A DNA stretch of 64,000 nucleotides from Sphingomonas sp. DG1-23 (lineage in GTDB: Bacteria; Pseudomonadota; Alphaproteobacteria; Sphingomonadales; Sphingomonadaceae), in contig NZ_JAVAMA010000001.1 of the NCBI RefSeq assembly GCF_030730875.1, positions 558,001 to 622,000 of the forward strand, in the 5' to 3' direction. Under the pieces are notes generated by a model that saw only the letters and a list, made by a program, of their open reading frames with translations, was not told the DNA's origin and searched no databases. The position numbers and the translations under genes were made by a program. How positions within the stretch are numbered: the stretch's first letter is position 1; every line of letters begins with the position of its first letter. Below are positions 1-64,000 of this stretch, in pieces.

Positions 1-4
1 CGTT

Positions 5-2935
5 ATGGGCTATGAGGGCCTCGACTTCGACGACATCGCCGGCGGCGTGAGCCCCGCCTTCGTCGAGACATTGTACCGCCGCTACCAGACCGATCCCAAT
101 GCGATCGAGCCGGGCTGGCGGCAATGGTTCGAGGGCCTCGAGAACACCGCTTCCAGCCCGAGCTGGGCCAATCCGCGCTGGCCGCTGACCGATACCGACG
201 CGCTCACCGCCGGGCTCGATCCGACCCAGATGGAGCCCGCACCGAAGCCGGCCAGGCCCGGCGCCGCGGCCAAGCCCGTAGCGGCGGCCCCCTCGCAGGA
301 CGACATCGTCAAGGCGGCCGGCGATTCGATCCGCGCGATGCTGCTGATCCGCACCTATCGGGTGCGCGGGCACCTCGCCGCCAATCTCGATCCGCTCGGC
401 CTTGCCCGCCAGGATCTGCCCGAAGATCTGCGCACCGAATATCACGGCTTCCCCGACAGCGATCTCGATCGCCCGATCTATCTCGGCGGCGTGCTCGGCC
501 TGCAATTCGCCACGGTCCGCGAGATCGTCGACATCCTGCGCGCCAATTATTGCGGCAATGTCGGCCTCGAATATATGCACATCGCCGATGTCGAGGAGCG
601 GCGGTTCCTCCAGGAGCGGATGGAGGGCAAGGACAAGGCCATCCAGTTCACGCCCGACGGCAAGAAGGCGATCCTTTCCAAGGTGATCGAAGCCGAGCAG
701 TGGGAGCGCTTCCTCGGCAAGAAATATGTCGGCACCAAGCGCTTCGGGCTCGACGGCGGCGAATCGATGATCCCCGCGCTCGAGGCGGTAATCAAATATG
801 GCGGCCAGCTCGGCATCCGCGAGATCGTCTACGGCATGGCGCATCGCGGCCGGTTGAACGTCCTCGCCAACGTGATGGCCAAGCCGTTTCGCGTGATCTT
901 CCACGAATTCGGCGGCGGCAGCGCCAATCCCGACGACGTCGCCGGCTCGGGCGACGTGAAATACCATCTCGGCACCAGCACCGATCGCGAATTCGACGGA
1001 ATCAGCGTCCATATGTCGCTGGTCGCCAATCCCTCGCACCTCGAGGCGGTCAATCCCGTCGTCCTCGGCAAGTCGCGCGCGCTCCAGACGCTGCGCAGCG
1101 ATCTCGCCGAGCATGAGCAGGTCCTCCCCGTCCTCATCCACGGCGACGCCGCTTTTGCCGGCCAGGGCATCGTCTGGGAGTGCCTCGGCTTCTCGGGTAT
1201 CCGCGGCTACAATACCGGCGGCTGCATCCACTTCGTCATCAACAACCAGATCGGCTTCACGACGAGCCCGCAATTCGCGCGCTCCTCGCCCTATCCGTCG
1301 GACGTTGCCAAGGGCGTCCAGGCGCCGATCCTCCACGTCAACGGCGACGATCCCGAGGCTGTGACCTTCGCCTGCAAGGTCGCGATCGAGTTCCGCCAGA
1401 AGTTCAAGCGCGACGTCGTGATCGACATGTGGTGCTATCGCCGCTTCGGCCACAACGAAGGCGACGAGCCCTCGTTCACCCAGCCCTTGATGTACGCCAA
1501 GATCAAGCAGCACCCGCCGGTGAGCGAAGTCTATGCGAAGCGCCTCGCCGCCGAGGGCGTCGCCGATCAGGGCTTCGTCGACGAAAAGACCACGCAGTTC
1601 ACCAATTTGCTCGAAGGCGAGTTCGAGGCGGGCAAGTCCTATCTGCCCAACAAGGCCGACTGGTTCGCCGGCCGCTGGTCGGGCCTCGGCGCGCCGGTCG
1701 ATGCCGAGACCGCGCGGCGCAGCGTCGATACCGGCATCGAGAAGAAATTGTTCGACAGCCTCGGCCGCACGCTGACCGAGGTCCCCGCCGACCTCGAGAT
1801 CCACAAGACGCTCGGCCGCGTGCTCGACGCCAAGCGCGAGATGTTCAAGTCGGGCGAGAATTTCGACTGGGCGACCGGCGAGGCGCTCGCGTTCGGCGCT
1901 TTGCTCTCCGAAGGCTTCGGCGTCCGCCTCTCGGGGCAGGATTCGGGTCGCGGCACGTTCAGCCAGCGTCACGCCGTCTGGGTCGATCAGAAGGACGAGC
2001 ACAAATATGTGCCGCTCCAGACGATTCCGCACGGCAATTTCGAAGTGCTCGACAGCCCGCTCAGCGAATATGGCGTGCTCGGCTTCGAGTATGGCTATGC
2101 CTCGGCCGATCCCAAGGCGCTGGTGCTCTGGGAGGCGCAGTTCGGCGATTTCGTCAACGGCGCGCAGATCATGATCGACCAGTTCATCGCGTCGGGCGAG
2201 GCCAAGTGGCTGCGCGCCAACGGGCTCGTGATGCTGCTGCCGCACGGCTATGAAGGCCAGGGTCCCGAGCACAGCTCGGCACGTCCCGAGCGTTTCCTCC
2301 AGCTGTGCGCGCAGGACAATATGCAGGTGGTCAACATCACGACCCCGTCGAATTATTTCCACCTGCTGCGCCGCCAGATGCATCGCAACTTCCGCAAGCC
2401 TCTGGTGCAGATGACTCCCAAGTCGCTGCTCCGCCACAAGATGGCGGTGTCGAAGGCCGAGGATTTCATCGGCGATACGCACTTCAAGCGCATCCTGTCG
2501 GACCCCAGCGCGCCGGCCGATCAGGACGTGAAGCGGCTCGTTCTGTGCAGCGGCAAGGTCGCCTACGACCTGATCGAGGCACGCGACGCAGCAGGCGACA
2601 AGAACACCGCGATCGTCCGGATCGAGCAGCTCTATCCCTTCCCGGGCGAGCCGCTCACCGTGCGTCTCAAGCGCATGACCAACCTCGAAGAGGTGATCTG
2701 GGCGCAGGAAGAGCCGAAGAACAACGGATATTGGTTCTTCGTCGAGCCGTTCATCGAGCAGTGCCTGATCGATGCCGGAGTCAAGCCGCAGCGTCCGCGT
2801 TATGCCGGCCGCGCCGCGGCGGCATCGCCCGCCACCGGCCTGATGAAGCGCCACACCGCCGAGCAGGGGGCGCTCGTCGCCGAAGCGCTCGGTCACAGCG
2901 TCCGCGAGGAAATCCGGCGGACGCGGAAGTCGTAA
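5..2935 (+). CDS. sucA: 2-oxoglutarate dehydrogenase E1 component
   Basis: Thiamine-diphosphate-dependent E1 subunit that decarboxylates 2-oxoglutarate and transfers the succinyl group to the lipoyl arm of SucB in the TCA cycle. At 976 residues it has the usual family length. The N-terminal segment (SPAFVETLYRRYQTDP, about residues 16-31) matches the E1 region that contacts E2. The substrate/TPP region MAHRGRLNVL (about 278-287) and GDAAFAGQG (from residue 380) are intact, and the C-terminal transketolase-like half is complete. The ATG lies 4 bases from the window edge, so its ribosome binding site cannot be judged, but this N-terminus looks right for sphingomonads. It heads sucA-sucB-(GIY-YIG)-lpd. 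Confidence 0.96.
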   Translation: MGYEGLDFDDIAGGVSPAFVETLYRRYQTDPNAIEPGWRQWFEGLENTASSPSWANPRWPLTDTDALTAGLDPTQMEPAPKPARPGAAAKPVAAAPSQDDIVKAAGDSIRAMLLIRTYRVRGHLAANLDPLGLARQDLPEDLRTEYHGFPDSDLDRPIYLGGVLGLQFATVREIVDILRANYCGNVGLEYMHIADVEERRFLQERMEGKDKAIQFTPDGKKAILSKVIEAEQWERFLGKKYVGTKRFGLDGGESMIPALEAVIKYGGQLGIREIVYGMAHRGRLNVLANVMAKPFRVIFHEFGGGSANPDDVAGSGDVKYHLGTSTDREFDGISVHMSLVANPSHLEAVNPVVLGKSRALQTLRSDLAEHEQVLPVLIHGDAAFAGQGIVWECLGFSGIRGYNTGGCIHFVINNQIGFTTSPQFARSSPYPSDVAKGVQAPILHVNGDDPEAVTFACKVAIEFRQKFKRDVVIDMWCYRRFGHNEGDEPSFTQPLMYAKIKQHPPVSEVYAKRLAAEGVADQGFVDEKTTQFTNLLEGEFEAGKSYLPNKADWFAGRWSGLGAPVDAETARRSVDTGIEKKLFDSLGRTLTEVPADLEIHKTLGRVLDAKREMFKSGENFDWATGEALAFGALLSEGFGVRLSGQDSGRGTFSQRHAVWVDQKDEHKYVPLQTIPHGNFEVLDSPLSEYGVLGFEYGYASADPKALVLWEAQFGDFVNGAQIMIDQFIASGEAKWLRANGLVMLLPHGYEGQGPEHSSARPERFLQLCAQDNMQVVNITTPSNYFHLLRRQMHRNFRKPLVQMTPKSLLRHKMAVSKAEDFIGDTHFKRILSDPSAPADQDVKRLVLCSGKVAYDLIEARDAAGDKNTAIVRIEQLYPFPGEPLTVRLKRMTNLEEVIWAQEEPKNNGYWFFVEPFIEQCLIDAGVKPQRPRYAGRAAAASPATGLMKRHTAEQGALVAEALGHSVREEIRRTRKS

Positions 2936-2937
2936 TT

Positions 2938-3017
2938 CTCGTCATCCCGGCCAAGGCCGGGATCTCGGGCGATAGAGTACAACACCATGAGGTCCCGGCT
3001 TTCGCCGGGATGACGAG
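2938..3017. repeat. REPIN-like palindrome doublet R1 (sucA-sucB gap)
   Basis: The 14-base arms ctcgtcatcccggc (2938-2951) and gccgggatgacgag (3004-3017) are perfect inverted repeats. The left arm runs into its own short hairpin cccggccaaggccggg. The element begins just after the sucA stop and ends 9 bases before the sucB start. Confidence 0.85.
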
Positions 3018-3026
3018 GTAGACAAG

Positions 3027-4256
3027 ATGGCAGACGTCAAGGTTCCAGTTCTGGGTGAGTCGATCACCGAAGCCACCTTGGGTGAGTGGCTCAAGAACCC
3101 GGGCGACCCGGTCAAGCTCGACGAGCCGATCGCCAGCCTCGAGACCGACAAGGTCTCGGTCGAGGTCCCCTCGCCCGTCGCAGGCGTGATGGGCGACCAA
3201 TTGGTCAAGGTCGGCGACACCGTCGCGGTCGGCGCGGTGATCGCGACGATCGGCGAGGGCGGCACCGGCGCGGCAGCGCCTGCCCCGGCTTCGGCTCCGG
3301 CGGCCCCCGCGCCGACCACCACTGGCGAGCAGACCGGCCCCGGCGAGCAGGTCCGCGAGCGCGGCGCGGACGCCGCGGCGCTGTCGCCGTCGGTACGCCG
3401 CGCGGTGCTCGAGACCGGCGTCGACCCTTCGACCGTGCAGGGCACCGGCAAGGATGGCCGCCTGACCAAGGACGACGTTGTCGCCGCGGCTGCCGCCAAG
3501 CCCGCCGCCGCGCCCGCGCCGACCGCGGCGCCTGCCGTCCCCGCTTCGGCGGGCGGCCGCAAGGAAGAGCGCGTCCGCATGACGCGCCTGCGCCAGACCG
3601 TCGCCAAGCGCCTCAAGGAGGCTCAGAACACCGCCGCGATGCTGACGACGTTCAACGACGTCGACATGACCGAAGTCATCGCCGCGCGGACGAAGTACAA
3701 GGATCTGTTCGAGAAGAAGCACGGCGTCCGGCTGGGCTTCATGGGCTTCTTCGTGAAGGCCGCGGTGCAGGCGTTGCGCGACATCCCGTCGGTCAATGCG
3801 TCGATCGACGGCGAGGAGATCGTCTATCACGATTATGCCGACATCTCGGTCGCGGTCTCCGCGCCGCAGGGCCTCGTCGTGCCGGTCATCCGCGACGCGC
3901 AGGATCTGTCGGTCGCCGGGATCGAGAAGACCATCGGCGATTTCGGCAAGCGCGCCAAGGAAGGCACGCTCAAGATGGAAGAGATGAAGGGCGGTACCTT
4001 CACCATCTCGAACGGCGGCGTGTTCGGCTCGCTGATGTCGACTCCCATCATCAACCCGCCCCAGTCGGCAGTGCTCGGCCTGCACCGCATCGAGGACCGT
4101 CCGGTGGTCCGCGACGGCCAGGTCGTGGTTCGCCCGATGATGTATCTGGCGCTCAGCTACGACCACCGCCTGATCGACGGCCGCGAGGCGGTGACGTTCC
4201 TCGTCGCGCTCAAGAACGCGATCGAGGACCCGACCCGGCTGCTGATCGACCTGTAA
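3027..4256 (+). CDS. sucB: Dihydrolipoyllysine succinyltransferase (E2)
   Basis: E2 core of the 2-oxoglutarate dehydrogenase complex; it moves the succinyl group from lipoate to CoA. The 409 residues show three domains in order. The lipoyl domain has the lipoylated lysine in [10 protein letters not shown] (K42). An Ala/Pro-rich linker follows, then a peripheral-subunit-binding domain (about 119-155, [11 protein letters not shown]...[13 protein letters not shown]). The catalytic domain ends with the active-site motif [12 protein letters not shown] (H380, D384). It follows sucA across repeat R1, which leaves little room for a separate promoter, so co-transcription with sucA is likely. Confidence 0.96.
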
Positions 4257-4275
4257 GGCGCGGAAACAACCCCTT

Positions 4276-4353
4276 GTGCTCCGGCGAAGGCCGGAGCGCT
4301 GGAGAAGACACGAATGTCGACGGCTTCCAACGCTCCGGCCTTCACCGGAGCAC
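4276..4353. repeat. REPIN-like palindrome doublet R2
   Basis: The 23-base arm at 4276-4298, built on gctccggcgaaggccggagc, is repeated inverted at 4331-4353 with one mismatch. Each arm is itself a hairpin. It lies directly after sucB and before the GIY-YIG gene, and has the same arm sequence as R3. Confidence 0.88.
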
Positions 4354-4368
4354 GGGAGGCGCGGAAAG

Positions 4369-4657
4369 GTGAAATCAGGATGCGCCTACCTGATGGCGAA
4401 CCACCGCCCCGGGAAGACGTATCTGGGTGCGACGAGCGACTTGCCAAAGCGCGCGTGGGAGCACCGCAACGGCGTAATCGAGGGGCATTCGAAGGCGAAC
4501 GGTTGCATATTGCTCGTCTGGTACGAATATTTCGACGACCTGCAGGACGCCCGCGCCTGCGAGTACCGAATGAAGAAGTGGCATCCGTGCGTGGAAGATA
4601 AGGCTGATCGAAGAGCGCAATCCCGAGTGGCGGGACTTGTCCGACACGCTGCTTTGA
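4369..4657 (+). pseudogene. GIY-YIG nuclease, frameshifted, between two palindrome doublets
   Basis: Small single-domain GIY-YIG (COG2827/UvrC-N-like) nuclease. From GTG 4369, with GGAGG at 4354-4358, the frame reads VKSGCAYLMANHRPGKTY, then LGATSDLPKRAWEHRNG and a KKW motif, as in this family. The family tail (AWKIRLIEERNPEWRDL) is present but in the next frame, from about 4586 to the stop at 4657. Removing one C near 4581-4585 (tggcatccgtgcgtgg) restores WHRAWKIRLIEERNPEWRD. As written, the protein reads into an unrelated tail ending at 4683. The canonical GIY/YIG pair is degenerate (CAYL...TYLG). It is either a decayed copy or a sequencing slip. Its position between R2 and R3, inside sucB-lpd, marks an insertion. 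Confidence 0.75.
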
Positions 4658-4692
4658 ACCGCACTCCGGCGAAGGCGGCCTAATATTGTAAT

Positions 4693-4769
4693 GTGCTCCG
4701 GCGAAGGCCGGAGCTTTGGCGGCAAGCGATTCGTCCTGCTGCCCAACGCTCCGGCCTTCGCCGGAGCAC
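4693..4769. repeat. REPIN-like palindrome doublet R3
   Basis: The 22-base arms at 4693-4714 and 4748-4769 are perfect inverted repeats and carry the same core (gctccggcgaaggccggagc) as R2. A degraded half-copy, actccggcgaaggcggcc, precedes it at 4663-4680. R3 ends 12 bases before the lpd start. Confidence 0.9.
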
Positions 4770-4781
4770 GGAAGGGTTGAG

Positions 4782-6182
4782 ATGGCTGACGGAACTTACG
4801 ACTTCGACGTCCTCGTGATCGGCTCCGGCCCCGGCGGCTATGTCGCCGCGATCCGCGCCGCGCAGCTCGGGCTCAGGACCGGCTGCGTCGAGAGCCGCGA
4901 GACTTTGGGCGGCACCTGCCTCAATGTCGGCTGCATCCCGTCCAAGGCGTTGCTCAACGCCTCCGAGCTGTTCCACGAGGCCGCTTCGGGCGCGCTGGCG
5001 AAGCATGGCGTCAAGCTCGGCTCGGTCGAGCTCGACCTCCCCGCGATGATGGCCGACAAGGACAAGGCGGTGAAGGGCCTGACCGGCGGCATCGAGTTCC
5101 TGTTCAAGAAGAACAAGGTCGAGTGGGTGAAGGGCCTCGGCACCTTCGTCGACGCGCACACCGTGCAGGTCGGCGACCGCAAGGTCACCGCGAAGAACGT
5201 GGTCATCGCCACCGGCTCGTCGGTCACGCCGCTCCCGGGCGTCGCAATCGACCAGAAGGTGGTCGTCGATTCCACCGGCGCGATCGCGCTGGAGAAGGTC
5301 CCCGAGCATCTGGTCGTGATCGGCGGCGGCGTGATCGGGCTCGAATTGGGCTCGGTCTGGCAGCGCCTCGGCGCCAGGGTCACCGTGGTCGAGTTCCTCG
5401 ACCAATTGCTCCCCGGCATGGACGGCGAGGTGCGCAAAGAAGCCGCCAAGATCTTCAAGAAACAGGGAATGGAGATCAAGCTTTCGACCAAGGTCACCGG
5501 CGTCGCCGTCAATAATGGCAAGGCGACCGTGACGGTGGAGCCCGCCGCGGGCGGCGCTGCCGAGACGATCGAGGCCGATGCGGTGCTCGTCTCGATCGGC
5601 CGCAAGCCCAACACCGACGGCCTCGGCCTCGACAAGATCGCGCTCGAAGTGAACAAGCGCGGCCAGATCGAGACCGATCACAGCTTCCGTACCAAGGTAG
5701 ACGGCGTCTGGGCCATCGGCGACGTCATCCCCGGCCCGATGCTCGCGCACAAGGCCGAGGACGAAGGCATCGCGGTCGCCGAGAACATCGCCGGACTCAC
5801 CGGCATCGTGAACCACGACGTGATCCCGTCGGTGGTCTACACCCACCCCGAAATCGCCGGCGTCGGCCTCACCGAGGAGCAGGCGAAGGAAAAGGGCGAG
5901 ATCAAGGTCGGCAAGTTCCCGATGGCGGGCAACAGCCGGGCCAAGGCGATCGACGACACCACCGGCTGGGTGAAGGTCATCGCCGATGCGAAGACCGACC
6001 GCGTGCTCGGCGCGTGGATCATCACCAGCGTCGCCGGCACGATGATCGCGCAGGTCGCGCAGGCGATGGAGTTCGGCGCGACCAGCGAGGACATCGCCTA
6101 TACCTGCCACGCGCATCCGACGCATAGCGAGGCGATCAAGGAAGCGGCGATGGGCGTGCTCGGCAAGCCGATCCACATCTGA
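4782..6182 (+). CDS. lpd: Dihydrolipoyl dehydrogenase (E3)
   Basis: FAD flavoenzyme that reoxidises dihydrolipoamide with NAD+ for the 2-oxoglutarate dehydrogenase complex. It has 466 residues from ATG 4782 (MADGTYDFDVLVIGSGPGGY). The frame is open further upstream, but that part is repeat R3, so the later start is chosen. The FAD Rossmann motif GSGPGG, the redox disulfide GGTCLNVGCIPSK (C46/C51), the NAD site VIGGGVIGLELG and the C-terminal catalytic HAHPTHSE (443-450) are all present. It belongs with sucA and sucB, from which the GIY-YIG/REPIN insertion separates it. Confidence 0.96.
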   Translation: MADGTYDFDVLVIGSGPGGYVAAIRAAQLGLRTGCVESRETLGGTCLNVGCIPSKALLNASELFHEAASGALAKHGVKLGSVELDLPAMMADKDKAVKGLTGGIEFLFKKNKVEWVKGLGTFVDAHTVQVGDRKVTAKNVVIATGSSVTPLPGVAIDQKVVVDSTGAIALEKVPEHLVVIGGGVIGLELGSVWQRLGARVTVVEFLDQLLPGMDGEVRKEAAKIFKKQGMEIKLSTKVTGVAVNNGKATVTVEPAAGGAAETIEADAVLVSIGRKPNTDGLGLDKIALEVNKRGQIETDHSFRTKVDGVWAIGDVIPGPMLAHKAEDEGIAVAENIAGLTGIVNHDVIPSVVYTHPEIAGVGLTEEQAKEKGEIKVGKFPMAGNSRAKAIDDTTGWVKVIADAKTDRVLGAWIITSVAGTMIAQVAQAMEFGATSEDIAYTCHAHPTHSEAIKEAAMGVLGKPIHI

Positions 6183-6733
6183 TGCGCCGGGCCGGCGACG
6201 GGATTAGCGGAGCTAATCGCGAGCGCATTGGGCCCGGCCGGCCGGCGGCGCCAAAGCGCCGACCGACGACGCGGCTTTACCGCGTCGCTGTTGTTCTGTT
6301 TCTGCTGGTCCCGCCACTGCCGGCGTCTGCTCAGGATGCGACGGTCGCGGTCCCCGCCGGCGACCCGGAAATGGCCGCGGCGATCGCCAAAGCCCGCGCC
6401 GGCCTTCCCGTCTTCTTCGGCCATGCGACCGCGCCCGGCCCCGACGAAGGCGGGTTCATGATCAAATATGATCTGCGCCCCGCCGGCCCCTCCGAACTGA
6501 TCTGGGCCGAAATCGTCTCGCACAAGGGCGATATGACCGTCGCGCGCCTGCTCAACACGCCGCTGACCGCCGGCTTCGCCAAGGACCAGCAGGTCAGCGT
6601 TCCCGACAGGAAAGTGATCGATTGGGCATATTGGCGCGCCGGTACTCTGGTCGGCGGCGCGACGATGCGGGTGCTGATCGCGCGGATGGATCCGAAAGCA
6701 GCCCGAGCGATGCGCGACCGGTTCGGCTGGTAG
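6182..6733 (+). CDS. Exported DUF2314-family protein
   Basis: 183 residues. The start overlaps the lpd stop (TGATG), suggesting translational coupling. A long basic N-terminus leads into a hydrophobic stretch (VAVVLFLLVPPLPASAQ) with an AxA-type signal peptidase site near residue 50. The mature part looks like DUF2314: a start like AMAAAIAKARAGLP, then SELIWAEIVSHKGD, VSVPDRKVIDWAYWRAGTLVGG and a closing MRVLIA. The function of the family is unknown. No other ATG, GTG or TTG start lies before the signal peptide, so the unusually long leader cannot be trimmed from the sequence alone. Confidence 0.72.
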   Translation: MRRAGDGISGANRERIGPGRPAAPKRRPTTRLYRVAVVLFLLVPPLPASAQDATVAVPAGDPEMAAAIAKARAGLPVFFGHATAPGPDEGGFMIKYDLRPAGPSELIWAEIVSHKGDMTVARLLNTPLTAGFAKDQQVSVPDRKVIDWAYWRAGTLVGGATMRVLIARMDPKAARAMRDRFGW

Positions 6734-6807
6734 CAGCCACGCCTCGTCCCCGCCCGCGAGTCCATGTCGCGGCAAGGCACGTTGATCTTCCGTAAAGGAG
6801 ACTCATC

Positions 6808-7014
6808 ATGTCCCGAGACACCCACCGCGTGATGCCGCATCCCGACGGATGGCAGGTCAAGCGCGACGGCGGCGCACGCGCCAGCCATGTCACCACCACC
6901 AAGGTCGAGGCCGAGGGTTATGCCCGGCCGATCAGCCAGCACCAATATACCGAGCTGACGATCCATGGTCTGAACGGGCGGATGCAACGCTCCGACAGCC
7001 ACCCCAGGCCTTAG
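6808..7014 (+). CDS. DUF2188 small protein
   Basis: 68 residues with a good ribosome binding site (aaaggag at 6794-6800). It matches the DUF2188 pattern: an opening HRVMPHPDGWQVKRDGGARA, a central stretch where lysine and alanine alternate, and a closing ELTIHGLNGRMQRSDSHP. Such proteins are small, cytoplasmic and uncharacterised. The stop overlaps the stop of the convergent DUF1275 gene. Confidence 0.75.
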   Translation: MSRDTHRVMPHPDGWQVKRDGGARASHVTTTKVEAEGYARPISQHQYTELTIHGLNGRMQRSDSHPRP

Positions 7015-7712
7015 CCGTCGACATCGCTCCCCGGCGAAGGCCGGGGCCGGATATCGGCTGATACGTACCCGCGCCAGCCCGTGAGGCGCGCGATCGCGAT
7101 GGTCAGCGCTGCCGCGATCAGCGCCGCCAGCCACAAGGCGTTCCAGCCCCAGCGCAACTGGCTCGCCGCGCCCGACACCGCGCCCGCGAGGAAGCCGAGC
7201 CACAGCGCCAGATAGGGCACCCAGCCCCAGCGGTCGCGATCGCCCATCAGCGCGCCGGCGAGCTTCTGGCCGATCCGCACCAATGACCCGGTCATGTAGG
7301 TCAGTCCGATCGTCACTTCGCCGTCGCGGTTGAACACGCCATTCTCGGTGCCCATCGCCGCGGCGAGCAGGACGAGCACGAACGGCCCGGGCGATATGCT
7401 CGCGACGATCGCCGCCAAGGTCAGCAGCACCGTGACCACGGCCATCACCGCCGCCTTGTGCCGTTCGCTCGCGGCGCGGACGAGCACGCTCGACACGATC
7501 ACCCCGCCGACGAAGCTCAGGATCAGCCCGGCGGCCATCGTCGCGTCGCCGCCGATCCCCTGACCCAGCCCGACGCCGAGCCGCGTCGAATTGCCGCTCA
7601 TGAACGAGGCGAAGAAGCCGCCGAGGCTGGTGAAAGCGAGCGCGTCGACGAAACCCGCAAGCGCGGCGAGACAGACGGCGACGGCGATCAACGGCGATTC
7701 AGTCCGTTCCAT
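7011..7712 (-). CDS. DUF1275 (YoaK-like) membrane protein
   Basis: 233 residues from ATG 7712, behind a G-rich leader. About six hydrophobic segments. Motifs typical of DUF1275 are a start VDALAFTSLGGFFASFMSGN and the later AAAMGTENGVFNRDGEVTIG...YMTGSLVRIGQKLA. Function unknown; inner-membrane location inferred. The last residues (DIRPRPSPGSDVDG) are encoded by a palindrome (R4), so the tail is probably repeat-derived. It is convergent with and slightly overlaps the DUF2188 gene, and divergent from the TRIC-like gene. Confidence 0.85.
   Translation of the reverse strand: MERTESPLIAVAVCLAALAGFVDALAFTSLGGFFASFMSGNSTRLGVGLGQGIGGDATMAAGLILSFVGGVIVSSVLVRAASERHKAAVMAVVTVLLTLAAIVASISPGPFVLVLLAAAMGTENGVFNRDGEVTIGLTYMTGSLVRIGQKLAGALMGDRDRWGWVPYLALWLGFLAGAVSGAASQLRWGWNALWLAALIAAALTIAIARLTGWRGYVSADIRPRPSPGSDVDG
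7029..7046. repeat. Single REP-like hairpin R4
   Basis: ccccggcgaaggccgggg is one hairpin with the same ccggcgaaggccgg core as R2, R3 and R13. It lies inside the 3' end of the DUF1275 gene. No inverted partner was seen nearby. Confidence 0.7.
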
Positions 7713-7790
7713 GCCCCCCCTAATGCCGCAGTGCGTCGGATGTCGCCACCCCGCGTTTGACCTCTCCGCGCCGACAGGAGACAAGGCCGC

Positions 7791-8423
7791 ATGCAAGTCC
7801 AGGTCGCCACCCAGATCGGCCCGATCCTCCCCGTGCTCGATCTGTTCGGCATCGCGGTGTTCGCCGCGACCGGCGCGCTCTCCGCGACGCGGCGCGCCCA
7901 GACCTTCGTCACCTGCGCCTTCTTCGCGCTGATCACCGGAGTCGGCGGCGGCACGGTGCGCGATCTGCTGATCGGCGCGCCGGTCTTCTGGGTCCACGAC
8001 GCCACCGTCGCGGTTCTGATCCTCGCCGTCGCCGCCGCGATCTGGTTCACCCCCCAGCGGTGGTGGAGCGACAAGACCTTCGACTGGCTCGACGCCCTTG
8101 GCCTCGCCGCTTACGCCGCGTTCGGTGCCGCCAAATCGCTCGGTTACGGCATCCCGCCGGTTCCCGCCGCTCTGATGGGCGTGATGACCGCCTGTGTCGG
8201 CGGGATCATCCGCGACGTGCTGGTCGGCGAACCCTCGATCCTGATGCGGCCCGAGCTCTACGTCACTGCCGCGGCGCTCGCCTCGACAGTCTATGTCGCG
8301 CTGAGCCTCGCCGGCCTCACGCCGCTCGCCGCCGGCCTGATCGCCGCCGCCGCGGGCTTCGCGCTGCGGGCCGCGGCGATCGTCTGGAAATTGCATCTGC
8401 CCGCGTACCGCGGCGGGCACTAA
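7791..8423 (+). CDS. TRIC-type cation channel, UPF0126 (YicG-like)
   Basis: 210 residues, about seven membrane segments in two UPF0126 repeats. Each repeat has the glycine kink followed by an Arg-Asp pair: GVGGGTVRDLLIG near residue 60 and CVGGIIRDVLVGEPSIL near residue 145. This architecture is known from prokaryotic homologues of trimeric intracellular cation (TRIC) channels. Role here unknown; a K+ or cation channel is inferred. It is transcribed away from the DUF1275 gene. Confidence 0.85.
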   Translation: MQVQVATQIGPILPVLDLFGIAVFAATGALSATRRAQTFVTCAFFALITGVGGGTVRDLLIGAPVFWVHDATVAVLILAVAAAIWFTPQRWWSDKTFDWLDALGLAAYAAFGAAKSLGYGIPPVPAALMGVMTACVGGIIRDVLVGEPSILMRPELYVTAAALASTVYVALSLAGLTPLAAGLIAAAAGFALRAAAIVWKLHLPAYRGGH

Positions 8424-8431
8424 CCGCTACC

Positions 8432-8473
8432 CCCTCCCCCGACTCCTCCGGTAACGGGAGGGGTCGGGGGAGG
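8432..8473. terminator. Palindrome R5 between convergent genes
   Basis: The arms ccctcccccgac and gtcgggggaggg form a long GC stem with an inner cctcc/ggagg pair. It sits exactly between the ends of the TRIC-like gene and the GNAT gene, so it can terminate both. Its G/C-rich sequence resembles the R6/R9/R14 repeat class; it lacks a clear T run. Confidence 0.6.
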
Positions 8474-8483
8474 GAAGGAAGCC

Positions 8484-9044
8484 TTAGGCCCGCACCACGC
8501 CGATGTCGCTGAACTTCTTCGGCTCCACCGGCGGCACGGCAGGCGCGTTGAGCTCGCATTGCCAGAAGCCGACGTCGATCCATTGGCCGTGCTTGAAGCC
8601 GACTTCGCGATAGACCCCGGCGCGGCGAAAGCCGGTGGCCTCGTGCAGCCGGATCGAGCGATCGTTGGGCAAGGTGATCGCGCCGATGGCATGGACGAAG
8701 CCCTGCGCGCGCAGCGTGTCGATCAGCGCTTCGTAGAGCAGCCGCCCCACTCCCGAACCGCTCGACGCGTCGGTGAGGTAGATCGACGTCTCGCAGACAT
8801 AGCGATAGGCCGGCCGATCGCGGAACTTGCCGGCATAGGCATAGCCGATCACCCCGCCATCGGGATCGCCGGTGGTCGCGACCATCCACGGATAGAGCCC
8901 GTCGTTCGCCGCCATTCGCGTCCGCATCGCCCGCGCGTCGGGCGGCTCGATCTCGAACGAGGCGGTGCCGGTCAGCACGTGCGGCGCATAGATCGCCGCG
9001 ATCGACGCGGCATCCTCGGGCGTTGCCGGCCGGATCGCGATCAC
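8484..9044 (-). CDS. GNAT N-acetyltransferase, phosphinothricin-acetyltransferase-like
   Basis: 186 residues from GTG 9044, whose GTGA overlaps the sppA stop. Features of the Pat/YncA type of GNAT fold: RPATPEDAASIAAIYAPHV at the start, SIYLTDASSGSGVGRLLYEAL (the acetyl-CoA loop) and LPNDRSIRLHEATGFRRAGV, then GFKHGQWIDVGFWQ. Relatives acetylate phosphinothricin, methionine sulfone or other small amines; the substrate here cannot be told. Translationally coupled to sppA. Confidence 0.85.
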   Translation of the reverse strand: MIAIRPATPEDAASIAAIYAPHVLTGTASFEIEPPDARAMRTRMAANDGLYPWMVATTGDPDGGVIGYAYAGKFRDRPAYRYVCETSIYLTDASSGSGVGRLLYEALIDTLRAQGFVHAIGAITLPNDRSIRLHEATGFRRAGVYREVGFKHGQWIDVGFWQCELNAPAVPPVEPKKFSDIGVVRA

Positions 9045-10933
9045 AGTCCGATCCTCGCGATCAGCAGATCGAGCAGGCTCTTGTCCTCCGCCCGCACCAT
9101 CGCGGGCGCCAGCCCCGCGCATTCGAGGCAGCGCGCCTGCACCGACCCGCCCAATGCCAGGCGCCGCGCATCGCCCAGCGCCTGGCCGAGCAATGCCCGC
9201 CGCTCCAGCGCGATGCGGCCGTAGAGATCGGCCCCCGCGGGCTGGTCCGCCCAATCCTCGTCGTCCTTGTCGCCGCCCGCCAGCGATGCCGCGAACTGCA
9301 TCCACGCGCTCGGCGCCTTTTCGAGATAGAGGGCATGCACCTTGGCTGGATCGAGCTTGGCGCGCCGTGCCGCCTCGGCGATCGCCGCGTCGATCCCGCC
9401 GAAGCGATCGACCAGCTTCAGCTGGTGCGCGACCCCGCCGATCCACACCCGGCCCTGCCCGATCTCGTCGACCCGTTGCGGCGTCAGCTTACGCGATTGC
9501 GCGACCAGATTGACGAAGCGTCCATAGCCGCTCTCGATCGCCGCCTGCAGGATCCGATCGGTGACCGGATTGATCCCGCCCATCACGTCGGGCTGGCCCG
9601 AAAGCGGCGTGGTGCGCACCCCGTCGGTGGTCACGCCGATCTTGGCGAGGCTGTTCTCGAACGACGGCAGTACCCCGAAGATGCCAATCGACCCGGTGAT
9701 CGTGCCCGGTTCGGCGAAGATCGTGTCGCCCGCGGTCGACACCCAATAGCCGCCGCTCGCCGCGAGGCTGCCCATCGAGACAACGACCGGCAGCCCCTGT
9801 GCCTTGGCCTGCAGGATCGCCTGGCGGATCTGCTCCGATGCCATCGCCGAACCGCCGGGCGAATCGACCCGCACCACGAGAGCCTTCAGTTTCTTTTCGG
9901 CGAGCCCCTTGAGCAGCAGCGCGCTCACGCTGTCGCCGCCGGCATGGCCGGGCCCTGCCTTGCCGTCGACGATCTCGCCGGCGACGGTGATCACCCCGAT
10001 CGCGTCGCCCCCGGTCGGCGCCGGATTGGCGGCGACCCAGTCGGCGAGCTTGATCGTCTTGAAGCTTCCCGCCGGCTTGCCCGTGGGCGCGCCCGCGATC
10101 TCGGCGACGCGCTTGCCGAACGCCAGCCGGTCGCCGACCTTGTCGACCAGCCCGTAAGCGAGGTTCGACGCGGCGATGTCGCCGCGCGCGCCGACGACGA
10201 CTTCGTCGGGCTTGGCGAGATAGTCGGCGATCCGCGCCTTGGGCCGCGCCTTGGCGACGCCTTCGCGCCACTGGGCGAACAGCGTGCCGTACAGCGCGTC
10301 GTTGGCGGCGCGCGCCTCGGGCGACATGTCGCTGCGGATATAGGGCTCGACCGCCGACTTGAACTTGCCGACCTTGTAGACGTGCGCATTGACGCCGAGC
10401 TTGTCCATCAGCCCCTTGTAATAGAGCTGGGTGCCGCCCGGCCCGGCGAACAAGGTGCCGCCGAGCGGATTGACCCAGATCTCGCTGGCATTGGCGGCGA
10501 GCGCATAGCCGTCGTCGGTATAGCCCGTCGCATAGGCCAGCACCTTCTTGCCGCTCGCGCGGACCCTGCCCACCGCGTCCGCCACTTCGGTAACCGCCGC
10601 CGGATAGCCGCCCATGAAACGGTCGAGATCGAGCACGACGGCCTTGACCCGGTCGTCGGTCCGCGCCGTCTCGAGCGCGCGCAGCACGTCGCGGAGGCGA
10701 TGCTGTTTGGTCACTTCGCCACCGCCGAGATTGGCGAAGGGATCGGCCTCTTCGGGCTGCTCGACCAGCGCCCCGTCGAGCGCGACGACCAATGCGCCGT
10801 CACTCACCGCGGCCTTGTTGGGCTTGTACGAGAGCGCCGCAAACAAAGCGGCGAAGAACAACAACATCAGGACCAGGACCAGAAAGTCCTTGATCCCGAC
10901 CAAAATCTTCCACGCGCCCCGAACCAGTTTCAC
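9041..10933 (-). CDS. sppA: Signal peptide peptidase SppA, 67K type
   Basis: Inner-membrane serine protease that degrades cleaved signal peptides. 630 residues, the long two-domain form. One N-terminal membrane anchor (about 17-34). By comparison with E. coli SppA the catalytic lysine is in the motif GKFKSAVEPY (K192) and the nucleophile in MGSLAASGGYW (S393). RVDSPGGSAMASEQI marks the second ClpP-like domain. The downstream GNAT gene overlaps its stop. Confidence 0.94.
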   Translation of the reverse strand: MKLVRGAWKILVGIKDFLVLVLMLLFFAALFAALSYKPNKAAVSDGALVVALDGALVEQPEEADPFANLGGGEVTKQHRLRDVLRALETARTDDRVKAVVLDLDRFMGGYPAAVTEVADAVGRVRASGKKVLAYATGYTDDGYALAANASEIWVNPLGGTLFAGPGGTQLYYKGLMDKLGVNAHVYKVGKFKSAVEPYIRSDMSPEARAANDALYGTLFAQWREGVAKARPKARIADYLAKPDEVVVGARGDIAASNLAYGLVDKVGDRLAFGKRVAEIAGAPTGKPAGSFKTIKLADWVAANPAPTGGDAIGVITVAGEIVDGKAGPGHAGGDSVSALLLKGLAEKKLKALVVRVDSPGGSAMASEQIRQAILQAKAQGLPVVVSMGSLAASGGYWVSTAGDTIFAEPGTITGSIGIFGVLPSFENSLAKIGVTTDGVRTTPLSGQPDVMGGINPVTDRILQAAIESGYGRFVNLVAQSRKLTPQRVDEIGQGRVWIGGVAHQLKLVDRFGGIDAAIAEAARRAKLDPAKVHALYLEKAPSAWMQFAASLAGGDKDDEDWADQPAGADLYGRIALERRALLGQALGDARRLALGGSVQARCLECAGLAPAMVRAEDKSLLDLLIARIGL

Positions 10934-11026
10934 TTGGCACCGCTCCTCGATTGCGCCCTTCTGCTACCGGATGGCGCAAGGCGAGTAAACGGCTCGTGTG
11001 TTATTTAGCCAATACAGGCCGCAGGA

Positions 11027-11818
11027 TCAGCGCGCCACCAGCCTTGTGTAGAGGTGCCACGTCGCATAGCCGAGCACCGGCAGCACCACCGCGAGCCCGA
11101 CGAAGAACGGGATCGACCCCGCCACCAGCAACGCCGCGACGAGCAGACCCCAGCGGACCATCACGCCCTTGTTGGCCATCACCGCCATCCGCGACGTATG
11201 GATCGCGGTCCGCGCATCGACGTCCTTGTCGATCAGCATCGGCATCGCGACCACGCTCACCGTCAGCACCGCCGCCGAGAAGCACAGTCCAGCGAGATTG
11301 CCGAGCACGATCAGCGTCCAGCCCTCGGGCGTGGTGAACAATCGAGTCGCGAACGCCGCCACGCTCCCGGGCGCGGCGACCCCCATCACCGCGACATAGA
11401 GCCCGGCAGCGACCGCCAGCCACGCGAAGAACAGCATGAGCAGCAGCGCCCCGACCGCGAGGAACGCGTCGAACGAAGGCCGCCGCACCACGTCGAAGAA
11501 ATGCGACCAGCCCGAATCGAGCCCCTGCTCGCGCCGCCGCGCCAGTTCGTAGAAGCCGCCGGCCACGGCCGGCCCCATCAGCCCGACGCCCGCGGCGATC
11601 GGGAAGAACAAGGGAATGAGCGTATCCTGCAGCGCGATCGCCGCCGCCGCGAACCCGACCAGCGGATAGATGATTCCGACGAACAGCAGGTCGCCGCGGT
11701 GCTGGAGAAAGTCCGACCAGCCTTTGCGAAGCGCGGCACGCAGATCGGCAGTGGTGATCGTGCGGACCGGATACGCCTCCGCAGGGCGCTCGACAGCATG
11801 GATACGAGCGACAGTCAT
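11027..11818 (-). CDS. DUF2189 integral membrane protein
   Basis: 263 residues from ATG 11818 with RBS aaggag 8 bases upstream. After a short cytoplasmic part (ITTADLRAALRKGWSDF) come about six hydrophobic segments, with the family motif FPIAAGVGLMGPAVAGGFYE and GWSHFFDVVRR. Bacterial DUF2189 proteins are uncharacterised inner-membrane proteins. It follows repeat R6 and precedes sppA on the same strand, with about 90 bases between. Confidence 0.83.
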   Translation of the reverse strand: MTVARIHAVERPAEAYPVRTITTADLRAALRKGWSDFLQHRGDLLFVGIIYPLVGFAAAAIALQDTLIPLFFPIAAGVGLMGPAVAGGFYELARRREQGLDSGWSHFFDVVRRPSFDAFLAVGALLLMLFFAWLAVAAGLYVAVMGVAAPGSVAAFATRLFTTPEGWTLIVLGNLAGLCFSAAVLTVSVVAMPMLIDKDVDARTAIHTSRMAVMANKGVMVRWGLLVAALLVAGSIPFFVGLAVVLPVLGYATWHLYTRLVAR

Positions 11819-11891
11819 GACGCGCTCCTTCGATATCCCCGGCGGAAGGATTGTACGCCTGTTCCGTCCGATCGACAACGCGGTGCAAAAA

Positions 11892-11981
11892 CTCCCTCTC
11901 CCCCTCGGGGAGAGGGGCAAGTGCAATGCCGTCTCGATAGCCCCCTCTCCCCGACCCTCTCCCCGCAAGCGGGGAGAGGGA
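11892..11981. repeat. REPIN-like palindrome doublet R6
   Basis: Two hairpins, one at 11894-11916 around ctcggggag and one at 11955-11980 around ccccgcaagcgggg. Both are flanked by ccctc/gaggg and mutually inverted. It lies between the divergent DUF2189 and HNH toxin genes. Confidence 0.82.
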
Positions 11982-12059
11982 GAAGAGCCGTAACCGAATC
12001 GACTACAGCCGCCCGCCGCGGTCCGGACTAAAATCGGCGTGCAAGACACGGAGACCCGC

Positions 12060-13247
12060 ATGGTCGACCCCGCCCGCTCCACTACGGAAAACCCGATCGG
12101 TCCGCCGTCGCCGCAGCTCGCCACGCAAGCCCAGCTCGCGCTCAGCGCGAACCGCCTCCCCGGCGGCGGCGTCGACGTGCAGGGCCTCGCCGCCAGCGTC
12201 GAACGCGTCCGCCAGGAGAATCCGCAAGCCGCGGGCTGGGTCGAAGCCGAGATCGACCGCAATCTGACGCCGGTCGAGCGCGGCGAACTCGCCCGCGCGC
12301 TCGAAGGCGGCAGCGCCACGCCGCCGACTCCGGCGAACGACGCCGGCCCCGATCCGGTCCAGCTCGGGCTCGATCTCACCCAGCTCGCGCTCGACATCAC
12401 CGGGATCATCGAGCCGACGCCTTTTTCCGACGGCAGCAACACGATCATCTCGGCGGGCCGGGCGATCGGCTCGCTCTTCTCCGGCGATTTCGGCGATGCC
12501 GGCGGTCATGCGCTCAACGGCGTGCTCTCCGCCGCCGGAATCCTCCCCTATCTCGGCGACGCCGCCAAAGCCGGCAAGGTCGGCAAATGGGCGCAGACGA
12601 TCAGCGACTCGGTTGCCGCGGTGGTCGCCAATCCGGCGCTGCGCGGCGCGCTCGAGCCCGCGTTGCGACAAGTCAAGAACGCCGTCGACGCCATCCCGCG
12701 GGGCGCGATCGACGCGCTCCCCGCCAGCGCACGCGACGCGCTCAATCGCATGAAGGGCCAGCTCGACGAGTTCTTCGGCGCGAGCGCGCGGCAGGCCGAT
12801 GAGGGCCTCTACACCGGCACCGTCCGCGGGCAGAGCGTCAGTCTGCGTGGAATCGACTCGGTCCCGGTCAATTACGTGAAGCGCGACCGCGTCGAATATG
12901 CGGCGCTGCGCAAGGACTTCGATTCGACCGTGCGCGGCGATTTCCTGCGCGACCTCGCCGGCGATCCGGCCAAGGTCGACGCGCTGCGCCGCGCCGGGCT
13001 CGATCAGGCTGCGATCGACCGGATCGCCACCGGCCGGGTGCCGCAGGGCTGGCAGGTCCATCACAAGCTTCCGCTCGACGACGGCGGCACCAACAGCTTC
13101 GACAATCTCGTGCTGATCAGGAACGATCCGCACCATATCGCGCTCACCAATGCCCAGCGCACCTTGGTCGGCGATCTCACCGTCGGGCAGAGCCGCCAGG
13201 TGGACTTCCCGATCCCCCGCGGCTTCGTCTATCCTCCCGCCCCGTGA
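12060..13247 (+). CDS. Polymorphic toxin with C-terminal HNH nuclease
   Basis: 395 residues from ATG 12060 (ggag 7 bases upstream; an in-frame GTG at 12039 has no such site). Residues about 35-90 form a conserved-looking domain (LPGGGVDVQGLAASVERV...LTPVERGELA) of unknown role. A Gly/Ala-rich pre-toxin segment follows (GDFGDAGGHALNGVLSAAG ILPYLGDAAKAGKVGKW). The C-terminus carries an HNH nuclease: WQVHHKLPLDDGGTN, then NLVLIRNDPHHIALTNAQ. This modular build is that of bacterial polymorphic toxins used against neighbours. There is no signal peptide and no Rhs, VgrG or LXG module, so the export route is unknown. The next gene is a SUKH immunity protein. Confidence 0.78.
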   Translation: MVDPARSTTENPIGPPSPQLATQAQLALSANRLPGGGVDVQGLAASVERVRQENPQAAGWVEAEIDRNLTPVERGELARALEGGSATPPTPANDAGPDPVQLGLDLTQLALDITGIIEPTPFSDGSNTIISAGRAIGSLFSGDFGDAGGHALNGVLSAAGILPYLGDAAKAGKVGKWAQTISDSVAAVVANPALRGALEPALRQVKNAVDAIPRGAIDALPASARDALNRMKGQLDEFFGASARQADEGLYTGTVRGQSVSLRGIDSVPVNYVKRDRVEYAALRKDFDSTVRGDFLRDLAGDPAKVDALRRAGLDQAAIDRIATGRVPQGWQVHHKLPLDDGGTNSFDNLVLIRNDPHHIALTNAQRTLVGDLTVGQSRQVDFPIPRGFVYPPAP

Positions 13248-13291
13248 TCGACTGCACGGGACGCTGAACGCCGATGGCCGGAGACGAAGGC

Positions 13292-13738
13292 ATGGATGCA
13301 GTGATAATGGCGGCGCGCGACGCACAGGTGGCAATCGGCGAGACCGTCCAGGCGGGCGCCGACGAGGCACGGATCGGCGTGTTGCGCGGCGCGCTTCAGC
13401 GCGAATTCGGCGCCACCCTGCCGGAAGATTATGCCGCCCTGCTGCGCCGCTCGGACGGCGTGGATTTCGACGGCCTCGTTCTCTACGGCAGCGCGCAGAG
13501 CGAGGCGAACCCGGGTCCCGGCGGCTTCTGGCAGGGCCTCGTCGCTGCCAACAAATTGTGGCGCGAGGGGCCGGGCCACGCCCGCTATCTCGTGCTCGGA
13601 GAGACCGACATCGACTTGTTCACGGTCGATCTCGACGGCAGCAACCCGGTCCTTCGCGACAAGGTGTCGAGCGACGTCAACGAGACCTTTCCCAGCGTCG
13701 ACGCCGCACTCCGCCGCCTGCTCGCCACCCGGGGCTGA
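13292..13738 (+). CDS. SUKH (SMI1/KNR4) immunity protein
   Basis: 148 residues from ATG 13292, preceded by ggagacgaagg; an ATG at 13274 is possible. The central motif ATLPEDYAALLRRSDGVDF with LYGSAQSE and RYLVLGETDIDLF is that of SMI1/KNR4 (SUKH) proteins, a large family of immunity proteins for polymorphic nuclease toxins. It starts 44 bases after the HNH toxin stop on the same strand, so it is inferred to neutralise that toxin in the producer. Confidence 0.78.
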   Translation: MDAVIMAARDAQVAIGETVQAGADEARIGVLRGALQREFGATLPEDYAALLRRSDGVDFDGLVLYGSAQSEANPGPGGFWQGLVAANKLWREGPGHARYLVLGETDIDLFTVDLDGSNPVLRDKVSSDVNETFPSVDAALRRLLATRG

Positions 13739-13814
13739 ACCAGGCCGGCGCGCCCGCGAGGAGCAAGCGCATCGTCGCGTGTGCGAAGGTCGAAAGATTT
13801 AGCGCGCGAACCGG

Positions 13815-13843
13815 TTGACGAATCCCGCGGTCCTACGCATATC
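13815..13843 (+). promoter_or_regulatory. Probable groESL promoter
   Basis: TTGACG (13815-13820), a 17-base spacer and CATATC (13838-13843) form a reasonable sigma-70-type promoter. The start point would fall at the edge of the CIRCE element. Confidence 0.6.
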
Positions 13844-13851
13844 CCCATACG

Positions 13852-13878
13852 TTAGCACTCGCGAAAGGTGAGTGCCAA
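13852..13878 (+). promoter_or_regulatory. CIRCE operator (HrcA binding site)
   Basis: TTAGCACTC - 9 bases - GAGTGCCAA matches the CIRCE consensus TTAGCACTC-N9-GAGTGCTAA at all but one position. It lies 33 bases before groES, so groESL is inferred to be repressed by HrcA and induced by heat shock. hrcA is not in the window. Confidence 0.93.
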
Positions 13879-13911
13879 ACCCTGTTCAACCTGACAAAGG
13901 ATCGCAGCGCA

Positions 13912-14199
13912 ATGAACTTCCGTCCGTTGCACGACCGCGTGCTCGTCCGCCGCGTCGAAGCCGAGGAAAAGACCGCCGGCGGGATCATCATCCCCGACAC
14001 CGCCAAGGAAAAGCCGCAGGAAGGCGAAGTCGTAGCCGCCGGTTCGGGCGCCAAGTCCGAAGACGGCAAGGTGACGCCGCTCGACGTCAAGGCCGGCGAC
14101 CGCATCCTGTTCGGCAAATGGTCGGGCACCGAGGTCAAGGTCAATGGTGAGGACCTCCTCATCATGAAGGAAAGCGACATCCTCGGGATCGTCGGCTGA
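13912..14199 (+). CDS. groES: Co-chaperonin GroES
   Basis: 95 residues, standard length. The start [20 protein letters not shown], the mobile loop [13 protein letters not shown] and the closing [18 protein letters not shown] are characteristic. It forms the heptameric lid of GroEL in the cytosol. RBS aaagga lies upstream. First gene of the CIRCE-controlled groESL operon, 53 bases from groEL. Confidence 0.97.
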
Positions 14200-14225
14200 A
14201 CCTCGCCAGGACCGCAACTTTCTAA

Positions 14226-15896
<1,671 letters not shown>

Positions 15897-15920
15897 GTCC
15901 TTCCGATCATTGACCATGCG

Positions 15921-15950
15921 AAGGGCCGGGGAAACCCGGCCCTTTTGCTT
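15921..15950 (+). terminator. Rho-independent terminator of groESL
   Basis: The stem aagggccggg / cccggccctt, with a GAAA tetraloop, is followed by ttgctttt. Confidence 0.85.
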
Positions 15951-16048
15951 TTCCGGGCAATTTTTGCGACGAACCCGGATCGCGGAGCTTGACCCCGGCA
16001 GCCGGATCAGGAAGTCGGGGCTCCGGAAATAAAGAAGAGGTCGCATAG

Positions 16049-16273
16049 GTGTTTAGTTGGTTTGCCGGGCGCGTGCGCTGCTTCGGCGGCAGGCACGAGC
16101 GTTCGGAGAAGCATATCGAGCGCGCCGGAAACGACGAGCGTTTCGTCAGCAAGTGCCGCTTCTGCGGGACGCCGATGCGTCGCCGCGCCAAGCGCGACTG
16201 GGTAGTGATCTCCCGCGCCGAATATCGCGACGTGCGCCGTGGCGCCGCCGGCCGGGGTGTGTTGGCTCCCTAA
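16049..16273 (+). CDS. Small protein with one zinc-ribbon-like knuckle
   Basis: 74 residues from GTG 16049 with aagagg 8 bases upstream. A CRFCGTPMRRRAKRDWVVIS motif in the middle gives one CxxC pair. A second cysteine (RVRCFGG) and a histidine lie near the N-terminus, so a metal site is possible but incomplete. Strongly basic. I do not recognise a named family. The gene stands alone between the groEL terminator and the oligoendopeptidase gene. Confidence 0.5.
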   Translation: MFSWFAGRVRCFGGRHERSEKHIERAGNDERFVSKCRFCGTPMRRRAKRDWVVISRAEYRDVRRGAAGRGVLAP

Positions 16274-16368
16274 GGCAACAAACGCTTTCCTTGGCTTGAA
16301 AAGCGCGACAGATTGCCGGCTTCAAACCAGGCGCCGAACCATCGGCGCTCTCTTCGGGGAAGCCGTGA

Positions 16369-18228
16369 ATGACCGAATTGACTCGCCGCGACGCGCTGGC
16401 TGCAGGCGCGCTCGCGACTCTCGCAATGTCCGCCCCCGGCTGGGCGCAGGGCAACGCCCAGGGCGCCGCCGCCTGGGACCTCACCGAGATCTATCCGGAC
16501 GAGGCCGCGTGGGACGCGGCTCGCAAAGGCGCGCTGGCCGCCCTCCCGGCCATCGCCCGGTATAAGGGCCGGCTCGGCGAGAGCGCACAGGTGCTGGCCG
16601 AGGCGCTGACGCTCCAGTCCGATCTCGGCAAGACGATCGGCCGGGTCTACACCTATGTCAGCCTGAAGGGCGACGAGGACGTTCGCGTCGCCGCCTGGCA
16701 GGAGAAACAGGCGCAGGCGATCGACCTCTACACGGCGTTCGGCGAGGCGACCGCATGGTTCGCGCCAGAGATCATCGCAGCGGGCAAACCGAAGATCGAT
16801 GGCTTCGTCGCCGCCAATCCGGCGCTCAAGACGCGCTTCGACTTCTATCTCGCCAATATCGTCCGCCAGGCCGAACACACGCTGTCGCCCGAAGGCGAGG
16901 CACTTCTCGCCAGCGCCGGCGCACCGCTTCAGGCGCCCGGCGACATTTCGGGCCAGCTGCGCTCGTCGGACATCCCGTGGCCGACGATCAAATTGTCGAC
17001 GGGCAAGGAAGTCCGCCTCGACAGCCAAGGCTATACGCTCAACCGCGACGCGCCGAACCGTGCCGACCGCAAGGCGGTGTTCGACGCCTTCTGGACTGCG
17101 CACGGCAAATTCCAGAACTCGTTCGGCGCGACCTACAACGCCAAGGTCAAGGGCGACATCTTCTACGCCAAGGCACGCAAGTATCCGACCTCGCTCGCCG
17201 CCGCGCTTTCGGGCAACAACGTGCCGGAGGCGGTCTATCGCACGCTGGTATCGGAGACCAACAAGGGCCTGCCGCAGCTGCATCGCTATTTCGATCTGCG
17301 GCGGCGGATGCTCAAGCTTCCCGACCTCGGCTATTGGGACATCTACCCGCCTCTGGTGTCGCTCGATCGCCCGTTCAGCCTCGATCAGATGCGCACGCTG
17401 ACGCTCGAGGCGGTCAAGCCGCTCGGCCCGGATTATCAGGCACGTATCGCCAGGGCGACTGCGGCGAAATGGATGGATCCGTGGCCGCGCGAGGGCAAGC
17501 GCCCCGGCGCATACATGAATCCCGGCGCGTACGAAGTGCATCCCTATCTGCTGCTCAACCTCAGCGAGAAATATGACGGGCTGAGCACTTATGCGCACGA
17601 ATGGGGGCATGCGCTCCATTCGCTGCTCGCCAATGCGGCGCAGCCGTTCGAGAAGGCCGATTACCCGATCTTCCTCGCCGAGATCGCCTCGACGCTCAAC
17701 GAGCAATTGCTCGTGGCCCAGATGCTGAAGAACGCGAAGACGAAGGAGGAGAAGCTCTTCTATCTCGGCCAGCAGATGGAGAATTTCCGCGGCACCTTCT
17801 TCCGCCAGACGATGTTCGCGGAGTTCGAGCTCAAGGCGCATGATCTCGCCGAGGCGGGTGAAGGCCTGTCGGGCAGCAAGTTCACCAGCGTCTATTTCGA
17901 CCTGCTCAAGCGCTATCACGGCCCGAACATGAAGCTGGAAGCGTCCTACGGAAACGAATGGGCGTTCATCCCGCACTTCTACAACAGCTTCTATGTCTAT
18001 CAGTACGCCACCTGCATCGCCGCGGCGACCTGGTTTGCCCAGGCGATCCTGAAGGGCGGACCGAAGGAGCGCGACAATTATCTGTCGGTGCTGAAGGCGG
18101 GCGGCTCGGACTATCCGGTCGACATCCTCAAGCGTGCCGGGCTCGATATGGCGACGCCCGCGCCGTATCAGGCGCTCGTCGCCAGCTTCAGGGACACGCT
18201 CGATCAGGCCGAGGCCTTGCTCGCCTGA
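16369..18228 (+). CDS. pepF: M3-family oligoendopeptidase F, Tat-type signal
   Basis: Zinc metallopeptidase cutting short peptides, 619 residues. Active site HEWGHALHS (H410, E411, H414) with third ligand E438 in EIASTLNEQLL. The N-terminus TRRDALAAGALATLAMSAP followed by GWAQG resembles a twin-arginine signal with an AxA-like cleavage site. This suggests a periplasmic form, unlike the cytosolic PepF of Gram-positives. It converges with and overlaps the HNH gene by 25 bases. Confidence 0.88.
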   Translation: MTELTRRDALAAGALATLAMSAPGWAQGNAQGAAAWDLTEIYPDEAAWDAARKGALAALPAIARYKGRLGESAQVLAEALTLQSDLGKTIGRVYTYVSLKGDEDVRVAAWQEKQAQAIDLYTAFGEATAWFAPEIIAAGKPKIDGFVAANPALKTRFDFYLANIVRQAEHTLSPEGEALLASAGAPLQAPGDISGQLRSSDIPWPTIKLSTGKEVRLDSQGYTLNRDAPNRADRKAVFDAFWTAHGKFQNSFGATYNAKVKGDIFYAKARKYPTSLAAALSGNNVPEAVYRTLVSETNKGLPQLHRYFDLRRRMLKLPDLGYWDIYPPLVSLDRPFSLDQMRTLTLEAVKPLGPDYQARIARATAAKWMDPWPREGKRPGAYMNPGAYEVHPYLLLNLSEKYDGLSTYAHEWGHALHSLLANAAQPFEKADYPIFLAEIASTLNEQLLVAQMLKNAKTKEEKLFYLGQQMENFRGTFFRQTMFAEFELKAHDLAEAGEGLSGSKFTSVYFDLLKRYHGPNMKLEASYGNEWAFIPHFYNSFYVYQYATCIAAATWFAQAILKGGPKERDNYLSVLKAGGSDYPVDILKRAGLDMATPAPYQALVASFRDTLDQAEALLA

Positions 18229-18560
18229 CCCGGTTTCCGCCGCGTCGGCGCATGGAAATCGGGCGGCTTGCCCGCTATCCATGCGATGAAGCGGCGGATG
18301 TCCGCCCGTTCACGCAATGCATCGAGCGTCGGGTACGACCGCGCGAGCTCGGCGTTCGACGCCGTCGCATGGATGATGCGGTGGCAGATCGGGTGGAGCG
18401 GGACGGTGTCGCGCCCACCCTCGCTCTTCGGCACGACATGGTGCCATTCGGTCCGCGTCCCGAGCGGCCGACCGCAGAGCCCGCAAACCTCGGGAGCGGG
18501 AACCGCCTTCCCGTCCAGCGCCGCGAGCGCAGCCTTGTGCCGCACCCGCCCGCGCGTCAC
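18204..18560 (-). CDS. HNH endonuclease domain protein
   Basis: 118 residues from GTG 18560, whose GTGA overlaps the manC stop, so it is translated downstream of manC. Compact HNH motif: CGLCGRPLGTRTEWHHVVPK then HPICHRIIHATAS, with two CxxC-like pairs for structural zinc. Such stand-alone HNH proteins are usually uncharacterised DNA nucleases. The tie to a sugar-nucleotide gene is unexplained. Confidence 0.8.
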   Translation of the reverse strand: MTRGRVRHKAALAALDGKAVPAPEVCGLCGRPLGTRTEWHHVVPKSEGGRDTVPLHPICHRIIHATASNAELARSYPTLDALRERADIRRFIAWIAGKPPDFHAPTRRKPGQASKASA

Positions 18561-19612
18561 GGCTTGAGCGCCTCGACGATCTTGCGGACCTCCTGGCTGC
18601 GGCCGCGCGGCAGCACGATCACATCGTCGCCGGCCGCCACCACGATCAGATCGCGAACCCCGACCAGCGCCACCCGCTTGCCCGGTTCGCTGCGCACGAG
18701 GCAGTTCGCGGTGTCGATCGCGATCACTTCGCCGCGACTTACGTTCCCGTCGCTATCGGCGTCGCTGATCGCGTGGAGCGCGTCCCAGCTGCCGACGTCG
18801 CTCCAACCCATCGCGACGGGGACCACCGCCACGCGCGGCGCCTTCTCCATCACCGCATAATCGATCGAATCCGACGGCGATTTCGCAAAGGCCTCGGCGT
18901 CGGGCCAGATGCGCGCGCCCTCGGTCCGCGCCTTATCCATCGCCTGCTGCGCCGCGACCAGCATCTCGGGCGCATAGACGCTCAATGCGCCCAGATACAT
19001 GTCGGCGCGGAACAGGAAGATGCCGCCGTTCCATGCATGATCGCCGGCAGCGAGCATCGCTTCGGCCTTGTCATGCGGCGGCTTCTCGACGAAGCGTTCG
19101 ACCCGGTGGACGCCCTCGGCCAGCCGCTCGCCCACCTTGATCCAGCCATAGCCGGTCTCGGGGGCATCGGGGGCGATGCCGAAGGTCGCCAGCCACCCCT
19201 CCTCGACGAGCGGAAGCGCCGCGTGGATCGCCGCGTGGAACGCGTCGACATCGGCGATCACATGGTCCGACGGCATTACGAGGATCGGATCGCTTCCGCC
19301 GCCCGCCGCAATCGCGGCAAGCGCGATCGCAGGCGCGGTGTTGCGGCCAGCGGGCTCGAGGATCAGCGCCTGCGCGTCGGTCGTCACCTCGGCGAGCTGC
19401 GCCTCGACCTGATCGGCATGCGCGGCATTCGCCACGATGATCGGCCGGGCGAAGCGCTCGCCGGCGGCCCGCAGCGCAGTCAATTGCAGCATGGTCTGCT
19501 CGGCGGTCAGCGGCAACAATTGCTTGGGCTGCTCGGGGCGCGACAGCGGCCACAGCCGGGTCCCCGATCCTCCCGAGAGGATGACGGGAATGATCGGCTT
19601 GGCTTGCGGCAT
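18557..19612 (-). CDS. manC: Mannose-1-phosphate guanylyltransferase
   Basis: Makes GDP-mannose from mannose-1-phosphate and GTP for exopolysaccharide synthesis. 351 residues; nucleotidyltransferase signature ILSGGSGTRLWPLSRPEQPK at the start, LEPAGRNTAPAIALAA, MPSDHVI and FVEKPP. It is the short form, lacking the C-terminal phosphomannose isomerase cupin of bifunctional ManC/AlgA. Divergent from the glycosyl-phosphotransferase gene, it fits an EPS locus. Confidence 0.9.
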   Translation of the reverse strand: MPQAKPIIPVILSGGSGTRLWPLSRPEQPKQLLPLTAEQTMLQLTALRAAGERFARPIIVANAAHADQVEAQLAEVTTDAQALILEPAGRNTAPAIALAAIAAGGGSDPILVMPSDHVIADVDAFHAAIHAALPLVEEGWLATFGIAPDAPETGYGWIKVGERLAEGVHRVERFVEKPPHDKAEAMLAAGDHAWNGGIFLFRADMYLGALSVYAPEMLVAAQQAMDKARTEGARIWPDAEAFAKSPSDSIDYAVMEKAPRVAVVPVAMGWSDVGSWDALHAISDADSDGNVSRGEVIAIDTANCLVRSEPGKRVALVGVRDLIVVAAGDDVIVLPRGRSQEVRKIVEALKP

Positions 19613-19778
19613 GACGCATGGCTCCCTGTTTAGGCTGCAGATATAGGTACTTGCCCCGCGCCACTAAACGATGTGCGCCCGCAACGGTTTCGTGCCGGAC
19701 CGCTGTTTCCGACACTTTCTCCGTCGCCGCAACGCGTGTCGGGTTTGTTTACACTTAGGCTTTAGTCCTGCGGCGGCC

Positions 19779-21167
19779 ATGATCCGTCTCTTCAAGCATT
19801 ACGTGCCCAACGCCGTGCTGCTGCTCGGCCTGCTGGACCTCGTCCTGCTGCTGGCCGCCGGCGAGCTCGGGTGGCTGCTGCGCGCGCATCAATTGGGCAT
19901 GGGCCCGACCCCGATGGCCGAGCGGACGCCGCAATTGCTGAGCTACATGGCGTTCATCGAAGTGGCGATGATCGCGGTCGGCGTCTACGGCGCCGACGCG
20001 CTCCAGTCGCTGCGCTACGCAACCGCGCGGCTGATCGTGGCGATCTCGCTCGGCGTGATCGGCCTCAGCGTCCTCTATTTCCTGATCCCCGAGATCAGCT
20101 TCTGGCGCTCGAACCTGCTCTACGCGATGGGCGTATCGGTCGTGCTGCTGATCTTTCTGCGGATCCTGCTCGGCAAGACGCTGGGAAGCCAGGCATTCAA
20201 GCGGCGCATCGTCGTGCTCGGCGCCGGCGCCCGCGCGGCGCGGCTCAAGCTGCTGGCCAAGGCGCCCGGCGCAGGGTTCGCAGTGGTCGGCTATGTCGCG
20301 ATGAGCGAAGCCAATCGCGTCATCCCCGAGGCGATCGCGCGCGACGCCATCTACAATCTCGCCGACCATGTCGAACTGCTCAACGCCAGTGAAGTCGTCC
20401 TCGCGCTCGAGGAGCGTCGCAACGCGCTGCCGCTCAAGGATCTGCTGCGGATCAAGACCACCGGCGTCCACGTCAACGAGATCTCGACCTTTCTCGAACG
20501 CGAGACCGGGCGGGTCGATCTCGACAGCGTCAATCCGAGCTGGCTGATCTTCTCCGACGGTTTCTCGTCGGGCCGCATGGTGTCGAGCGCGTTCAAGCGC
20601 CTCTTCGACATCGGCGCCAGCCTGTTGCTGCTCGTCCTGACGCTGCCGCTGGTGCTGCTGACCGCCATCGCGATCAAGCTGGAGAGCAAGGGCCCGGCAT
20701 TCTATCGCCAGCGCCGGGTCGGCCTGTACGGCGTCGGCTTCGACGTCATCAAGCTGCGGTCGATGCGGCAGGATGCCGAGGTCGGCGGCAAGGCGGTGTG
20801 GGCGGAGAAGGACGATCCGCGGATCACCCGCATCGGCCGGGTGATCCGCAAGCTGCGCATCGACGAGCTGCCGCAGTGCTGGAGCGTGCTCAAGGGCGAG
20901 ATGAGCTTCGTCGGGCCCCGCCCCGAGCGACCGCAATTCGTCGAGGATCTCGAGCAGAAGCTGCCTTATTATGCCGAGCGCCACATGGTGAAGCCGGGCA
21001 TCACCGGCTGGGCGCAGATCAACTATCCCTATGGCGCCTCGATCGAGGATTCGCGCCAGAAGCTCGAATACGACCTGTTCTACGCCAAGAATTACTCGCC
21101 CTTTCTCGACCTGCTGATCCTGCTGCAGACGATCCGCGTGGTGCTGTTTCCCGAAGGCGCGCGCTGA
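19779..21167 (+). CDS. Polyprenyl glycosylphosphotransferase, XrtA/PEP-CTERM type
   Basis: 462 residues from ATG 19779 (MIRLFKHYVPNAVLLL). The frame is open further upstream but that part has no family-like sequence. Four to five N-terminal membrane segments, a Rossmann-like middle (RRIVVLGAGARAARL), one further membrane segment, and the C-terminal bacterial sugar transferase domain (FDVIKLRSMRQDAE, IDELPQCWSVLKGEMSFVGPRPERP). It puts the first sugar phosphate on undecaprenyl phosphate. The following prsK-prsR-prsT genes point to the PEP-CTERM-associated (TIGR03013) subgroup. Its stop overlaps the prsK start (TGATG). Confidence 0.88.
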   Translation: MIRLFKHYVPNAVLLLGLLDLVLLLAAGELGWLLRAHQLGMGPTPMAERTPQLLSYMAFIEVAMIAVGVYGADALQSLRYATARLIVAISLGVIGLSVLYFLIPEISFWRSNLLYAMGVSVVLLIFLRILLGKTLGSQAFKRRIVVLGAGARAARLKLLAKAPGAGFAVVGYVAMSEANRVIPEAIARDAIYNLADHVELLNASEVVLALEERRNALPLKDLLRIKTTGVHVNEISTFLERETGRVDLDSVNPSWLIFSDGFSSGRMVSSAFKRLFDIGASLLLLVLTLPLVLLTAIAIKLESKGPAFYRQRRVGLYGVGFDVIKLRSMRQDAEVGGKAVWAEKDDPRITRIGRVIRKLRIDELPQCWSVLKGEMSFVGPRPERPQFVEDLEQKLPYYAERHMVKPGITGWAQINYPYGASIEDSRQKLEYDLFYAKNYSPFLDLLILLQTIRVVLFPEGAR

Positions 21168-23217
21168 TGACGGCGACGCTGATCCTGTGGAGCCACGCCC
21201 TCGCCGCATTGCTGTTCGGCGGGCTCACCTTCTGGACGATCCGCGGCACCGCAATCGGCCTGCCGCGCCGTCCGCTGGCATTGGCGCTGGGGGTGACCGC
21301 GCTCTGGGCGCTCGCGGTGTCCGGGATCGGCGCGGACGAGATGGTCACCCGGATCTTCGAGACGCTGCGCAATCTGGCGTGGCTCGGCTTCATGATCACG
21401 CTGCATCGCCGCGACGCCAATGACCGTCCGCCGCTCGCGCTCGGCACGGTCTATGGCGTGGTGGCATTGGTCGCCGCAGGCGCGCTGGTGCTGCATGTCG
21501 CGGCAAGCGTCGACGCGCCCGAGGCTGCCGGACAGATCGGCAGCGCCGCGCTGCTGCTCCGCATGCTGGTCGCGGTCGCCGCTTTGGTCCTCGCCCAGGC
21601 GCTCTACTCGGCGCTCAATCCGTCGGCGGGTAGCGGGCTGCGCTGGATCGTGGCGGCACTGGCCGGACTGTGGATCGCCGACTTCGCCTTGTTCTGCACC
21701 GAATATCTGACCGCGCATCCCCATCCGCAATCGATCGCCGCGCGCGGCGTGGCGATGGTCGCCGCGGCGCTGGCGATGGTGACCGCACTCCAGCGCAAGG
21801 GCGAGCTCAGCGTCCAGGTGTCGCGCGCGGTCGCCTATCAGTCGCTGTCGCTGGTCGCGATCGGCGCGTATTTCGCACTGCTCGCCCTCGCCACCAGCGC
21901 GCTCGCGACGATCGGCGGAAGCAACGCACGCGTGCTCCAGACCGCATTCGTGCTCGGCTCGACCGCCGCGATCCTCACGCTGGTTTCGAATGGCTGGCTG
22001 CGCGCCTGGACCAAGGTGAAGCTCGCCAAGCATTTCTTCCGCCATCGCTATGATTATCGCGCCGAATGGATGCGCTTCACCGAGACGCTCGGCGCACCCG
22101 ACGGCGCCGCGCCGCTCGACCAGCGCATCGTCAAGGCGATCGCCGATCTGACCGAGTCCCCGGCGGGCCTGTTGCTGGTGCCCGACGCTGCCGGTCTCGA
22201 AGCCGGCGCGAGCTGGAACTGGGATCGCGGCAAGCTGCCGGCCGCCGCCGATCCGACGCTTGCCGATCATCTCGCCGACACCGGCCGGATCATCGAGCTC
22301 GACCGCGTCCGTGCGGATCCGCGCTGCGCCGATGCGGCCGCGGTGCCGGCGTGGATGCTCGACGCCGCCGATGCCTGGGTGCTCGTGCCGCTGCCGCATC
22401 TCGGCAGCCTCGCCGGCGCGATCCTGCTCGCGCGTCCGCCGCTCGACCGCGCGCTCGACTGGGAGGATTTCGATCTGCTCAAGGTCGCCGGCCGCCAGGT
22501 GGCGAGCTATCTCGCCGAAGCGCGCGCGCAGGAAGCGCTGGCCGACGCCCAGCGCTTCGACGAGTTCAACCGGCGCTTCGCCTTCATCCTCCACGACATC
22601 AAAAATCTGGTGAGCCAGCTCACCCTCACCGCGCGCAACGCCGAACGGCATGCCGACAAGCCCGAATTCCGTGCGGACATGATCGCGACGCTCAAGGATT
22701 CGGCCGAGCGGATGAACGGGCTGCTGGCGCGGCTCTCGCAGCATCATCGCGGACGGAGCGAAGCGCCGCACGCGATCGAGGTACTCCCTCTGGTTCAGCG
22801 CGCGGCGAGCACGCGCACGCGACAGCACCCGGTGACCATATCGGGTCTTTCCAGCGCGATCGCCCATGCCGATCCCGCCGCGCTCGAGCAGTTGCTCCAC
22901 CATCTCGTCCAGAATGCGATCGAGGCGAGCGCTGCGGACGTTCCGGTCACCGTCCATGTCGCCGCCGACGGGAACCACGTCACGATCGACGTGATCGATC
23001 AGGGCTGCGGCATGTCTCCCGGCTTCGTGCGCGACAAATTGTTCAAGCCGTTCGTCTCGTCCAAGCCCGGCGGCTTCGGCATCGGCGCGTTCGAGGCGCG
23101 TCAGCTCGCCGCGGCGATGGACGGACGGATCGAAGTCGTCTCGCGCGAAGGCGAGGGCACGCGCTTCCGCGTCATCCTGAAGGCCGCGCACGCCGCCGAT
23201 CTCCGCGAGCGCGCGGC

Positions 23218-23221
<4 letters not shown>
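21167..23221 (+). CDS. prsK: PEP-CTERM system histidine kinase PrsK
   Basis: Membrane sensor kinase, 684 residues from ATG 21167. About eight N-terminal membrane segments, a GAF-like middle (about 310-465), then the kinase core with H-box FILHDIKNLVSQ (H476), N-box HHLVQNAIEAS and G-box GFGIGAFEARQLA. The many-TM N-terminus and ILHDIKNL box are typical of PrsK. The signal is unknown. Overlaps both neighbours (TGATG and ATGA), giving a tightly coupled unit with prsR. Confidence 0.88.
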
Positions 23222-24553
<1,332 letters not shown>

Positions 24554-24570
<17 letters not shown>

Positions 24571-26638
24571 ACGCTCCCGCTCCACCCGGCGCAAGCCCGG
24601 CCTCCGCCGCCTGTTCGTGATCGTCGGCGCGCTCTGCGCGTTCGCGCTGGTGATCGCGGCATGGTTCACGCTTTCGCCCGCGCGGCTCGATCCGGCGGCC
24701 GCCGAAGCGGCAGTCGAGCGCAGCGGCAAATTGCTCGACGCGCACAATGCCAGTGCGGCGCGTGCGGCCGCGCTGGCGGCGGTCCGCGCCGATCCGGGCA
24801 ACGCCCAGGCGCATTTCACGCTGGCGCGGGCGATGCTCGCGCTCGACGACGGCGTGGGTGCCGAGGCCGAGCTGCAGCGCGCGATCGACGCCGGCTATAA
24901 GCCGAAGCAAGTCGCCCATCTGCGCGCGCACGCATTGCTGCTGCAGGGCGAGGAAGAGAAAGCGCTGGCCGAGGCCGGCAGGGCCGATCCGGCGAACCGC
25001 GCTTATGCGCTGCGTATCCGCGCCCGCGCGCTCGCCGCGCTCGGAAAATGGCCCGAAGCCTTTGCGGCGGTGGACGCGGCAGTGCGGACCGCGCCGCGCG
25101 ACGCCGATCTCTGGGCCGATGCCGGCCGGCTCAAGCTCGAGGCGGGCGACGTGCTCGGCGCGATCCGCGCGTCGGAGCAAGCCGTGAAGCTCGACGCCGG
25201 CAATCTCGATGCGCTGGTGCTGCGCGGCGAGATGGTGCGCAGCCAGTTCGGACTGGTCGCGGCACTGCCGTGGTTCGAGGCGGCGCTGAAGCGTGATCCC
25301 GAGGATTTCGGCGCGCTGATCGAATATGCCGCGACCTTGGGCGATGCCGGACGCACGGTCGAGTCGCTCGCGGCGACGCGGCGCGCACTGGCAGCGCGGC
25401 CCGGCAGCGCGCAGGCGCTCTATCTGCAGGCAGTGATCGCGGCGCGCGCCGGCAATGCCGATCTTGCCCGCGGCCTGATCGGTCGGGCGGGCAGCGGGCT
25501 CGCCCAGATCCCCGCGGCGCTGCTGCTCGGCGGCGCGCTCGATATCGAGGCCATGGATTATGAGCAGGCGATGGAGAAATTGAAGCCGCTCGTCGCCAAC
25601 CAGCCGATGAACCTCGCGGCGCGCAAATTGCTCGCGGTGGCGCTGCTGCGCACCGATTCCGCGCGCAATGCGATCGATCTGCTCCGCCCGGTGATCGAGC
25701 GCGGCGATGCCGACAGCTATTCGCTGACGCTAGCGGCACGGGGCCTCGAACGGATCGGCGACCGCACCGCCGCGGCGCAATTGCTCGATCGTGCCGTCTG
25801 GCCGGCGCGCGGCGATGCCAGCGCATTCTCGGCCGACGACAGCACCGCAGTACTCGCCGCCGACGCGGACCAGCGCCCCGGCGACCCCGGCGCGGGGGTG
25901 CCGCTGATCCGCGCGTTGATCGGCCAGGGCGACAAAGCAGGCGCGCTTGCCGAGGCGCAGGATCTCGCGCGGCGTCATCCCGGCGCGCCCGCCGCCCACC
26001 TGATCGTGGGCGACACGCTGATGCTGACCAATCGCTTCGCCGATGCCGCTTCGGCCTATCGCAGCGCCGCCGATCTGCGTTTCGACGAGCCGGCAATGCT
26101 GCGGCTGGTCGAGGCGCTCGACCGCGCCGACCGGCGCGCCGATGCCGCCAACGTCCTCGCATTGTTCCTGTCGCAAAACCCGGTCAATGCCGCCGCGCTG
26201 CGCCTCTCGGGCGCGTGGCAGCTCGCCGCCGGCGACTATGAAGCTGCGATCGCCACGTTCGAATTGCTGCGCGACCGGATCGGTGACGGCGACGCCGCGC
26301 TCAACGCCGATCTTTCGGTCGCTTATGCCGGCGCGGACGAATTCGACGCGGCCGAGGATTTCGGCGAAGCGGCCTATGCGCTCGCGCCGGGCAATCCGGT
26401 GATCGCAGACGCCTATGGCTGGGCATTGTATCGCAAGGGCGATACGCAGGCGGCGGTCGAACTGCTGCAAAAAGCAGTCCTGTTGGCGCCGGGCCATGCC
26501 GGGCTGCGCTGGCATCTCGCGCAGGTCTATGCCGATCTCGGCCGCAAGCCCGAAGCCCGGGCGCAGGCACAGGCCGCGCTCGCCGATCCGCGCTTCACCG
26601 ATCGCGCCGCCGCCGCGGCGATGGCCGCGCAATCCTGA
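24554..26638 (+). CDS. prsT: PEP-CTERM system TPR-repeat protein PrsT
   Basis: 694 residues, start overlapping prsR by 17 bases. A basic N-terminus and one membrane segment (about 20-41) are followed by a long array of TPR-like helical pairs (for example ANAQ/PGNAQAHFTLARAMLALDD near 75-95, PGHAGLRWHLAQVYADLGRK near the end). In XrtA/PEP-CTERM loci PrsT is the TPR protein next to PrsK and PrsR, thought to scaffold export or assembly. The last gene of the cassette; no exosortase or PEP-CTERM substrate is visible here. Confidence 0.85.
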
Positions 26639-26689
26639 TCAGCGGCGGGCTGGCGAACGGCTAGACGGCAAGCGAGAGGACGGAGCCGC

Positions 26690-27061
26690 TCAGAAAATCA
26701 CCGTCCGGATCTGGATATATTCGCCGCTACCGGCGGAATCGCCGCAGATCCCGATAAAGCTGATCGGCTTGCCGGTCGAGCGCGCCGTCAGCGCAGCCGA
26801 CAACACCGCCTCTGCCCCGGGCAGGCTCTCGTCGATATAGGCATAGAGTGCGCCGGCGCAGCCGGTGGCCCCCCAGCCGCCATCCGCGCGCATATAGTAA
26901 GAGGATCCCCCCGGCCCGGCCCCGATCAGAATCTGGGATATGATCTTCTTCTGGGTGGTGACGGTATCGCCGATGGCACCGTGCGAAGAAGCGGCTGCCG
27001 TCAGGCAAAGTATAAAGAAGGCGGCAGAGCGCAATCTTCTCCAATGGGATCCGGCAGCCAT
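26690..27061 (-). CDS. Small secreted protein of unknown function
   Basis: 123 residues from the second ATG at 27061, 7 bases after ggagg; the ATG at 27067 is too close to it. N-terminal signal peptide (AAFFILCLTAAASSHG). The mature part has GGWGATGCAGALYAYIDES, a second cysteine in ISFIGICGDSAGSGEY, and ends in YIQIRTVIF; the two cysteines could form a disulfide. Similar small secreted proteins occur in many Proteobacteria without known function. It converges with the prsT end. Confidence 0.68.
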   Translation of the reverse strand: MAAGSHWRRLRSAAFFILCLTAAASSHGAIGDTVTTQKKIISQILIGAGPGGSSYYMRADGGWGATGCAGALYAYIDESLPGAEAVLSAALTARSTGKPISFIGICGDSAGSGEYIQIRTVIF

Positions 27062-27189
27062 CCTCATTCCTCCGTTTGTCCGTATATCGATTCGATCAGC
27101 CTAGCCTGTCCAGGGTCCGCTTCGGAAAATATGTAGCGGCGGCCCTGGCGGTGTGATTCCCACCCGGCCGCGGAGCGCGCACATCCTCC

Positions 27190-27234
27190 CGAAATGAAAG
27201 AGGCCGCCGGAACCCCTCAGGGATTCCGGCGACC
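27190..27234 (-). terminator. Possible minus-strand terminator
   Basis: Stem cgccggaa (27205-27212) / ttccggcg (27224-27231) with inner ccct/aggg pairs. Read on the minus strand it is followed by tctttcatttc. It could end the transcript carrying the 18-codon ORF at 27373-27429. Confidence 0.5.
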
Positions 27235-27372
27235 TCCGACATGGTCAGCGGCCGGAGAGTTCCAGCCCGGGAGACCATGCGGGCCGCTGTTCTGCTGGCT
27301 GGCGAGCGTTGATTGGAGGAGAATACCTCCCGCTAGCCCCACGGACGGAGGACTTCCGCCCGCGCCCCCAGA

Positions 27373-27429
27373 TCAGCGGCGCGTCTCCCGAACGAACTGA
27401 ACCGACCCCATTGCTGAACCATGAGACAT
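27373..27429 (-). CDS. Candidate 18-residue ORF behind a near-perfect Shine-Dalgarno
   Basis: On the minus strand gaaaggaggtgatcc (complement of 27431-27445) precedes ATG 27429 by 2-6 bases. It is complementary to the 3' end of 16S rRNA over about 15 bases, far more than any other gene in the window. The frame encodes MSHGSAMGSVQFVRETRR and stops at 27373. A hairpin (cgtggc/gccacg, 27461-27480 region) lies upstream of the leader, and TTGTTC-N17-CAAGAT is a weak promoter candidate further up. It could be a regulatory leader peptide, a dual-function small RNA, or a chance match. Family unknown. Confidence 0.4.
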   Translation of the reverse strand: MSHGSAMGSVQFVRETRR

Positions 27430-27586
27430 CGGATCACCTCCTTTCGCTAGTTGAAGAACGAGCGTGGCTTGCGGCCACGGACGAATCTTGAATCATCCGG
27501 AATCGCAGAACAAGTCTTGTTTTACACCGAAGATGGTGCGATTCTTAGAGTTCTGTGGTTCGCCGGATGCGGACCCATCGCGCGAC

Positions 27587-28114
27587 TCAGCCGCGACAAT
27601 CCTCCGCCACCCGCAAGATTTCGGCCCAGGCCGGCACGACGAGCGTCGGCGCGCCGGCACCCTCGATCACCACCCGCCCGCGACTATAGCCCATCGCGTC
27701 GATCAGATTGTCGCGCGCGCCGAGATCGGCGGCCGCGCCGGTCGTCGTCGGGGTGACGGCGAGAGTGCGCGCCATGCTGGTGGTGCGGACGGTCAGGCTC
27801 GGCGCGGCGGCGTGGCGGGACAGCAGGATGCGGCCGCGCGTCCGATCGCAGCGTAACGTCAGTTCGGGCGCCTGGGCGGGCACCCCGAACGCGGCGACGC
27901 TGCCCTGCCCGTCCTGCCGCCAGCTCCAGCTGCCCGGCGTCAGCGGCCAATCGCGCCAATCGGCGCTGCGCGGCGGCGGCGCCGGCGTGGGTGCCGGGGT
28001 CGGCGCGGCGGGTACGGGCACGGGCGGCGCGGGCCGCACAGGGGGCTGGCTGGGCGCCACGCAGGCGGCGAGCGACAAGGCCAGGGCGGAGCTGGCGAAC
28101 ACGGAACGACGCAT
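27587..28114 (-). CDS. Putative lipoprotein, Pro/Ala-rich linker
   Basis: 175 residues from ATG 28114. Signal peptide with lipobox-like SLAAC (cysteine near residue 18), then a linker of alternating Pro and Ala/Val (about 20-48), then a compact domain. That domain contains DWPLTPGSWSWRQDGQGSVA, CDRTRGRILLSRHA and, at the end, VVPAWAEILRVAEDC. Outer-membrane or periplasmic lipoprotein of unknown function, a type common in sphingomonads. Confidence 0.7.
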   Translation of the reverse strand: MRRSVFASSALALSLAACVAPSQPPVRPAPPVPVPAAPTPAPTPAPPPRSADWRDWPLTPGSWSWRQDGQGSVAAFGVPAQAPELTLRCDRTRGRILLSRHAAAPSLTVRTTSMARTLAVTPTTTGAAADLGARDNLIDAMGYSRGRVVIEGAGAPTLVVPAWAEILRVAEDCRG

Positions 28115-28157
28115 GCCGCGCCTTATGCGGGAAGTCCCCCGCCGTCTCAACCTCGGA

Positions 28158-28598
28158 TCAGGCGGCCGCGCGCTGGCGCGCGATGACCCGCTCGACATGG
28201 GCGTAGAGCACGCGCTCCTCGCGCTCGATGCGCTCGGCGAGATCGGCGAGGAGGATGCGCGTCTCGGCGCGGAAACGCTCCCATTCGCGCGAGATCCGAC
28301 CGACCGGCCACGCCGCCATGTAATTGGCGAAAGCCGGCACCAGCATGCCGTGATCCTGACGATAGGACCAGGCGATCTCGGTCGCGACGGCGTCGCCCGA
28401 GGAGAGCAGACGATCATAGATCAGCCGGTCCTCGCCGGCGCAATGATCGCGCAGCGCCTGCGCCATCTGCCAGCGCATCGCGGCGACGGCGGCGGCGTCG
28501 GGCACCGAAGCGGAGACGATCGCGAGCAATTGCGCAGCCTGAGCCTCGAGGGCCCGGTGTTCTGCGCAAAGACTCTTGATCACCCGCTCGTCTCCCAT
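28158..28598 (-). CDS. Hemerythrin (HHE) domain protein
   Basis: 146 residues from ATG 28598; an in-frame TTG at 28616 is possible. All-helical, with metal-ligand-like positions HRALEAQ, RDHCAGEDRLIYDRLL, SYRQDHGMLV and VLYAHVERVI, as in HHE proteins that bind a di-iron centre. Role unknown; oxygen, NO or iron handling is known for the family. Lies between the lipoprotein gene and uvrB on the same strand. Confidence 0.72.
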   Translation of the reverse strand: MGDERVIKSLCAEHRALEAQAAQLLAIVSASVPDAAAVAAMRWQMAQALRDHCAGEDRLIYDRLLSSGDAVATEIAWSYRQDHGMLVPAFANYMAAWPVGRISREWERFRAETRILLADLAERIEREERVLYAHVERVIARQRAAA

Positions 28599-28691
28599 GA
28601 TCCCAGCCAGACCCAAAGCACAGCGCAGGCAGATCGGTCAGTCCGTAGAGTCCCCATTAAGTGTCGTTACGGAGAGGCCCATCCGTGCGGA

Positions 28692-30887
28692 TCAGCGGCC
28701 GCGCCCGCCGCCGAACCGCGTCTTGCTCTGCTTGCCGTACCGCGTCTTGCGCGTGCCCGGTTTTCCTTCGTTCGAGCGGCCCATGATCGGCGCCTTGTGC
28801 TCGCTCGCCGGCAGCCCGAGCTCCTCGGCCTCGAGCGAGCGGATCTCGTCGCGCAGCCGCCCCGCCTCCTCGAATTCGAGATTGGCCGCGGCATCGCGCA
28901 TCTTCTTTTCGAGGCTCTCGATATAGCTGCGCAGATTGTGGCCGACCATGTGCGGGCGGTCTTCGTCGATCTCGACGGTGACGCCGTCCTTGTTCGACAC
29001 GTGCGCGATGATGTCGCCGATGTTGCGCTTGATCGTCTCGGGCGTGATGCCGTGCTCGATATTGTACGCATGCTGCTTCTCGCGGCGGCGCCCGGTCTCG
29101 GCGAGCGCACGCTCCATGCTGCCGGTGATCCGGTCGGCATAGAGGATCACCCGGCCCTCGACGTTGCGCGCGGCGCGGCCGATCGTCTGGATCAGCGAGG
29201 TCTCCGAACGCAGGAACCCTTCCTTGTCGGCATCGAGGATCGCGACGAGGCCACACTCAGGGATATCGAGCCCCTCGCGCAGCAGATTGATCCCGACCAG
29301 CACGTCGTACACGCCCATCCGCAGGTCGCGGATCAGCTCGATGCGTTCGAGCGTCTCGGTGTCCGAATGCATGTAGCGGACCTTCAGTCCCGCCTCGTGC
29401 ATATATTCGGTGAGATCTTCGGCCATGCGCTTGGTGAGCGTGGTGACCAGGGTGCGATAGCCCTTGGCCGCGGTCGCCTTGCATTCCTGGATCAGGTCCT
29501 GGACCTGTTCCTCGACCGGCCTGATCTCGACCGGCGGATCGATCAGCCCGGTCGGGCGGATGACCTGCTCGACGAACACCCCGCCCGATTGCTCCATCTC
29601 CCACCCGCCCGGGGTCGCCGAGACATAGGTGGTCTGCGGACGCATCGCGTCCCATTCGTTGAACCGCAAAGGCCGGTTGTCGATCGCCGAGGGCAAGCGA
29701 AAGCCGTATTCGGCAAGCGTGATCTTGCGCTTGTGATCGCCGCGCGACATGCCGTTGATCTGGCCGATCGTCTGGTGGCTCTCATCGACGAAGAGCAAGG
29801 CATTCTCGGGCAGATATTCGAACAAGGTGGGCGGCGGCTCGCCGGGCATGCGGCCGGTGAGGAAGCGGCTGTAATTCTCGATCCCCGCGCAAGAGCCGGT
29901 CGCGGCGATCATCTCGAGATCGAAATTGGTGCGCTGCTCGAGCCGCTGATGCTCGAGCAACTTGCCCTCGGCCTCGAGCTCCTTCAATCGCTCGGTCAGC
30001 TCGTGCCGAATCGCGCCCATCGCCTGCTTGAGCGTCGGCCCCGGCGTCACATAATGCGAATTGGCGAAGACCCGGACATAATCGAGATTGGCCACCTTGC
30101 TGCCGGTCAAGGGATCGAACTCGGTGATCGATTCGATCTCGTCGCCGAAGAAGGATACGCGCCATGCGGTGTCCTCATAATGCGACGGGAAGATTTCGAG
30201 GCTGTCGCCGCGCACCCGGAAATTGCCGCGCGCGAACGCCTGGTCGTTGCGCTTGTACTGGAGCGCGACGAGTTTCCGAATGATCTCGCGCTGGTCCTCG
30301 ACCTGGCCCTTTTTGAGGTCGAAGATCATGGCGCTGTAGGTCTCGACCGAACCGATGCCGTAGAGGCACGACACCGAGGCGACGATGATCACGTCGTCGC
30401 GTTCGAGCAGCGACCGGGTGGCCGAATGGCGCATCCGGTCGATCGCCTCGTTCACCGAGCTTTCCTTCTCGATGTACGTGTCCGAGCGGGGGACGTACGC
30501 CTCGGGCTGATAATAATCGTAGTAAGAGACGAAATATTCGACGGCGTTGTCGGGGAAGAAGCTCTTGAACTCGCCATAGAGCTGCGCGGCGAGGATCTTG
30601 TTGGGCGCGAGGATCAGCGCCGGGCGCTGAAGCTCCTCGATCACCTTGGCCATGGTATAGGTCTTGCCCGAGCCGGTGACCCCGAGCAGCACCTGATCGC
30701 GCTCGCCGTTGCGCGCCTGCTCGACCAGTTCGGGGATCGCATAGCGCTGATCGCCCGAGGGCTGATAGTCGCTGACCAGCTTGAACGCCTTGCCGCCCTC
30801 GGACTTTTCGGGGCGATTGGGGCGATGCGGAACGAAGGTGTCGCCGGTATCGGGCTCGGCGAGGCTGGTGCGGATCTGGATGACCAT
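28692..30887 (-). CDS. uvrB: UvrABC excinuclease subunit B
   Basis: Damage-verifying helicase-like subunit of nucleotide excision repair. 731 residues, with about 30 extra N-terminal residues and a basic Gly/Arg tail compared with E. coli. Walker A GVTGSGKT (69-76), the DNA-inserting beta-hairpin [12 protein letters not shown], helicase motifs up to QTIGRAARN, and the C-terminal UVR motif ([24 protein letters not shown] in two parts) for UvrC contact. A 9-base direct repeat and an 11-base tandem array lie upstream; I found no GTTC-N7-GTTC LexA box. Confidence 0.96.
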
Positions 30888-30934
30888 GATGGGAATATGG
30901 GACCTCTGGCTGGCGACGCAATCGGGGCGTGTCA

Positions 30935-30952
30935 GTTGACACGGTTGACACG
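30935..30952. repeat. Tandem 9-mer GTTGACACG x2 before uvrB
   Basis: Two perfect adjacent copies of GTTGACACG (30935-30943 and 30944-30952), 48 bases upstream of the uvrB start. Could be a regulator site for uvrB; each copy also contains a TTGACA -35-like element facing the other way. Confidence 0.6.
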
Positions 30953-30995
30953 AAACGCAGTTTTTCGGAGCGGCATGGAGGGAGCGGCGGTGACG

Positions 30996-31127
30996 ACGCG
31001 CCGGCGACGCGACATCGACGCGACATCAACGCGACACCGATGCGGCGGGCACGCGACAGCGACGCGCCACGAACGCGCCGGCTTCGCGACGGGTTCGCGA
31101 CTATGGCGCGGCACCGGGGCGACATTG
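30996..31127. repeat. Degenerate 11-bp tandem repeat, about 12 units
   Basis: Consecutive units such as acgcgacatcg, acgcgacatca, acgcgacaccg, acgcgacagcg, acgcgccacga, tcgcgacgggt keep an exact 11-base period with core CGCGACA. Because 11 is not a multiple of 3, it is unlikely to be coding. Lies in the 560-base gene-free stretch upstream of uvrB. Confidence 0.75.
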
Positions 31128-31305
31128 CATCGAGAAGGATGGCGCTGCGCTTGCATTGTCGGAACAAAGGCAGATCAAAGCCAATTTTGCCAGCATTTTG
31201 GCAAAGGCCTCGGCTGACGTAGCCGGATCAGTGGGAAGTATCGGCCTACGGAGACCGACCCTACTGGAATGATCGCCAAAGACCGATAGCGACACGGTCC
31301 CTGTG

Positions 31306-31411
31306 GTCACCCCGGCCTTGTGCCGGGGCTCACCGCGCCGCATTGGATGGCATTCGTTTCGGGCACCTCTGCGTGGGGCCTGGTGGATCCCGGAACAAGT
31401 CCGGGATGACG
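31306..31411. repeat. REPIN-like palindrome doublet R7
   Basis: Left hairpin at 31306-31328 (caccccggccttgtgccggg) and right hairpin at about 31382-31411 (ggatcccggaacaagtccgg, ending atgac) in inverted orientation. Same sequence class as R12 and R15. Confidence 0.8.
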
Positions 31412-31448
31412 CCTTGTTTCTACGCTCGCGCATGGCGCAAAGACGCTT

Positions 31449-31862
31449 CTACAATTCGAACGCGTCTTCGAGCGGGGGATAGATCACCGGCTTGTCGCCA
31501 TAGCGCGCGACCAGCGCATCCTCGCGCCGATCGCGGTCCATCGATTCGACGTCAACTTCCTCGGGATATTTGAACGACACCGCGAATTTGCCATCCTTCA
31601 CGTCATATTCCATAACCGACCACCGTTTGCCCTTTGGCTCCAGATGCCAAGCTTCATAGAGCAGGTCGATCAGCTCACTGTCGCCTGGTTCGAGCCAGCG
31701 AACCAACTCGCCTTCGTCTTTGAATATGTTCGGGCTAATCCAGCCGTCACCGATCTCCACATAGAGGAACACTCCTTCGGGATCCCCGGCCGCGATGGTC
31801 GCCAGAACGCCCCCGACGTCGCTCAGGAGCGGCCCCAGCAGATCGAACCTATCTTTTTCCAT
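31449..31862 (-). CDS. YezG-like (DUF600) immunity protein
   Basis: 137 residues from ATG 31862, overlapping the toxin frame by 14 bases. The pattern FLYVEIGDGWISPNIF...WSVMEYDVKDGKFAVSFKYP and the end RREDALVARYGDKPVIYPP resembles antitoxin YezG/DUF600. In Bacillus such proteins neutralise LXG toxins with the same nuclease type found next door. Inferred immunity protein for the adjacent nuclease. Noticeably lower GC than the neighbouring housekeeping genes. Confidence 0.62.
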   Translation of the reverse strand: MEKDRFDLLGPLLSDVGGVLATIAAGDPEGVFLYVEIGDGWISPNIFKDEGELVRWLEPGDSELIDLLYEAWHLEPKGKRWSVMEYDVKDGKFAVSFKYPEEVDVESMDRDRREDALVARYGDKPVIYPPLEDAFEL

Positions 31863-32848
31863 CTTCACTGTCCGCAGCTTGATTTGGGAAAGTCTTGAAG
31901 TGCCTCTTGCCGTCAATCTCCCACCTAACTTCAACATGAGAGGGCCGCCGGGATGCGCCGGGGTAGACAGGCTTGATGTTGATGAACACCTTCTTTCCCG
32001 CGGCCGCTGCCTTGTACCACCCGTCTTCCATGACGCGGTATGCCCCGCGATTGACGTGCAGGTCCTGGGCGAAGTGATTGAACCAGTCGGTCGGACCGCT
32101 GAACCGCGGAGCGACATAATGGCCGCCATCGTCTCGCGGTCCGCGTTCGGGTACCTCGCGCTGGCTTTTCCGGGATCGCTTGGGCTTCTCGGAGAGCGTT
32201 ACCAGGCCAAAGACGAGTCGGAATCGCGATCCCTGGTCGATGAAGTAATGATAACTGCTCCGTATTTCCTGATTCCAGTCACGATCGAGGATCTGACTTT
32301 CTAGCGAAGGTGGATTGGCGGGGTCTGGCGGGAGTCGTCCGCCGTGCGTGCGCCTGTAATAGTCGAGAGCGAGAAACCTGTTCTTCGCCTCTCGACCGGC
32401 GTCCAGAAACTCTTGATGCGGCAGCTTGATCTGCTGGCCGATCCGCAGCGGACGATCGGCCCGGATGCCGTTCAACCATTCCAGATCTGCAACCGTCAGC
32501 CCTTTGCGCATCGCCGCGATGCGGCTGAGGCTGTCGCCGCTCTTTTACGACGTAGATCGTGTGGTTTCGCGGATCGCGGGGGTCATTTCGCGACCGGCTT
32601 CGCGCCGCATCGGTGTCGGCCGCGAAGGCATTATCGGCCCGCTGCGGGGATCTACGCGAACCGGGGCTCTGCGGCGGCGATCCGCCGGGGAAGTAGTTGC
32701 CCCGGTTCGCGAAGGTGAACTTGCCGTCGTCCGGGTCATGCCAGGGATTGAACTTGCGCTCGATGGTGCCTCGGACCACGCGCCGGCCGGTGCGCAGGTA
32801 AATCTCAAACGCCGTGACACGAGGGGTCTGATTGTTCGGATGCTGCAT
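31849..32848 (-). pseudogene. LysM plus non-specific nuclease toxin, one-base frameshift
   Basis: About 332 residues once the shift is corrected. From ATG 32848 (aggagg 6 bases before it) the first frame gives a conserved-looking N-terminus (ERKFNPWHDPDDGKFTFANR) and the LysM start HTIYVVK. The LysM continuation SGDSLSRIAAMRKGLTVADL, a start of LEWLNG, lies in the next frame. One extra A in the AAAA run at 32543-32546 explains it. The second frame ends with a DNA/RNA non-specific endonuclease domain (Endonuclea_NS_2-like): DDGGHYVAPRFSGPTDWFNH, LHVNRGAYRVMEDGWYKAAA, VFINIKPVYPG, SRRPSHVEVRWEIDG. A cognate YezG-like immunity gene overlaps its end. Broken gene, sequencing error, or phase-variable tract cannot be told apart. 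Confidence 0.68.
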
Positions 32849-32992
32849 GGACATCCTCCTGTTGGAACGGCCACGTAACATAATATTGCGAACAAATCAA
32901 GAACAAACCTCCGGAATGGAGCCGATCTCGAGGTTGCCAAGCATCGCTATTTGCGCTTGGGGGAGGCGATCGAAACGCAAGGGACCAACCGA

Positions 32993-33565
32993 ATGCGCGC
33001 CACCATCACCCTCGCCGCTGCCGCCCTCGCCCTCGCCGGCTGCCAGTCCGCCGAGGAGAAGCGCGCCGCCGAGACCGGCGAGATCGAAGTGACCAACGCG
33101 CCGACCGATCAGGTCGCGAAGCTGATCAAGGCGGCGGCGCCCAAGACCGCGGTCAAGCCGGGACTGTGGAAGGCGACGCTGCGCATCGAGGCGGTCGATG
33201 TCGGGCCGGGCGCCGACAATGCGAAGCAGCTCGACCTGGCCAAGGGCCTCGAGCGCGACGCGACCGAGTGCAAGACCGCCGAGCAATTGAAGCCGTTCGA
33301 CATCGACAAGCTCGAAAAGGCGGCGGGCAAGTGCACCTTCATCCGCTATGTCGCCAAAGGCGGGAAGGTCGACGCGAAGATCCAGTGCACCAAGCCCGAT
33401 GCGCCGGCGACGACGATCTTGATCAACGGCGCCACCGGGGCCACCGGGTTCGACGTGACGACCGAGAACAAGACCGGGGTTTCCGGCCGGCCCGGTTACT
33501 CGCTGCTGCGGATGCGGACGACGGGAACGCGCGTCGGCGAATGCCCGGCGCAGGCCAGGGGCTGA
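32993..33565 (+). CDS. DUF3617-like lipoprotein
   Basis: 190 residues from ATG 32993 (gggacc upstream). N-terminal signal with lipobox ALALAGC, then a domain with PGLWKATLRIEAVDV, conserved cysteines in DATECKTAEQ, GKCTFIRY and KIQCTKPD, and a last one in GECPAQ. This pattern, PG.W...C...C...C, fits DUF3617 proteins, common periplasmic proteins of unknown role in sphingomonads. Confidence 0.75.
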   Translation: MRATITLAAAALALAGCQSAEEKRAAETGEIEVTNAPTDQVAKLIKAAAPKTAVKPGLWKATLRIEAVDVGPGADNAKQLDLAKGLERDATECKTAEQLKPFDIDKLEKAAGKCTFIRYVAKGGKVDAKIQCTKPDAPATTILINGATGATGFDVTTENKTGVSGRPGYSLLRMRTTGTRVGECPAQARG

Positions 33566-33575
33566 GCGCCCCGGC

Positions 33576-34052
33576 TCAGCCGTCCATGCCGCGGCGATAG
33601 GCGATCCGCCACATCACCGCGCCGATCGCCGCGGCGATCAAGGCGAGGAGCGCGCTCGACGCCAGCGCGCTCAGCCAGCGGAACAACAGGGTGCGCCCGT
33701 CCATCACCGGCATGCCGACCATGCCGAAGCCATAGGTCTGGGCGCCGACGAAGATCAGCGTCGCGGTCGTCGCCCCGACCAATGCCGCATGCCATGCGCG
33801 GCGCAGCCCGGCCACGTGGAGCGCCAGCCAGATCGGACCGCCTACCGCGGTGATCGCGATCCCCGAAAAGACGCTGCCGATCAGCCAGCCGCCGAGCAGG
33901 CCGAGCGGATCGCGCTGGCCGCCGAGCAGCAACAGGCCGAGCACGATGCCGCCGGCGAGCAGGCTGCCCGCGCCGAGCGCGAGCCCGGCACGGTCGATCG
34001 ACATGTCGTAGCGGCGCTGCACCCGGACGGCGCGGCGATTGCCCTGTTCCAC
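33576..34052 (-). CDS. Four-helix membrane protein of unknown function
   Basis: 158 residues from GTG 34052, with ggggagag upstream; an ATG at 34004 (MSIDRAG) is an alternative. Four hydrophobic segments (about 22-45, 55-80, 86-106, 125-147). No family recognised. It converges with the DUF3617-like gene, 10 bases apart. Confidence 0.65.
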   Translation of the reverse strand: MEQGNRRAVRVQRRYDMSIDRAGLALGAGSLLAGGIVLGLLLLGGQRDPLGLLGGWLIGSVFSGIAITAVGGPIWLALHVAGLRRAWHAALVGATTATLIFVGAQTYGFGMVGMPVMDGRTLLFRWLSALASSALLALIAAAIGAVMWRIAYRRGMDG

Positions 34053-34105
34053 AGCCCTCTCCCCGCGGCAGAATAGCTGCGTGCGGGCCCCGCCTCAAGC
34101 AGCGC

Positions 34106-35326
34106 TCAGCGGAATGCGGCGAACCGTCCCGCGCGGGCACAGGCCGCGACCCGCGCCATATCGGGCGACGGCGGCGCGGTGCCGAGCGGCGGCACCTCCA
34201 CCGGCATGCCGATCGCGGCCGGGGCGAAGCGGGCCGGATCGCTCCCCGCACAACGTTGCATCGCGGCCAGCATGCGCGGCGGCGTGGCATAGCCTTCCCG
34301 CGACAGCCGGAACGTGCCCCAATGGATCGGCAGCGCGAACGGACGGCCGAGCCGGTCCCAGACATGGAGCGCGCCCTGCGGCCCGATATGACTGCCGCTC
34401 GCCATCTGGCCTTCCTCGAAACGGAACGCGCCGATCGGGATCAAGGCAAGGCGGATCGGACCGAGCGCCGCGGCCTCGGCGGGCCATTTGCCGTCGCCGA
34501 GCCCGGTATCGCCGGCGAAGAAGATATTGCCGTGGGGAAGCGCGACCACGAAGCTCGACCAGAGCGCGCGGTTGCGATCGCTGAACCAGCGGCTGTCCCA
34601 ATGATGATTGCGGGTAATGGCAACGGATATGCGGGCCTGGCAGAGCCCCTCGGGATCGATGCACTCCGCGCGGGTGAGCGGAACCTTTTCCGGCGCGACC
34701 AGGGCGATGCTGGTCCCCCAATCACCGGCTTGTGCGTCGATCCCATGCCCCGCCAGCACGGCATCGTTGCCCAGCGAAGTGACGATCGTCGGCCGATCGC
34801 GATCCCACAGCCGCTTCAGCGTCGCCAGATCCATATGATCGTAGTGATTGTGGCTGACGAGGACGAGGTCGATCTTCGGCAGATCCTCGAAGCGGACGCC
34901 GGGCACGGCGACGCGACGCGGGCCGAAGCCGAAGGGGCCGGCGCGGTCGCTCCACACCGGATCGGTGAGGATGTTGAGGCCATTGGTCTGGATCAAGGCG
35001 GTGGCGTGGCCGATCCAGGTGACGCGCATCGCCGCGCCTTCGACCCGGGCCGCGGGCTTCGAGCGGGTGACCGCGACGCGTTCGGGCCAGGCCGGCTGGG
35101 TCGGATCGCCGAGCAGCCGGCGGGCGATGAAGCCGGCGCGGCTGCGCCCGGCGGGGAGACGGTCGTCGTCGCCGTCGGGATTGAAGAAATGGGCGCCGTC
35201 GAAATGCGCGCTCGGGGGCCCGCGATAATAGATGCGGTCGAGGAAATGCGGCAGCGCGGTGAGGAGCAGGCAGAGGATCACCACGATCCACAACAGCCCG
35301 GCAAGGGAAAGCTTGAGCAGGCGCAT
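34106..35326 (-). CDS. MBL-fold hydrolase, NAPE-PLD/UlaG-like, membrane anchored
   Basis: 406 residues. One N-terminal membrane segment (about 4-26), then a metallo-beta-lactamase fold: WIGHATALIQ, metal motif SHNHYDHMD, a histidine in ITRNHHWDSR, FFAGDTGLGDG and PIHWGTF near the end. The large form with a histidine-rich middle resembles N-acylphosphatidylethanolamine phospholipase D and related bacterial enzymes. Substrate unknown; facing the periplasm is inferred. Confidence 0.83.
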   Translation of the reverse strand: MRLLKLSLAGLLWIVVILCLLLTALPHFLDRIYYRGPPSAHFDGAHFFNPDGDDDRLPAGRSRAGFIARRLLGDPTQPAWPERVAVTRSKPAARVEGAAMRVTWIGHATALIQTNGLNILTDPVWSDRAGPFGFGPRRVAVPGVRFEDLPKIDLVLVSHNHYDHMDLATLKRLWDRDRPTIVTSLGNDAVLAGHGIDAQAGDWGTSIALVAPEKVPLTRAECIDPEGLCQARISVAITRNHHWDSRWFSDRNRALWSSFVVALPHGNIFFAGDTGLGDGKWPAEAAALGPIRLALIPIGAFRFEEGQMASGSHIGPQGALHVWDRLGRPFALPIHWGTFRLSREGYATPPRMLAAMQRCAGSDPARFAPAAIGMPVEVPPLGTAPPSPDMARVAACARAGRFAAFR

Positions 35327-35389
35327 GCGCCCTTGTCGCGGGGCCGGCGCGCGCGATCAAGCTTGATCGGCGGCGCCCGCCTCCCCTAA

Positions 35390-37531
<2,142 letters not shown>

Positions 37532-37700
37532 CTTTTTTGCAACGCAACAAATGAATCAACTGTTACCAACAGCTTGCTCGGCAGGCTGCTGTTGACTGTC
37601 ATCGAGTCGACATAAATGAATTCCAAGGGCAGCCGCGACGGTGAACGAACACCGAGCGAGTATTCGTGCATCCAGGGCACACCGAAAGGGACTATCTAAA

Positions 37701-40478
37701 ATGCGCACCAAGCTTTTTGCCGGCGTGGCTTTTGCCGCGCTGATGATTCCGGCGAGCGCCTTCGCGCAATCGTCGGGCACGATCGATACCGAGGAAGCGG
37801 AGATCGTGGTCACCGGCAGCCGCGCCAATAACGGCGTCAGCGGGATCGTGGTTCCCGACACGTCGAAGGCGAAGGGTGTCCTCACCCAGGAATTCATCCA
37901 GCGCCAGGCGCCGGGCCAGTCGGTCAACGACGTGATCAACCAGCTTCCGGGCGTCAGCTTCCAGAACAACGATCCGTTCGGTTCGTCGGGCGGCACGCTC
38001 ACCATCCGCGGCTTCGATTCGAGCCGCATCAGCCAGACCTTCGACGGCGTTCCGCTGAATGACTCGGGCAATTACGCGATCTATTCTAACCAGCAGCTCG
38101 ACCCCGAGCTGATCGAGCAGGTCAACGTCAACCTCGGCACCACCGACATCGACAGCCCGACCGCGGGCGCGACCGGCTCGACCGTCAACTATCGCACGCG
38201 TCTGCCGGGTCAGGATTTCGGCGTGAAGCTCTCGGGCTCGGCCGGCGATTTCGACTTCTTCCGCATCTTCGGCATGGTCGACACCGGCGAGCTCACTTCG
38301 TTCGGCACCCGCGCCTTCGTGTCTGCCAGCACGGCACGCAACCGCTCGCCCTTCAACGAGAAGGCACGCGTCGAGAAGCAGCAGTATAACGCCCGCCTCT
38401 ATCAGCCGATCGGCGACAATGGCGACTTCATCTCGATCGCCGGGCACTACAACGAGAACCGCAACAATTTCCAGGGTTCGGTGCCGCTGCGCACCGACAC
38501 CGCGGCAGTCACCGGCGGCCGCGTCGTCGGCCCGAACACCAACAACCGCTTCCCGATCACCAACGACGAGCGCGAATACACCGTCGCCAACTGCCTGACC
38601 AACAACGTCGCGCGCCCGGGCGTCGCCGATGCGGCCAACAGCTGCGGCTCGCTCTTCGACGAGCGCTTCAACCCGTCGAACACCGGCAACATCCGCGTCG
38701 GTTCGCGCTTCACGCTGGCCGACAGCCTGACGCTCTACGTCGACCCGAGCTATCAGTATGTGAAGGCGAATGGCGGCGGCACCGTGGTGGGTCAGGAAGC
38801 CCGTCGCGACGTCAACCCCGGCCCGTTCACCGGCGCGATCAACCCGCTGACCGGCTTCGGCTCGACGGCGAACAACGCCAATTGCAACACCACCGCGAAC
38901 AGCGCGACGGTGAGCTGCCAGACCGGCTATATCGGCGGCACGCCCTATTTCGGTCGTGACCTCAACGGCGACGGCGACACGCTGGACACGATCCGTCTGC
39001 TGGCGCCCAGCCAGACCCAGACGCACCGTATCGGGCTGATCGCATCGCTGCGCTACGAGATCACGCCGGGCCAGACCGTCCGCCTCGCCTACACCTATGA
39101 CCGTGCACGCCACCGTCAGACCGGCGAGACCGGCTTCCTCCAGGGCAACGGCAAGCCGTTCGACGTGTTTCCGGTCAACGATCCGGTGCTCGACGCCAAT
39201 GGCCGCGCCCTGCAGAAGCGCGACCGCCTGTCGTTCGCCATCCTGCACAAGGCCGCGATCGAATATAATGGCGACTTCTTCGACGACACGGTGCACGTCA
39301 CCGCCGGTCTCGGCCTGCCGTTCTTCAAGCGCAACCTGACCAACTATTGCGCCACGTCGAGCGCCGCCGGCTTCGTCGAGTGCTTCGGTTCGGACAGCGC
39401 CGCGCAGGCGGCCTATCTGGCTGCCAATCCGTCGCAGTACGTGATCGCCGCGGCAGCCGCTCCCACCGGGGCGACCTGCACTTCGGTTCCGCAGCCGGCG
39501 CCGGCCGCGCCGCTCAACATCTGCTCCTTCGCGACGCAGGGGCCGCAGCAGCGCGTCCTGAACTACAAGAAGGCGCTGCCGAGCATCGGCTATACCGCGG
39601 ACATCACCAACCAGATCTCGCTGTTCGGCAATTATTCGAAGAGCATCCAGGTTCCGGGTACGGACAATCTGTACAACTCGTTCTACTTCCCGGTGACGGC
39701 GGAGCAGGCGAACCCGAAGCCGGAGACCACCGACAATTTCGATACCGGCATCCGCTATCGTTCGTCGCAGGTCCAGGCGCAGGTCGTTGCGTGGTACACC
39801 GACTATAACAACCGTCTTGCCCAGGCCTATGACGCCGATCTCGACAAGACGATCTATCGCAACCTCGGCAAGGTGAAGAAGTACGGCTTCGACGGCTCGA
39901 TCGCCTTCCAGCCGATCCCGCAGCTCAGCCTCTACGCCTTCGGCTCGTACCTGAAGTCGGAGATCCAGCAGGACGTCATCGTCGCGCGCACCACGGCAGC
40001 GGGTCCGCTGGGTCCGGTCGGTTCGCCGATCTACGCTCCGACCGCCGGCAAGCGCGAGGCCGGTTCGCCGACCTACACCTTCGGCGGCGGCGCGCAGGCG
40101 ATGCTCGGCCCGGTCGATCTCGGCGTCAACGTCAAGCGGACCGGTCCGCGCTACATCTACGACACCAACGAGCCGGTGCGTGCGATCGTCGCGGGCACGA
40201 CCTATGAAGTGTTCGGCAACAAGACGCCGGCCTATACCCTGGTCGACCTCAACGCCCGTGTCGGCCTCGAATGGGCCGGCCTGAACAAGAACACCTTCTT
40301 CCAGCTCAACGTGCTCAACGTGTTCGACGAGCTGTTCGTGGGTGGTTTCTCGGGCAACCTCAACCAGGGCCCGACCTATCTCGCGAACGGCACCTCGATC
40401 ACGAACTATGGCAACGCGCCGAACTCGCAGATCGGCTATCCGCGTACCTTCATCGGTTCGCTGGTGGTGGGCTTCTAA
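37701..40478 (+). CDS. TonB-dependent outer-membrane receptor
   Basis: 925 residues from ATG 37701, RBS gaaaggga; the frame is open further upstream but lacks a signal peptide. Signal peptide MRTKLFAGVAFAALMIPASA FAQ, TonB-box-like EAEIVVTGSRA, plug domain (INQLPGVSFQNND, TIRGFDSSRISQTFDGVPLN) and a long beta-barrel ending in a terminal phenylalanine (SLVVGF). Substrate unknown. An insertion-like loop rich in Cys (about 555-620) is present. No transport partner gene adjoins; it is followed by a strong terminator. Confidence 0.92.
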   Translation: MRTKLFAGVAFAALMIPASAFAQSSGTIDTEEAEIVVTGSRANNGVSGIVVPDTSKAKGVLTQEFIQRQAPGQSVNDVINQLPGVSFQNNDPFGSSGGTLTIRGFDSSRISQTFDGVPLNDSGNYAIYSNQQLDPELIEQVNVNLGTTDIDSPTAGATGSTVNYRTRLPGQDFGVKLSGSAGDFDFFRIFGMVDTGELTSFGTRAFVSASTARNRSPFNEKARVEKQQYNARLYQPIGDNGDFISIAGHYNENRNNFQGSVPLRTDTAAVTGGRVVGPNTNNRFPITNDEREYTVANCLTNNVARPGVADAANSCGSLFDERFNPSNTGNIRVGSRFTLADSLTLYVDPSYQYVKANGGGTVVGQEARRDVNPGPFTGAINPLTGFGSTANNANCNTTANSATVSCQTGYIGGTPYFGRDLNGDGDTLDTIRLLAPSQTQTHRIGLIASLRYEITPGQTVRLAYTYDRARHRQTGETGFLQGNGKPFDVFPVNDPVLDANGRALQKRDRLSFAILHKAAIEYNGDFFDDTVHVTAGLGLPFFKRNLTNYCATSSAAGFVECFGSDSAAQAAYLAANPSQYVIAAAAAPTGATCTSVPQPAPAAPLNICSFATQGPQQRVLNYKKALPSIGYTADITNQISLFGNYSKSIQVPGTDNLYNSFYFPVTAEQANPKPETTDNFDTGIRYRSSQVQAQVVAWYTDYNNRLAQAYDADLDKTIYRNLGKVKKYGFDGSIAFQPIPQLSLYAFGSYLKSEIQQDVIVARTTAAGPLGPVGSPIYAPTAGKREAGSPTYTFGGGAQAMLGPVDLGVNVKRTGPRYIYDTNEPVRAIVAGTTYEVFGNKTPAYTLVDLNARVGLEWAGLNKNTFFQLNVLNVFDELFVGGFSGNLNQGPTYLANGTSITNYGNAPNSQIGYPRTFIGSLVVGF

Positions 40479-40503
40479 GCCCTTCCGATCCGGGAAATCA
40501 GGA

Positions 40504-40540
40504 AGCCGCCGCTCCAGCGATGGAGCGGCGGCTTTCGTTT
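40504..40540 (+). terminator. Rho-independent terminator after the TonB receptor
   Basis: 13-base perfect stem agccgccgctcca / tggagcggcggct with loop gcga, followed by ttcgttt. Confidence 0.9.
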
Positions 40541-40565
40541 GTGCGGCCTGAATCAAGGCGAAGCA

Positions 40566-40642
40566 GTGCTCCTGCGGAAGCAGGAGCCCAGTGTTTCGCG
40601 GATGTCGCTCGTTGGCCTGGGCTCCTGCTTTCGCAGGAGCAC
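40566..40642. repeat. REPIN-like palindrome doublet R8
   Basis: The 25-base arm at 40566-40590 (core gctcctgcggaagcaggagc) is repeated inverted at 40618-40642 with one mismatch. It sits between the convergent TonB receptor and Gre-family genes. Confidence 0.88.
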
Positions 40643-40652
40643 GATCGCCTCG

Positions 40653-41120
40653 TCAGGCGGGGATGGCTGAGACTTCGAGGATCTCGATCGCTTCGGCACG
40701 GCCGTTGAAATCGACGCGCTCGCCTTGCTCGGCGCCGAGCAGCGCATTGGCCAGCGGCGCCGAGAAAGCAAGCCGATCGGCGTGCGGATCGGCCTCGTCA
40801 TGGCCGACCAGATCAATCACGCGTTCCTTGCCCGCCAGCCGGATCCGCACGCGCGATCCGATGCCGACCACGCCCTCTTCCGGCACCGGCGCGATCTCCG
40901 CGGTGGTGCGCCGGGTGTTCCAGTAGCGCAATTCGCGCTTGAGCATCTCGCGCGGCTCGTCCTCGCCTTCGGCCGCGATCGCGGCCTCGAGCGCGGTAAC
41001 CTTCGCCTCGGTCAGCGCCAGCCCGCGCGCGGTCACCAGATTGGGACCGGCGGGGAGCGGAATCTCGAACTTCGGTTCCTTGTGTTCCTCGTCGCTGTCG
41101 CGACGGAAGGCGACGCTCAT
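40653..41120 (-). CDS. GreA/GreB-family transcription factor, atypical N-terminus
   Basis: 155 residues from ATG 41120 (ATGA overlap with the aldo/keto reductase stop). The C-terminal half is a clear Gre FKBP-like domain: IGSRVRIRL, VIDLVGHDEADPHADRLAFS, APLANALLGAEQGERVDFNG. The N-terminal coiled-coil part is short and lacks the acidic GDLxENAEY tip of GreA. It reads AIAAEGEDEPREMLKRELRY instead. It may act on RNA polymerase without transcript cleavage, as some Gre paralogues do. Confidence 0.72.
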   Translation of the reverse strand: MSVAFRRDSDEEHKEPKFEIPLPAGPNLVTARGLALTEAKVTALEAAIAAEGEDEPREMLKRELRYWNTRRTTAEIAPVPEEGVVGIGSRVRIRLAGKERVIDLVGHDEADPHADRLAFSAPLANALLGAEQGERVDFNGRAEAIEILEVSAIPA

Positions 41121-42178
41121 CTCCGGGGCAGATCCTCTAGCGTGGAAGAGACCTTCCAAAGATCGATCGCGCCTTCGGTTGCATGGCGGTCGATTTCGGC
41201 GAGCTCCTCCGGGCTGAACGCGAGAGTCTGCACCGCATCGAGCGAATCGTCGAGCTGCTGGACGGTGCGCGCGCCGACCAGCGCCGAAGTGACGCGCGGA
41301 TCGCGCAGCACCCATGCGATCGCCATCTGGGCGAGGGTCTGGCCACGCCTGGATGCGATATGGTTGAGCGCGCGGATGCGGGCGAGGTTCGCATCGCTCA
41401 GCAATTGCTGATCCAACGAGCCGCCTTTGGCCGCACGGGCATCCTCGGGAACACCATTCAGATATTTCGAGGTGAGCATGCCCTGCGCGAGCGGTGAGAA
41501 GGCGATGCAGCCGGTCCCGAGATCGCCGAGCGTGTCGAGCAGCGCGTCTTCGACCCAGCGATTGAGCATCGAATAGCTCGGCTGGTGGATCAGCAGCGGC
41601 ACCTTGTGCTCGGCGAGGATAGCCGCAGCCTGGCGGGTCAGCTCGGGCGAGTAGGACGAGATGCCGACATAAAGCGCCTTGCCCTGTCGGTGGATCTGGG
41701 CGAGCGCGCCCATCGTCTCCTCGAGCGGCGTCTTCGGATCGACGCGGTGCGAATAGAAGATGTCGACATAATCGAGCCCCATCCGCTTGAGGCTCTGGTC
41801 GCACGAGGCGATGAGATACTTCCGGCTGCCGCCGACGTCGCCATAGGGCCCGGGCCACATGTCCCAGCCCGCCTTGGTCGAGACGATCAGTTCGTCGCGA
41901 TGGCCGGCGAAATCGCTGGCCATCACCCGGCCGAAATTCTCCTCGGCCGAGCCGTAAGGCGGGCCGTAATTGTTCGCGAGATCGAAATGGGTGACGCCGC
42001 GATCGAACGCCCGGCGCAGGATGGCGCGGCCGGTCTCGAAGACGTCGGTGCCGCCGAAATTCTGCCAGAGGCCGAGGCTGATCGCCGGCAGATCGAGCCC
42101 CGAGCGGCCGCAGCGGCGATAAGGCATGCGGCCGTCATAGCGGGCGGGATCGGCGTGCCAAGGCTGCGGATAGGGCAT
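41117..42178 (-). CDS. Aldo/keto reductase, YghZ/MgrA type
   Basis: 353 residues from ATG 42178. NADPH-dependent (beta/alpha)8 reductase with HFDLANNYG (catalytic Tyr), STKAGWDMWPGPYGDVGGSR, DYVDIFYSHRVDPKTPLEET and the C-terminal cofactor motif ALVGARTVQQLDD. E. coli YghZ reduces L-glyceraldehyde-3-phosphate and methylglyoxal; this sequence has the same long form. Translationally coupled to the Gre-family gene. Confidence 0.88.
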   Translation of the reverse strand: MPYPQPWHADPARYDGRMPYRRCGRSGLDLPAISLGLWQNFGGTDVFETGRAILRRAFDRGVTHFDLANNYGPPYGSAEENFGRVMASDFAGHRDELIVSTKAGWDMWPGPYGDVGGSRKYLIASCDQSLKRMGLDYVDIFYSHRVDPKTPLEETMGALAQIHRQGKALYVGISSYSPELTRQAAAILAEHKVPLLIHQPSYSMLNRWVEDALLDTLGDLGTGCIAFSPLAQGMLTSKYLNGVPEDARAAKGGSLDQQLLSDANLARIRALNHIASRRGQTLAQMAIAWVLRDPRVTSALVGARTVQQLDDSLDAVQTLAFSPEELAEIDRHATEGAIDLWKVSSTLEDLPRR

Positions 42179-42291
42179 GGGTCTCAAGTCTCCGACGCGT
42201 GAAGCCGCCAGCATGTAGCCGATCCGGCGGCGCGGGACAGCCCGTCGTCCTATAATGGATGGTGACGTCCCCGAGTAAGTGAAGGATTCCC

Positions 42292-43347
42292 ATGCCGCGC
42301 CTGTCGCTCGTCATGATCGCGCGAAACGAGGCGCGCTGCATCGCGCGTTGTCTCGACAGCGTGCGCGGCCATGTCGACGCGATGATCGTGCTCGATACCG
42401 GCTCGACCGACGATACCGTCGGGATCGCGGAAGGCTGCGGCGCGACGGTGCACCATTTCGACTGGTGCGACGATTTCGCGGCCGCGCGCAATGCCGCGCT
42501 CGATCATTCGGACGCCGACTGGAACTTGATCCTCGATGCAGACGAATGGCTCGAAGACGACGCGCGGATGCTCGCGGCGGCGACGCTTCCGCCCGCCCCC
42601 GCACCGGCGCGCTTCGTCGGCTGCGTGCGGATCGTCAACGGTACCGACTCCGGGTCGGCCGCGCGCAAGTTCGTGCCCCGGATCCTGCCGCGCGGGGTGC
42701 GCTACGAAGGCCGGATCCACGAGCAGCCGGTGTCGCCGCTGCCGATGACGGTGCTGCCGCTGGCCGTCCGTCATGACGGGTTCGAGCAAGCCCAGCTCGC
42801 GCGCAAGGCCGGGCGCAACGAGGCGCTGCTGCGCGCCGAGCTCGCGGCCAATCCGGGCGATTCCTATTTCTGGTTCCAGCTGGGGCGCGAACATCTGGTG
42901 CGCGGGCGTGCGGACGCGGCGGCGGACGCATTGCTCGCGGCGCACCGCACCGGCGCCACCGGCGACGCGTGGCGCCACGGCGTGGTCGTCGCCGCGCTCC
43001 AGGCGCTCAAGCGTGCCGAACGCTTCGATGCGGCGCTGGCCTTCGCCGATGCCGAGCAGTCGCATTGGGCGCGCTCGCCCGATTTCTATTTCGCGGTCGC
43101 CGACCTCTATCTCGAGCTCGCCAGCCGCCGCCCGGAGACGGCGATGGCCGAATATCTGCCGGTGGTCGAAGGGGCGTGGAAGCGGTGCCTCGAGATCGGC
43201 GAGCAGCCGGGGCTCGACGGGTCGGTCGAAGGCTGCGGGAGCTGGCTCGCCGCGCAGAACCTCGCAATGCTCTATGAGTCGCTGGGCATCGACGACGATG
43301 CAGCATTCTATGCCGAGATGGGCGCCGGGATGCGCCGCGCCGCCTAG
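42292..43347 (+). CDS. GT2 glycosyltransferase with helical C-terminus
   Basis: 351 residues. A GT-A domain with LSLVMIARNEARCIARCLDS, VLDTGSTDDTVGIAE, the metal motif NLILDADEWLEDD and RYEGRIHEQ covers about residues 1-160. A TPR-like helical half follows (NPGDSYFWFQLGREHLVRGR). This combination occurs in stand-alone protein or polysaccharide glycosyltransferases of the SunS/WaaE-like branch. Acceptor unknown. Confidence 0.82.
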   Translation: MPRLSLVMIARNEARCIARCLDSVRGHVDAMIVLDTGSTDDTVGIAEGCGATVHHFDWCDDFAAARNAALDHSDADWNLILDADEWLEDDARMLAAATLPPAPAPARFVGCVRIVNGTDSGSAARKFVPRILPRGVRYEGRIHEQPVSPLPMTVLPLAVRHDGFEQAQLARKAGRNEALLRAELAANPGDSYFWFQLGREHLVRGRADAAADALLAAHRTGATGDAWRHGVVVAALQALKRAERFDAALAFADAEQSHWARSPDFYFAVADLYLELASRRPETAMAEYLPVVEGAWKRCLEIGEQPGLDGSVEGCGSWLAAQNLAMLYESLGIDDDAAFYAEMGAGMRRAA

Positions 43348-43703
43348 ACGGTGAAGCTCTCGCCGCAGCCGCAGCTGCCCTTGGCGTTGGGGTTCTGAAA
43401 GGTGAAGCCGGCAGTGAAATCGTCCTCGACCCAGTCCATCGTCGAGCCGACGAGATAGAGCACCGAGGCGCCGTCGACGAAGAAGGTGCCGCCGGGAGTC
43501 TCGATCCTTTCGTCGAACGGCGCGGCCTCGCGGACATAGTCGACCGAATAGGCCAGCCCCGAACAGCCGCGGCGCGGAGTCGATAATTTGACGCCGATCG
43601 TGCCCTCGGGGGCCTTGGCCATCAGCGCGGCGATGCGCGCCTCGGCAGCAGGCGTGAGATGGAGCGCGGCGGGCCGTTGGCGGGTCTTGGTGTCGGTCAT
43701 CAT
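43344..43703 (-). CDS. sufA: A-type Fe-S carrier SufA
   Basis: 119 residues. HesB/IscA fold with the three ligand cysteines in RRGCSG and GSCGCGESF near the end. Takes Fe-S clusters from the SufBCD scaffold to target enzymes. Its apparent Shine-Dalgarno (gggaggggag, just upstream of 43703) lies in repeat R9. Last gene of the SUF operon; it overlaps the end of the convergent GT2 gene. Confidence 0.92.
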   Translation of the reverse strand: MMTDTKTRQRPAALHLTPAAEARIAALMAKAPEGTIGVKLSTPRRGCSGLAYSVDYVREAAPFDERIETPGGTFFVDGASVLYLVGSTMDWVEDDFTAGFTFQNPNAKGSCGCGESFTV

Positions 43704-43713
43704 TTTTCTCGCT

Positions 43714-43818
43714 CCCCTCCCGCTTGCGGGAGAGGTCGGGGGAGGGCCTTGGACGATATGGGGAGCGGTACGGCCTCCGACAGCCCCTCCCCTAACCCCT
43801 CCCGCAAGCGGGAGGGGA
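43714..43818. repeat. REPIN-like palindrome doublet R9 (sufT-sufA)
   Basis: Hairpins cccctcccgcttgcgggag at 43714-43732 and ctcccgcaagcgggag at 43799-43814, mutually inverted and extended by gggga/tcccc. The element fills the whole sufT-sufA gap. Confidence 0.86.
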
Positions 43819-43821
43819 ATT

Positions 43822-44316
43822 TTAGAGCATTCCCAGTTCGAGCTTGGCGTCGTCGGTCATCTTCTGCGGATCCCAGGGCGGATCCCAGACGAGATTGACT
43901 TCGGCATGGCCGATCCCCGGGACCGATCCGACGCGCAATTCGACTTCGCCCGGCATGGATTCGGCCACCGGGCAATGCGGCGTGGTCAAGGTCATCTGCA
44001 CCGACGCATGGCCGTCGGCGGTGATGTCGACTCCGTAGATCAGCCCGAGATCGTAGATGTTCACCGGGATCTCGGGATCGTAGATTTCCTTGAGCGCCTG
44101 AATCACCGATTCGTAGAGCTCGCCGCCGGGCTCGCCCGCCGGATGCGGCTCGGGTTTCTGCGACAGGAAACCGGCGAGATAGTCGCGCTTGCGCTCGAAC
44201 GTCTCCTGCACGTCCGGCGATGTTTCGGTGGGCGCAAAGGCGTCCTCGACCCGCGCCTTGGGCGGCGCCGCAACGGCGTCGACCTCCTCCACCGCGATCT
44301 TGCGTTCGTCGTTCAC
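43822..44316 (-). CDS. sufT: SufT, DUF59 Fe-S assembly protein
   Basis: 164 residues. After a variable acidic N-terminus comes the DUF59 (MIP18-like) domain: VIQALKEIYDPEIPVNIYDL, GLIYGVDI, TTPHCPVAESMPGEVE, WDPPWDPQKM. SufT proteins help mature Fe-S proteins and regularly lie in SUF operons. Overlaps the sufS stop by 4 bases (ATGA). Confidence 0.92.
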   Translation of the reverse strand: MNDERKIAVEEVDAVAAPPKARVEDAFAPTETSPDVQETFERKRDYLAGFLSQKPEPHPAGEPGGELYESVIQALKEIYDPEIPVNIYDLGLIYGVDITADGHASVQMTLTTPHCPVAESMPGEVELRVGSVPGIGHAEVNLVWDPPWDPQKMTDDAKLELGML

Positions 44317-45569
44317 CCGAAAATCCTCGTCACGCGTTCGACACCCCTCACCAGCGCGGCGATGTCGTCCGCGCCGTTATACACTCCGAAGCTCGCCCGC
44401 GCCGTCGCCGGCACGCCGAGCGCGTCCATCAGCGGCTGGGCACAGTGATGCCCGGCGCGGATCGCGACATCGCCTTCGTCCAAGATGGTGGCGACGTCGT
44501 GCGGATGCACCCCCTCTACTGCGAAACTGACGATCCCGGCACTGTCGTCGGGGCCGAACAGCCGGACGCTGTTGATCTGCGCGAGCGCCCCGCGCGCCTG
44601 GCGGACGAGCGCGGCCTCGTGCGCGTGGATGCGCGCCAGGCCGATGCTCTCGACATAGTCGATTGCGGCGTGCAGCCCGACCACGCCGACGATGTGCGGC
44701 GTGCCCGCTTCGAACCGGCCCGGCGGGGGGGCATAGGTGGTGCGCGCGAAGCTGACGCGATCGATCATCGAGCCGCCGCCCTGATAGGGCGGCATCGCGT
44801 CGAGCAGCTCGAAACGGCCCCACAGCACGCCGATCCCCGTGGGACCATAGAGCTTGTGGCCCGAGAAGACGTAGAAGTCGCAGCCGATTGCGGCGACGTC
44901 GACCGGCAGCCGCGGCACAGCCTGGCAGCCGTCGAGCAGGATCCTGGCGCCGACCGAATGCGCGATCTCGGTCGCGCGTTTCGCGTCGAGCACCGAACCG
45001 AGCACGTTCGAGACATGCGCGAGCGCGACCAATTTGTGCTGCGGCGTGATCATCGCGGCCATCGCGTCGAGGTCGATGCGCTGGTCGGCGGTGAGCGGAA
45101 TCACGTCGATCGCGGCGCCGACGCGCTCGGCGACCATCTGCCACGGCACGATGTTCGAATGATGCTCGAGCATGGAGAGCAGGATACGGTCGCCCCGCTT
45201 GAGCTGGGTGCCCGCCCAGCATTGCGCGACGAGATTGATCCCCTCGGTCGCGCCGCGGACGAAGATCGTTTCCTCGGGCTTGCCATGAATGAACTTCGCC
45301 ACCCGCTCGCGCGCGGCCTCGAACGCCAGCGTCATGTCTGCCGAGCGCTGATAGACGCCGCGATGGACGGTCGCGTAGGTCTCGCCATAGCCGCGGGCGA
45401 TCGCATCGAGCACGGGTCTGGGCTTTTGCGAGGTCGCGGCGGTGTCGAGATAGGCCCAGCCCGCGGGAATCGCCGGGAAATCGGCGAGCAGATCGAGGGG
45501 GCGGGTCCCTCTCCCATCGGGAGAGGGAGGGAGCGCCGTAGGCGCGGAAGGGTGCGGGTGACTGGCCAT
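44313..45569 (-). CDS. sufS: Cysteine desulfurase SufS
   Basis: PLP enzyme that supplies sulfur from L-cysteine. 418 residues; PLP-binding lysine K239 in SGHKLYGPTG and sulfur-carrying C376 in RAGHHCAQPL. The start overlaps the sufD stop by one base (TAATG). The first 20 or so residues (MASHPHPSAPTALPPSPDGR) are encoded by repeat R10, not by SufS-like sequence; the conserved protein begins about PLDLLADFPAIP. No SufE gene is in the window. Confidence 0.94.
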   Translation of the reverse strand: MASHPHPSAPTALPPSPDGRGTRPLDLLADFPAIPAGWAYLDTAATSQKPRPVLDAIARGYGETYATVHRGVYQRSADMTLAFEAARERVAKFIHGKPEETIFVRGATEGINLVAQCWAGTQLKRGDRILLSMLEHHSNIVPWQMVAERVGAAIDVIPLTADQRIDLDAMAAMITPQHKLVALAHVSNVLGSVLDAKRATEIAHSVGARILLDGCQAVPRLPVDVAAIGCDFYVFSGHKLYGPTGIGVLWGRFELLDAMPPYQGGGSMIDRVSFARTTYAPPPGRFEAGTPHIVGVVGLHAAIDYVESIGLARIHAHEAALVRQARGALAQINSVRLFGPDDSAGIVSFAVEGVHPHDVATILDEGDVAIRAGHHCAQPLMDALGVPATARASFGVYNGADDIAALVRGVERVTRIFG

Positions 45570-45638
45570 TACGCGCCCTCACCCTTCCCACTCGCCTCCG
45601 GCGAGCGGGCCCCTTCCCTCTCCCGATGGGAGAGGGAG
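45505..45638. repeat. REPIN-like palindrome doublet R10 inside sufD/sufS
   Basis: Arms ccctctcccatcgggagagg at 45507-45526 and, inverted, ccctctcccgatgggagagg at 45616-45635, 134 bases overall. It spans the sufD stop and sufS start and is translated in both genes. Confidence 0.9.
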
Positions 45639-46714
45639 TTCTCCAGCCACGCCTCGGCATCCGCCTCGAACGCCGCGCGAACCTTTTCCTCGCCGATCCG
45701 CGACACTGCGTCGGCGACGAAGGCGCGAGTGAGCAAGGCCTTGGCCCGCGGCTCGGGGACGCCGCGGCTCTGGAGGTAGAAGAGCGCGCGCTGGTCGAGC
45801 TCGCCGACCGTCGCGCCGTGCGCGCATTTGACGTCGTCGGCGAAGATTTCGAGCTCGGGCTTGAGATTGACCGTCGCGCCGCGTTCGAGCAGCAATCCGC
45901 GCAACGACTGCTCGCCATCGGTCTGCTGCGCGTCGCGCGCGACCTCGACCCGCGCCGCGAGGCTCGCCACCGAACGGTTCGCGGCGACTGCGCGCCAGAG
46001 CTGGCGAGAAGTACCCTCGATGGCCTCGTGGCGCACCGAAACCGCCGCCTCCTGGCGCTGCTTGTCCGAAGTCAGCAGCGCGCCGCCCATCTCGGCGAAT
46101 GCGCCCTTGCCGGTGAGGGTCAGCGCGCCGTCGATCCGGCTGCCCATCCCGCCGGCGCCGAGGAAGATCGAGACGAGGCTCGCCGCTTCGCCGATCTCGG
46201 CCTCGTCGCGGATCGACACGAAGCCATCAGCCTGGAGCAGCCGCACCGAGCGCATCAGCCGCGCGCCGCGCGCGAGCGTGATCTGTGCGATGCGATTCGC
46301 CCAGCCTGCGCCGGCATAGGTTTCCACGACGCTCGCCACGGCGTCTTCGGCGAGCGTGATCCGCGCGGGCACATGGCTCTCGCCGCCGGTGCCGAGATGG
46401 ACGATCTGGATGCCGGTCACCGCGGCCTGCGCGTCGAGCGACAGCACCCAGCCCTCGCCTTCGGCCAGCTCGCCAAGCGGGTGCGCGGTCTCGGGCGCAA
46501 AGCGCGCGACCTTTACCGGACCGGGGCGGCTATGCGCGGGCTCGAACACGCCGTCGACGAAGAGCAGGCGGGGGCCATCGAAATCGAGGAAGAGATCGGC
46601 GGGCTTGATCCCGGCATCACGCGGTGCGGCATCGGCGGCGGCGCGCAGCGCCTGCATATCGGCCCAGCGCCATTCCTCGAGGCGCGGCGAAGGAAGTTCG
46701 AGCGTGGAGGCCAT
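45569..46714 (-). CDS. sufD: SufD, Fe-S scaffold subunit
   Basis: 381 residues from ATG 46714, with ggggagga 4 bases upstream inside repeat R11; the frame is open beyond it but that part is repeat. Beta-helix SufB/D core with GWANRIAQITLARGARLMRS and the closing signature KCAHGATVGELDQRALFYLQ SRG. It forms SufBC2D with SufB and SufC. The last 20 or so residues (ENSLSHREREGARSPEASGK) are encoded by repeat R10. Confidence 0.92.
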   Translation of the reverse strand: MASTLELPSPRLEEWRWADMQALRAAADAAPRDAGIKPADLFLDFDGPRLLFVDGVFEPAHSRPGPVKVARFAPETAHPLGELAEGEGWVLSLDAQAAVTGIQIVHLGTGGESHVPARITLAEDAVASVVETYAGAGWANRIAQITLARGARLMRSVRLLQADGFVSIRDEAEIGEAASLVSIFLGAGGMGSRIDGALTLTGKGAFAEMGGALLTSDKQRQEAAVSVRHEAIEGTSRQLWRAVAANRSVASLAARVEVARDAQQTDGEQSLRGLLLERGATVNLKPELEIFADDVKCAHGATVGELDQRALFYLQSRGVPEPRAKALLTRAFVADAVSRIGEEKVRAAFEADAEAWLENSLSHREREGARSPEASGKGEGA

Positions 46715-46718
46715 CAAA

Positions 46719-46880
46719 TCCTCCCCGAGTTTGCTCGGGGAGGGGGACCGCCGGCCGCAGGCCGGTGGTGGAGGGGCCGCGACGCAGTCGCGGAAACGCC
46801 TCGCACCGAGTCCGCCGCTGCGCGGCGCCCCTCCACCACGCTTCGCGCGGTCCCCCTCCCCGAGACGAGCTCGGGGAGGA
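46719..46880. repeat. REPIN-like palindrome doublet R11 (sufC-sufD)
   Basis: Outer arms tcctccccgagtttgctcgg at 46719 onwards and ctccccgagacgagctcggg at 46856 onwards, with an inner pair ggtggtggagggg / cccctccacc. It fills the gap between sufC and sufD and supplies the sufD Shine-Dalgarno. Confidence 0.86.
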
Positions 46881-46895
46881 ATTGCGATATCGCGC

Positions 46896-47622
<727 letters not shown>

Positions 47623-47636
<14 letters not shown>

Positions 47637-47943
47637 TTGTATCCTGTCGGTCGGCGTCCGCGCCGAACTGATCGTTGATGATCTTGGTCATCTGGGTCTG
47701 GGTGCAGGCCTGGATCGCCTTCTTGCTGCGATCGGGCTCGCGCGAGCAGGCGGCGACGGTCTCGCAGGTCAGCCGGTCGAAGCTCTCGTCGCCGCTGGAC
47801 TGCGCGATCGCGCAGGCATGGACGCGGCGCTTCGAATCGAGCTGGACATTGATCTGGAGCGGCCGGGCGCGACCGGTGACGACGATGTCCTCGCCGACCG
47901 CGTCCTGCCCGCCGAGCAAGCCGAGAGCAAGCCACAGGCTCAT
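47623..47943 (-). CDS. Small exported Cys-rich protein in the SUF operon (A)
   Basis: 106 residues. A short hydrophobic start (MSLWLALGLLGG) suggests an exported protein. Then GEDIVVTGRARP, ACAIAQSSGDESFDRLTCET and a third and fourth cysteine. The GEDIVV start and the C-x-I-x-x-SSG...D...C spacing recur in the protein at 48448-48966, so the two are related. Function unknown. It overlaps sufC by 14 bases and shares ATGA with the next gene upstream, so all are co-translated. Confidence 0.62.
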
Positions 47944-48362
47944 AAAGGCACCGTCAGCAGCTTGATGTTCTTGAGCGGCTCGGGAGCGTTATAGGCGTCG
48001 ACCCGGCCGCCATCGGGCAATTCCCAGATGATCTTGTACTGCCTGGGCTGGACGATCGCCGCGCTGACATCGGCCTCGACCGAATCGAGGATGCCCTGCA
48101 TGCGCCCCCACCAGCGCTTGTTGACCGGACGGTCGCCGAGCAGGATCCGGCCCTGGGTGAAATCGCCCTCGACAAAGGCGCGGCAGCCCTTGATCGCATC
48201 CGCCACCCTCGCGGCGCGATCGGCTTCCGCGGCAGGCGCGACCCCGACCTGCCGCACGATGCAGCGGGCATGGCGCGTGGCGATGCCGATCTGCGGCACG
48301 GCGTCGACGGCGACTCCGCCGGCGGCCTGGGCGGCGAGCGCGAGCAATATTCCGAATGTCAT
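47940..48362 (-). CDS. Small exported protein in the SUF operon (B)
   Basis: 140 residues from ATG 48362; upstream in-frame sequence looks like antisense noise. Signal-peptide-like start MTFGILLALAAQAAGG. Two cysteines (HARCIVRQ and IKGCRAFVEGDF), then KRWWGRMQGILDSVEADVSA and KIIWELPDGGRVDAYN. No family recognised. Coupled to the next gene by ATGA. Confidence 0.6.
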   Translation of the reverse strand: MTFGILLALAAQAAGGVAVDAVPQIGIATRHARCIVRQVGVAPAAEADRAARVADAIKGCRAFVEGDFTQGRILLGDRPVNKRWWGRMQGILDSVEADVSAAIVQPRQYKIIWELPDGGRVDAYNAPEPLKNIKLLTVPL

Positions 48363-48447
48363 TGCGATACTCCCGGGGGCGAGAACATCCGCCCCTTTCC
48401 TGACATTGCCCGAACCATGCTTGCCCGGCGCTGACTGGGCACGACGC

Positions 48448-48966
48448 TCATTCGCCGAGTTCCTTCGCCGGCCCGAGGCGAATGACCGGGCCATCGGAGG
48501 GCGGCTTGGGCAGAGGCGGCAATTTGACGCGCTGGCGCTCGGTCTCGCGGCTGGGCTCGCCGAGGCCCAGTGGGCCTGCCTCGCCATCGCCGAGCGCCGG
48601 CCGGGGATCGCTGAATTTGGGAAGAACGAAGGTCTGCGGCGCGCTCGCGCCGGGGAGCCGCGTCTCGCCCGGCGTGGCGGCGGACGCCAGCTCGAGGAAG
48701 GTCAGTTCGCGGCAATCGGTGACTTCATCGGCGGTCTTGGCATAGCAGACCGGGGTCGACTGGCAGGCATTGGTATCACGCCGCTGGCTGCCGCTGGAGA
48801 CCATGATCCGGCAATTGCGCAACTTGCCGTCGGCGCCCTTGTCGAACAGCATCGTGGTATGCCCGAAGGTCGCGCGCACGACGATGTCCTCACCCTGCAC
48901 CTCGTCGGTCGCGGGCGGCGCTGCAGGCACATCCTGCGCGAGGAGAAGGAGGGCAAAGGCGATCAC
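48448..48966 (-). CDS. Small exported protein in the SUF operon (C)
   Basis: 172 residues from GTG 48966. Hydrophobic start VIAFALLLLAQDVPAAPP, then GEDIVVRATFGHTTMLFDKG, a cysteine cluster (RNCRIMVSSGS, ACQSTPVC, VTDCRELTF) and a Pro-rich tail. Related to the protein at 47623-47943 by the GEDIVV and C-x-I-x-x-SSG motifs. Sits 146 bases after sufB, with repeat R12 between. Confidence 0.6.
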   Translation of the reverse strand: MIAFALLLLAQDVPAAPPATDEVQGEDIVVRATFGHTTMLFDKGADGKLRNCRIMVSSGSQRRDTNACQSTPVCYAKTADEVTDCRELTFLELASAATPGETRLPGASAPQTFVLPKFSDPRPALGDGEAGPLGLGEPSRETERQRVKLPPLPKPPSDGPVIRLGPAKELGE

Positions 48967-48985
48967 AGAGCGGTTGCCGCCCCAT

Positions 48986-49094
48986 CGTCACCCCGGACCT
49001 GTTCCGGGGTCCACCGGGCGGCCAAGCGAGAAGCAAGCGCCTCTCGTCCTTCGCCCGGCTGCACGGTGGATGCCGGAACAAGTCCGGCATGACG
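48986..49094. repeat. REPIN-like palindrome doublet R12 (sufB and first small gene)
   Basis: Left arm from 48986 (cgtcaccccggacctgttcc) and right arm ending at 49094 (ggaacaagtccggcatgacg) are inverted and share the ggtcc/ggtgg class of R7 and R15. Confidence 0.82.
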
Positions 49095-49111
49095 ATTTGA
49101 GAGATGCCGGG

Positions 49112-50574
<1,463 letters not shown>

Positions 50575-50575
<1 letters not shown>

Positions 50576-51096
50576 TATGCGAGCACTCCCGTTCCCCGGC
50601 GAAGGCGGGGGCCCAGCTGCGACGAACCTTGATTGATAGCGATTTCCTCGCCCACTGAACGCTCCGGAACTGGACCCCGGCCTTCGCCGGGGAACAAGGA
50701 AAGACTGGCGAGGCTGATCGAAGAGAGCGCGCCTTTAACGGCGCCGTTCACGGCATTCCAGTGCGGCCTGACCCGGCAGGTGCCCTCGACCGCGCAATCA
50801 TGCCGGCCATTGTCGACACAGGCAGTCAGCGCGATCGGCCCCTCGATCGCCTCGACGATGTCGGCGACCGAGATCGCCGCGGGCGGGCGCGACAGGCGGA
50901 AGCCGCCGCCGGTGCCGCGCGCGCTCTCGATCAGCCCCGCTGCCGAGAGCTTGCTGACCAGCTTCTGCACCGTAGGCAAAGGCAGCCCGGTCTCGCTCGC
51001 GAGCAGAGTCGCGTTGAGCCGGCACGTCGCGCCGCAATGGCGCGCGGCGGCAGCCATCATCACTACGGCATAATCGGCAAGGCTCGAAAGGCGCAT
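50575..51096 (-). CDS. sufR: Rrf2-family Fe-S regulator of the SUF operon
   Basis: 173 residues. Winged helix-turn-helix [40 protein letters not shown] with [12 protein letters not shown], then cysteines in [18 protein letters not shown] that can hold an Fe-S cluster, as in IscR-type sensors. It leads the SUF operon and is inferred to repress it when clusters are plentiful. The final 40 or so residues, from about [10 protein letters not shown] on, are encoded by repeat R13; natural Rrf2 homology ends just before. Confidence 0.88.
50591..50695. repeat. REPIN-like palindrome doublet R13 inside sufR
   Basis: Arms gttccccggcgaaggcgggg (50591-50610) and ccccggccttcgccggggaa (50675-50694), inverted with one indel-like mismatch. 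Same core as R2 and R3. Translated as the SufR tail. Confidence 0.88.
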
Positions 51097-51140
51097 CTAA
51101 TCCCATTCGCCCTTTGCGCAATCGCGCGACGGGCATCAAT

Positions 51141-51153
51141 CAGAACGATTCTG
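51141..51153. promoter_or_regulatory. Candidate sufR/SUF operator
   Basis: CAGAACGATTCTG is a perfect 5+3+5 palindrome, 45 bases upstream of sufR. On the minus strand it falls in the 17-base spacer of the promoter candidate TTGCAA-N17-GATTGA, a usual place for a repressor site. Assignment to SufR is inference. Confidence 0.55.
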
Positions 51154-51170
51154 TCCGATTGCAAATGGGC

Positions 51171-52121
51171 CTAAGCGGCGCGAAGGTCAACCGGTTCGGG
51201 GATGACTTCGGGCAGGAAGTGCAGTCCTTCGTTCTGCAGGGTCAGCGCGAGCGCGGGATCGCCATTGCCGCGCAGGCTGGTCGGGGTGTGCCCGGTGAAG
51301 TGCTTGACTTCGTTGATCATGTGCGACTGATCGGCGAACGGGCCGACCACGTCGGAGATCGGCGCGCCCTGGAAGATCTGCATCGCGGCGCGGATCGCGC
51401 GGAACTTGCGCTTGAGCTTGGTCGGCGGCCCGCCGAAATATTCGAGGCACAGCCGCTGGACCTGACGCTCGCCGAGCCCCGAAGTCGCCTCGATCGTCCC
51501 GTAGAGCGCATCGATCGTCGGATCCTCGCTCGCCGCCCATTCGCGCACGGCGTTGAGGAACGGGAAATGCGCCTCGGGAACCGGCTTCACTTCCTCCTGC
51601 CGCATGATCAGCTGCGGGGCGATCGCCGAGATCATCTCGTCGAGCTGGGTCATGTCGCGCAATTGCTCGAGCAGCCGCGGCGCGCGCTCGCAGAACAATT
51701 TCTCGCCGTCGATGATGTGATCGGTGACCTTGTGCGCGGGGATGCCGATCAGCGCCTTCCAGCCGATCGCGCGCAGCACCACGCCGAAGCACAAGACCGG
51801 CCCGCGCATCCGATAGCTGGCGGCGGCGGTGCCGGGGCCGGCGACCATGATCGGCTTGAGCGGTTCGACATGACCGTCGGGGAAGGTCATCTCGCCCTCG
51901 CCCTGGATCAGGAAGCGGATATGCCCGAGATCGATCCGCTCCGAACGCTCGAGTTCGCCCTCGCCTTCCCAGCGGAACAGATAATAGGATTCGACATGGG
52001 GGAGCAGCCGGCCCTTGGCGCGCTTGAGCTCGATCGTCGGCCCCGACGCGCCCACGATATCGCGGGCGGGATGCGCATGTGCATCCGCGACGATGGATTT
52101 GATGGTAGTTACGCCCCGCAT
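51171..52121 (-). CDS. AraC-family transcriptional regulator
   Basis: 316 residues. A cupin-like N-terminal sensor half (PHVESYYLFRWEGEGE, HIRFLIQGEGEMTFPDGHVE, GPGTAAASYRMRGP) and a C-terminal pair of AraC helix-turn-helix motifs (GERQVQRLCLEYFGGPPTKL, then ISDVVGPFADQSHMINEVKH FTGHTP). Ligand and targets unknown. It sits behind the SUF promoter region and is divergent from pyrD. Confidence 0.86.
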   Translation of the reverse strand: MRGVTTIKSIVADAHAHPARDIVGASGPTIELKRAKGRLLPHVESYYLFRWEGEGELERSERIDLGHIRFLIQGEGEMTFPDGHVEPLKPIMVAGPGTAAASYRMRGPVLCFGVVLRAIGWKALIGIPAHKVTDHIIDGEKLFCERAPRLLEQLRDMTQLDEMISAIAPQLIMRQEEVKPVPEAHFPFLNAVREWAASEDPTIDALYGTIEATSGLGERQVQRLCLEYFGGPPTKLKRKFRAIRAAMQIFQGAPISDVVGPFADQSHMINEVKHFTGHTPTSLRGNGDPALALTLQNEGLHFLPEVIPEPVDLRAA

Positions 52122-52197
52122 TTGCGACCCGAGCCCCCCGGTTCCCCGAATCTGTGTCTCGGCCGTGTCTATAACCGGCGGGGCGCGCAGATAAAAG

Positions 52198-52227
52198 TGG
52201 CCCGGCCGGTATTACCCGGCCGGGCCA
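52198..52227. repeat. GC-rich 12-bp inverted repeat upstream of pyrD
   Basis: Perfect stem tggcccggccgg / ccggccgggcca with loop tattac, midway between the AraC-type gene and pyrD. It could terminate nothing obvious here, as both neighbours are transcribed away from it, so it is more likely a protein site or RNA leader structure. Confidence 0.65.
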
Positions 52228-52284
52228 GTGGAAAGGGTTCCCCCCGTTGAAGCGGAAACCCCTCGGGTCGCAAAACCTGACTAG

Positions 52285-52308
52285 CCAATACGTAGACCTA
52301 CGTATTGG
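52285..52308 (+). promoter_or_regulatory. Perfect 10-bp palindrome before pyrD
   Basis: CCAATACGTA-gacc-TACGTATTGG, 58 bases upstream of the pyrD ATG. The arms are perfect and AT-richer than the surroundings. Either an operator for a dimeric regulator or a hairpin in the pyrD leader. Confidence 0.65.
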
Positions 52309-52366
52309 ACGGATTCGACATTGCGCGATTTTTGACGCGCGGACGCCGCGGTGCGAAGGCGATCGC

Positions 52367-53359
52367 ATGGCCTATCCGCTCCGTTCCGCACTATTTTCCC
52401 TCGATCCCGAAACGGCGCACCGCGCGACGATCGCCGCATTGCGGCTGTGGGGCGGCTTCGGCACGCCGTTCGCGGGTCGCTCCGGATCGGATGCATCCGC
52501 CGGTGTCCGGGTCGCCGGGATCGACTTTCCCAACCGGGTCGGGCTCGCCGCCGGGCTCGACAAGAATGCCGAGGCGATCGCCGGACTGTTCGGGCTCGGC
52601 TTCGGCGCGGTCGAGGTGGGGACGCTGACCCCGCGCCCGCAGCCCGGCAACCCCAGGCCGCGGCTGTTTCGACTCGTCGAGGACGAGGCGGTGATCAACC
52701 GGATGGGATTCAACAATGACGGGATCGACGCGGCGTTGACGCGAATCGCCGCGCTGAAGCGGCGCGCGGGGGTGCTCGGGATCAATGTCGGCGCCAACAA
52801 GGATTCGACCGACCGGGTCGCCGATTATGCCGAGGGGGTGGGCAAGGCCGCGCCGCACGCCGATTACATCACGATCAACGTCAGCTCGCCCAACACGCCC
52901 GGCCTGCGCGATCTCCAGTCGCGCCCGGCATTGGACGAATTGCTCGCCGCCTGCGATTCCGCGCGGGGCGGAACGCCTTTGTTTCTCAAGATCGCCCCCG
53001 ATCTCGATCGCGCCGGAATCGACGGGGCGGTGCGCGCGGCGATCGACAACCGGATCGACGCGCTGATCGTCTCGAACACCACGATTTCGCGCCCGGCACT
53101 GCGCTCGCCGCTTGCCGGCGAGGCCGGCGGCCTCTCGGGTGCGCCGTTGCGCACGCTCGCTGCGACAAAGCTGATCGAGGCGCGCGAAGCCAGCGGCGGC
53201 GCGCTGCCGCTGATCTCGGCGGGGGGGATCGACGGCCCGGACGAAGCCCGAAGACGGCTCGATGCCGGCGCGGTGCTCGTCCAGGTCTATAGCGCGCTCG
53301 TCTATCGCGGCCCCGGCCTCGCGCGCGAAATCGTCCGAGGATTGGCCGCAAGCCGCTGA
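52367..53359 (+). CDS. pyrD: Dihydroorotate dehydrogenase (quinone), class 2
   Basis: Membrane-associated FMN enzyme oxidising dihydroorotate to orotate in pyrimidine synthesis. 330 residues from ATG 52367 (MAYPLRSALFSLDPETAHR), the class 2 membrane-binding N-terminus; the longer open frame upstream lacks homology. GLAAGLDKNAEAI, INRMGFNNDG, NVGANKDS, the active-site stretch INVSSPNTPGLRDLQ and SAGGI for FMN phosphate are present. Confidence 0.95.
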   Translation: MAYPLRSALFSLDPETAHRATIAALRLWGGFGTPFAGRSGSDASAGVRVAGIDFPNRVGLAAGLDKNAEAIAGLFGLGFGAVEVGTLTPRPQPGNPRPRLFRLVEDEAVINRMGFNNDGIDAALTRIAALKRRAGVLGINVGANKDSTDRVADYAEGVGKAAPHADYITINVSSPNTPGLRDLQSRPALDELLAACDSARGGTPLFLKIAPDLDRAGIDGAVRAAIDNRIDALIVSNTTISRPALRSPLAGEAGGLSGAPLRTLAATKLIEAREASGGALPLISAGGIDGPDEARRRLDAGAVLVQVYSALVYRGPGLAREIVRGLAASR

Positions 53360-53404
53360 CATAGCGTCTTTGCCGGCACGCCAAAGCGGGCTACGGCTGG
53401 GACC

Positions 53405-55108
53405 ATGAGAAGAATGGTCGCGCTGCTGATTGCCCTGTTCCTGCCCTTCGCCGCATCGGCGCAGGGAATCGTCAGCGCCGCGGACCCGCGCGCCGCCGCC
53501 GCGGGAGTCGAGATCCTGCGCAAGGGAGGCACCGCGACCGACGCGGCGATCGCGACGATGCTGGCATTGAACGTGGTCGAGCCGGCGAGCGCCGGGATCG
53601 GCGGCGGCGCGTTCTTCGTCGTATACGACGCGAAGCGGAAGACGACGACCACCGTCGACGGCCGCGAGGCCGCCCCGATGGCCGCCGACTCGCGCTGGTT
53701 CTATGCCGACGGCAAGCCGCTCGGCATTCGCGACGCGATTCCCGGCGGGCGTAGCGTCGGGGTTCCCGGCACGCTGCGCGCGATGGCGATGGCGCACCGG
53801 CGCGGCGGCAAATTGCCTTGGGCGACCTTGTTCGAGCCCGCGATCCGGCTTGCCCGCGACGGCTTCGCGGTGACTCCGCGCTTCAACGGCGCGCTCGGCC
53901 GCTTTCGCCACGGCGACGCCGCCATCCGCGCGATCTTCTACGATCCCGACGGCAAGCCGCGCGCCACGGTGCGCAATCCCGAACAGGCGGATCTGTTCGA
54001 GCGCGTCGCCAAATTCGGCCCCGACGCCTTCTATGTCGGCCCGCAGGCGGCGAAATTGGTCGCGACGGTCAACAATGCCGCGCGCAACCCGTCGAAGATG
54101 ACCGTGGGCGACCTCGCCGCGTACGAGGCCAAGGAGCGCCCGGTGCTGTGCGGCACCTATCGCCGGCACAAGATCTGCTCGATGGGCCCGGTCTCGTCGG
54201 GCGGCACCGCCGTGCTGATGATCCTCAAGCAGCTCGAACGCTTCGACATGGCGAAGCTCGGCAAGGATTCGCCGGTCGCATGGCATCTGTTCGCCGAAAG
54301 CTCGCGCCTCGCTTATGCCGATCGCGACATGTATCTCGGCGACCCCGATTATGTCCGGATCCCGCTCAAAGGTCTGCTCGCCCCCCAATATATCGCCCGC
54401 CGCTCGGCGCTGATCAGCCCGACCGGCAGCATGGCGACCATCGCTCCCGGCACGCCGCCGGGGGCGCCGCCCCGCGTGCGCGCCTCCACCAGCGAAGTCG
54501 CAGGCACCACTTCGCTGTCGGTCGCCGATGGCGCGGGCAATGTCGCGCAGGTGACCACCACGATCGAGAGCCCGTTCGGCTCGGGCCTGTCGGTCGACGG
54601 AACGATGCTCAACAACGAGCTGACCGATTTCGACATCGTGCCCGAGAAGGACGGCATTCTGGTCGCCAACCGGGTCGAGGGCGGCAAGCGCCCGCGCAGC
54701 TCGATGGCTCCGACGATCGTCTACGGCCCCGACGGCAAGGTCCGCCTCGCGGTCGGCGCGGCGGGCGGATCGACGATCATCGCGCAGGTCGCGAAAGCGA
54801 TCATCGGCGTGGTCGACTGGAAGCTGAGCGCACAGGATGCGATCGCGCTCGGATTGGTCTATGCTCCCGGCCCGGTCGCGCTGATCGAGAAGGGCACCGA
54901 GCGCGAGGCGATGATCCCGGCGCTGGAGGCGCTGGGCGAGAAGGTCCAGGCCGCGCCGCTCGGGCTCAAGGCCAATGCGATCGAGCAGGTCGGCGGCCGC
55001 TGGGCCGGTGCCGCCGATCCGCGCAGCGAAGGCGTGGCGATGCATCAGGACGGACGCGTGCCCGAGATCAAGCGTTTCGGCGCCGTGCCGAACCGTCCAT
55101 CGGAATAA
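53405..55108 (+). CDS. ggt: Gamma-glutamyltransferase
   Basis: Periplasmic enzyme that cleaves or transfers the gamma-glutamyl group of glutathione. 567 residues with a signal peptide (VALLIALFLPFAASAQ). The precursor should self-cleave before the nucleophile T368 in EVAGTTSLSV. Family proteins usually read TTHFSV or TTHLSV there, so the His is replaced by Ser. PLSSMAPTIV-like RPRSSMAPTIVYG and GAAGGSTIIAQV near the end fit. 45 bases after pyrD. Confidence 0.92.
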   Translation: MRRMVALLIALFLPFAASAQGIVSAADPRAAAAGVEILRKGGTATDAAIATMLALNVVEPASAGIGGGAFFVVYDAKRKTTTTVDGREAAPMAADSRWFYADGKPLGIRDAIPGGRSVGVPGTLRAMAMAHRRGGKLPWATLFEPAIRLARDGFAVTPRFNGALGRFRHGDAAIRAIFYDPDGKPRATVRNPEQADLFERVAKFGPDAFYVGPQAAKLVATVNNAARNPSKMTVGDLAAYEAKERPVLCGTYRRHKICSMGPVSSGGTAVLMILKQLERFDMAKLGKDSPVAWHLFAESSRLAYADRDMYLGDPDYVRIPLKGLLAPQYIARRSALISPTGSMATIAPGTPPGAPPRVRASTSEVAGTTSLSVADGAGNVAQVTTTIESPFGSGLSVDGTMLNNELTDFDIVPEKDGILVANRVEGGKRPRSSMAPTIVYGPDGKVRLAVGAAGGSTIIAQVAKAIIGVVDWKLSAQDAIALGLVYAPGPVALIEKGTEREAMIPALEALGEKVQAAPLGLKANAIEQVGGRWAGAADPRSEGVAMHQDGRVPEIKRFGAVPNRPSE

Positions 55109-55147
55109 AAGGGACGCCGCCAAAGCGGTGCCCGAAGGGGGAGAGCG

Positions 55148-56932
55148 ATGCGCACACTCGAACGGTTCGACAATCTGGTCCAGATGTTCTTCACGCGGGC
55201 ACGCGAGAAGGGCGACAAGCCGTTCCTCTGGCACAAGGCCGGGGGGGCGTGGCAGCCGACCAGCTGGGCCGAGGCCGCGCGTCAGGTCGCCAGCCTCGCC
55301 ACGGCCTTCCAGGCGCTGGGGCTCAAGCATGGCGACCGCATCATGCTGGTCTCGGAGAACCGCCCCGAATTCTGCATCACCGATCTGGCGATCATGGCGG
55401 CCGGCTGCGTCACCGTTCCCACCTACACCACCAATACCGAGCGCGATCACCAGCACATCATCGAGAATTCGGGCGCCTGCGCGATCGTCGTCTCGAACAC
55501 CAAGCTGGCCAAGACCCTGCTTCCCGCCGCGATCCGATCGTCCTCGGCGCGGATGGTGATCGGCATCGACGAGGTCCGCGCCGGCCAGTCGGGAACGATG
55601 GATTTCCACGATTACAAGGATTTGATCGCGAAGCATCCGGCCGACCCCGAGACCGTCGCCGCGCGCGCCTCGTTCCGGCGCGAGGAGCCGGCGTGCATCA
55701 TCTACACCAGCGGGACCGGCGGCAGCCCGCGCGGGGTGATGCAGCATCACGGCGCGATCCTCCACAACGTCAATGGCTGCTGCACGATCATCTCCGAGGA
55801 TTTCGGCTGGGAGGACGAAGTGTTCCTCTCGTTCCTGCCGCTCAGCCACGCGTACGAGCATACCGGCGGGCAGCATTTCCCGATCGGGCTCGGCGCCCAG
55901 ATCTATTATTCCGAAGGGCTCGAAAAACTCGCCTCGAACATCGAGGAAGTCCGCCCGACGATCATGGTGGTGGTGCCGCGGCTGTTCGAAGTGCTGCGCA
56001 CCCGGATCACCAAGCAGATCGAGAAGCAGGGCAAATTCGCCAATTTCCTGCTCGATCGCGCGGTCGATCTCGGCGGTAAGCGCGCGGCGGGCAGCACGAC
56101 CCTGCTCGACGCGCCGATGAGCCTGCTGCTCAAGGCGACCCTGATGCCCAAGATCTCGAAGCGCTTCGGCGGGCGGATCAAGGCGATGGTCTCAGGCGGG
56201 GCGCCGCTCAATCCCGAGGTCGGGATCTTCTTCGAATCGATCGGCCTCACCTTCCTGCAAGGCTATGGCCAGACCGAGGCCGCGCCGGTGATCTCGTGCA
56301 ACCGTCCGAGCGCCGGGCTCAAGCACGACACGGTCGGCCCGCCGCTCCCCGATGTCGAGGTGCGGATCGCGCCCGACGGCGAGATCCTCGTCCGCGGGGA
56401 GCTGGTCATGCACGGCTATTGGCGCAACGAGGAGGAGACCGCGCGCGTCCTCAAGGACGGCTGGCTCCATACCGGCGACATCGGCGTGATCGACGAGAAG
56501 GGCCGGATCAAGATCACCGACCGCAAGAAGGACATCATCGTCAACGACAAGGGCGACAATGTCGCGCCGCAAAAGGTGGAAGGCATGCTCACCCTCCAGC
56601 CCGAGATCGTCCAGGCGATGATCGCGGGCGACAAGAAGCCGTACATGACCGCGGTGATCGTCCCCGATCCCGAATGGACCGCCGAATATTGCGCGCACAC
56701 CGCGACGCCCTGTCATTTCAGGGAGCTGTCGCACGATCCCGATTACAAGGCCGCGGTCGCCGCTGCGGTCGAGCGGGTCAACAAGGATCTGTCGGTGGTC
56801 GAGCGGGTGCGCAAGTTCATCATCGCCGATTCGCCGTTCACGATCGAGAACGAGCAATTGACCCCGAGCCTGAAGATCCGCCGGCACGTGCTGAAGCAGG
56901 TGTATGGGGACCGGCTGAACGCGCTGTATTGA
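55148..56932 (+). CDS. Long-chain acyl-CoA synthetase (AMP-binding)
   Basis: 594 residues. Activates fatty acids to acyl-CoA through an acyl-AMP. P-loop motif IIYTSGTGGSPRGVMQHH (usually TSGTTGxPKG, so two changes), FLPLSHAYEHTGGQ, the motif GYGQTEAAPVIS, GWLHTGDIGVID and ITDRKKDIIVNDKGDN near the C-terminal domain. The long form resembles FadD15-type ligases. It lies 39 bases downstream of ggt. Confidence 0.9.
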   Translation: MRTLERFDNLVQMFFTRAREKGDKPFLWHKAGGAWQPTSWAEAARQVASLATAFQALGLKHGDRIMLVSENRPEFCITDLAIMAAGCVTVPTYTTNTERDHQHIIENSGACAIVVSNTKLAKTLLPAAIRSSSARMVIGIDEVRAGQSGTMDFHDYKDLIAKHPADPETVAARASFRREEPACIIYTSGTGGSPRGVMQHHGAILHNVNGCCTIISEDFGWEDEVFLSFLPLSHAYEHTGGQHFPIGLGAQIYYSEGLEKLASNIEEVRPTIMVVVPRLFEVLRTRITKQIEKQGKFANFLLDRAVDLGGKRAAGSTTLLDAPMSLLLKATLMPKISKRFGGRIKAMVSGGAPLNPEVGIFFESIGLTFLQGYGQTEAAPVISCNRPSAGLKHDTVGPPLPDVEVRIAPDGEILVRGELVMHGYWRNEEETARVLKDGWLHTGDIGVIDEKGRIKITDRKKDIIVNDKGDNVAPQKVEGMLTLQPEIVQAMIAGDKKPYMTAVIVPDPEWTAEYCAHTATPCHFRELSHDPDYKAAVAAAVERVNKDLSVVERVRKFIIADSPFTIENEQLTPSLKIRRHVLKQVYGDRLNALY

Positions 56933-56941
56933 GTCCCTTAA

Positions 56942-57069
56942 ATCCTCCCTCGCGCAGCGGGGGAGGTGGCGCCGAAGGCGACGGAGGGGCGCCGCCGCAG
57001 ATCCACTGCTCGCGGACAGGCCCCCTCCACCACTTCGTGGTCCCCCTCCCCCGCTGCGCGAGGGAGGAT
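56942..57069. repeat. REPIN-like palindrome doublet R14
   Basis: Outer arms atcctccctcgcgcagcggg (56942-56961) and ccgctgcgcgagggaggat (57051-57069) in inverted orientation, with an inner ggaggtgg/ccacttcg region. It lies between the convergent acyl-CoA ligase and M16 peptidase genes. Confidence 0.87.
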
Positions 57070-57079
57070 CAAGCTCGGC

Positions 57080-59953
57080 TCAGCCCCCGGCCTGCGCGTC
57101 CGGGCCGGGGACCACCACCATCGTCCAGTCCTTGTCGGGCCGCAGATATTTCTGGGCGAGCGCCTGCACTTCGGCGGGCGAAGTGGTCGCGACGTCGCGG
57201 GCCAGCGTCGCCACCGAGGCGACCCGCGCCGGATCATAGGCGCCGCCCTCGACCAGCCGCATCCAGAACATGTTGCCGCTCGATTGGCGGATCAGCATCT
57301 GCTTGATCGGCGTCAGCGCGCGATTGAGTTCGTCGGCGTCGACCGGTTTGGCGATCAGATCGGCGGCGATCCCGCGGGCGAGCTGGAAGAAGAAGTCGGT
57401 CTTGTCGGGGGGCACCATGCCCAAGGCGATCAATTTGCCGCCCGATTCCATGCCGAGCGGCCATTGGCTGGCGACGTTGGGCGAATAGCTGACCCCCGCC
57501 TGGCTGCGCAGCTGATCGATCATCCGGTCGCGGAAGATCGCGGCGAGCACTTCGAGCTTGCGGCTCTCGGTGATGCCCGCGCTGCCCGCGCCGGTCGGCC
57601 AGGCGATCACCGCCGCCGCCTGATCGGCCTTGCCGCTATGGGTGCGGACCACCGGCTTGTCGACATGCGCGGGGAAGGCGGCCAACGGCACCGGCGCATT
57701 GCTCGCCGGGCGCGGCTTGAGCGCGCCGAAGGTTTCCGCGACGGCCTTGATCGTCGCGTCCGAATCCATGTCGCCGAACACCTCGACTTCGATCGGACCA
57801 GTGCCGAGCAACGGCTCCCACAGCTTGCGGAAGCTCGCCGGCGTGGTCGCCGCGATCGTCTCGCGCTCGGGCATGCCCCAGCGCGGATCGCCCGAATGGA
57901 GCAATTTCTCGAGATCGCGGCCGAGCACCGCGTCGGGCGAAGAGGACAGCCCGGCATAGCCCGAGAGCACCGCGGTCTTGGCGCGAGTCACCGGATTGGG
58001 ATCCCATGCCGGCGCCGCCAGCTTGGCCGCGAACAGCCGCAGCTGATCGGGCAGATCCTGCTTGTTGGTCTGGCCGTTGAAGCGGAACGCGTCCCCGGCG
58101 ACGTCGAAGTCGAAGCCCATCTGGCGATTGCCGATCAGCGCATCGAGCTCTTCCTGGCCGAGCTTGCCGACGCCGCCCGCGACAAGCGCCATCTCGCCGG
58201 CCCATGCCGGGCTCGGTCGGGTCGGCAGCGCATTGAGCCCGCCTCCGAAGCGGACATTGACATAGACCTTGCCGACTTCGGACGAATCCTTGCGCATCAG
58301 CAGATTGACGCCGTTGGCGAAAACCACCTTCTCGATCTCGAGTTCGGGCAGCAGCGGCGTGCGGCTGACCATCTTGCCCGGCGCGCCGAGCCTGGGCAGC
58401 TGGGCGAAGCTGACATTGCCGAGCGCCTTGCGCTTGCCGCCATTGGCGACGACATCGGCCTGCAGCGCCGCGGTGACCTTGGCCATGAGCTGCGGATCGG
58501 GAGTGTGGACGTTGACCAGCGCGCGGGTGGCGGTGCCCTCGAATACGCGCTTCGCCGCGGCCTGCACGGTTTCGGGAGTGAACATCTTCGCGGCGATCGC
58601 GGCCTTGAAGATGTCGTACGAAGCCTCGGGCGTCGTCACCGTCTCGTTGATGTCGACCGCCTCGACCAGATCGTCGGCGATCTTCATCCCCGATTCGACC
58701 GGCGCGGTGGCGATCCGCTGCTTCATCGACGCTTCGATCTCGGCGAGCTCGCGGTCGATCTCGGCCTGGGTCGGCGCAGTGGTCTGGGCGTCGGCGATCA
58801 CCCCGCGCACGTCGCGCAGCGCCGTCTCCCAATCCGCGCCGACCGGCATGACGTTGACGGTGGTGACGTTGGCAGAGCGCGCGACGTCGCTCAGATCCGC
58901 GCCCGCGCCGACGAAGCTGCCGCCCGAGCGCGCGCGTGATTCGAGTCGCCGGTTGATGATGCGGATCGCGACGAGATCGATCATCCGTTTCTGGTTGAAG
59001 ATCACGGTGTCGCTGAACACCGTCCAGGGGCGGACGATCGCCATCATCGCCAGCGGCGGCACGGCCGGCTCGACGATGCTCGCGGCGACCGGGTTGTTCT
59101 CGGCCACCGGCTTGCCGAAATCGGGGCTCGGCGGGTTGGGCCCGTTGGCCTGCCAGGTGGCGAAATGCTTCTGCACCAGCCCTTCGAGCACCGCCGGATC
59201 CATGTCGCCGATGACGATCACCACGGCGCGCTCGGGGCGGTACCAGCGATCGTGGAAGGCCTTGACTGCGGCGGGCGTCGCGGCGGTCAGCGCGGCGGTG
59301 GTGCCGATCGGCTTGCGATTGGCGACCGGCTGGCCGGCGAACATCAGACCGAGCATGGTATCCTGCAGCCGCTCCTGCGCGCCGGGCTGCTCGCGCGCCT
59401 CGGCGAGTACCACCGGGCGCTCGGCATCGAGCGACGCCTGGGTGATCGCGGGTGCGGACATCATGCCGGTGAGGATCTTGAAGCTCTCGTCGAGTCCCGC
59501 CGTAGTCGCAGTGGGCAGATCGAGCTTGTAGACCGTCTGGGTGAAGGTGGTGCTGGCGTTCGAATCGGAGCCGAAGGTCACCCCGAGCCGCTGCCAGATC
59601 CGCTTCGACTCGCCGTCGGGCACGAAGGTCGAGCCGCGGAACGAGAGATGCTCGAGCAGATGCGCGAAGCCGCGCTCGCTGTCCTGCTCGTTGAGCGAGC
59701 CGGCGTCGATCCGCACCCGCACCGAGACCTGGCCGGGGGGCACGCCGTTCTTGCGCACGGCATAGCGCACGCCGTTCGAGAGCCGGCCGAACTTCCATTC
59801 GTCGTCATGGACGAGATCGCTGCCCTTGTAGAGCCAGGGATCCTCGGCGGTCTGGACCGGCCGCGGAGCGACCTGCGCGTGCACCGGCTGGGCCGGGGCG
59901 AGCGTGACGAGGGCAAAGGAGGCGAGGAGCGGCGACCGCAGGAAACGAAGCAT
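57080..59953 (-). CDS. M16-family zinc peptidase, two-domain form
   Basis: 957 residues with signal peptide (LLASFALVTLAPAQPVHAQ). Active inverted zinc motif HLLEH (H98, E101, H102) in ERGFAHLLEHLSFRGS, followed by the second, inactive half (DSSEVGKVYVNVRFGGGLN...). Pitrilysin-like periplasmic peptidase that degrades peptides. Alone on its strand between repeats R14 and R15. Confidence 0.92.
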   Translation of the reverse strand: MLRFLRSPLLASFALVTLAPAQPVHAQVAPRPVQTAEDPWLYKGSDLVHDDEWKFGRLSNGVRYAVRKNGVPPGQVSVRVRIDAGSLNEQDSERGFAHLLEHLSFRGSTFVPDGESKRIWQRLGVTFGSDSNASTTFTQTVYKLDLPTATTAGLDESFKILTGMMSAPAITQASLDAERPVVLAEAREQPGAQERLQDTMLGLMFAGQPVANRKPIGTTAALTAATPAAVKAFHDRWYRPERAVVIVIGDMDPAVLEGLVQKHFATWQANGPNPPSPDFGKPVAENNPVAASIVEPAVPPLAMMAIVRPWTVFSDTVIFNQKRMIDLVAIRIINRRLESRARSGGSFVGAGADLSDVARSANVTTVNVMPVGADWETALRDVRGVIADAQTTAPTQAEIDRELAEIEASMKQRIATAPVESGMKIADDLVEAVDINETVTTPEASYDIFKAAIAAKMFTPETVQAAAKRVFEGTATRALVNVHTPDPQLMAKVTAALQADVVANGGKRKALGNVSFAQLPRLGAPGKMVSRTPLLPELEIEKVVFANGVNLLMRKDSSEVGKVYVNVRFGGGLNALPTRPSPAWAGEMALVAGGVGKLGQEELDALIGNRQMGFDFDVAGDAFRFNGQTNKQDLPDQLRLFAAKLAAPAWDPNPVTRAKTAVLSGYAGLSSSPDAVLGRDLEKLLHSGDPRWGMPERETIAATTPASFRKLWEPLLGTGPIEVEVFGDMDSDATIKAVAETFGALKPRPASNAPVPLAAFPAHVDKPVVRTHSGKADQAAAVIAWPTGAGSAGITESRKLEVLAAIFRDRMIDQLRSQAGVSYSPNVASQWPLGMESGGKLIALGMVPPDKTDFFFQLARGIAADLIAKPVDADELNRALTPIKQMLIRQSSGNMFWMRLVEGGAYDPARVASVATLARDVATTSPAEVQALAQKYLRPDKDWTMVVVPGPDAQAGG

Positions 59954-60030
59954 GGATCCCCATCTAATGACGAAACCCCGCGCTTGCCACCGCGTACCTT
60001 TCGCGCAGGTGTACGGACCTCCCTTCCTTC

Positions 60031-60136
60031 GTCACCCCGGCCTTGTGCCGGGGTCCACCAGGCGGCTGGGCGAAGGGACGGAGGCGCCTGGCCTGCGCCG
60101 GCGGCACGGTGGACCCCGGCACAAGGCCGGGGTGAC
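60031..60136. repeat. REPIN-like palindrome doublet R15
   Basis: 29-base arms at 60031-60059 and 60108-60136, core ccccggccttgtgccgggg, are perfect inverted repeats, the best preserved in the window. Between the divergent M16 peptidase and small membrane protein genes. Confidence 0.92.
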
Positions 60137-60218
60137 GGCTGGACCCAGGACGATTCGTCCAATCGACCGTTGAACCGGAGGTGCTAGAACGCCATCTTCA
60201 TACCCAGAGGAAGCAGCA

Positions 60219-60491
60219 ATGCCCACCGATCGTGCCCAAGCCTGGAGCGAGTTCCGCCGGATGCTGGTGTGGATCGCGCTGGCCGGCGTGCTGATGGTGA
60301 TCGGCGCGCTCTGGTATCTCTCGCTCTACGACGCGCTCTATCCTTCGGCGATCCTCGCGGCGATCGGCGGCGTGTTCCTGTCGACCTTGCTCGGCTGCGG
60401 GTTGTTCGCCGCAGCATTCTTCAGCGACAAGAGCGGCCATGACGCGAACGTGACCAGCGCCACGCAGCACGACGACGAAGCGGACAAGTGA
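60219..60491 (+). CDS. Small two-helix membrane protein
   Basis: 90 residues with two hydrophobic segments (about 15-36 and 42-66) and a short charged tail ending HDDEADK. RBS gaggaagcag upstream. No known family recognised; precedes the Nfu-type gene on the same strand. Confidence 0.65.
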   Translation: MPTDRAQAWSEFRRMLVWIALAGVLMVIGALWYLSLYDALYPSAILAAIGGVFLSTLLGCGLFAAAFFSDKSGHDANVTSATQHDDEADK

Positions 60492-60563
60492 ATTGTCGGC
60501 GCGAAACCTTTCGTTTCCCGCTGGCCGCTTGATCCGGACCCGCCCAGGCGCCACATGCGACAC

Positions 60564-61139
60564 ATGCTGATCGAGACCGAAGCCACGCCCAACCCGGCGA
60601 CGCTCAAATTCCTTCCCGGACGGACGGTGATGGAGGCGGGTACCCGCGACTTCGCCAGCCCCGAAGAGGCCGAGGCCTCGCCGCTCGCCAGCGCCTTGTT
60701 CGCGTTCGGCGACGTGACCGGCGTGTTCTTCGGCCGCGACTTCATTTCGGTCACCGCCGGCCCGGGAGTCGAATGGCGCGATCTCAAGCCCGACGTGCTT
60801 GCGATCCTGCTCGACCATTTCTCGGCGAACATGCCGCTGTTCGGCCCCGGCACCGCCGCGGGTTTCTCGGTTCCGCCCGAGAGCGCCGATTTCGGCGATC
60901 ATCCCGAAGATGCCGAGATCGTCGCGCAGATCCGCGAGCTGATCGACACCCGCATCCGCCCCGCCGTCGCCAATGACGGCGGCGACATCGTCTATCGCGG
61001 GTTCGACGCGGGCAAGGTCTATCTTCAGATGCAGGGCGCCTGCGCCGGCTGCCCCTCGTCGAGCGCGACGCTGAAGAACGGCATCGAACAATTGCTCAAA
61101 TATTACGTTCCCGAAGTCACCGAAGTCCGCGCGGTCTGA
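60564..61139 (+). CDS. NfuA/NifU-like Fe-S protein
   Basis: 191 residues from ATG 60564 (MLIETEATPNPATLKFLPG); an ATG at 60555 adds three residues. N-terminal Nfu domain (about 1-90) and C-terminal NifU domain with cluster cysteines in GACAGCPSSSATLKNGIEQ. Such proteins carry assembled clusters to client enzymes and complement the SUF system found 10 kb away. Confidence 0.9.
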   Translation: MLIETEATPNPATLKFLPGRTVMEAGTRDFASPEEAEASPLASALFAFGDVTGVFFGRDFISVTAGPGVEWRDLKPDVLAILLDHFSANMPLFGPGTAAGFSVPPESADFGDHPEDAEIVAQIRELIDTRIRPAVANDGGDIVYRGFDAGKVYLQMQGACAGCPSSSATLKNGIEQLLKYYVPEVTEVRAV

Positions 61140-61165
61140 TCGCTGGCACCCGAAAGGATTGAACC

Positions 61166-61759
61166 ATGGGCCGTCCCCTCGATGATGCGGGGCTGGATAC
61201 GATCTTTCGTACCGCGCGCAGCTATAACGGCTACGACGACACCCCCGTCACCGAAGCCGATATCCGCCGCATCTACGATCTGCTCAAGATGGGGCCGACC
61301 TCGGCCAACCAGCAATCGGCGCGCTTCGTCTGGCTGCTGAGCCAGGAGAGCAAGGACAAGCTCGCCGCGCTCGCCACCGCCACCAATCCCGACAAGATCC
61401 GCAAGGCGCCGGCCACGGTGATCGTCGCGATGGATCTCGATTTCAACGAACAGCTTCCGTGGCTCTTCCCGCACGCCCCCGATGCGAAGAACTGGTTCGC
61501 CGACGACGCGATGCGCCACGCCAACGCCTTCCGCAACTCGAGCTTGCAGGGCGCCTATTTCTTGATCGCGGCCCGCGCGCTCGGCTTCGATACCGGTCCC
61601 ATGTCGGGATTCGACAACGCCAAGGTTGACGCAGCCTTTTTCAGCGACCAGCCCAATCTGAAGTCGAACTTCATTGCAACGCTGGGCCATGGCGACCCTT
61701 CCACCATCTTCGGGCGGCTTCCCCGCCCCGAATTCGATCAGTTCAATCGCGTCGTCTGA
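61166..61759 (+). CDS. Nitroreductase-family protein, RutE-like
   Basis: 197 residues. FMN-binding nitroreductase fold: FRTARSYNGYDDTPV, LLKMGPTSANQQSARFVW, KAPATVIVAMDLDFNEQLPW and LIAARALGFDTGPMSGFDN, all like malonic semialdehyde reductase RutE. No other rut genes adjoin, so a pyrimidine-breakdown role is not supported by context. Confidence 0.85.
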   Translation: MGRPLDDAGLDTIFRTARSYNGYDDTPVTEADIRRIYDLLKMGPTSANQQSARFVWLLSQESKDKLAALATATNPDKIRKAPATVIVAMDLDFNEQLPWLFPHAPDAKNWFADDAMRHANAFRNSSLQGAYFLIAARALGFDTGPMSGFDNAKVDAAFFSDQPNLKSNFIATLGHGDPSTIFGRLPRPEFDQFNRVV

Positions 61760-61763
61760 GGCA

Positions 61764-62393
61764 TTGCTGACGCTCGTCATCGAGACCGCGACTGCCGCCT
61801 GTTCGGTGGCGCTGCTCCGCGGACAGGAGATCGTCGCCAGTACGCACGAAGTCGTCGGGCGCGGCCATGCCGAACGGCTGGTGCCGATGATCGCGGCGCT
61901 GCCCGATCAGGGCCGCGCCTCGCATATCCTCGTCGATGTCGGACCGGGCAGCTTCACCGGGGTGCGGGTCGGGCTCGCCGCCGCGCTTGGCCTCGCGATC
62001 GGCTGGCAGGCCGAGGTCCGAGGCTATTCGTCGCTCGCCTTGCTCGCCGCGACCGGATTCGCCGCGTCTCCGCAATGTCCCGAACTTGCCGCGATACTTG
62101 AGGGGGGGCACGGTGAAGTCTTCATGCAATCGTTCACGGCATCGCCACTCACGCCCGAAGGTCCGCTGCAGTCGCTGATTCCCGCGGCAGCCCTGGCGGT
62201 GCTCGGGCAAAGGCCGGCAATCGGCAATCTCCGCCATCTCGCCGCGCTCGACCCCGACCGCACCCTGATCGAGGCGCTTCCCCGCGCCGAGGACGCGCGG
62301 CTGCTCGCTCACGATCTCGCCAGCCTGCCCCCCCGCCCGATCTACGGCCGCGCGCCCGACGCGAAGACCCTCGCCGAGAGGGGCCTCGCATGA
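61764..62393 (+). CDS. tsaB: TsaB, tRNA t6A synthesis
   Basis: 209 residues from TTG 61764 (MLTLVIETATAACSVALL), the family N-terminus; no ATG lies at this position. DVGPGSFTGVRVGLAAALGLA matches the TsaB signature. It is the partner of TsaD for the threonylcarbamoyl modification of tRNA ANN anticodons. It overlaps rimI by ATGA, the common tsaB-rimI pair. Confidence 0.9.
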   Translation: MLTLVIETATAACSVALLRGQEIVASTHEVVGRGHAERLVPMIAALPDQGRASHILVDVGPGSFTGVRVGLAAALGLAIGWQAEVRGYSSLALLAATGFAASPQCPELAAILEGGHGEVFMQSFTASPLTPEGPLQSLIPAAALAVLGQRPAIGNLRHLAALDPDRTLIEALPRAEDARLLAHDLASLPPRPIYGRAPDAKTLAERGLA

Positions 62394-62866
62394 CCGGCAC
62401 GCTCAACCTGACCGAATTGCGCGAAGGCGGCGCGCAGGATCTCGCCGAGGTCAGCCGCATCATGGAAGAGGCGTTCGATCCGCGTTTCGGCGAGTCGTGG
62501 ACCAGCGCGCAATGCCTCGGCATGCTTTCGCTCCCGGGGGTATGGCTGGTGATCGCCAGCCTCGACGGCCATGATGTCGGCTTCGCGCTCGCCCGGGTGA
62601 TCGCCGACGAGGCCGAATTGCTGCTGCTGGCGACCCGCCCCGCCGCGCGCCGCCGCGGCGTCGCCGGGGCCCTGCTCCGCGCAGTGATCGCCGAAGCCGG
62701 GTCGCGCGGAGTCGCGCAACTCCATCTCGAGGTCCGCGCGGGAAACGATGCCGTGAGGCTATACCGTCGCGAAGGTTTCGAGAAGGTCGGCGAGCGCAAG
62801 AACTACTACAAAGGCAAGATGGGGCAGGCGTTCGACGCGCACACCTTTGCACGCGAGCTTGGCTGA
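62390..62866 (+). CDS. rimI: Ribosomal-protein-alanine acetyltransferase RimI
   Basis: 158 residues, GNAT fold: ELLLLATRPAARRRGVAGAL LRAVI as the acetyl-CoA loop, then HLEVRAGNDAVRLYRREGFE and a closing RKNYYKG, a typical RimI ending. Acetylates the N-terminal alanine of S18. Coupled to tsaB. Confidence 0.9.
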   Translation: MTGTLNLTELREGGAQDLAEVSRIMEEAFDPRFGESWTSAQCLGMLSLPGVWLVIASLDGHDVGFALARVIADEAELLLLATRPAARRRGVAGALLRAVIAEAGSRGVAQLHLEVRAGNDAVRLYRREGFEKVGERKNYYKGKMGQAFDAHTFARELG

Positions 62867-62971
62867 TTTTTTTCGTAACTGAAGGTTAACGACTTGCCTT
62901 CGGTCTACGATGGTCCGATAGGGCCAGCACAGGCGACACTTATAGTCGCCGTAAATTGGGTCGAAGGGAAT

Positions 62972-63388
62972 ATGATGGACGGTTCAGCTGACATTCAGGA
63001 AACACTCATCACGCTTACCGCAGATATTGTGGCAGCACATGTGAGCAACAATAGCGTTGCAGTTTCTGATCTTCCTGTGCTTATTCAGAATGTACACGGC
63101 GCGCTGACTGGACTTGGCCGCGCCGCTGCTGAGCCGGAAGTGAAGCAGGAGCCCGCAGTTTCGATCCGTTCTTCGGTAAAGCCGGACTTTATTGTCTGCC
63201 TCGAAGACGGCAAGAAGCTCAAGATGCTCAAGCGTCACTTGATGACGCACTACCAGATGACGCCGGAACAGTACCGCGCCAAGTGGAACCTTCCCGCCGA
63301 CTATCCGATGGTTGCGCCCAACTATGCCGAGCAGCGCCGCACGCTCGCCAAGAAGATCGGTCTCGGCACCAAGCGCCGCAAGCGCTGA
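62972..63388 (+). CDS. MucR/Ros-family transcriptional regulator
   Basis: 138 residues from ATG 62972, with ATG 62975 equally likely (gaaggga upstream). N-terminal [20 protein letters not shown], then the single zinc finger in [19 protein letters not shown]-type sequence ([20 protein letters not shown]), and [20 protein letters not shown]. Family members control exopolysaccharide, motility and cell cycle genes in alphaproteobacteria. Upstream a hairpin ggcgac/gtcgcc (62933-62951) sits in its leader. Confidence 0.93.
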
Positions 63389-63400
63389 GCCGACTTGCTT

Positions 63401-63530
63401 CTTCCCCTCCCTCGCGGGAGGGCAAGGGGTGGGGACAGAAAAGGCCGGGGCGCGACGCCCCGGCCTTTTCTTTTGCCGGCACGACGAGAAGGCCGGGCTC
63501 CGCGCGCACGCTCCCTTGCGGGGAGGGGAG
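63401..63530. repeat. REPIN-like palindrome doublet R16
   Basis: Hairpins ccctccctcgcgggaggg (63405-63422) and ctcccttgcggggaggggag (63511-63530), mutually inverted, flanking the mucR terminator. Less perfect than the other doublets. Confidence 0.65.
63438..63475 (+). terminator. Rho-independent terminator between mucR and fur
   Basis: Perfect 15-base stem gaaaaggccggggcg / cgccccggccttttc with loop cga, followed by tttt. It can act in both directions, but only mucR reads into it. Confidence 0.93.
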
Positions 63531-63551
63531 TGTACGGGCTACATCGGCGCC

Positions 63552-63974
63552 ATGCCGCGGAAAATCGATCTCGAGCAGCTCTGTCATGACAAGGGGCTGC
63601 GCATCACCGAACAGCGCAAGGTGATCGCGCGCGTCCTCTCCGACGCCGAGGATCATCCCGATGTCGAGAAGGTCTATGAGCGCGCATCGGCCATCGATCC
63701 GGGCATCTCGATCGCCACAGTGTATCGCACCGTCCGGCTGTTCGAAGAGGCCGGCATCCTCGACCGTCACGATTTCGGCGACGGCCGTGCGCGCTACGAA
63801 CCTTCGCCCGAGGCGCATCACGACCATCTGATCGATGTCGAATCGGGCAAGGTGATCGAGTTCGTCGATCCCGAACTCGAATTGCTTCAGAAGCAGATCG
63901 CCGAGCGGCTGGGATTCCGCCTCGTCGATCATCGCATGGAACTCTACGGCGTCGCGCTCGACCGCAAGGTTTGA
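63552..63974 (+). CDS. fur: Ferric uptake regulator Fur
   Basis: 140 residues from ATG 63552 (MPRKIDLEQLCHDKGLRIT); the longer open frame upstream is repeat and terminator. Winged helix GLRITEQRKVIARVLSDAED and SIATVYRTVRLFEEAGIL, metal motif HHDHLIDVESGKVIEF and DPELELLQ. Iron- or metal-responsive repressor (Fur or Irr/Mur could be told apart only by alignment). Ends 26 bases before the window edge. Confidence 0.9.
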   Translation: MPRKIDLEQLCHDKGLRITEQRKVIARVLSDAEDHPDVEKVYERASAIDPGISIATVYRTVRLFEEAGILDRHDFGDGRARYEPSPEAHHDHLIDVESGKVIEFVDPELELLQKQIAERLGFRLVDHRMELYGVALDRKV

Positions 63975-64000
63975 GCGCGAACGGGAGGAGCCTGTGACCA

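Follow-up and report, generated by a model that had tools for sequence, protein, structure and literature searches.

A CC2171-related RNA gene of Alphaproteobacteria that joins a full 16S rRNA tail complement to a short reading frame, and its possible gating by translation

The minus strand of the window, the 64,000-nucleotide stretch of the Sphingomonas sp. DG1-23 genome analyzed here, contains a real and conserved RNA gene that is a variant of a known, little-studied family, CC2171 of Rfam (RF01867). Its anatomy, its conservation, the pairing potential of its relatives and the retention of a short open reading frame (ORF) in them are established by computation. The best overall explanation of the locus, to which we assign a probability of about 0.45, is a translation-gated regulatory RNA: a stand-alone mini-mRNA or small RNA gene whose state would depend on the loading of ribosomes. 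Its features, in order along the RNA, are as follows.

27510-27520, minus strand: palindrome ACAAGACTTGT, conserved in the genus; the CTTG that is the likely -35 element of the RNA's putative promoter overlaps it
27479-27463, minus strand: 5' hairpin of the RNA, from the window scan and the stems of the genus
27445-27431, minus strand: complement of the 16S rRNA 3' tail (an extended Shine-Dalgarno sequence), 15 bases, GAAAGGAGGTGATCC, by alignment to the published alphaproteobacterial tail
27429-27373, minus strand: 18-codon ORF MSHGSAMGSVQFVRETRR and its stop, with the ATG at 27429, one base after the complement
27413-27423, minus strand: 5' arm of helix A, CAUGGUUCAGC, codons 3-6, from folding and permutation tests in relatives
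27402-27407, minus strand: 5' arm of helix B, GGUCGG, codons 8-10, from folding and permutation tests in relatives
27315-27331, minus strand: middle hairpin GGGAGGUAUUCUCCUCC, with within-genus covariation
27273-27279, minus strand: CAUGGUC (CATGGTC in the DNA), a possible second partner of GACCAUG, from the same-genus alignment
27240-27255, minus strand: pre-terminator strand CCGGCCGCUGACCAUG, which supplies the 3' sides of helices B and A and is identical in 34 sequences from the genus
27237-27199, minus strand: stem of the intrinsic terminator, 18 pairs, followed by a T-rich tail to about 27189, from the window scan and within-genus covariation

The earlier note had pointed to a complement of the 16S rRNA tail of about 15 bases in front of an 18-codon ORF, unrivaled by any other gene in the window, and all of this holds: GAAAGGAGGTGATCC is the 15-base complement of the S. 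meliloti tail GGCUGGAUCACCUCCUUUCU, and the next best in-register match in the window has 10 bases and lacks the GGAGG core. The reference is the S. meliloti oligonucleotide as given in PMC6943124 and not the tail of the host species; three patterns for the latter found no match in the host's own genome or its sister genomes, from whose assemblies the rRNA is perhaps missing. The 14-base core AAAGGAGGTGATCC has a single occurrence in the host's 4.59 Mb assembly. Chance as the origin of the complement is rejected on three counts: the 15-mer is expected 7e-5 times per window (from base composition, both strands), each positive genome has a single site, and none of the 213 genomes sampled outside the class has one. 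The flanking structures proposed alongside it exist as well: the hairpin ends 17 bases before the complement rather than about 30, and the terminator-like stem lies about 135 bases past the stop codon. The terminator scan returned two terminator-like sites against 0.7 in shuffles. The surrounding gap, described as empty and 525 bases long, does measure about 520 bases, between an ORF ending at 27587 and one starting at 27067; two plus-strand ORFs on the mechanical list (27451-27756 and 27464-27856) extend into it and are taken as spurious. At the gathering threshold Rfam gave no match in the window, and the tRNA scan of the window offered no lead.

A DNA search with 376 bases of the locus, which like the RF01867 search is independent of 16S-complement patterns, matched the host genome and 34 of the 36 other genomes of the genus, the two without a match being 84% and 81% complete; it matched none of 24 genomes from elsewhere in the order. 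Of these 35 matching genomes 34 were aligned, the 35th element being interrupted at the edge of a contig; they show no variation across the 36 bases from GCGAAAGG to GGTTCAGCA or in TCCGGCCGCTGACCATG, directly 5' of the terminator. A block pattern with TGTCTCAT is present in 177 of 296 genomes of the order, and GAAAGGAGGTGATCCN[A/G]TG occurs in 56 of 385 genomes of the class, at one site per genome, with none for the reversed-pattern control. The latter pattern was found in 44 of 299 genomes in a sample of the phylum, which a count by hand divides into 44 of 86 from the host's own class and 0 of 213 from the others. The complement is 15 bases long in all 130 elements of the subfamily to which the window element belongs and 11-18 bases long in 54 elements of the other type, figures in which its presence as such is by construction, since the patterns used to collect most element sets already contained a portion of the complement. 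At least 184 distinct elements with ORFs of at most 40 codons served for the helix, codon, leader, fold and neighbor tests; a recount free of the ORF-length limit gave at least 198, and one subfamily analysis comprised 131 sequences with a complete 3' block. A lack of conservation in relatives would have counted against the earlier note, and conservation is present. Of the three ideas in the note (ribosome sequestration, a highly made peptide, part of a regulatory RNA), a ribosome-binding or regulatory RNA is supported by the wide conservation of the site, the structure and the match to a known small RNA family; sequestration itself would be one possible role.

The segment has a predicted folding energy of -157.6 kcal/mol, where shuffled sequences average -123 (z -6.6; 0 of 200 shuffles as low). 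In helix A, CAUGGUUCAGC (codons 3-6) can pair with GCUGACCAUG, directly 5' of the terminator; in helix B, GGUCGG (codons 8-10) can pair with CCGGCC, which adjoins the 3' arm of helix A. The RF01867 helix CAUUGUC:GACAAUG occupies the position of helix A, so that subfamilies differ in the paired sequences but agree in where the helix lies. Scored over 51 elements of the other type, helix A reaches 782 where permutations average 617, and helix B reaches 1019 where they average 752 (0 of 2000 permutations in each case); a hand-picked set of 28 elements, one for each of 28 families, gives 419 against 315 and 579 against 421 (0 of 5000 permutations in each case). These terminator-based tests omit 29 of the 184 elements, in which a simple finder saw no terminator, and in some others its choice is doubtful. 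For the MSS, MSR, MSHS and MSHV groups (5, 2, 2 and 1 elements), cis pairing was not above that of swapped-strand pairs. Changes on both sides affect 20 of the 61 pairs of the genus consensus, with the covariation coming from the middle hairpin and the terminator; helices A and B lack within-genus covariation because they are invariant there.

In the consensus fold of the genus, helix A is missing and the 16S complement is preferentially paired to the ORF. When single sequences with the leader trimmed to 30 bases are folded, just 24 of 155 elements keep the complement largely unpaired, and codons 3-6 are chiefly in long-range pairing in 81 of the 155. Several conformations of the RNA may, on these models, compete with one another. 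The CATGGTC at 27273-27279 copies the start of the pairing arm of the ORF and is a potential competitor for the same strand. A free partner scan for this arm, which extended beyond the terminator, gave no useful signal. The 5' hairpin has a stem of at least six pairs in 29 of 33 genus elements, formed by 27 distinct stems, against 22% of shuffles; over the whole subfamily the signal in the 50-base leader is weak (mean z -0.72, with 32 of 117 below -1).

Exactly 18 codons are found in 117 of the 130 distinct subfamily elements with ORFs of up to 40 codons, and these 117 end in TAA (67), TGA (39) or TAG (11). In the 28-family set, taken after removal of ORFs of more than 40 codons, frame 0 is open through codon 18 in all 28 elements, frame 1 in 10 and frame 2 in 19, and the ORF ends at codons 18-30 in 27 of the 28, against 19% of shuffles. 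Once the length limit is lifted, seven of 198 elements exceed 40 codons, five have 15-16, and none has fewer than 15. In five Azospirillum elements (L061, L078, L084, L112 and L114) and in element L194, the 16S complement and an ATGTCTCATGG start precede ORFs of 56-59 codons, which have secreted-protein-like beginnings and end ahead of a terminator. Across the 117 ORFs of 18 codons, codons 1-4 and 9 are fixed at all three positions and codon 5 is fixed in 116; this fixed set consists of the start, codon 2 and the codons that take part in pairing. Codon 10 shows its greatest variation at the third position, whereas seven of the eight codons 11-18 vary least there. This pattern is unlike that of a selected peptide. 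Relatives from different families retain the ORF and have little peptide sequence in common; with ORF and stop kept while the peptides differ, it seems that translation rather than the peptide has been selected. Judged from these sequence patterns, the ORF is probably translated.

Several other readings have to be weighed against a translation-gated RNA. One is that the RNA is a trap or sponge, in which the 16S complement binds and titrates 30S subunits or RNAs with a CCUCC motif (such as the alpha-r8 small RNAs) and the ORF only keeps the site ribosome-like. The complement is indeed much longer than initiation requires and is the only such site per genome, and sponge RNAs with G/A-rich loops against UUUCCUCCCU are known from Caulobacter according to the account in PMC12559287. 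A pure trap, however, has no need of the conserved ORF length and stop, the site is often predicted to be paired, and a single RNA could presumably make a difference to the ribosome pool only at very high abundance; we consider this reading unlikely. Quite unlikely is a plain small-protein gene, whose strong site would make much of the 18-residue peptide and whose structures would be ordinary mRNA ends. The conserved ORF, its three kinds of stop codon and the Azospirillum relatives, with 57-59-codon ORFs and a secreted-protein-like start, would fit such a gene, but the paired codons have fixed third positions, codons 11-18 vary least at theirs, and the peptide sequences are unlike between families. 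We reject it as the main reading on the pattern of codon-position variation. The suggestion in the earlier note of a highly made peptide loses ground both to this pattern and to the relatives that keep the ORF with little shared peptide sequence.

The window element matches RF01867 over all 159 of its 159 model positions with 31.0 bits (E 4.4e-5 in a 291-base search); other searches gave 28.5 bits, and 28.2 bits with E 7.7e-4 at genome scale. It has the conserved 5' block of the family, CAAC...GAAAGGAGGUGAUCC...UGUCUCAU, the full span of positions 1-159 and the terminator, as well as the long-range helix between the ORF start and the pre-terminator strand, which is missing from the genus consensus fold. 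Both types of element coexist in one genome among relatives. Against these likenesses, its 28-31 bits fall short of the gathering cut-off of 75 bits, its middle is longer, its helix A is CAUGGUUCAGC:GCUGACCAUG instead of CAUUGUC:GACAAUG, and its 5' hairpin and upstream palindrome are not found in the other type; furthermore, the Rfam entry is an RNA gene, whereas the reading of an ORF in it is our own. Because Rfam's own cut-off is not reached, we call the window element a sister variant and do not count it among the members of RF01867. The relationship with CC2171 and the long-range pairing, taken jointly, are very probable. RF01867 matches at E of at most 0.001 occur in 61 of 289 genomes of the class, nine of these above the cut-off, and in 1 of 14 control genomes, that of Caulobacter vibrioides. 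The host genome itself has two better matches, both CC2171-type elements: one of 69 bits at contig C10:9959-10125 (L174, L189), with the ORF start MSHCQ, and one of 66 bits at contig C17:141482-141632 (L032), with the ORF start MSHCH, the latter sitting after a gene that reads like a putative DNA polymerase III alpha chain.

Caulobacter small RNAs were reportedly the subject of a study by Landt et al. in 2008. Text searches of the literature for CC2171 and RF01867 gave relevant matches only in the Rfam 15 table of improved structures (PMC11701678) and in a Mesorhizobium list that includes an RF01867 relative, apparently with a sequenced product of 215 bases (PMC5596092). The literature search turned up no function for CC2171 and, among the matches listed from open-licence papers, no description of an ORF or a full 16S complement in the CC2171-type family; the matches listed for the motif and peptide strings comprised one 16S-oligonucleotide paper and others that are apparently unrelated. 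From the locus numbering we infer that CC2171 is CCNA_R0051, which is recorded in PMC6237742 as 209 bases between CCNA_02253 and CCNA_02254, with its own promoter, and as up 4.4-fold under mitomycin C in an unspecific response; PMC5988900 gives it under G1. Two formerly predicted non-coding RNAs of Caulobacter turned out to be translated in the ribosome profiling described in PMC4117421. The filing of CC2171 as a small RNA family in Rfam, the element's own terminator and the sequenced product of the Mesorhizobium relative would all suit an RNA that simply base-pairs with mRNA targets and has the ORF as a by-product. The ORF is, however, retained far more than in shuffles, and CCNA_R0051 is absent from the table of Hfq-enriched RNAs in PMC11005374, making this reading very unlikely.

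Upstream of the element, on the same strand, is a short gene for a putative lipoprotein (window 27587-28108, minus strand). Such a gene precedes 108 of the 116 subfamily elements whose flanking sequence is long enough and one of 53 other-type elements. Searches of Pfam gave no match for this upstream gene or for the downstream ORF (26690-27067, minus strand, 125 codons), and the neighbor search around other-type elements found no common gene. A leader or attenuator of the downstream gene, though it would explain why hairpins and a terminator, with possible alternative pairings, come after a short ORF, is extremely improbable, and the leader-peptide attenuator is rejected because a conserved downstream gene is missing (the commonest same-strand downstream family occurs at 30 of 188 loci, against 128 for an upstream family), the terminator, moreover, forming in both states. 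In the genus, 32 of 33 elements have the palindrome ACAAGNCTTG 74-78 bases ahead of the 16S complement; it also occurs, at varying distance, in 48 of 95 other subfamily elements, and in none of 54 other-type elements. Its fixed distance in the genus is consistent with a promoter belonging to the RNA itself, although the scan for sigma-70-like promoters found none; the palindrome ACAAGACTTGT of the window element is possibly an operator.

We return to the preferred reading, a translation-gated regulatory RNA. The gene, presumably transcribed in this genome, would stand alone and give rise to a structured, CC2171-related RNA of about 285 bases that is simultaneously a mini-mRNA. A 16S site of 15 bases should anchor a 30S subunit, and through the complete complement 30S subunits or ribosomes would grip the RNA; the short ORF (18 codons here, mostly 15-30 in relatives) would probably be translated, and the sequence of the peptide would hardly matter. 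Pairing between the first half of the ORF and the pre-terminator strand would form a rod closed from codon 3. The footprint of an initiating ribosome covers codon 3. Since helix A starts within this footprint, a bound ribosome and the closed rod would be mutually exclusive, and this exclusion between ribosome entry and the closed fold is the function that we propose: the input would be ribosome loading, and the output either the pre-terminator strand in its freed or closed state or the time for which the RNA persists. The switch step is plausible but tentative. Downstream, action in trans and control of RNA lifetime are both possible, and action in trans taken for itself is doubtful. Start-proximal extended pairing is described in S. 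aureus as directing start selection (PMC13009471). A still wider proposal is that the family constitutes a widespread alphaproteobacterial ribosome-sensing RNA, maintained as the single long 16S-tail complement ahead of a start codon, which would report the condition of the 16S tail or the presence of free 30S subunits, with loading on a peptide-indifferent ORF opening a long-range clamp and so setting the activity or lifetime of the RNA; we deem this rather unlikely.

These genomes very rarely have so long a complement of the 16S tail in front of a start codon, yet many alphaproteobacterial families have kept one, along with a tiny ORF and the folding partner of that ORF. This is a clean natural setting in which to study whether the loading of ribosomes can itself serve an RNA as a signal. 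For CC2171, the window element yields a testable idea—it suggests that the RF01867 family is a mini-mRNA, with Sphingomonas relatives below the Rfam cut-off.

Among known systems, BbsR14 of Bartonella, with its anti-Shine-Dalgarno loops as described in PMC7717549, is set aside on account of its opposite strand sense. The rpsU case of Flavobacterium is a comparison of working principle only: extended pairing with the 16S tail there senses the state of the ribosome, namely ribosomes without bS21, as presented in PMC9976891. That mRNA encodes the ribosomal protein bS21, whereas the window ORF has 18 codons and encodes no such protein. Pos19 of Rhodobacter sphaeroides, compared by its description in PMC5036791, differs in being described as restricted to R. 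sphaeroides strains and in that its translation persists after loss of its Shine-Dalgarno sequence. Like the window element, it is an alphaproteobacterial RNA (219 bases) with a short ORF, translated in its case, and a terminator, and it regulates independently of its peptide.
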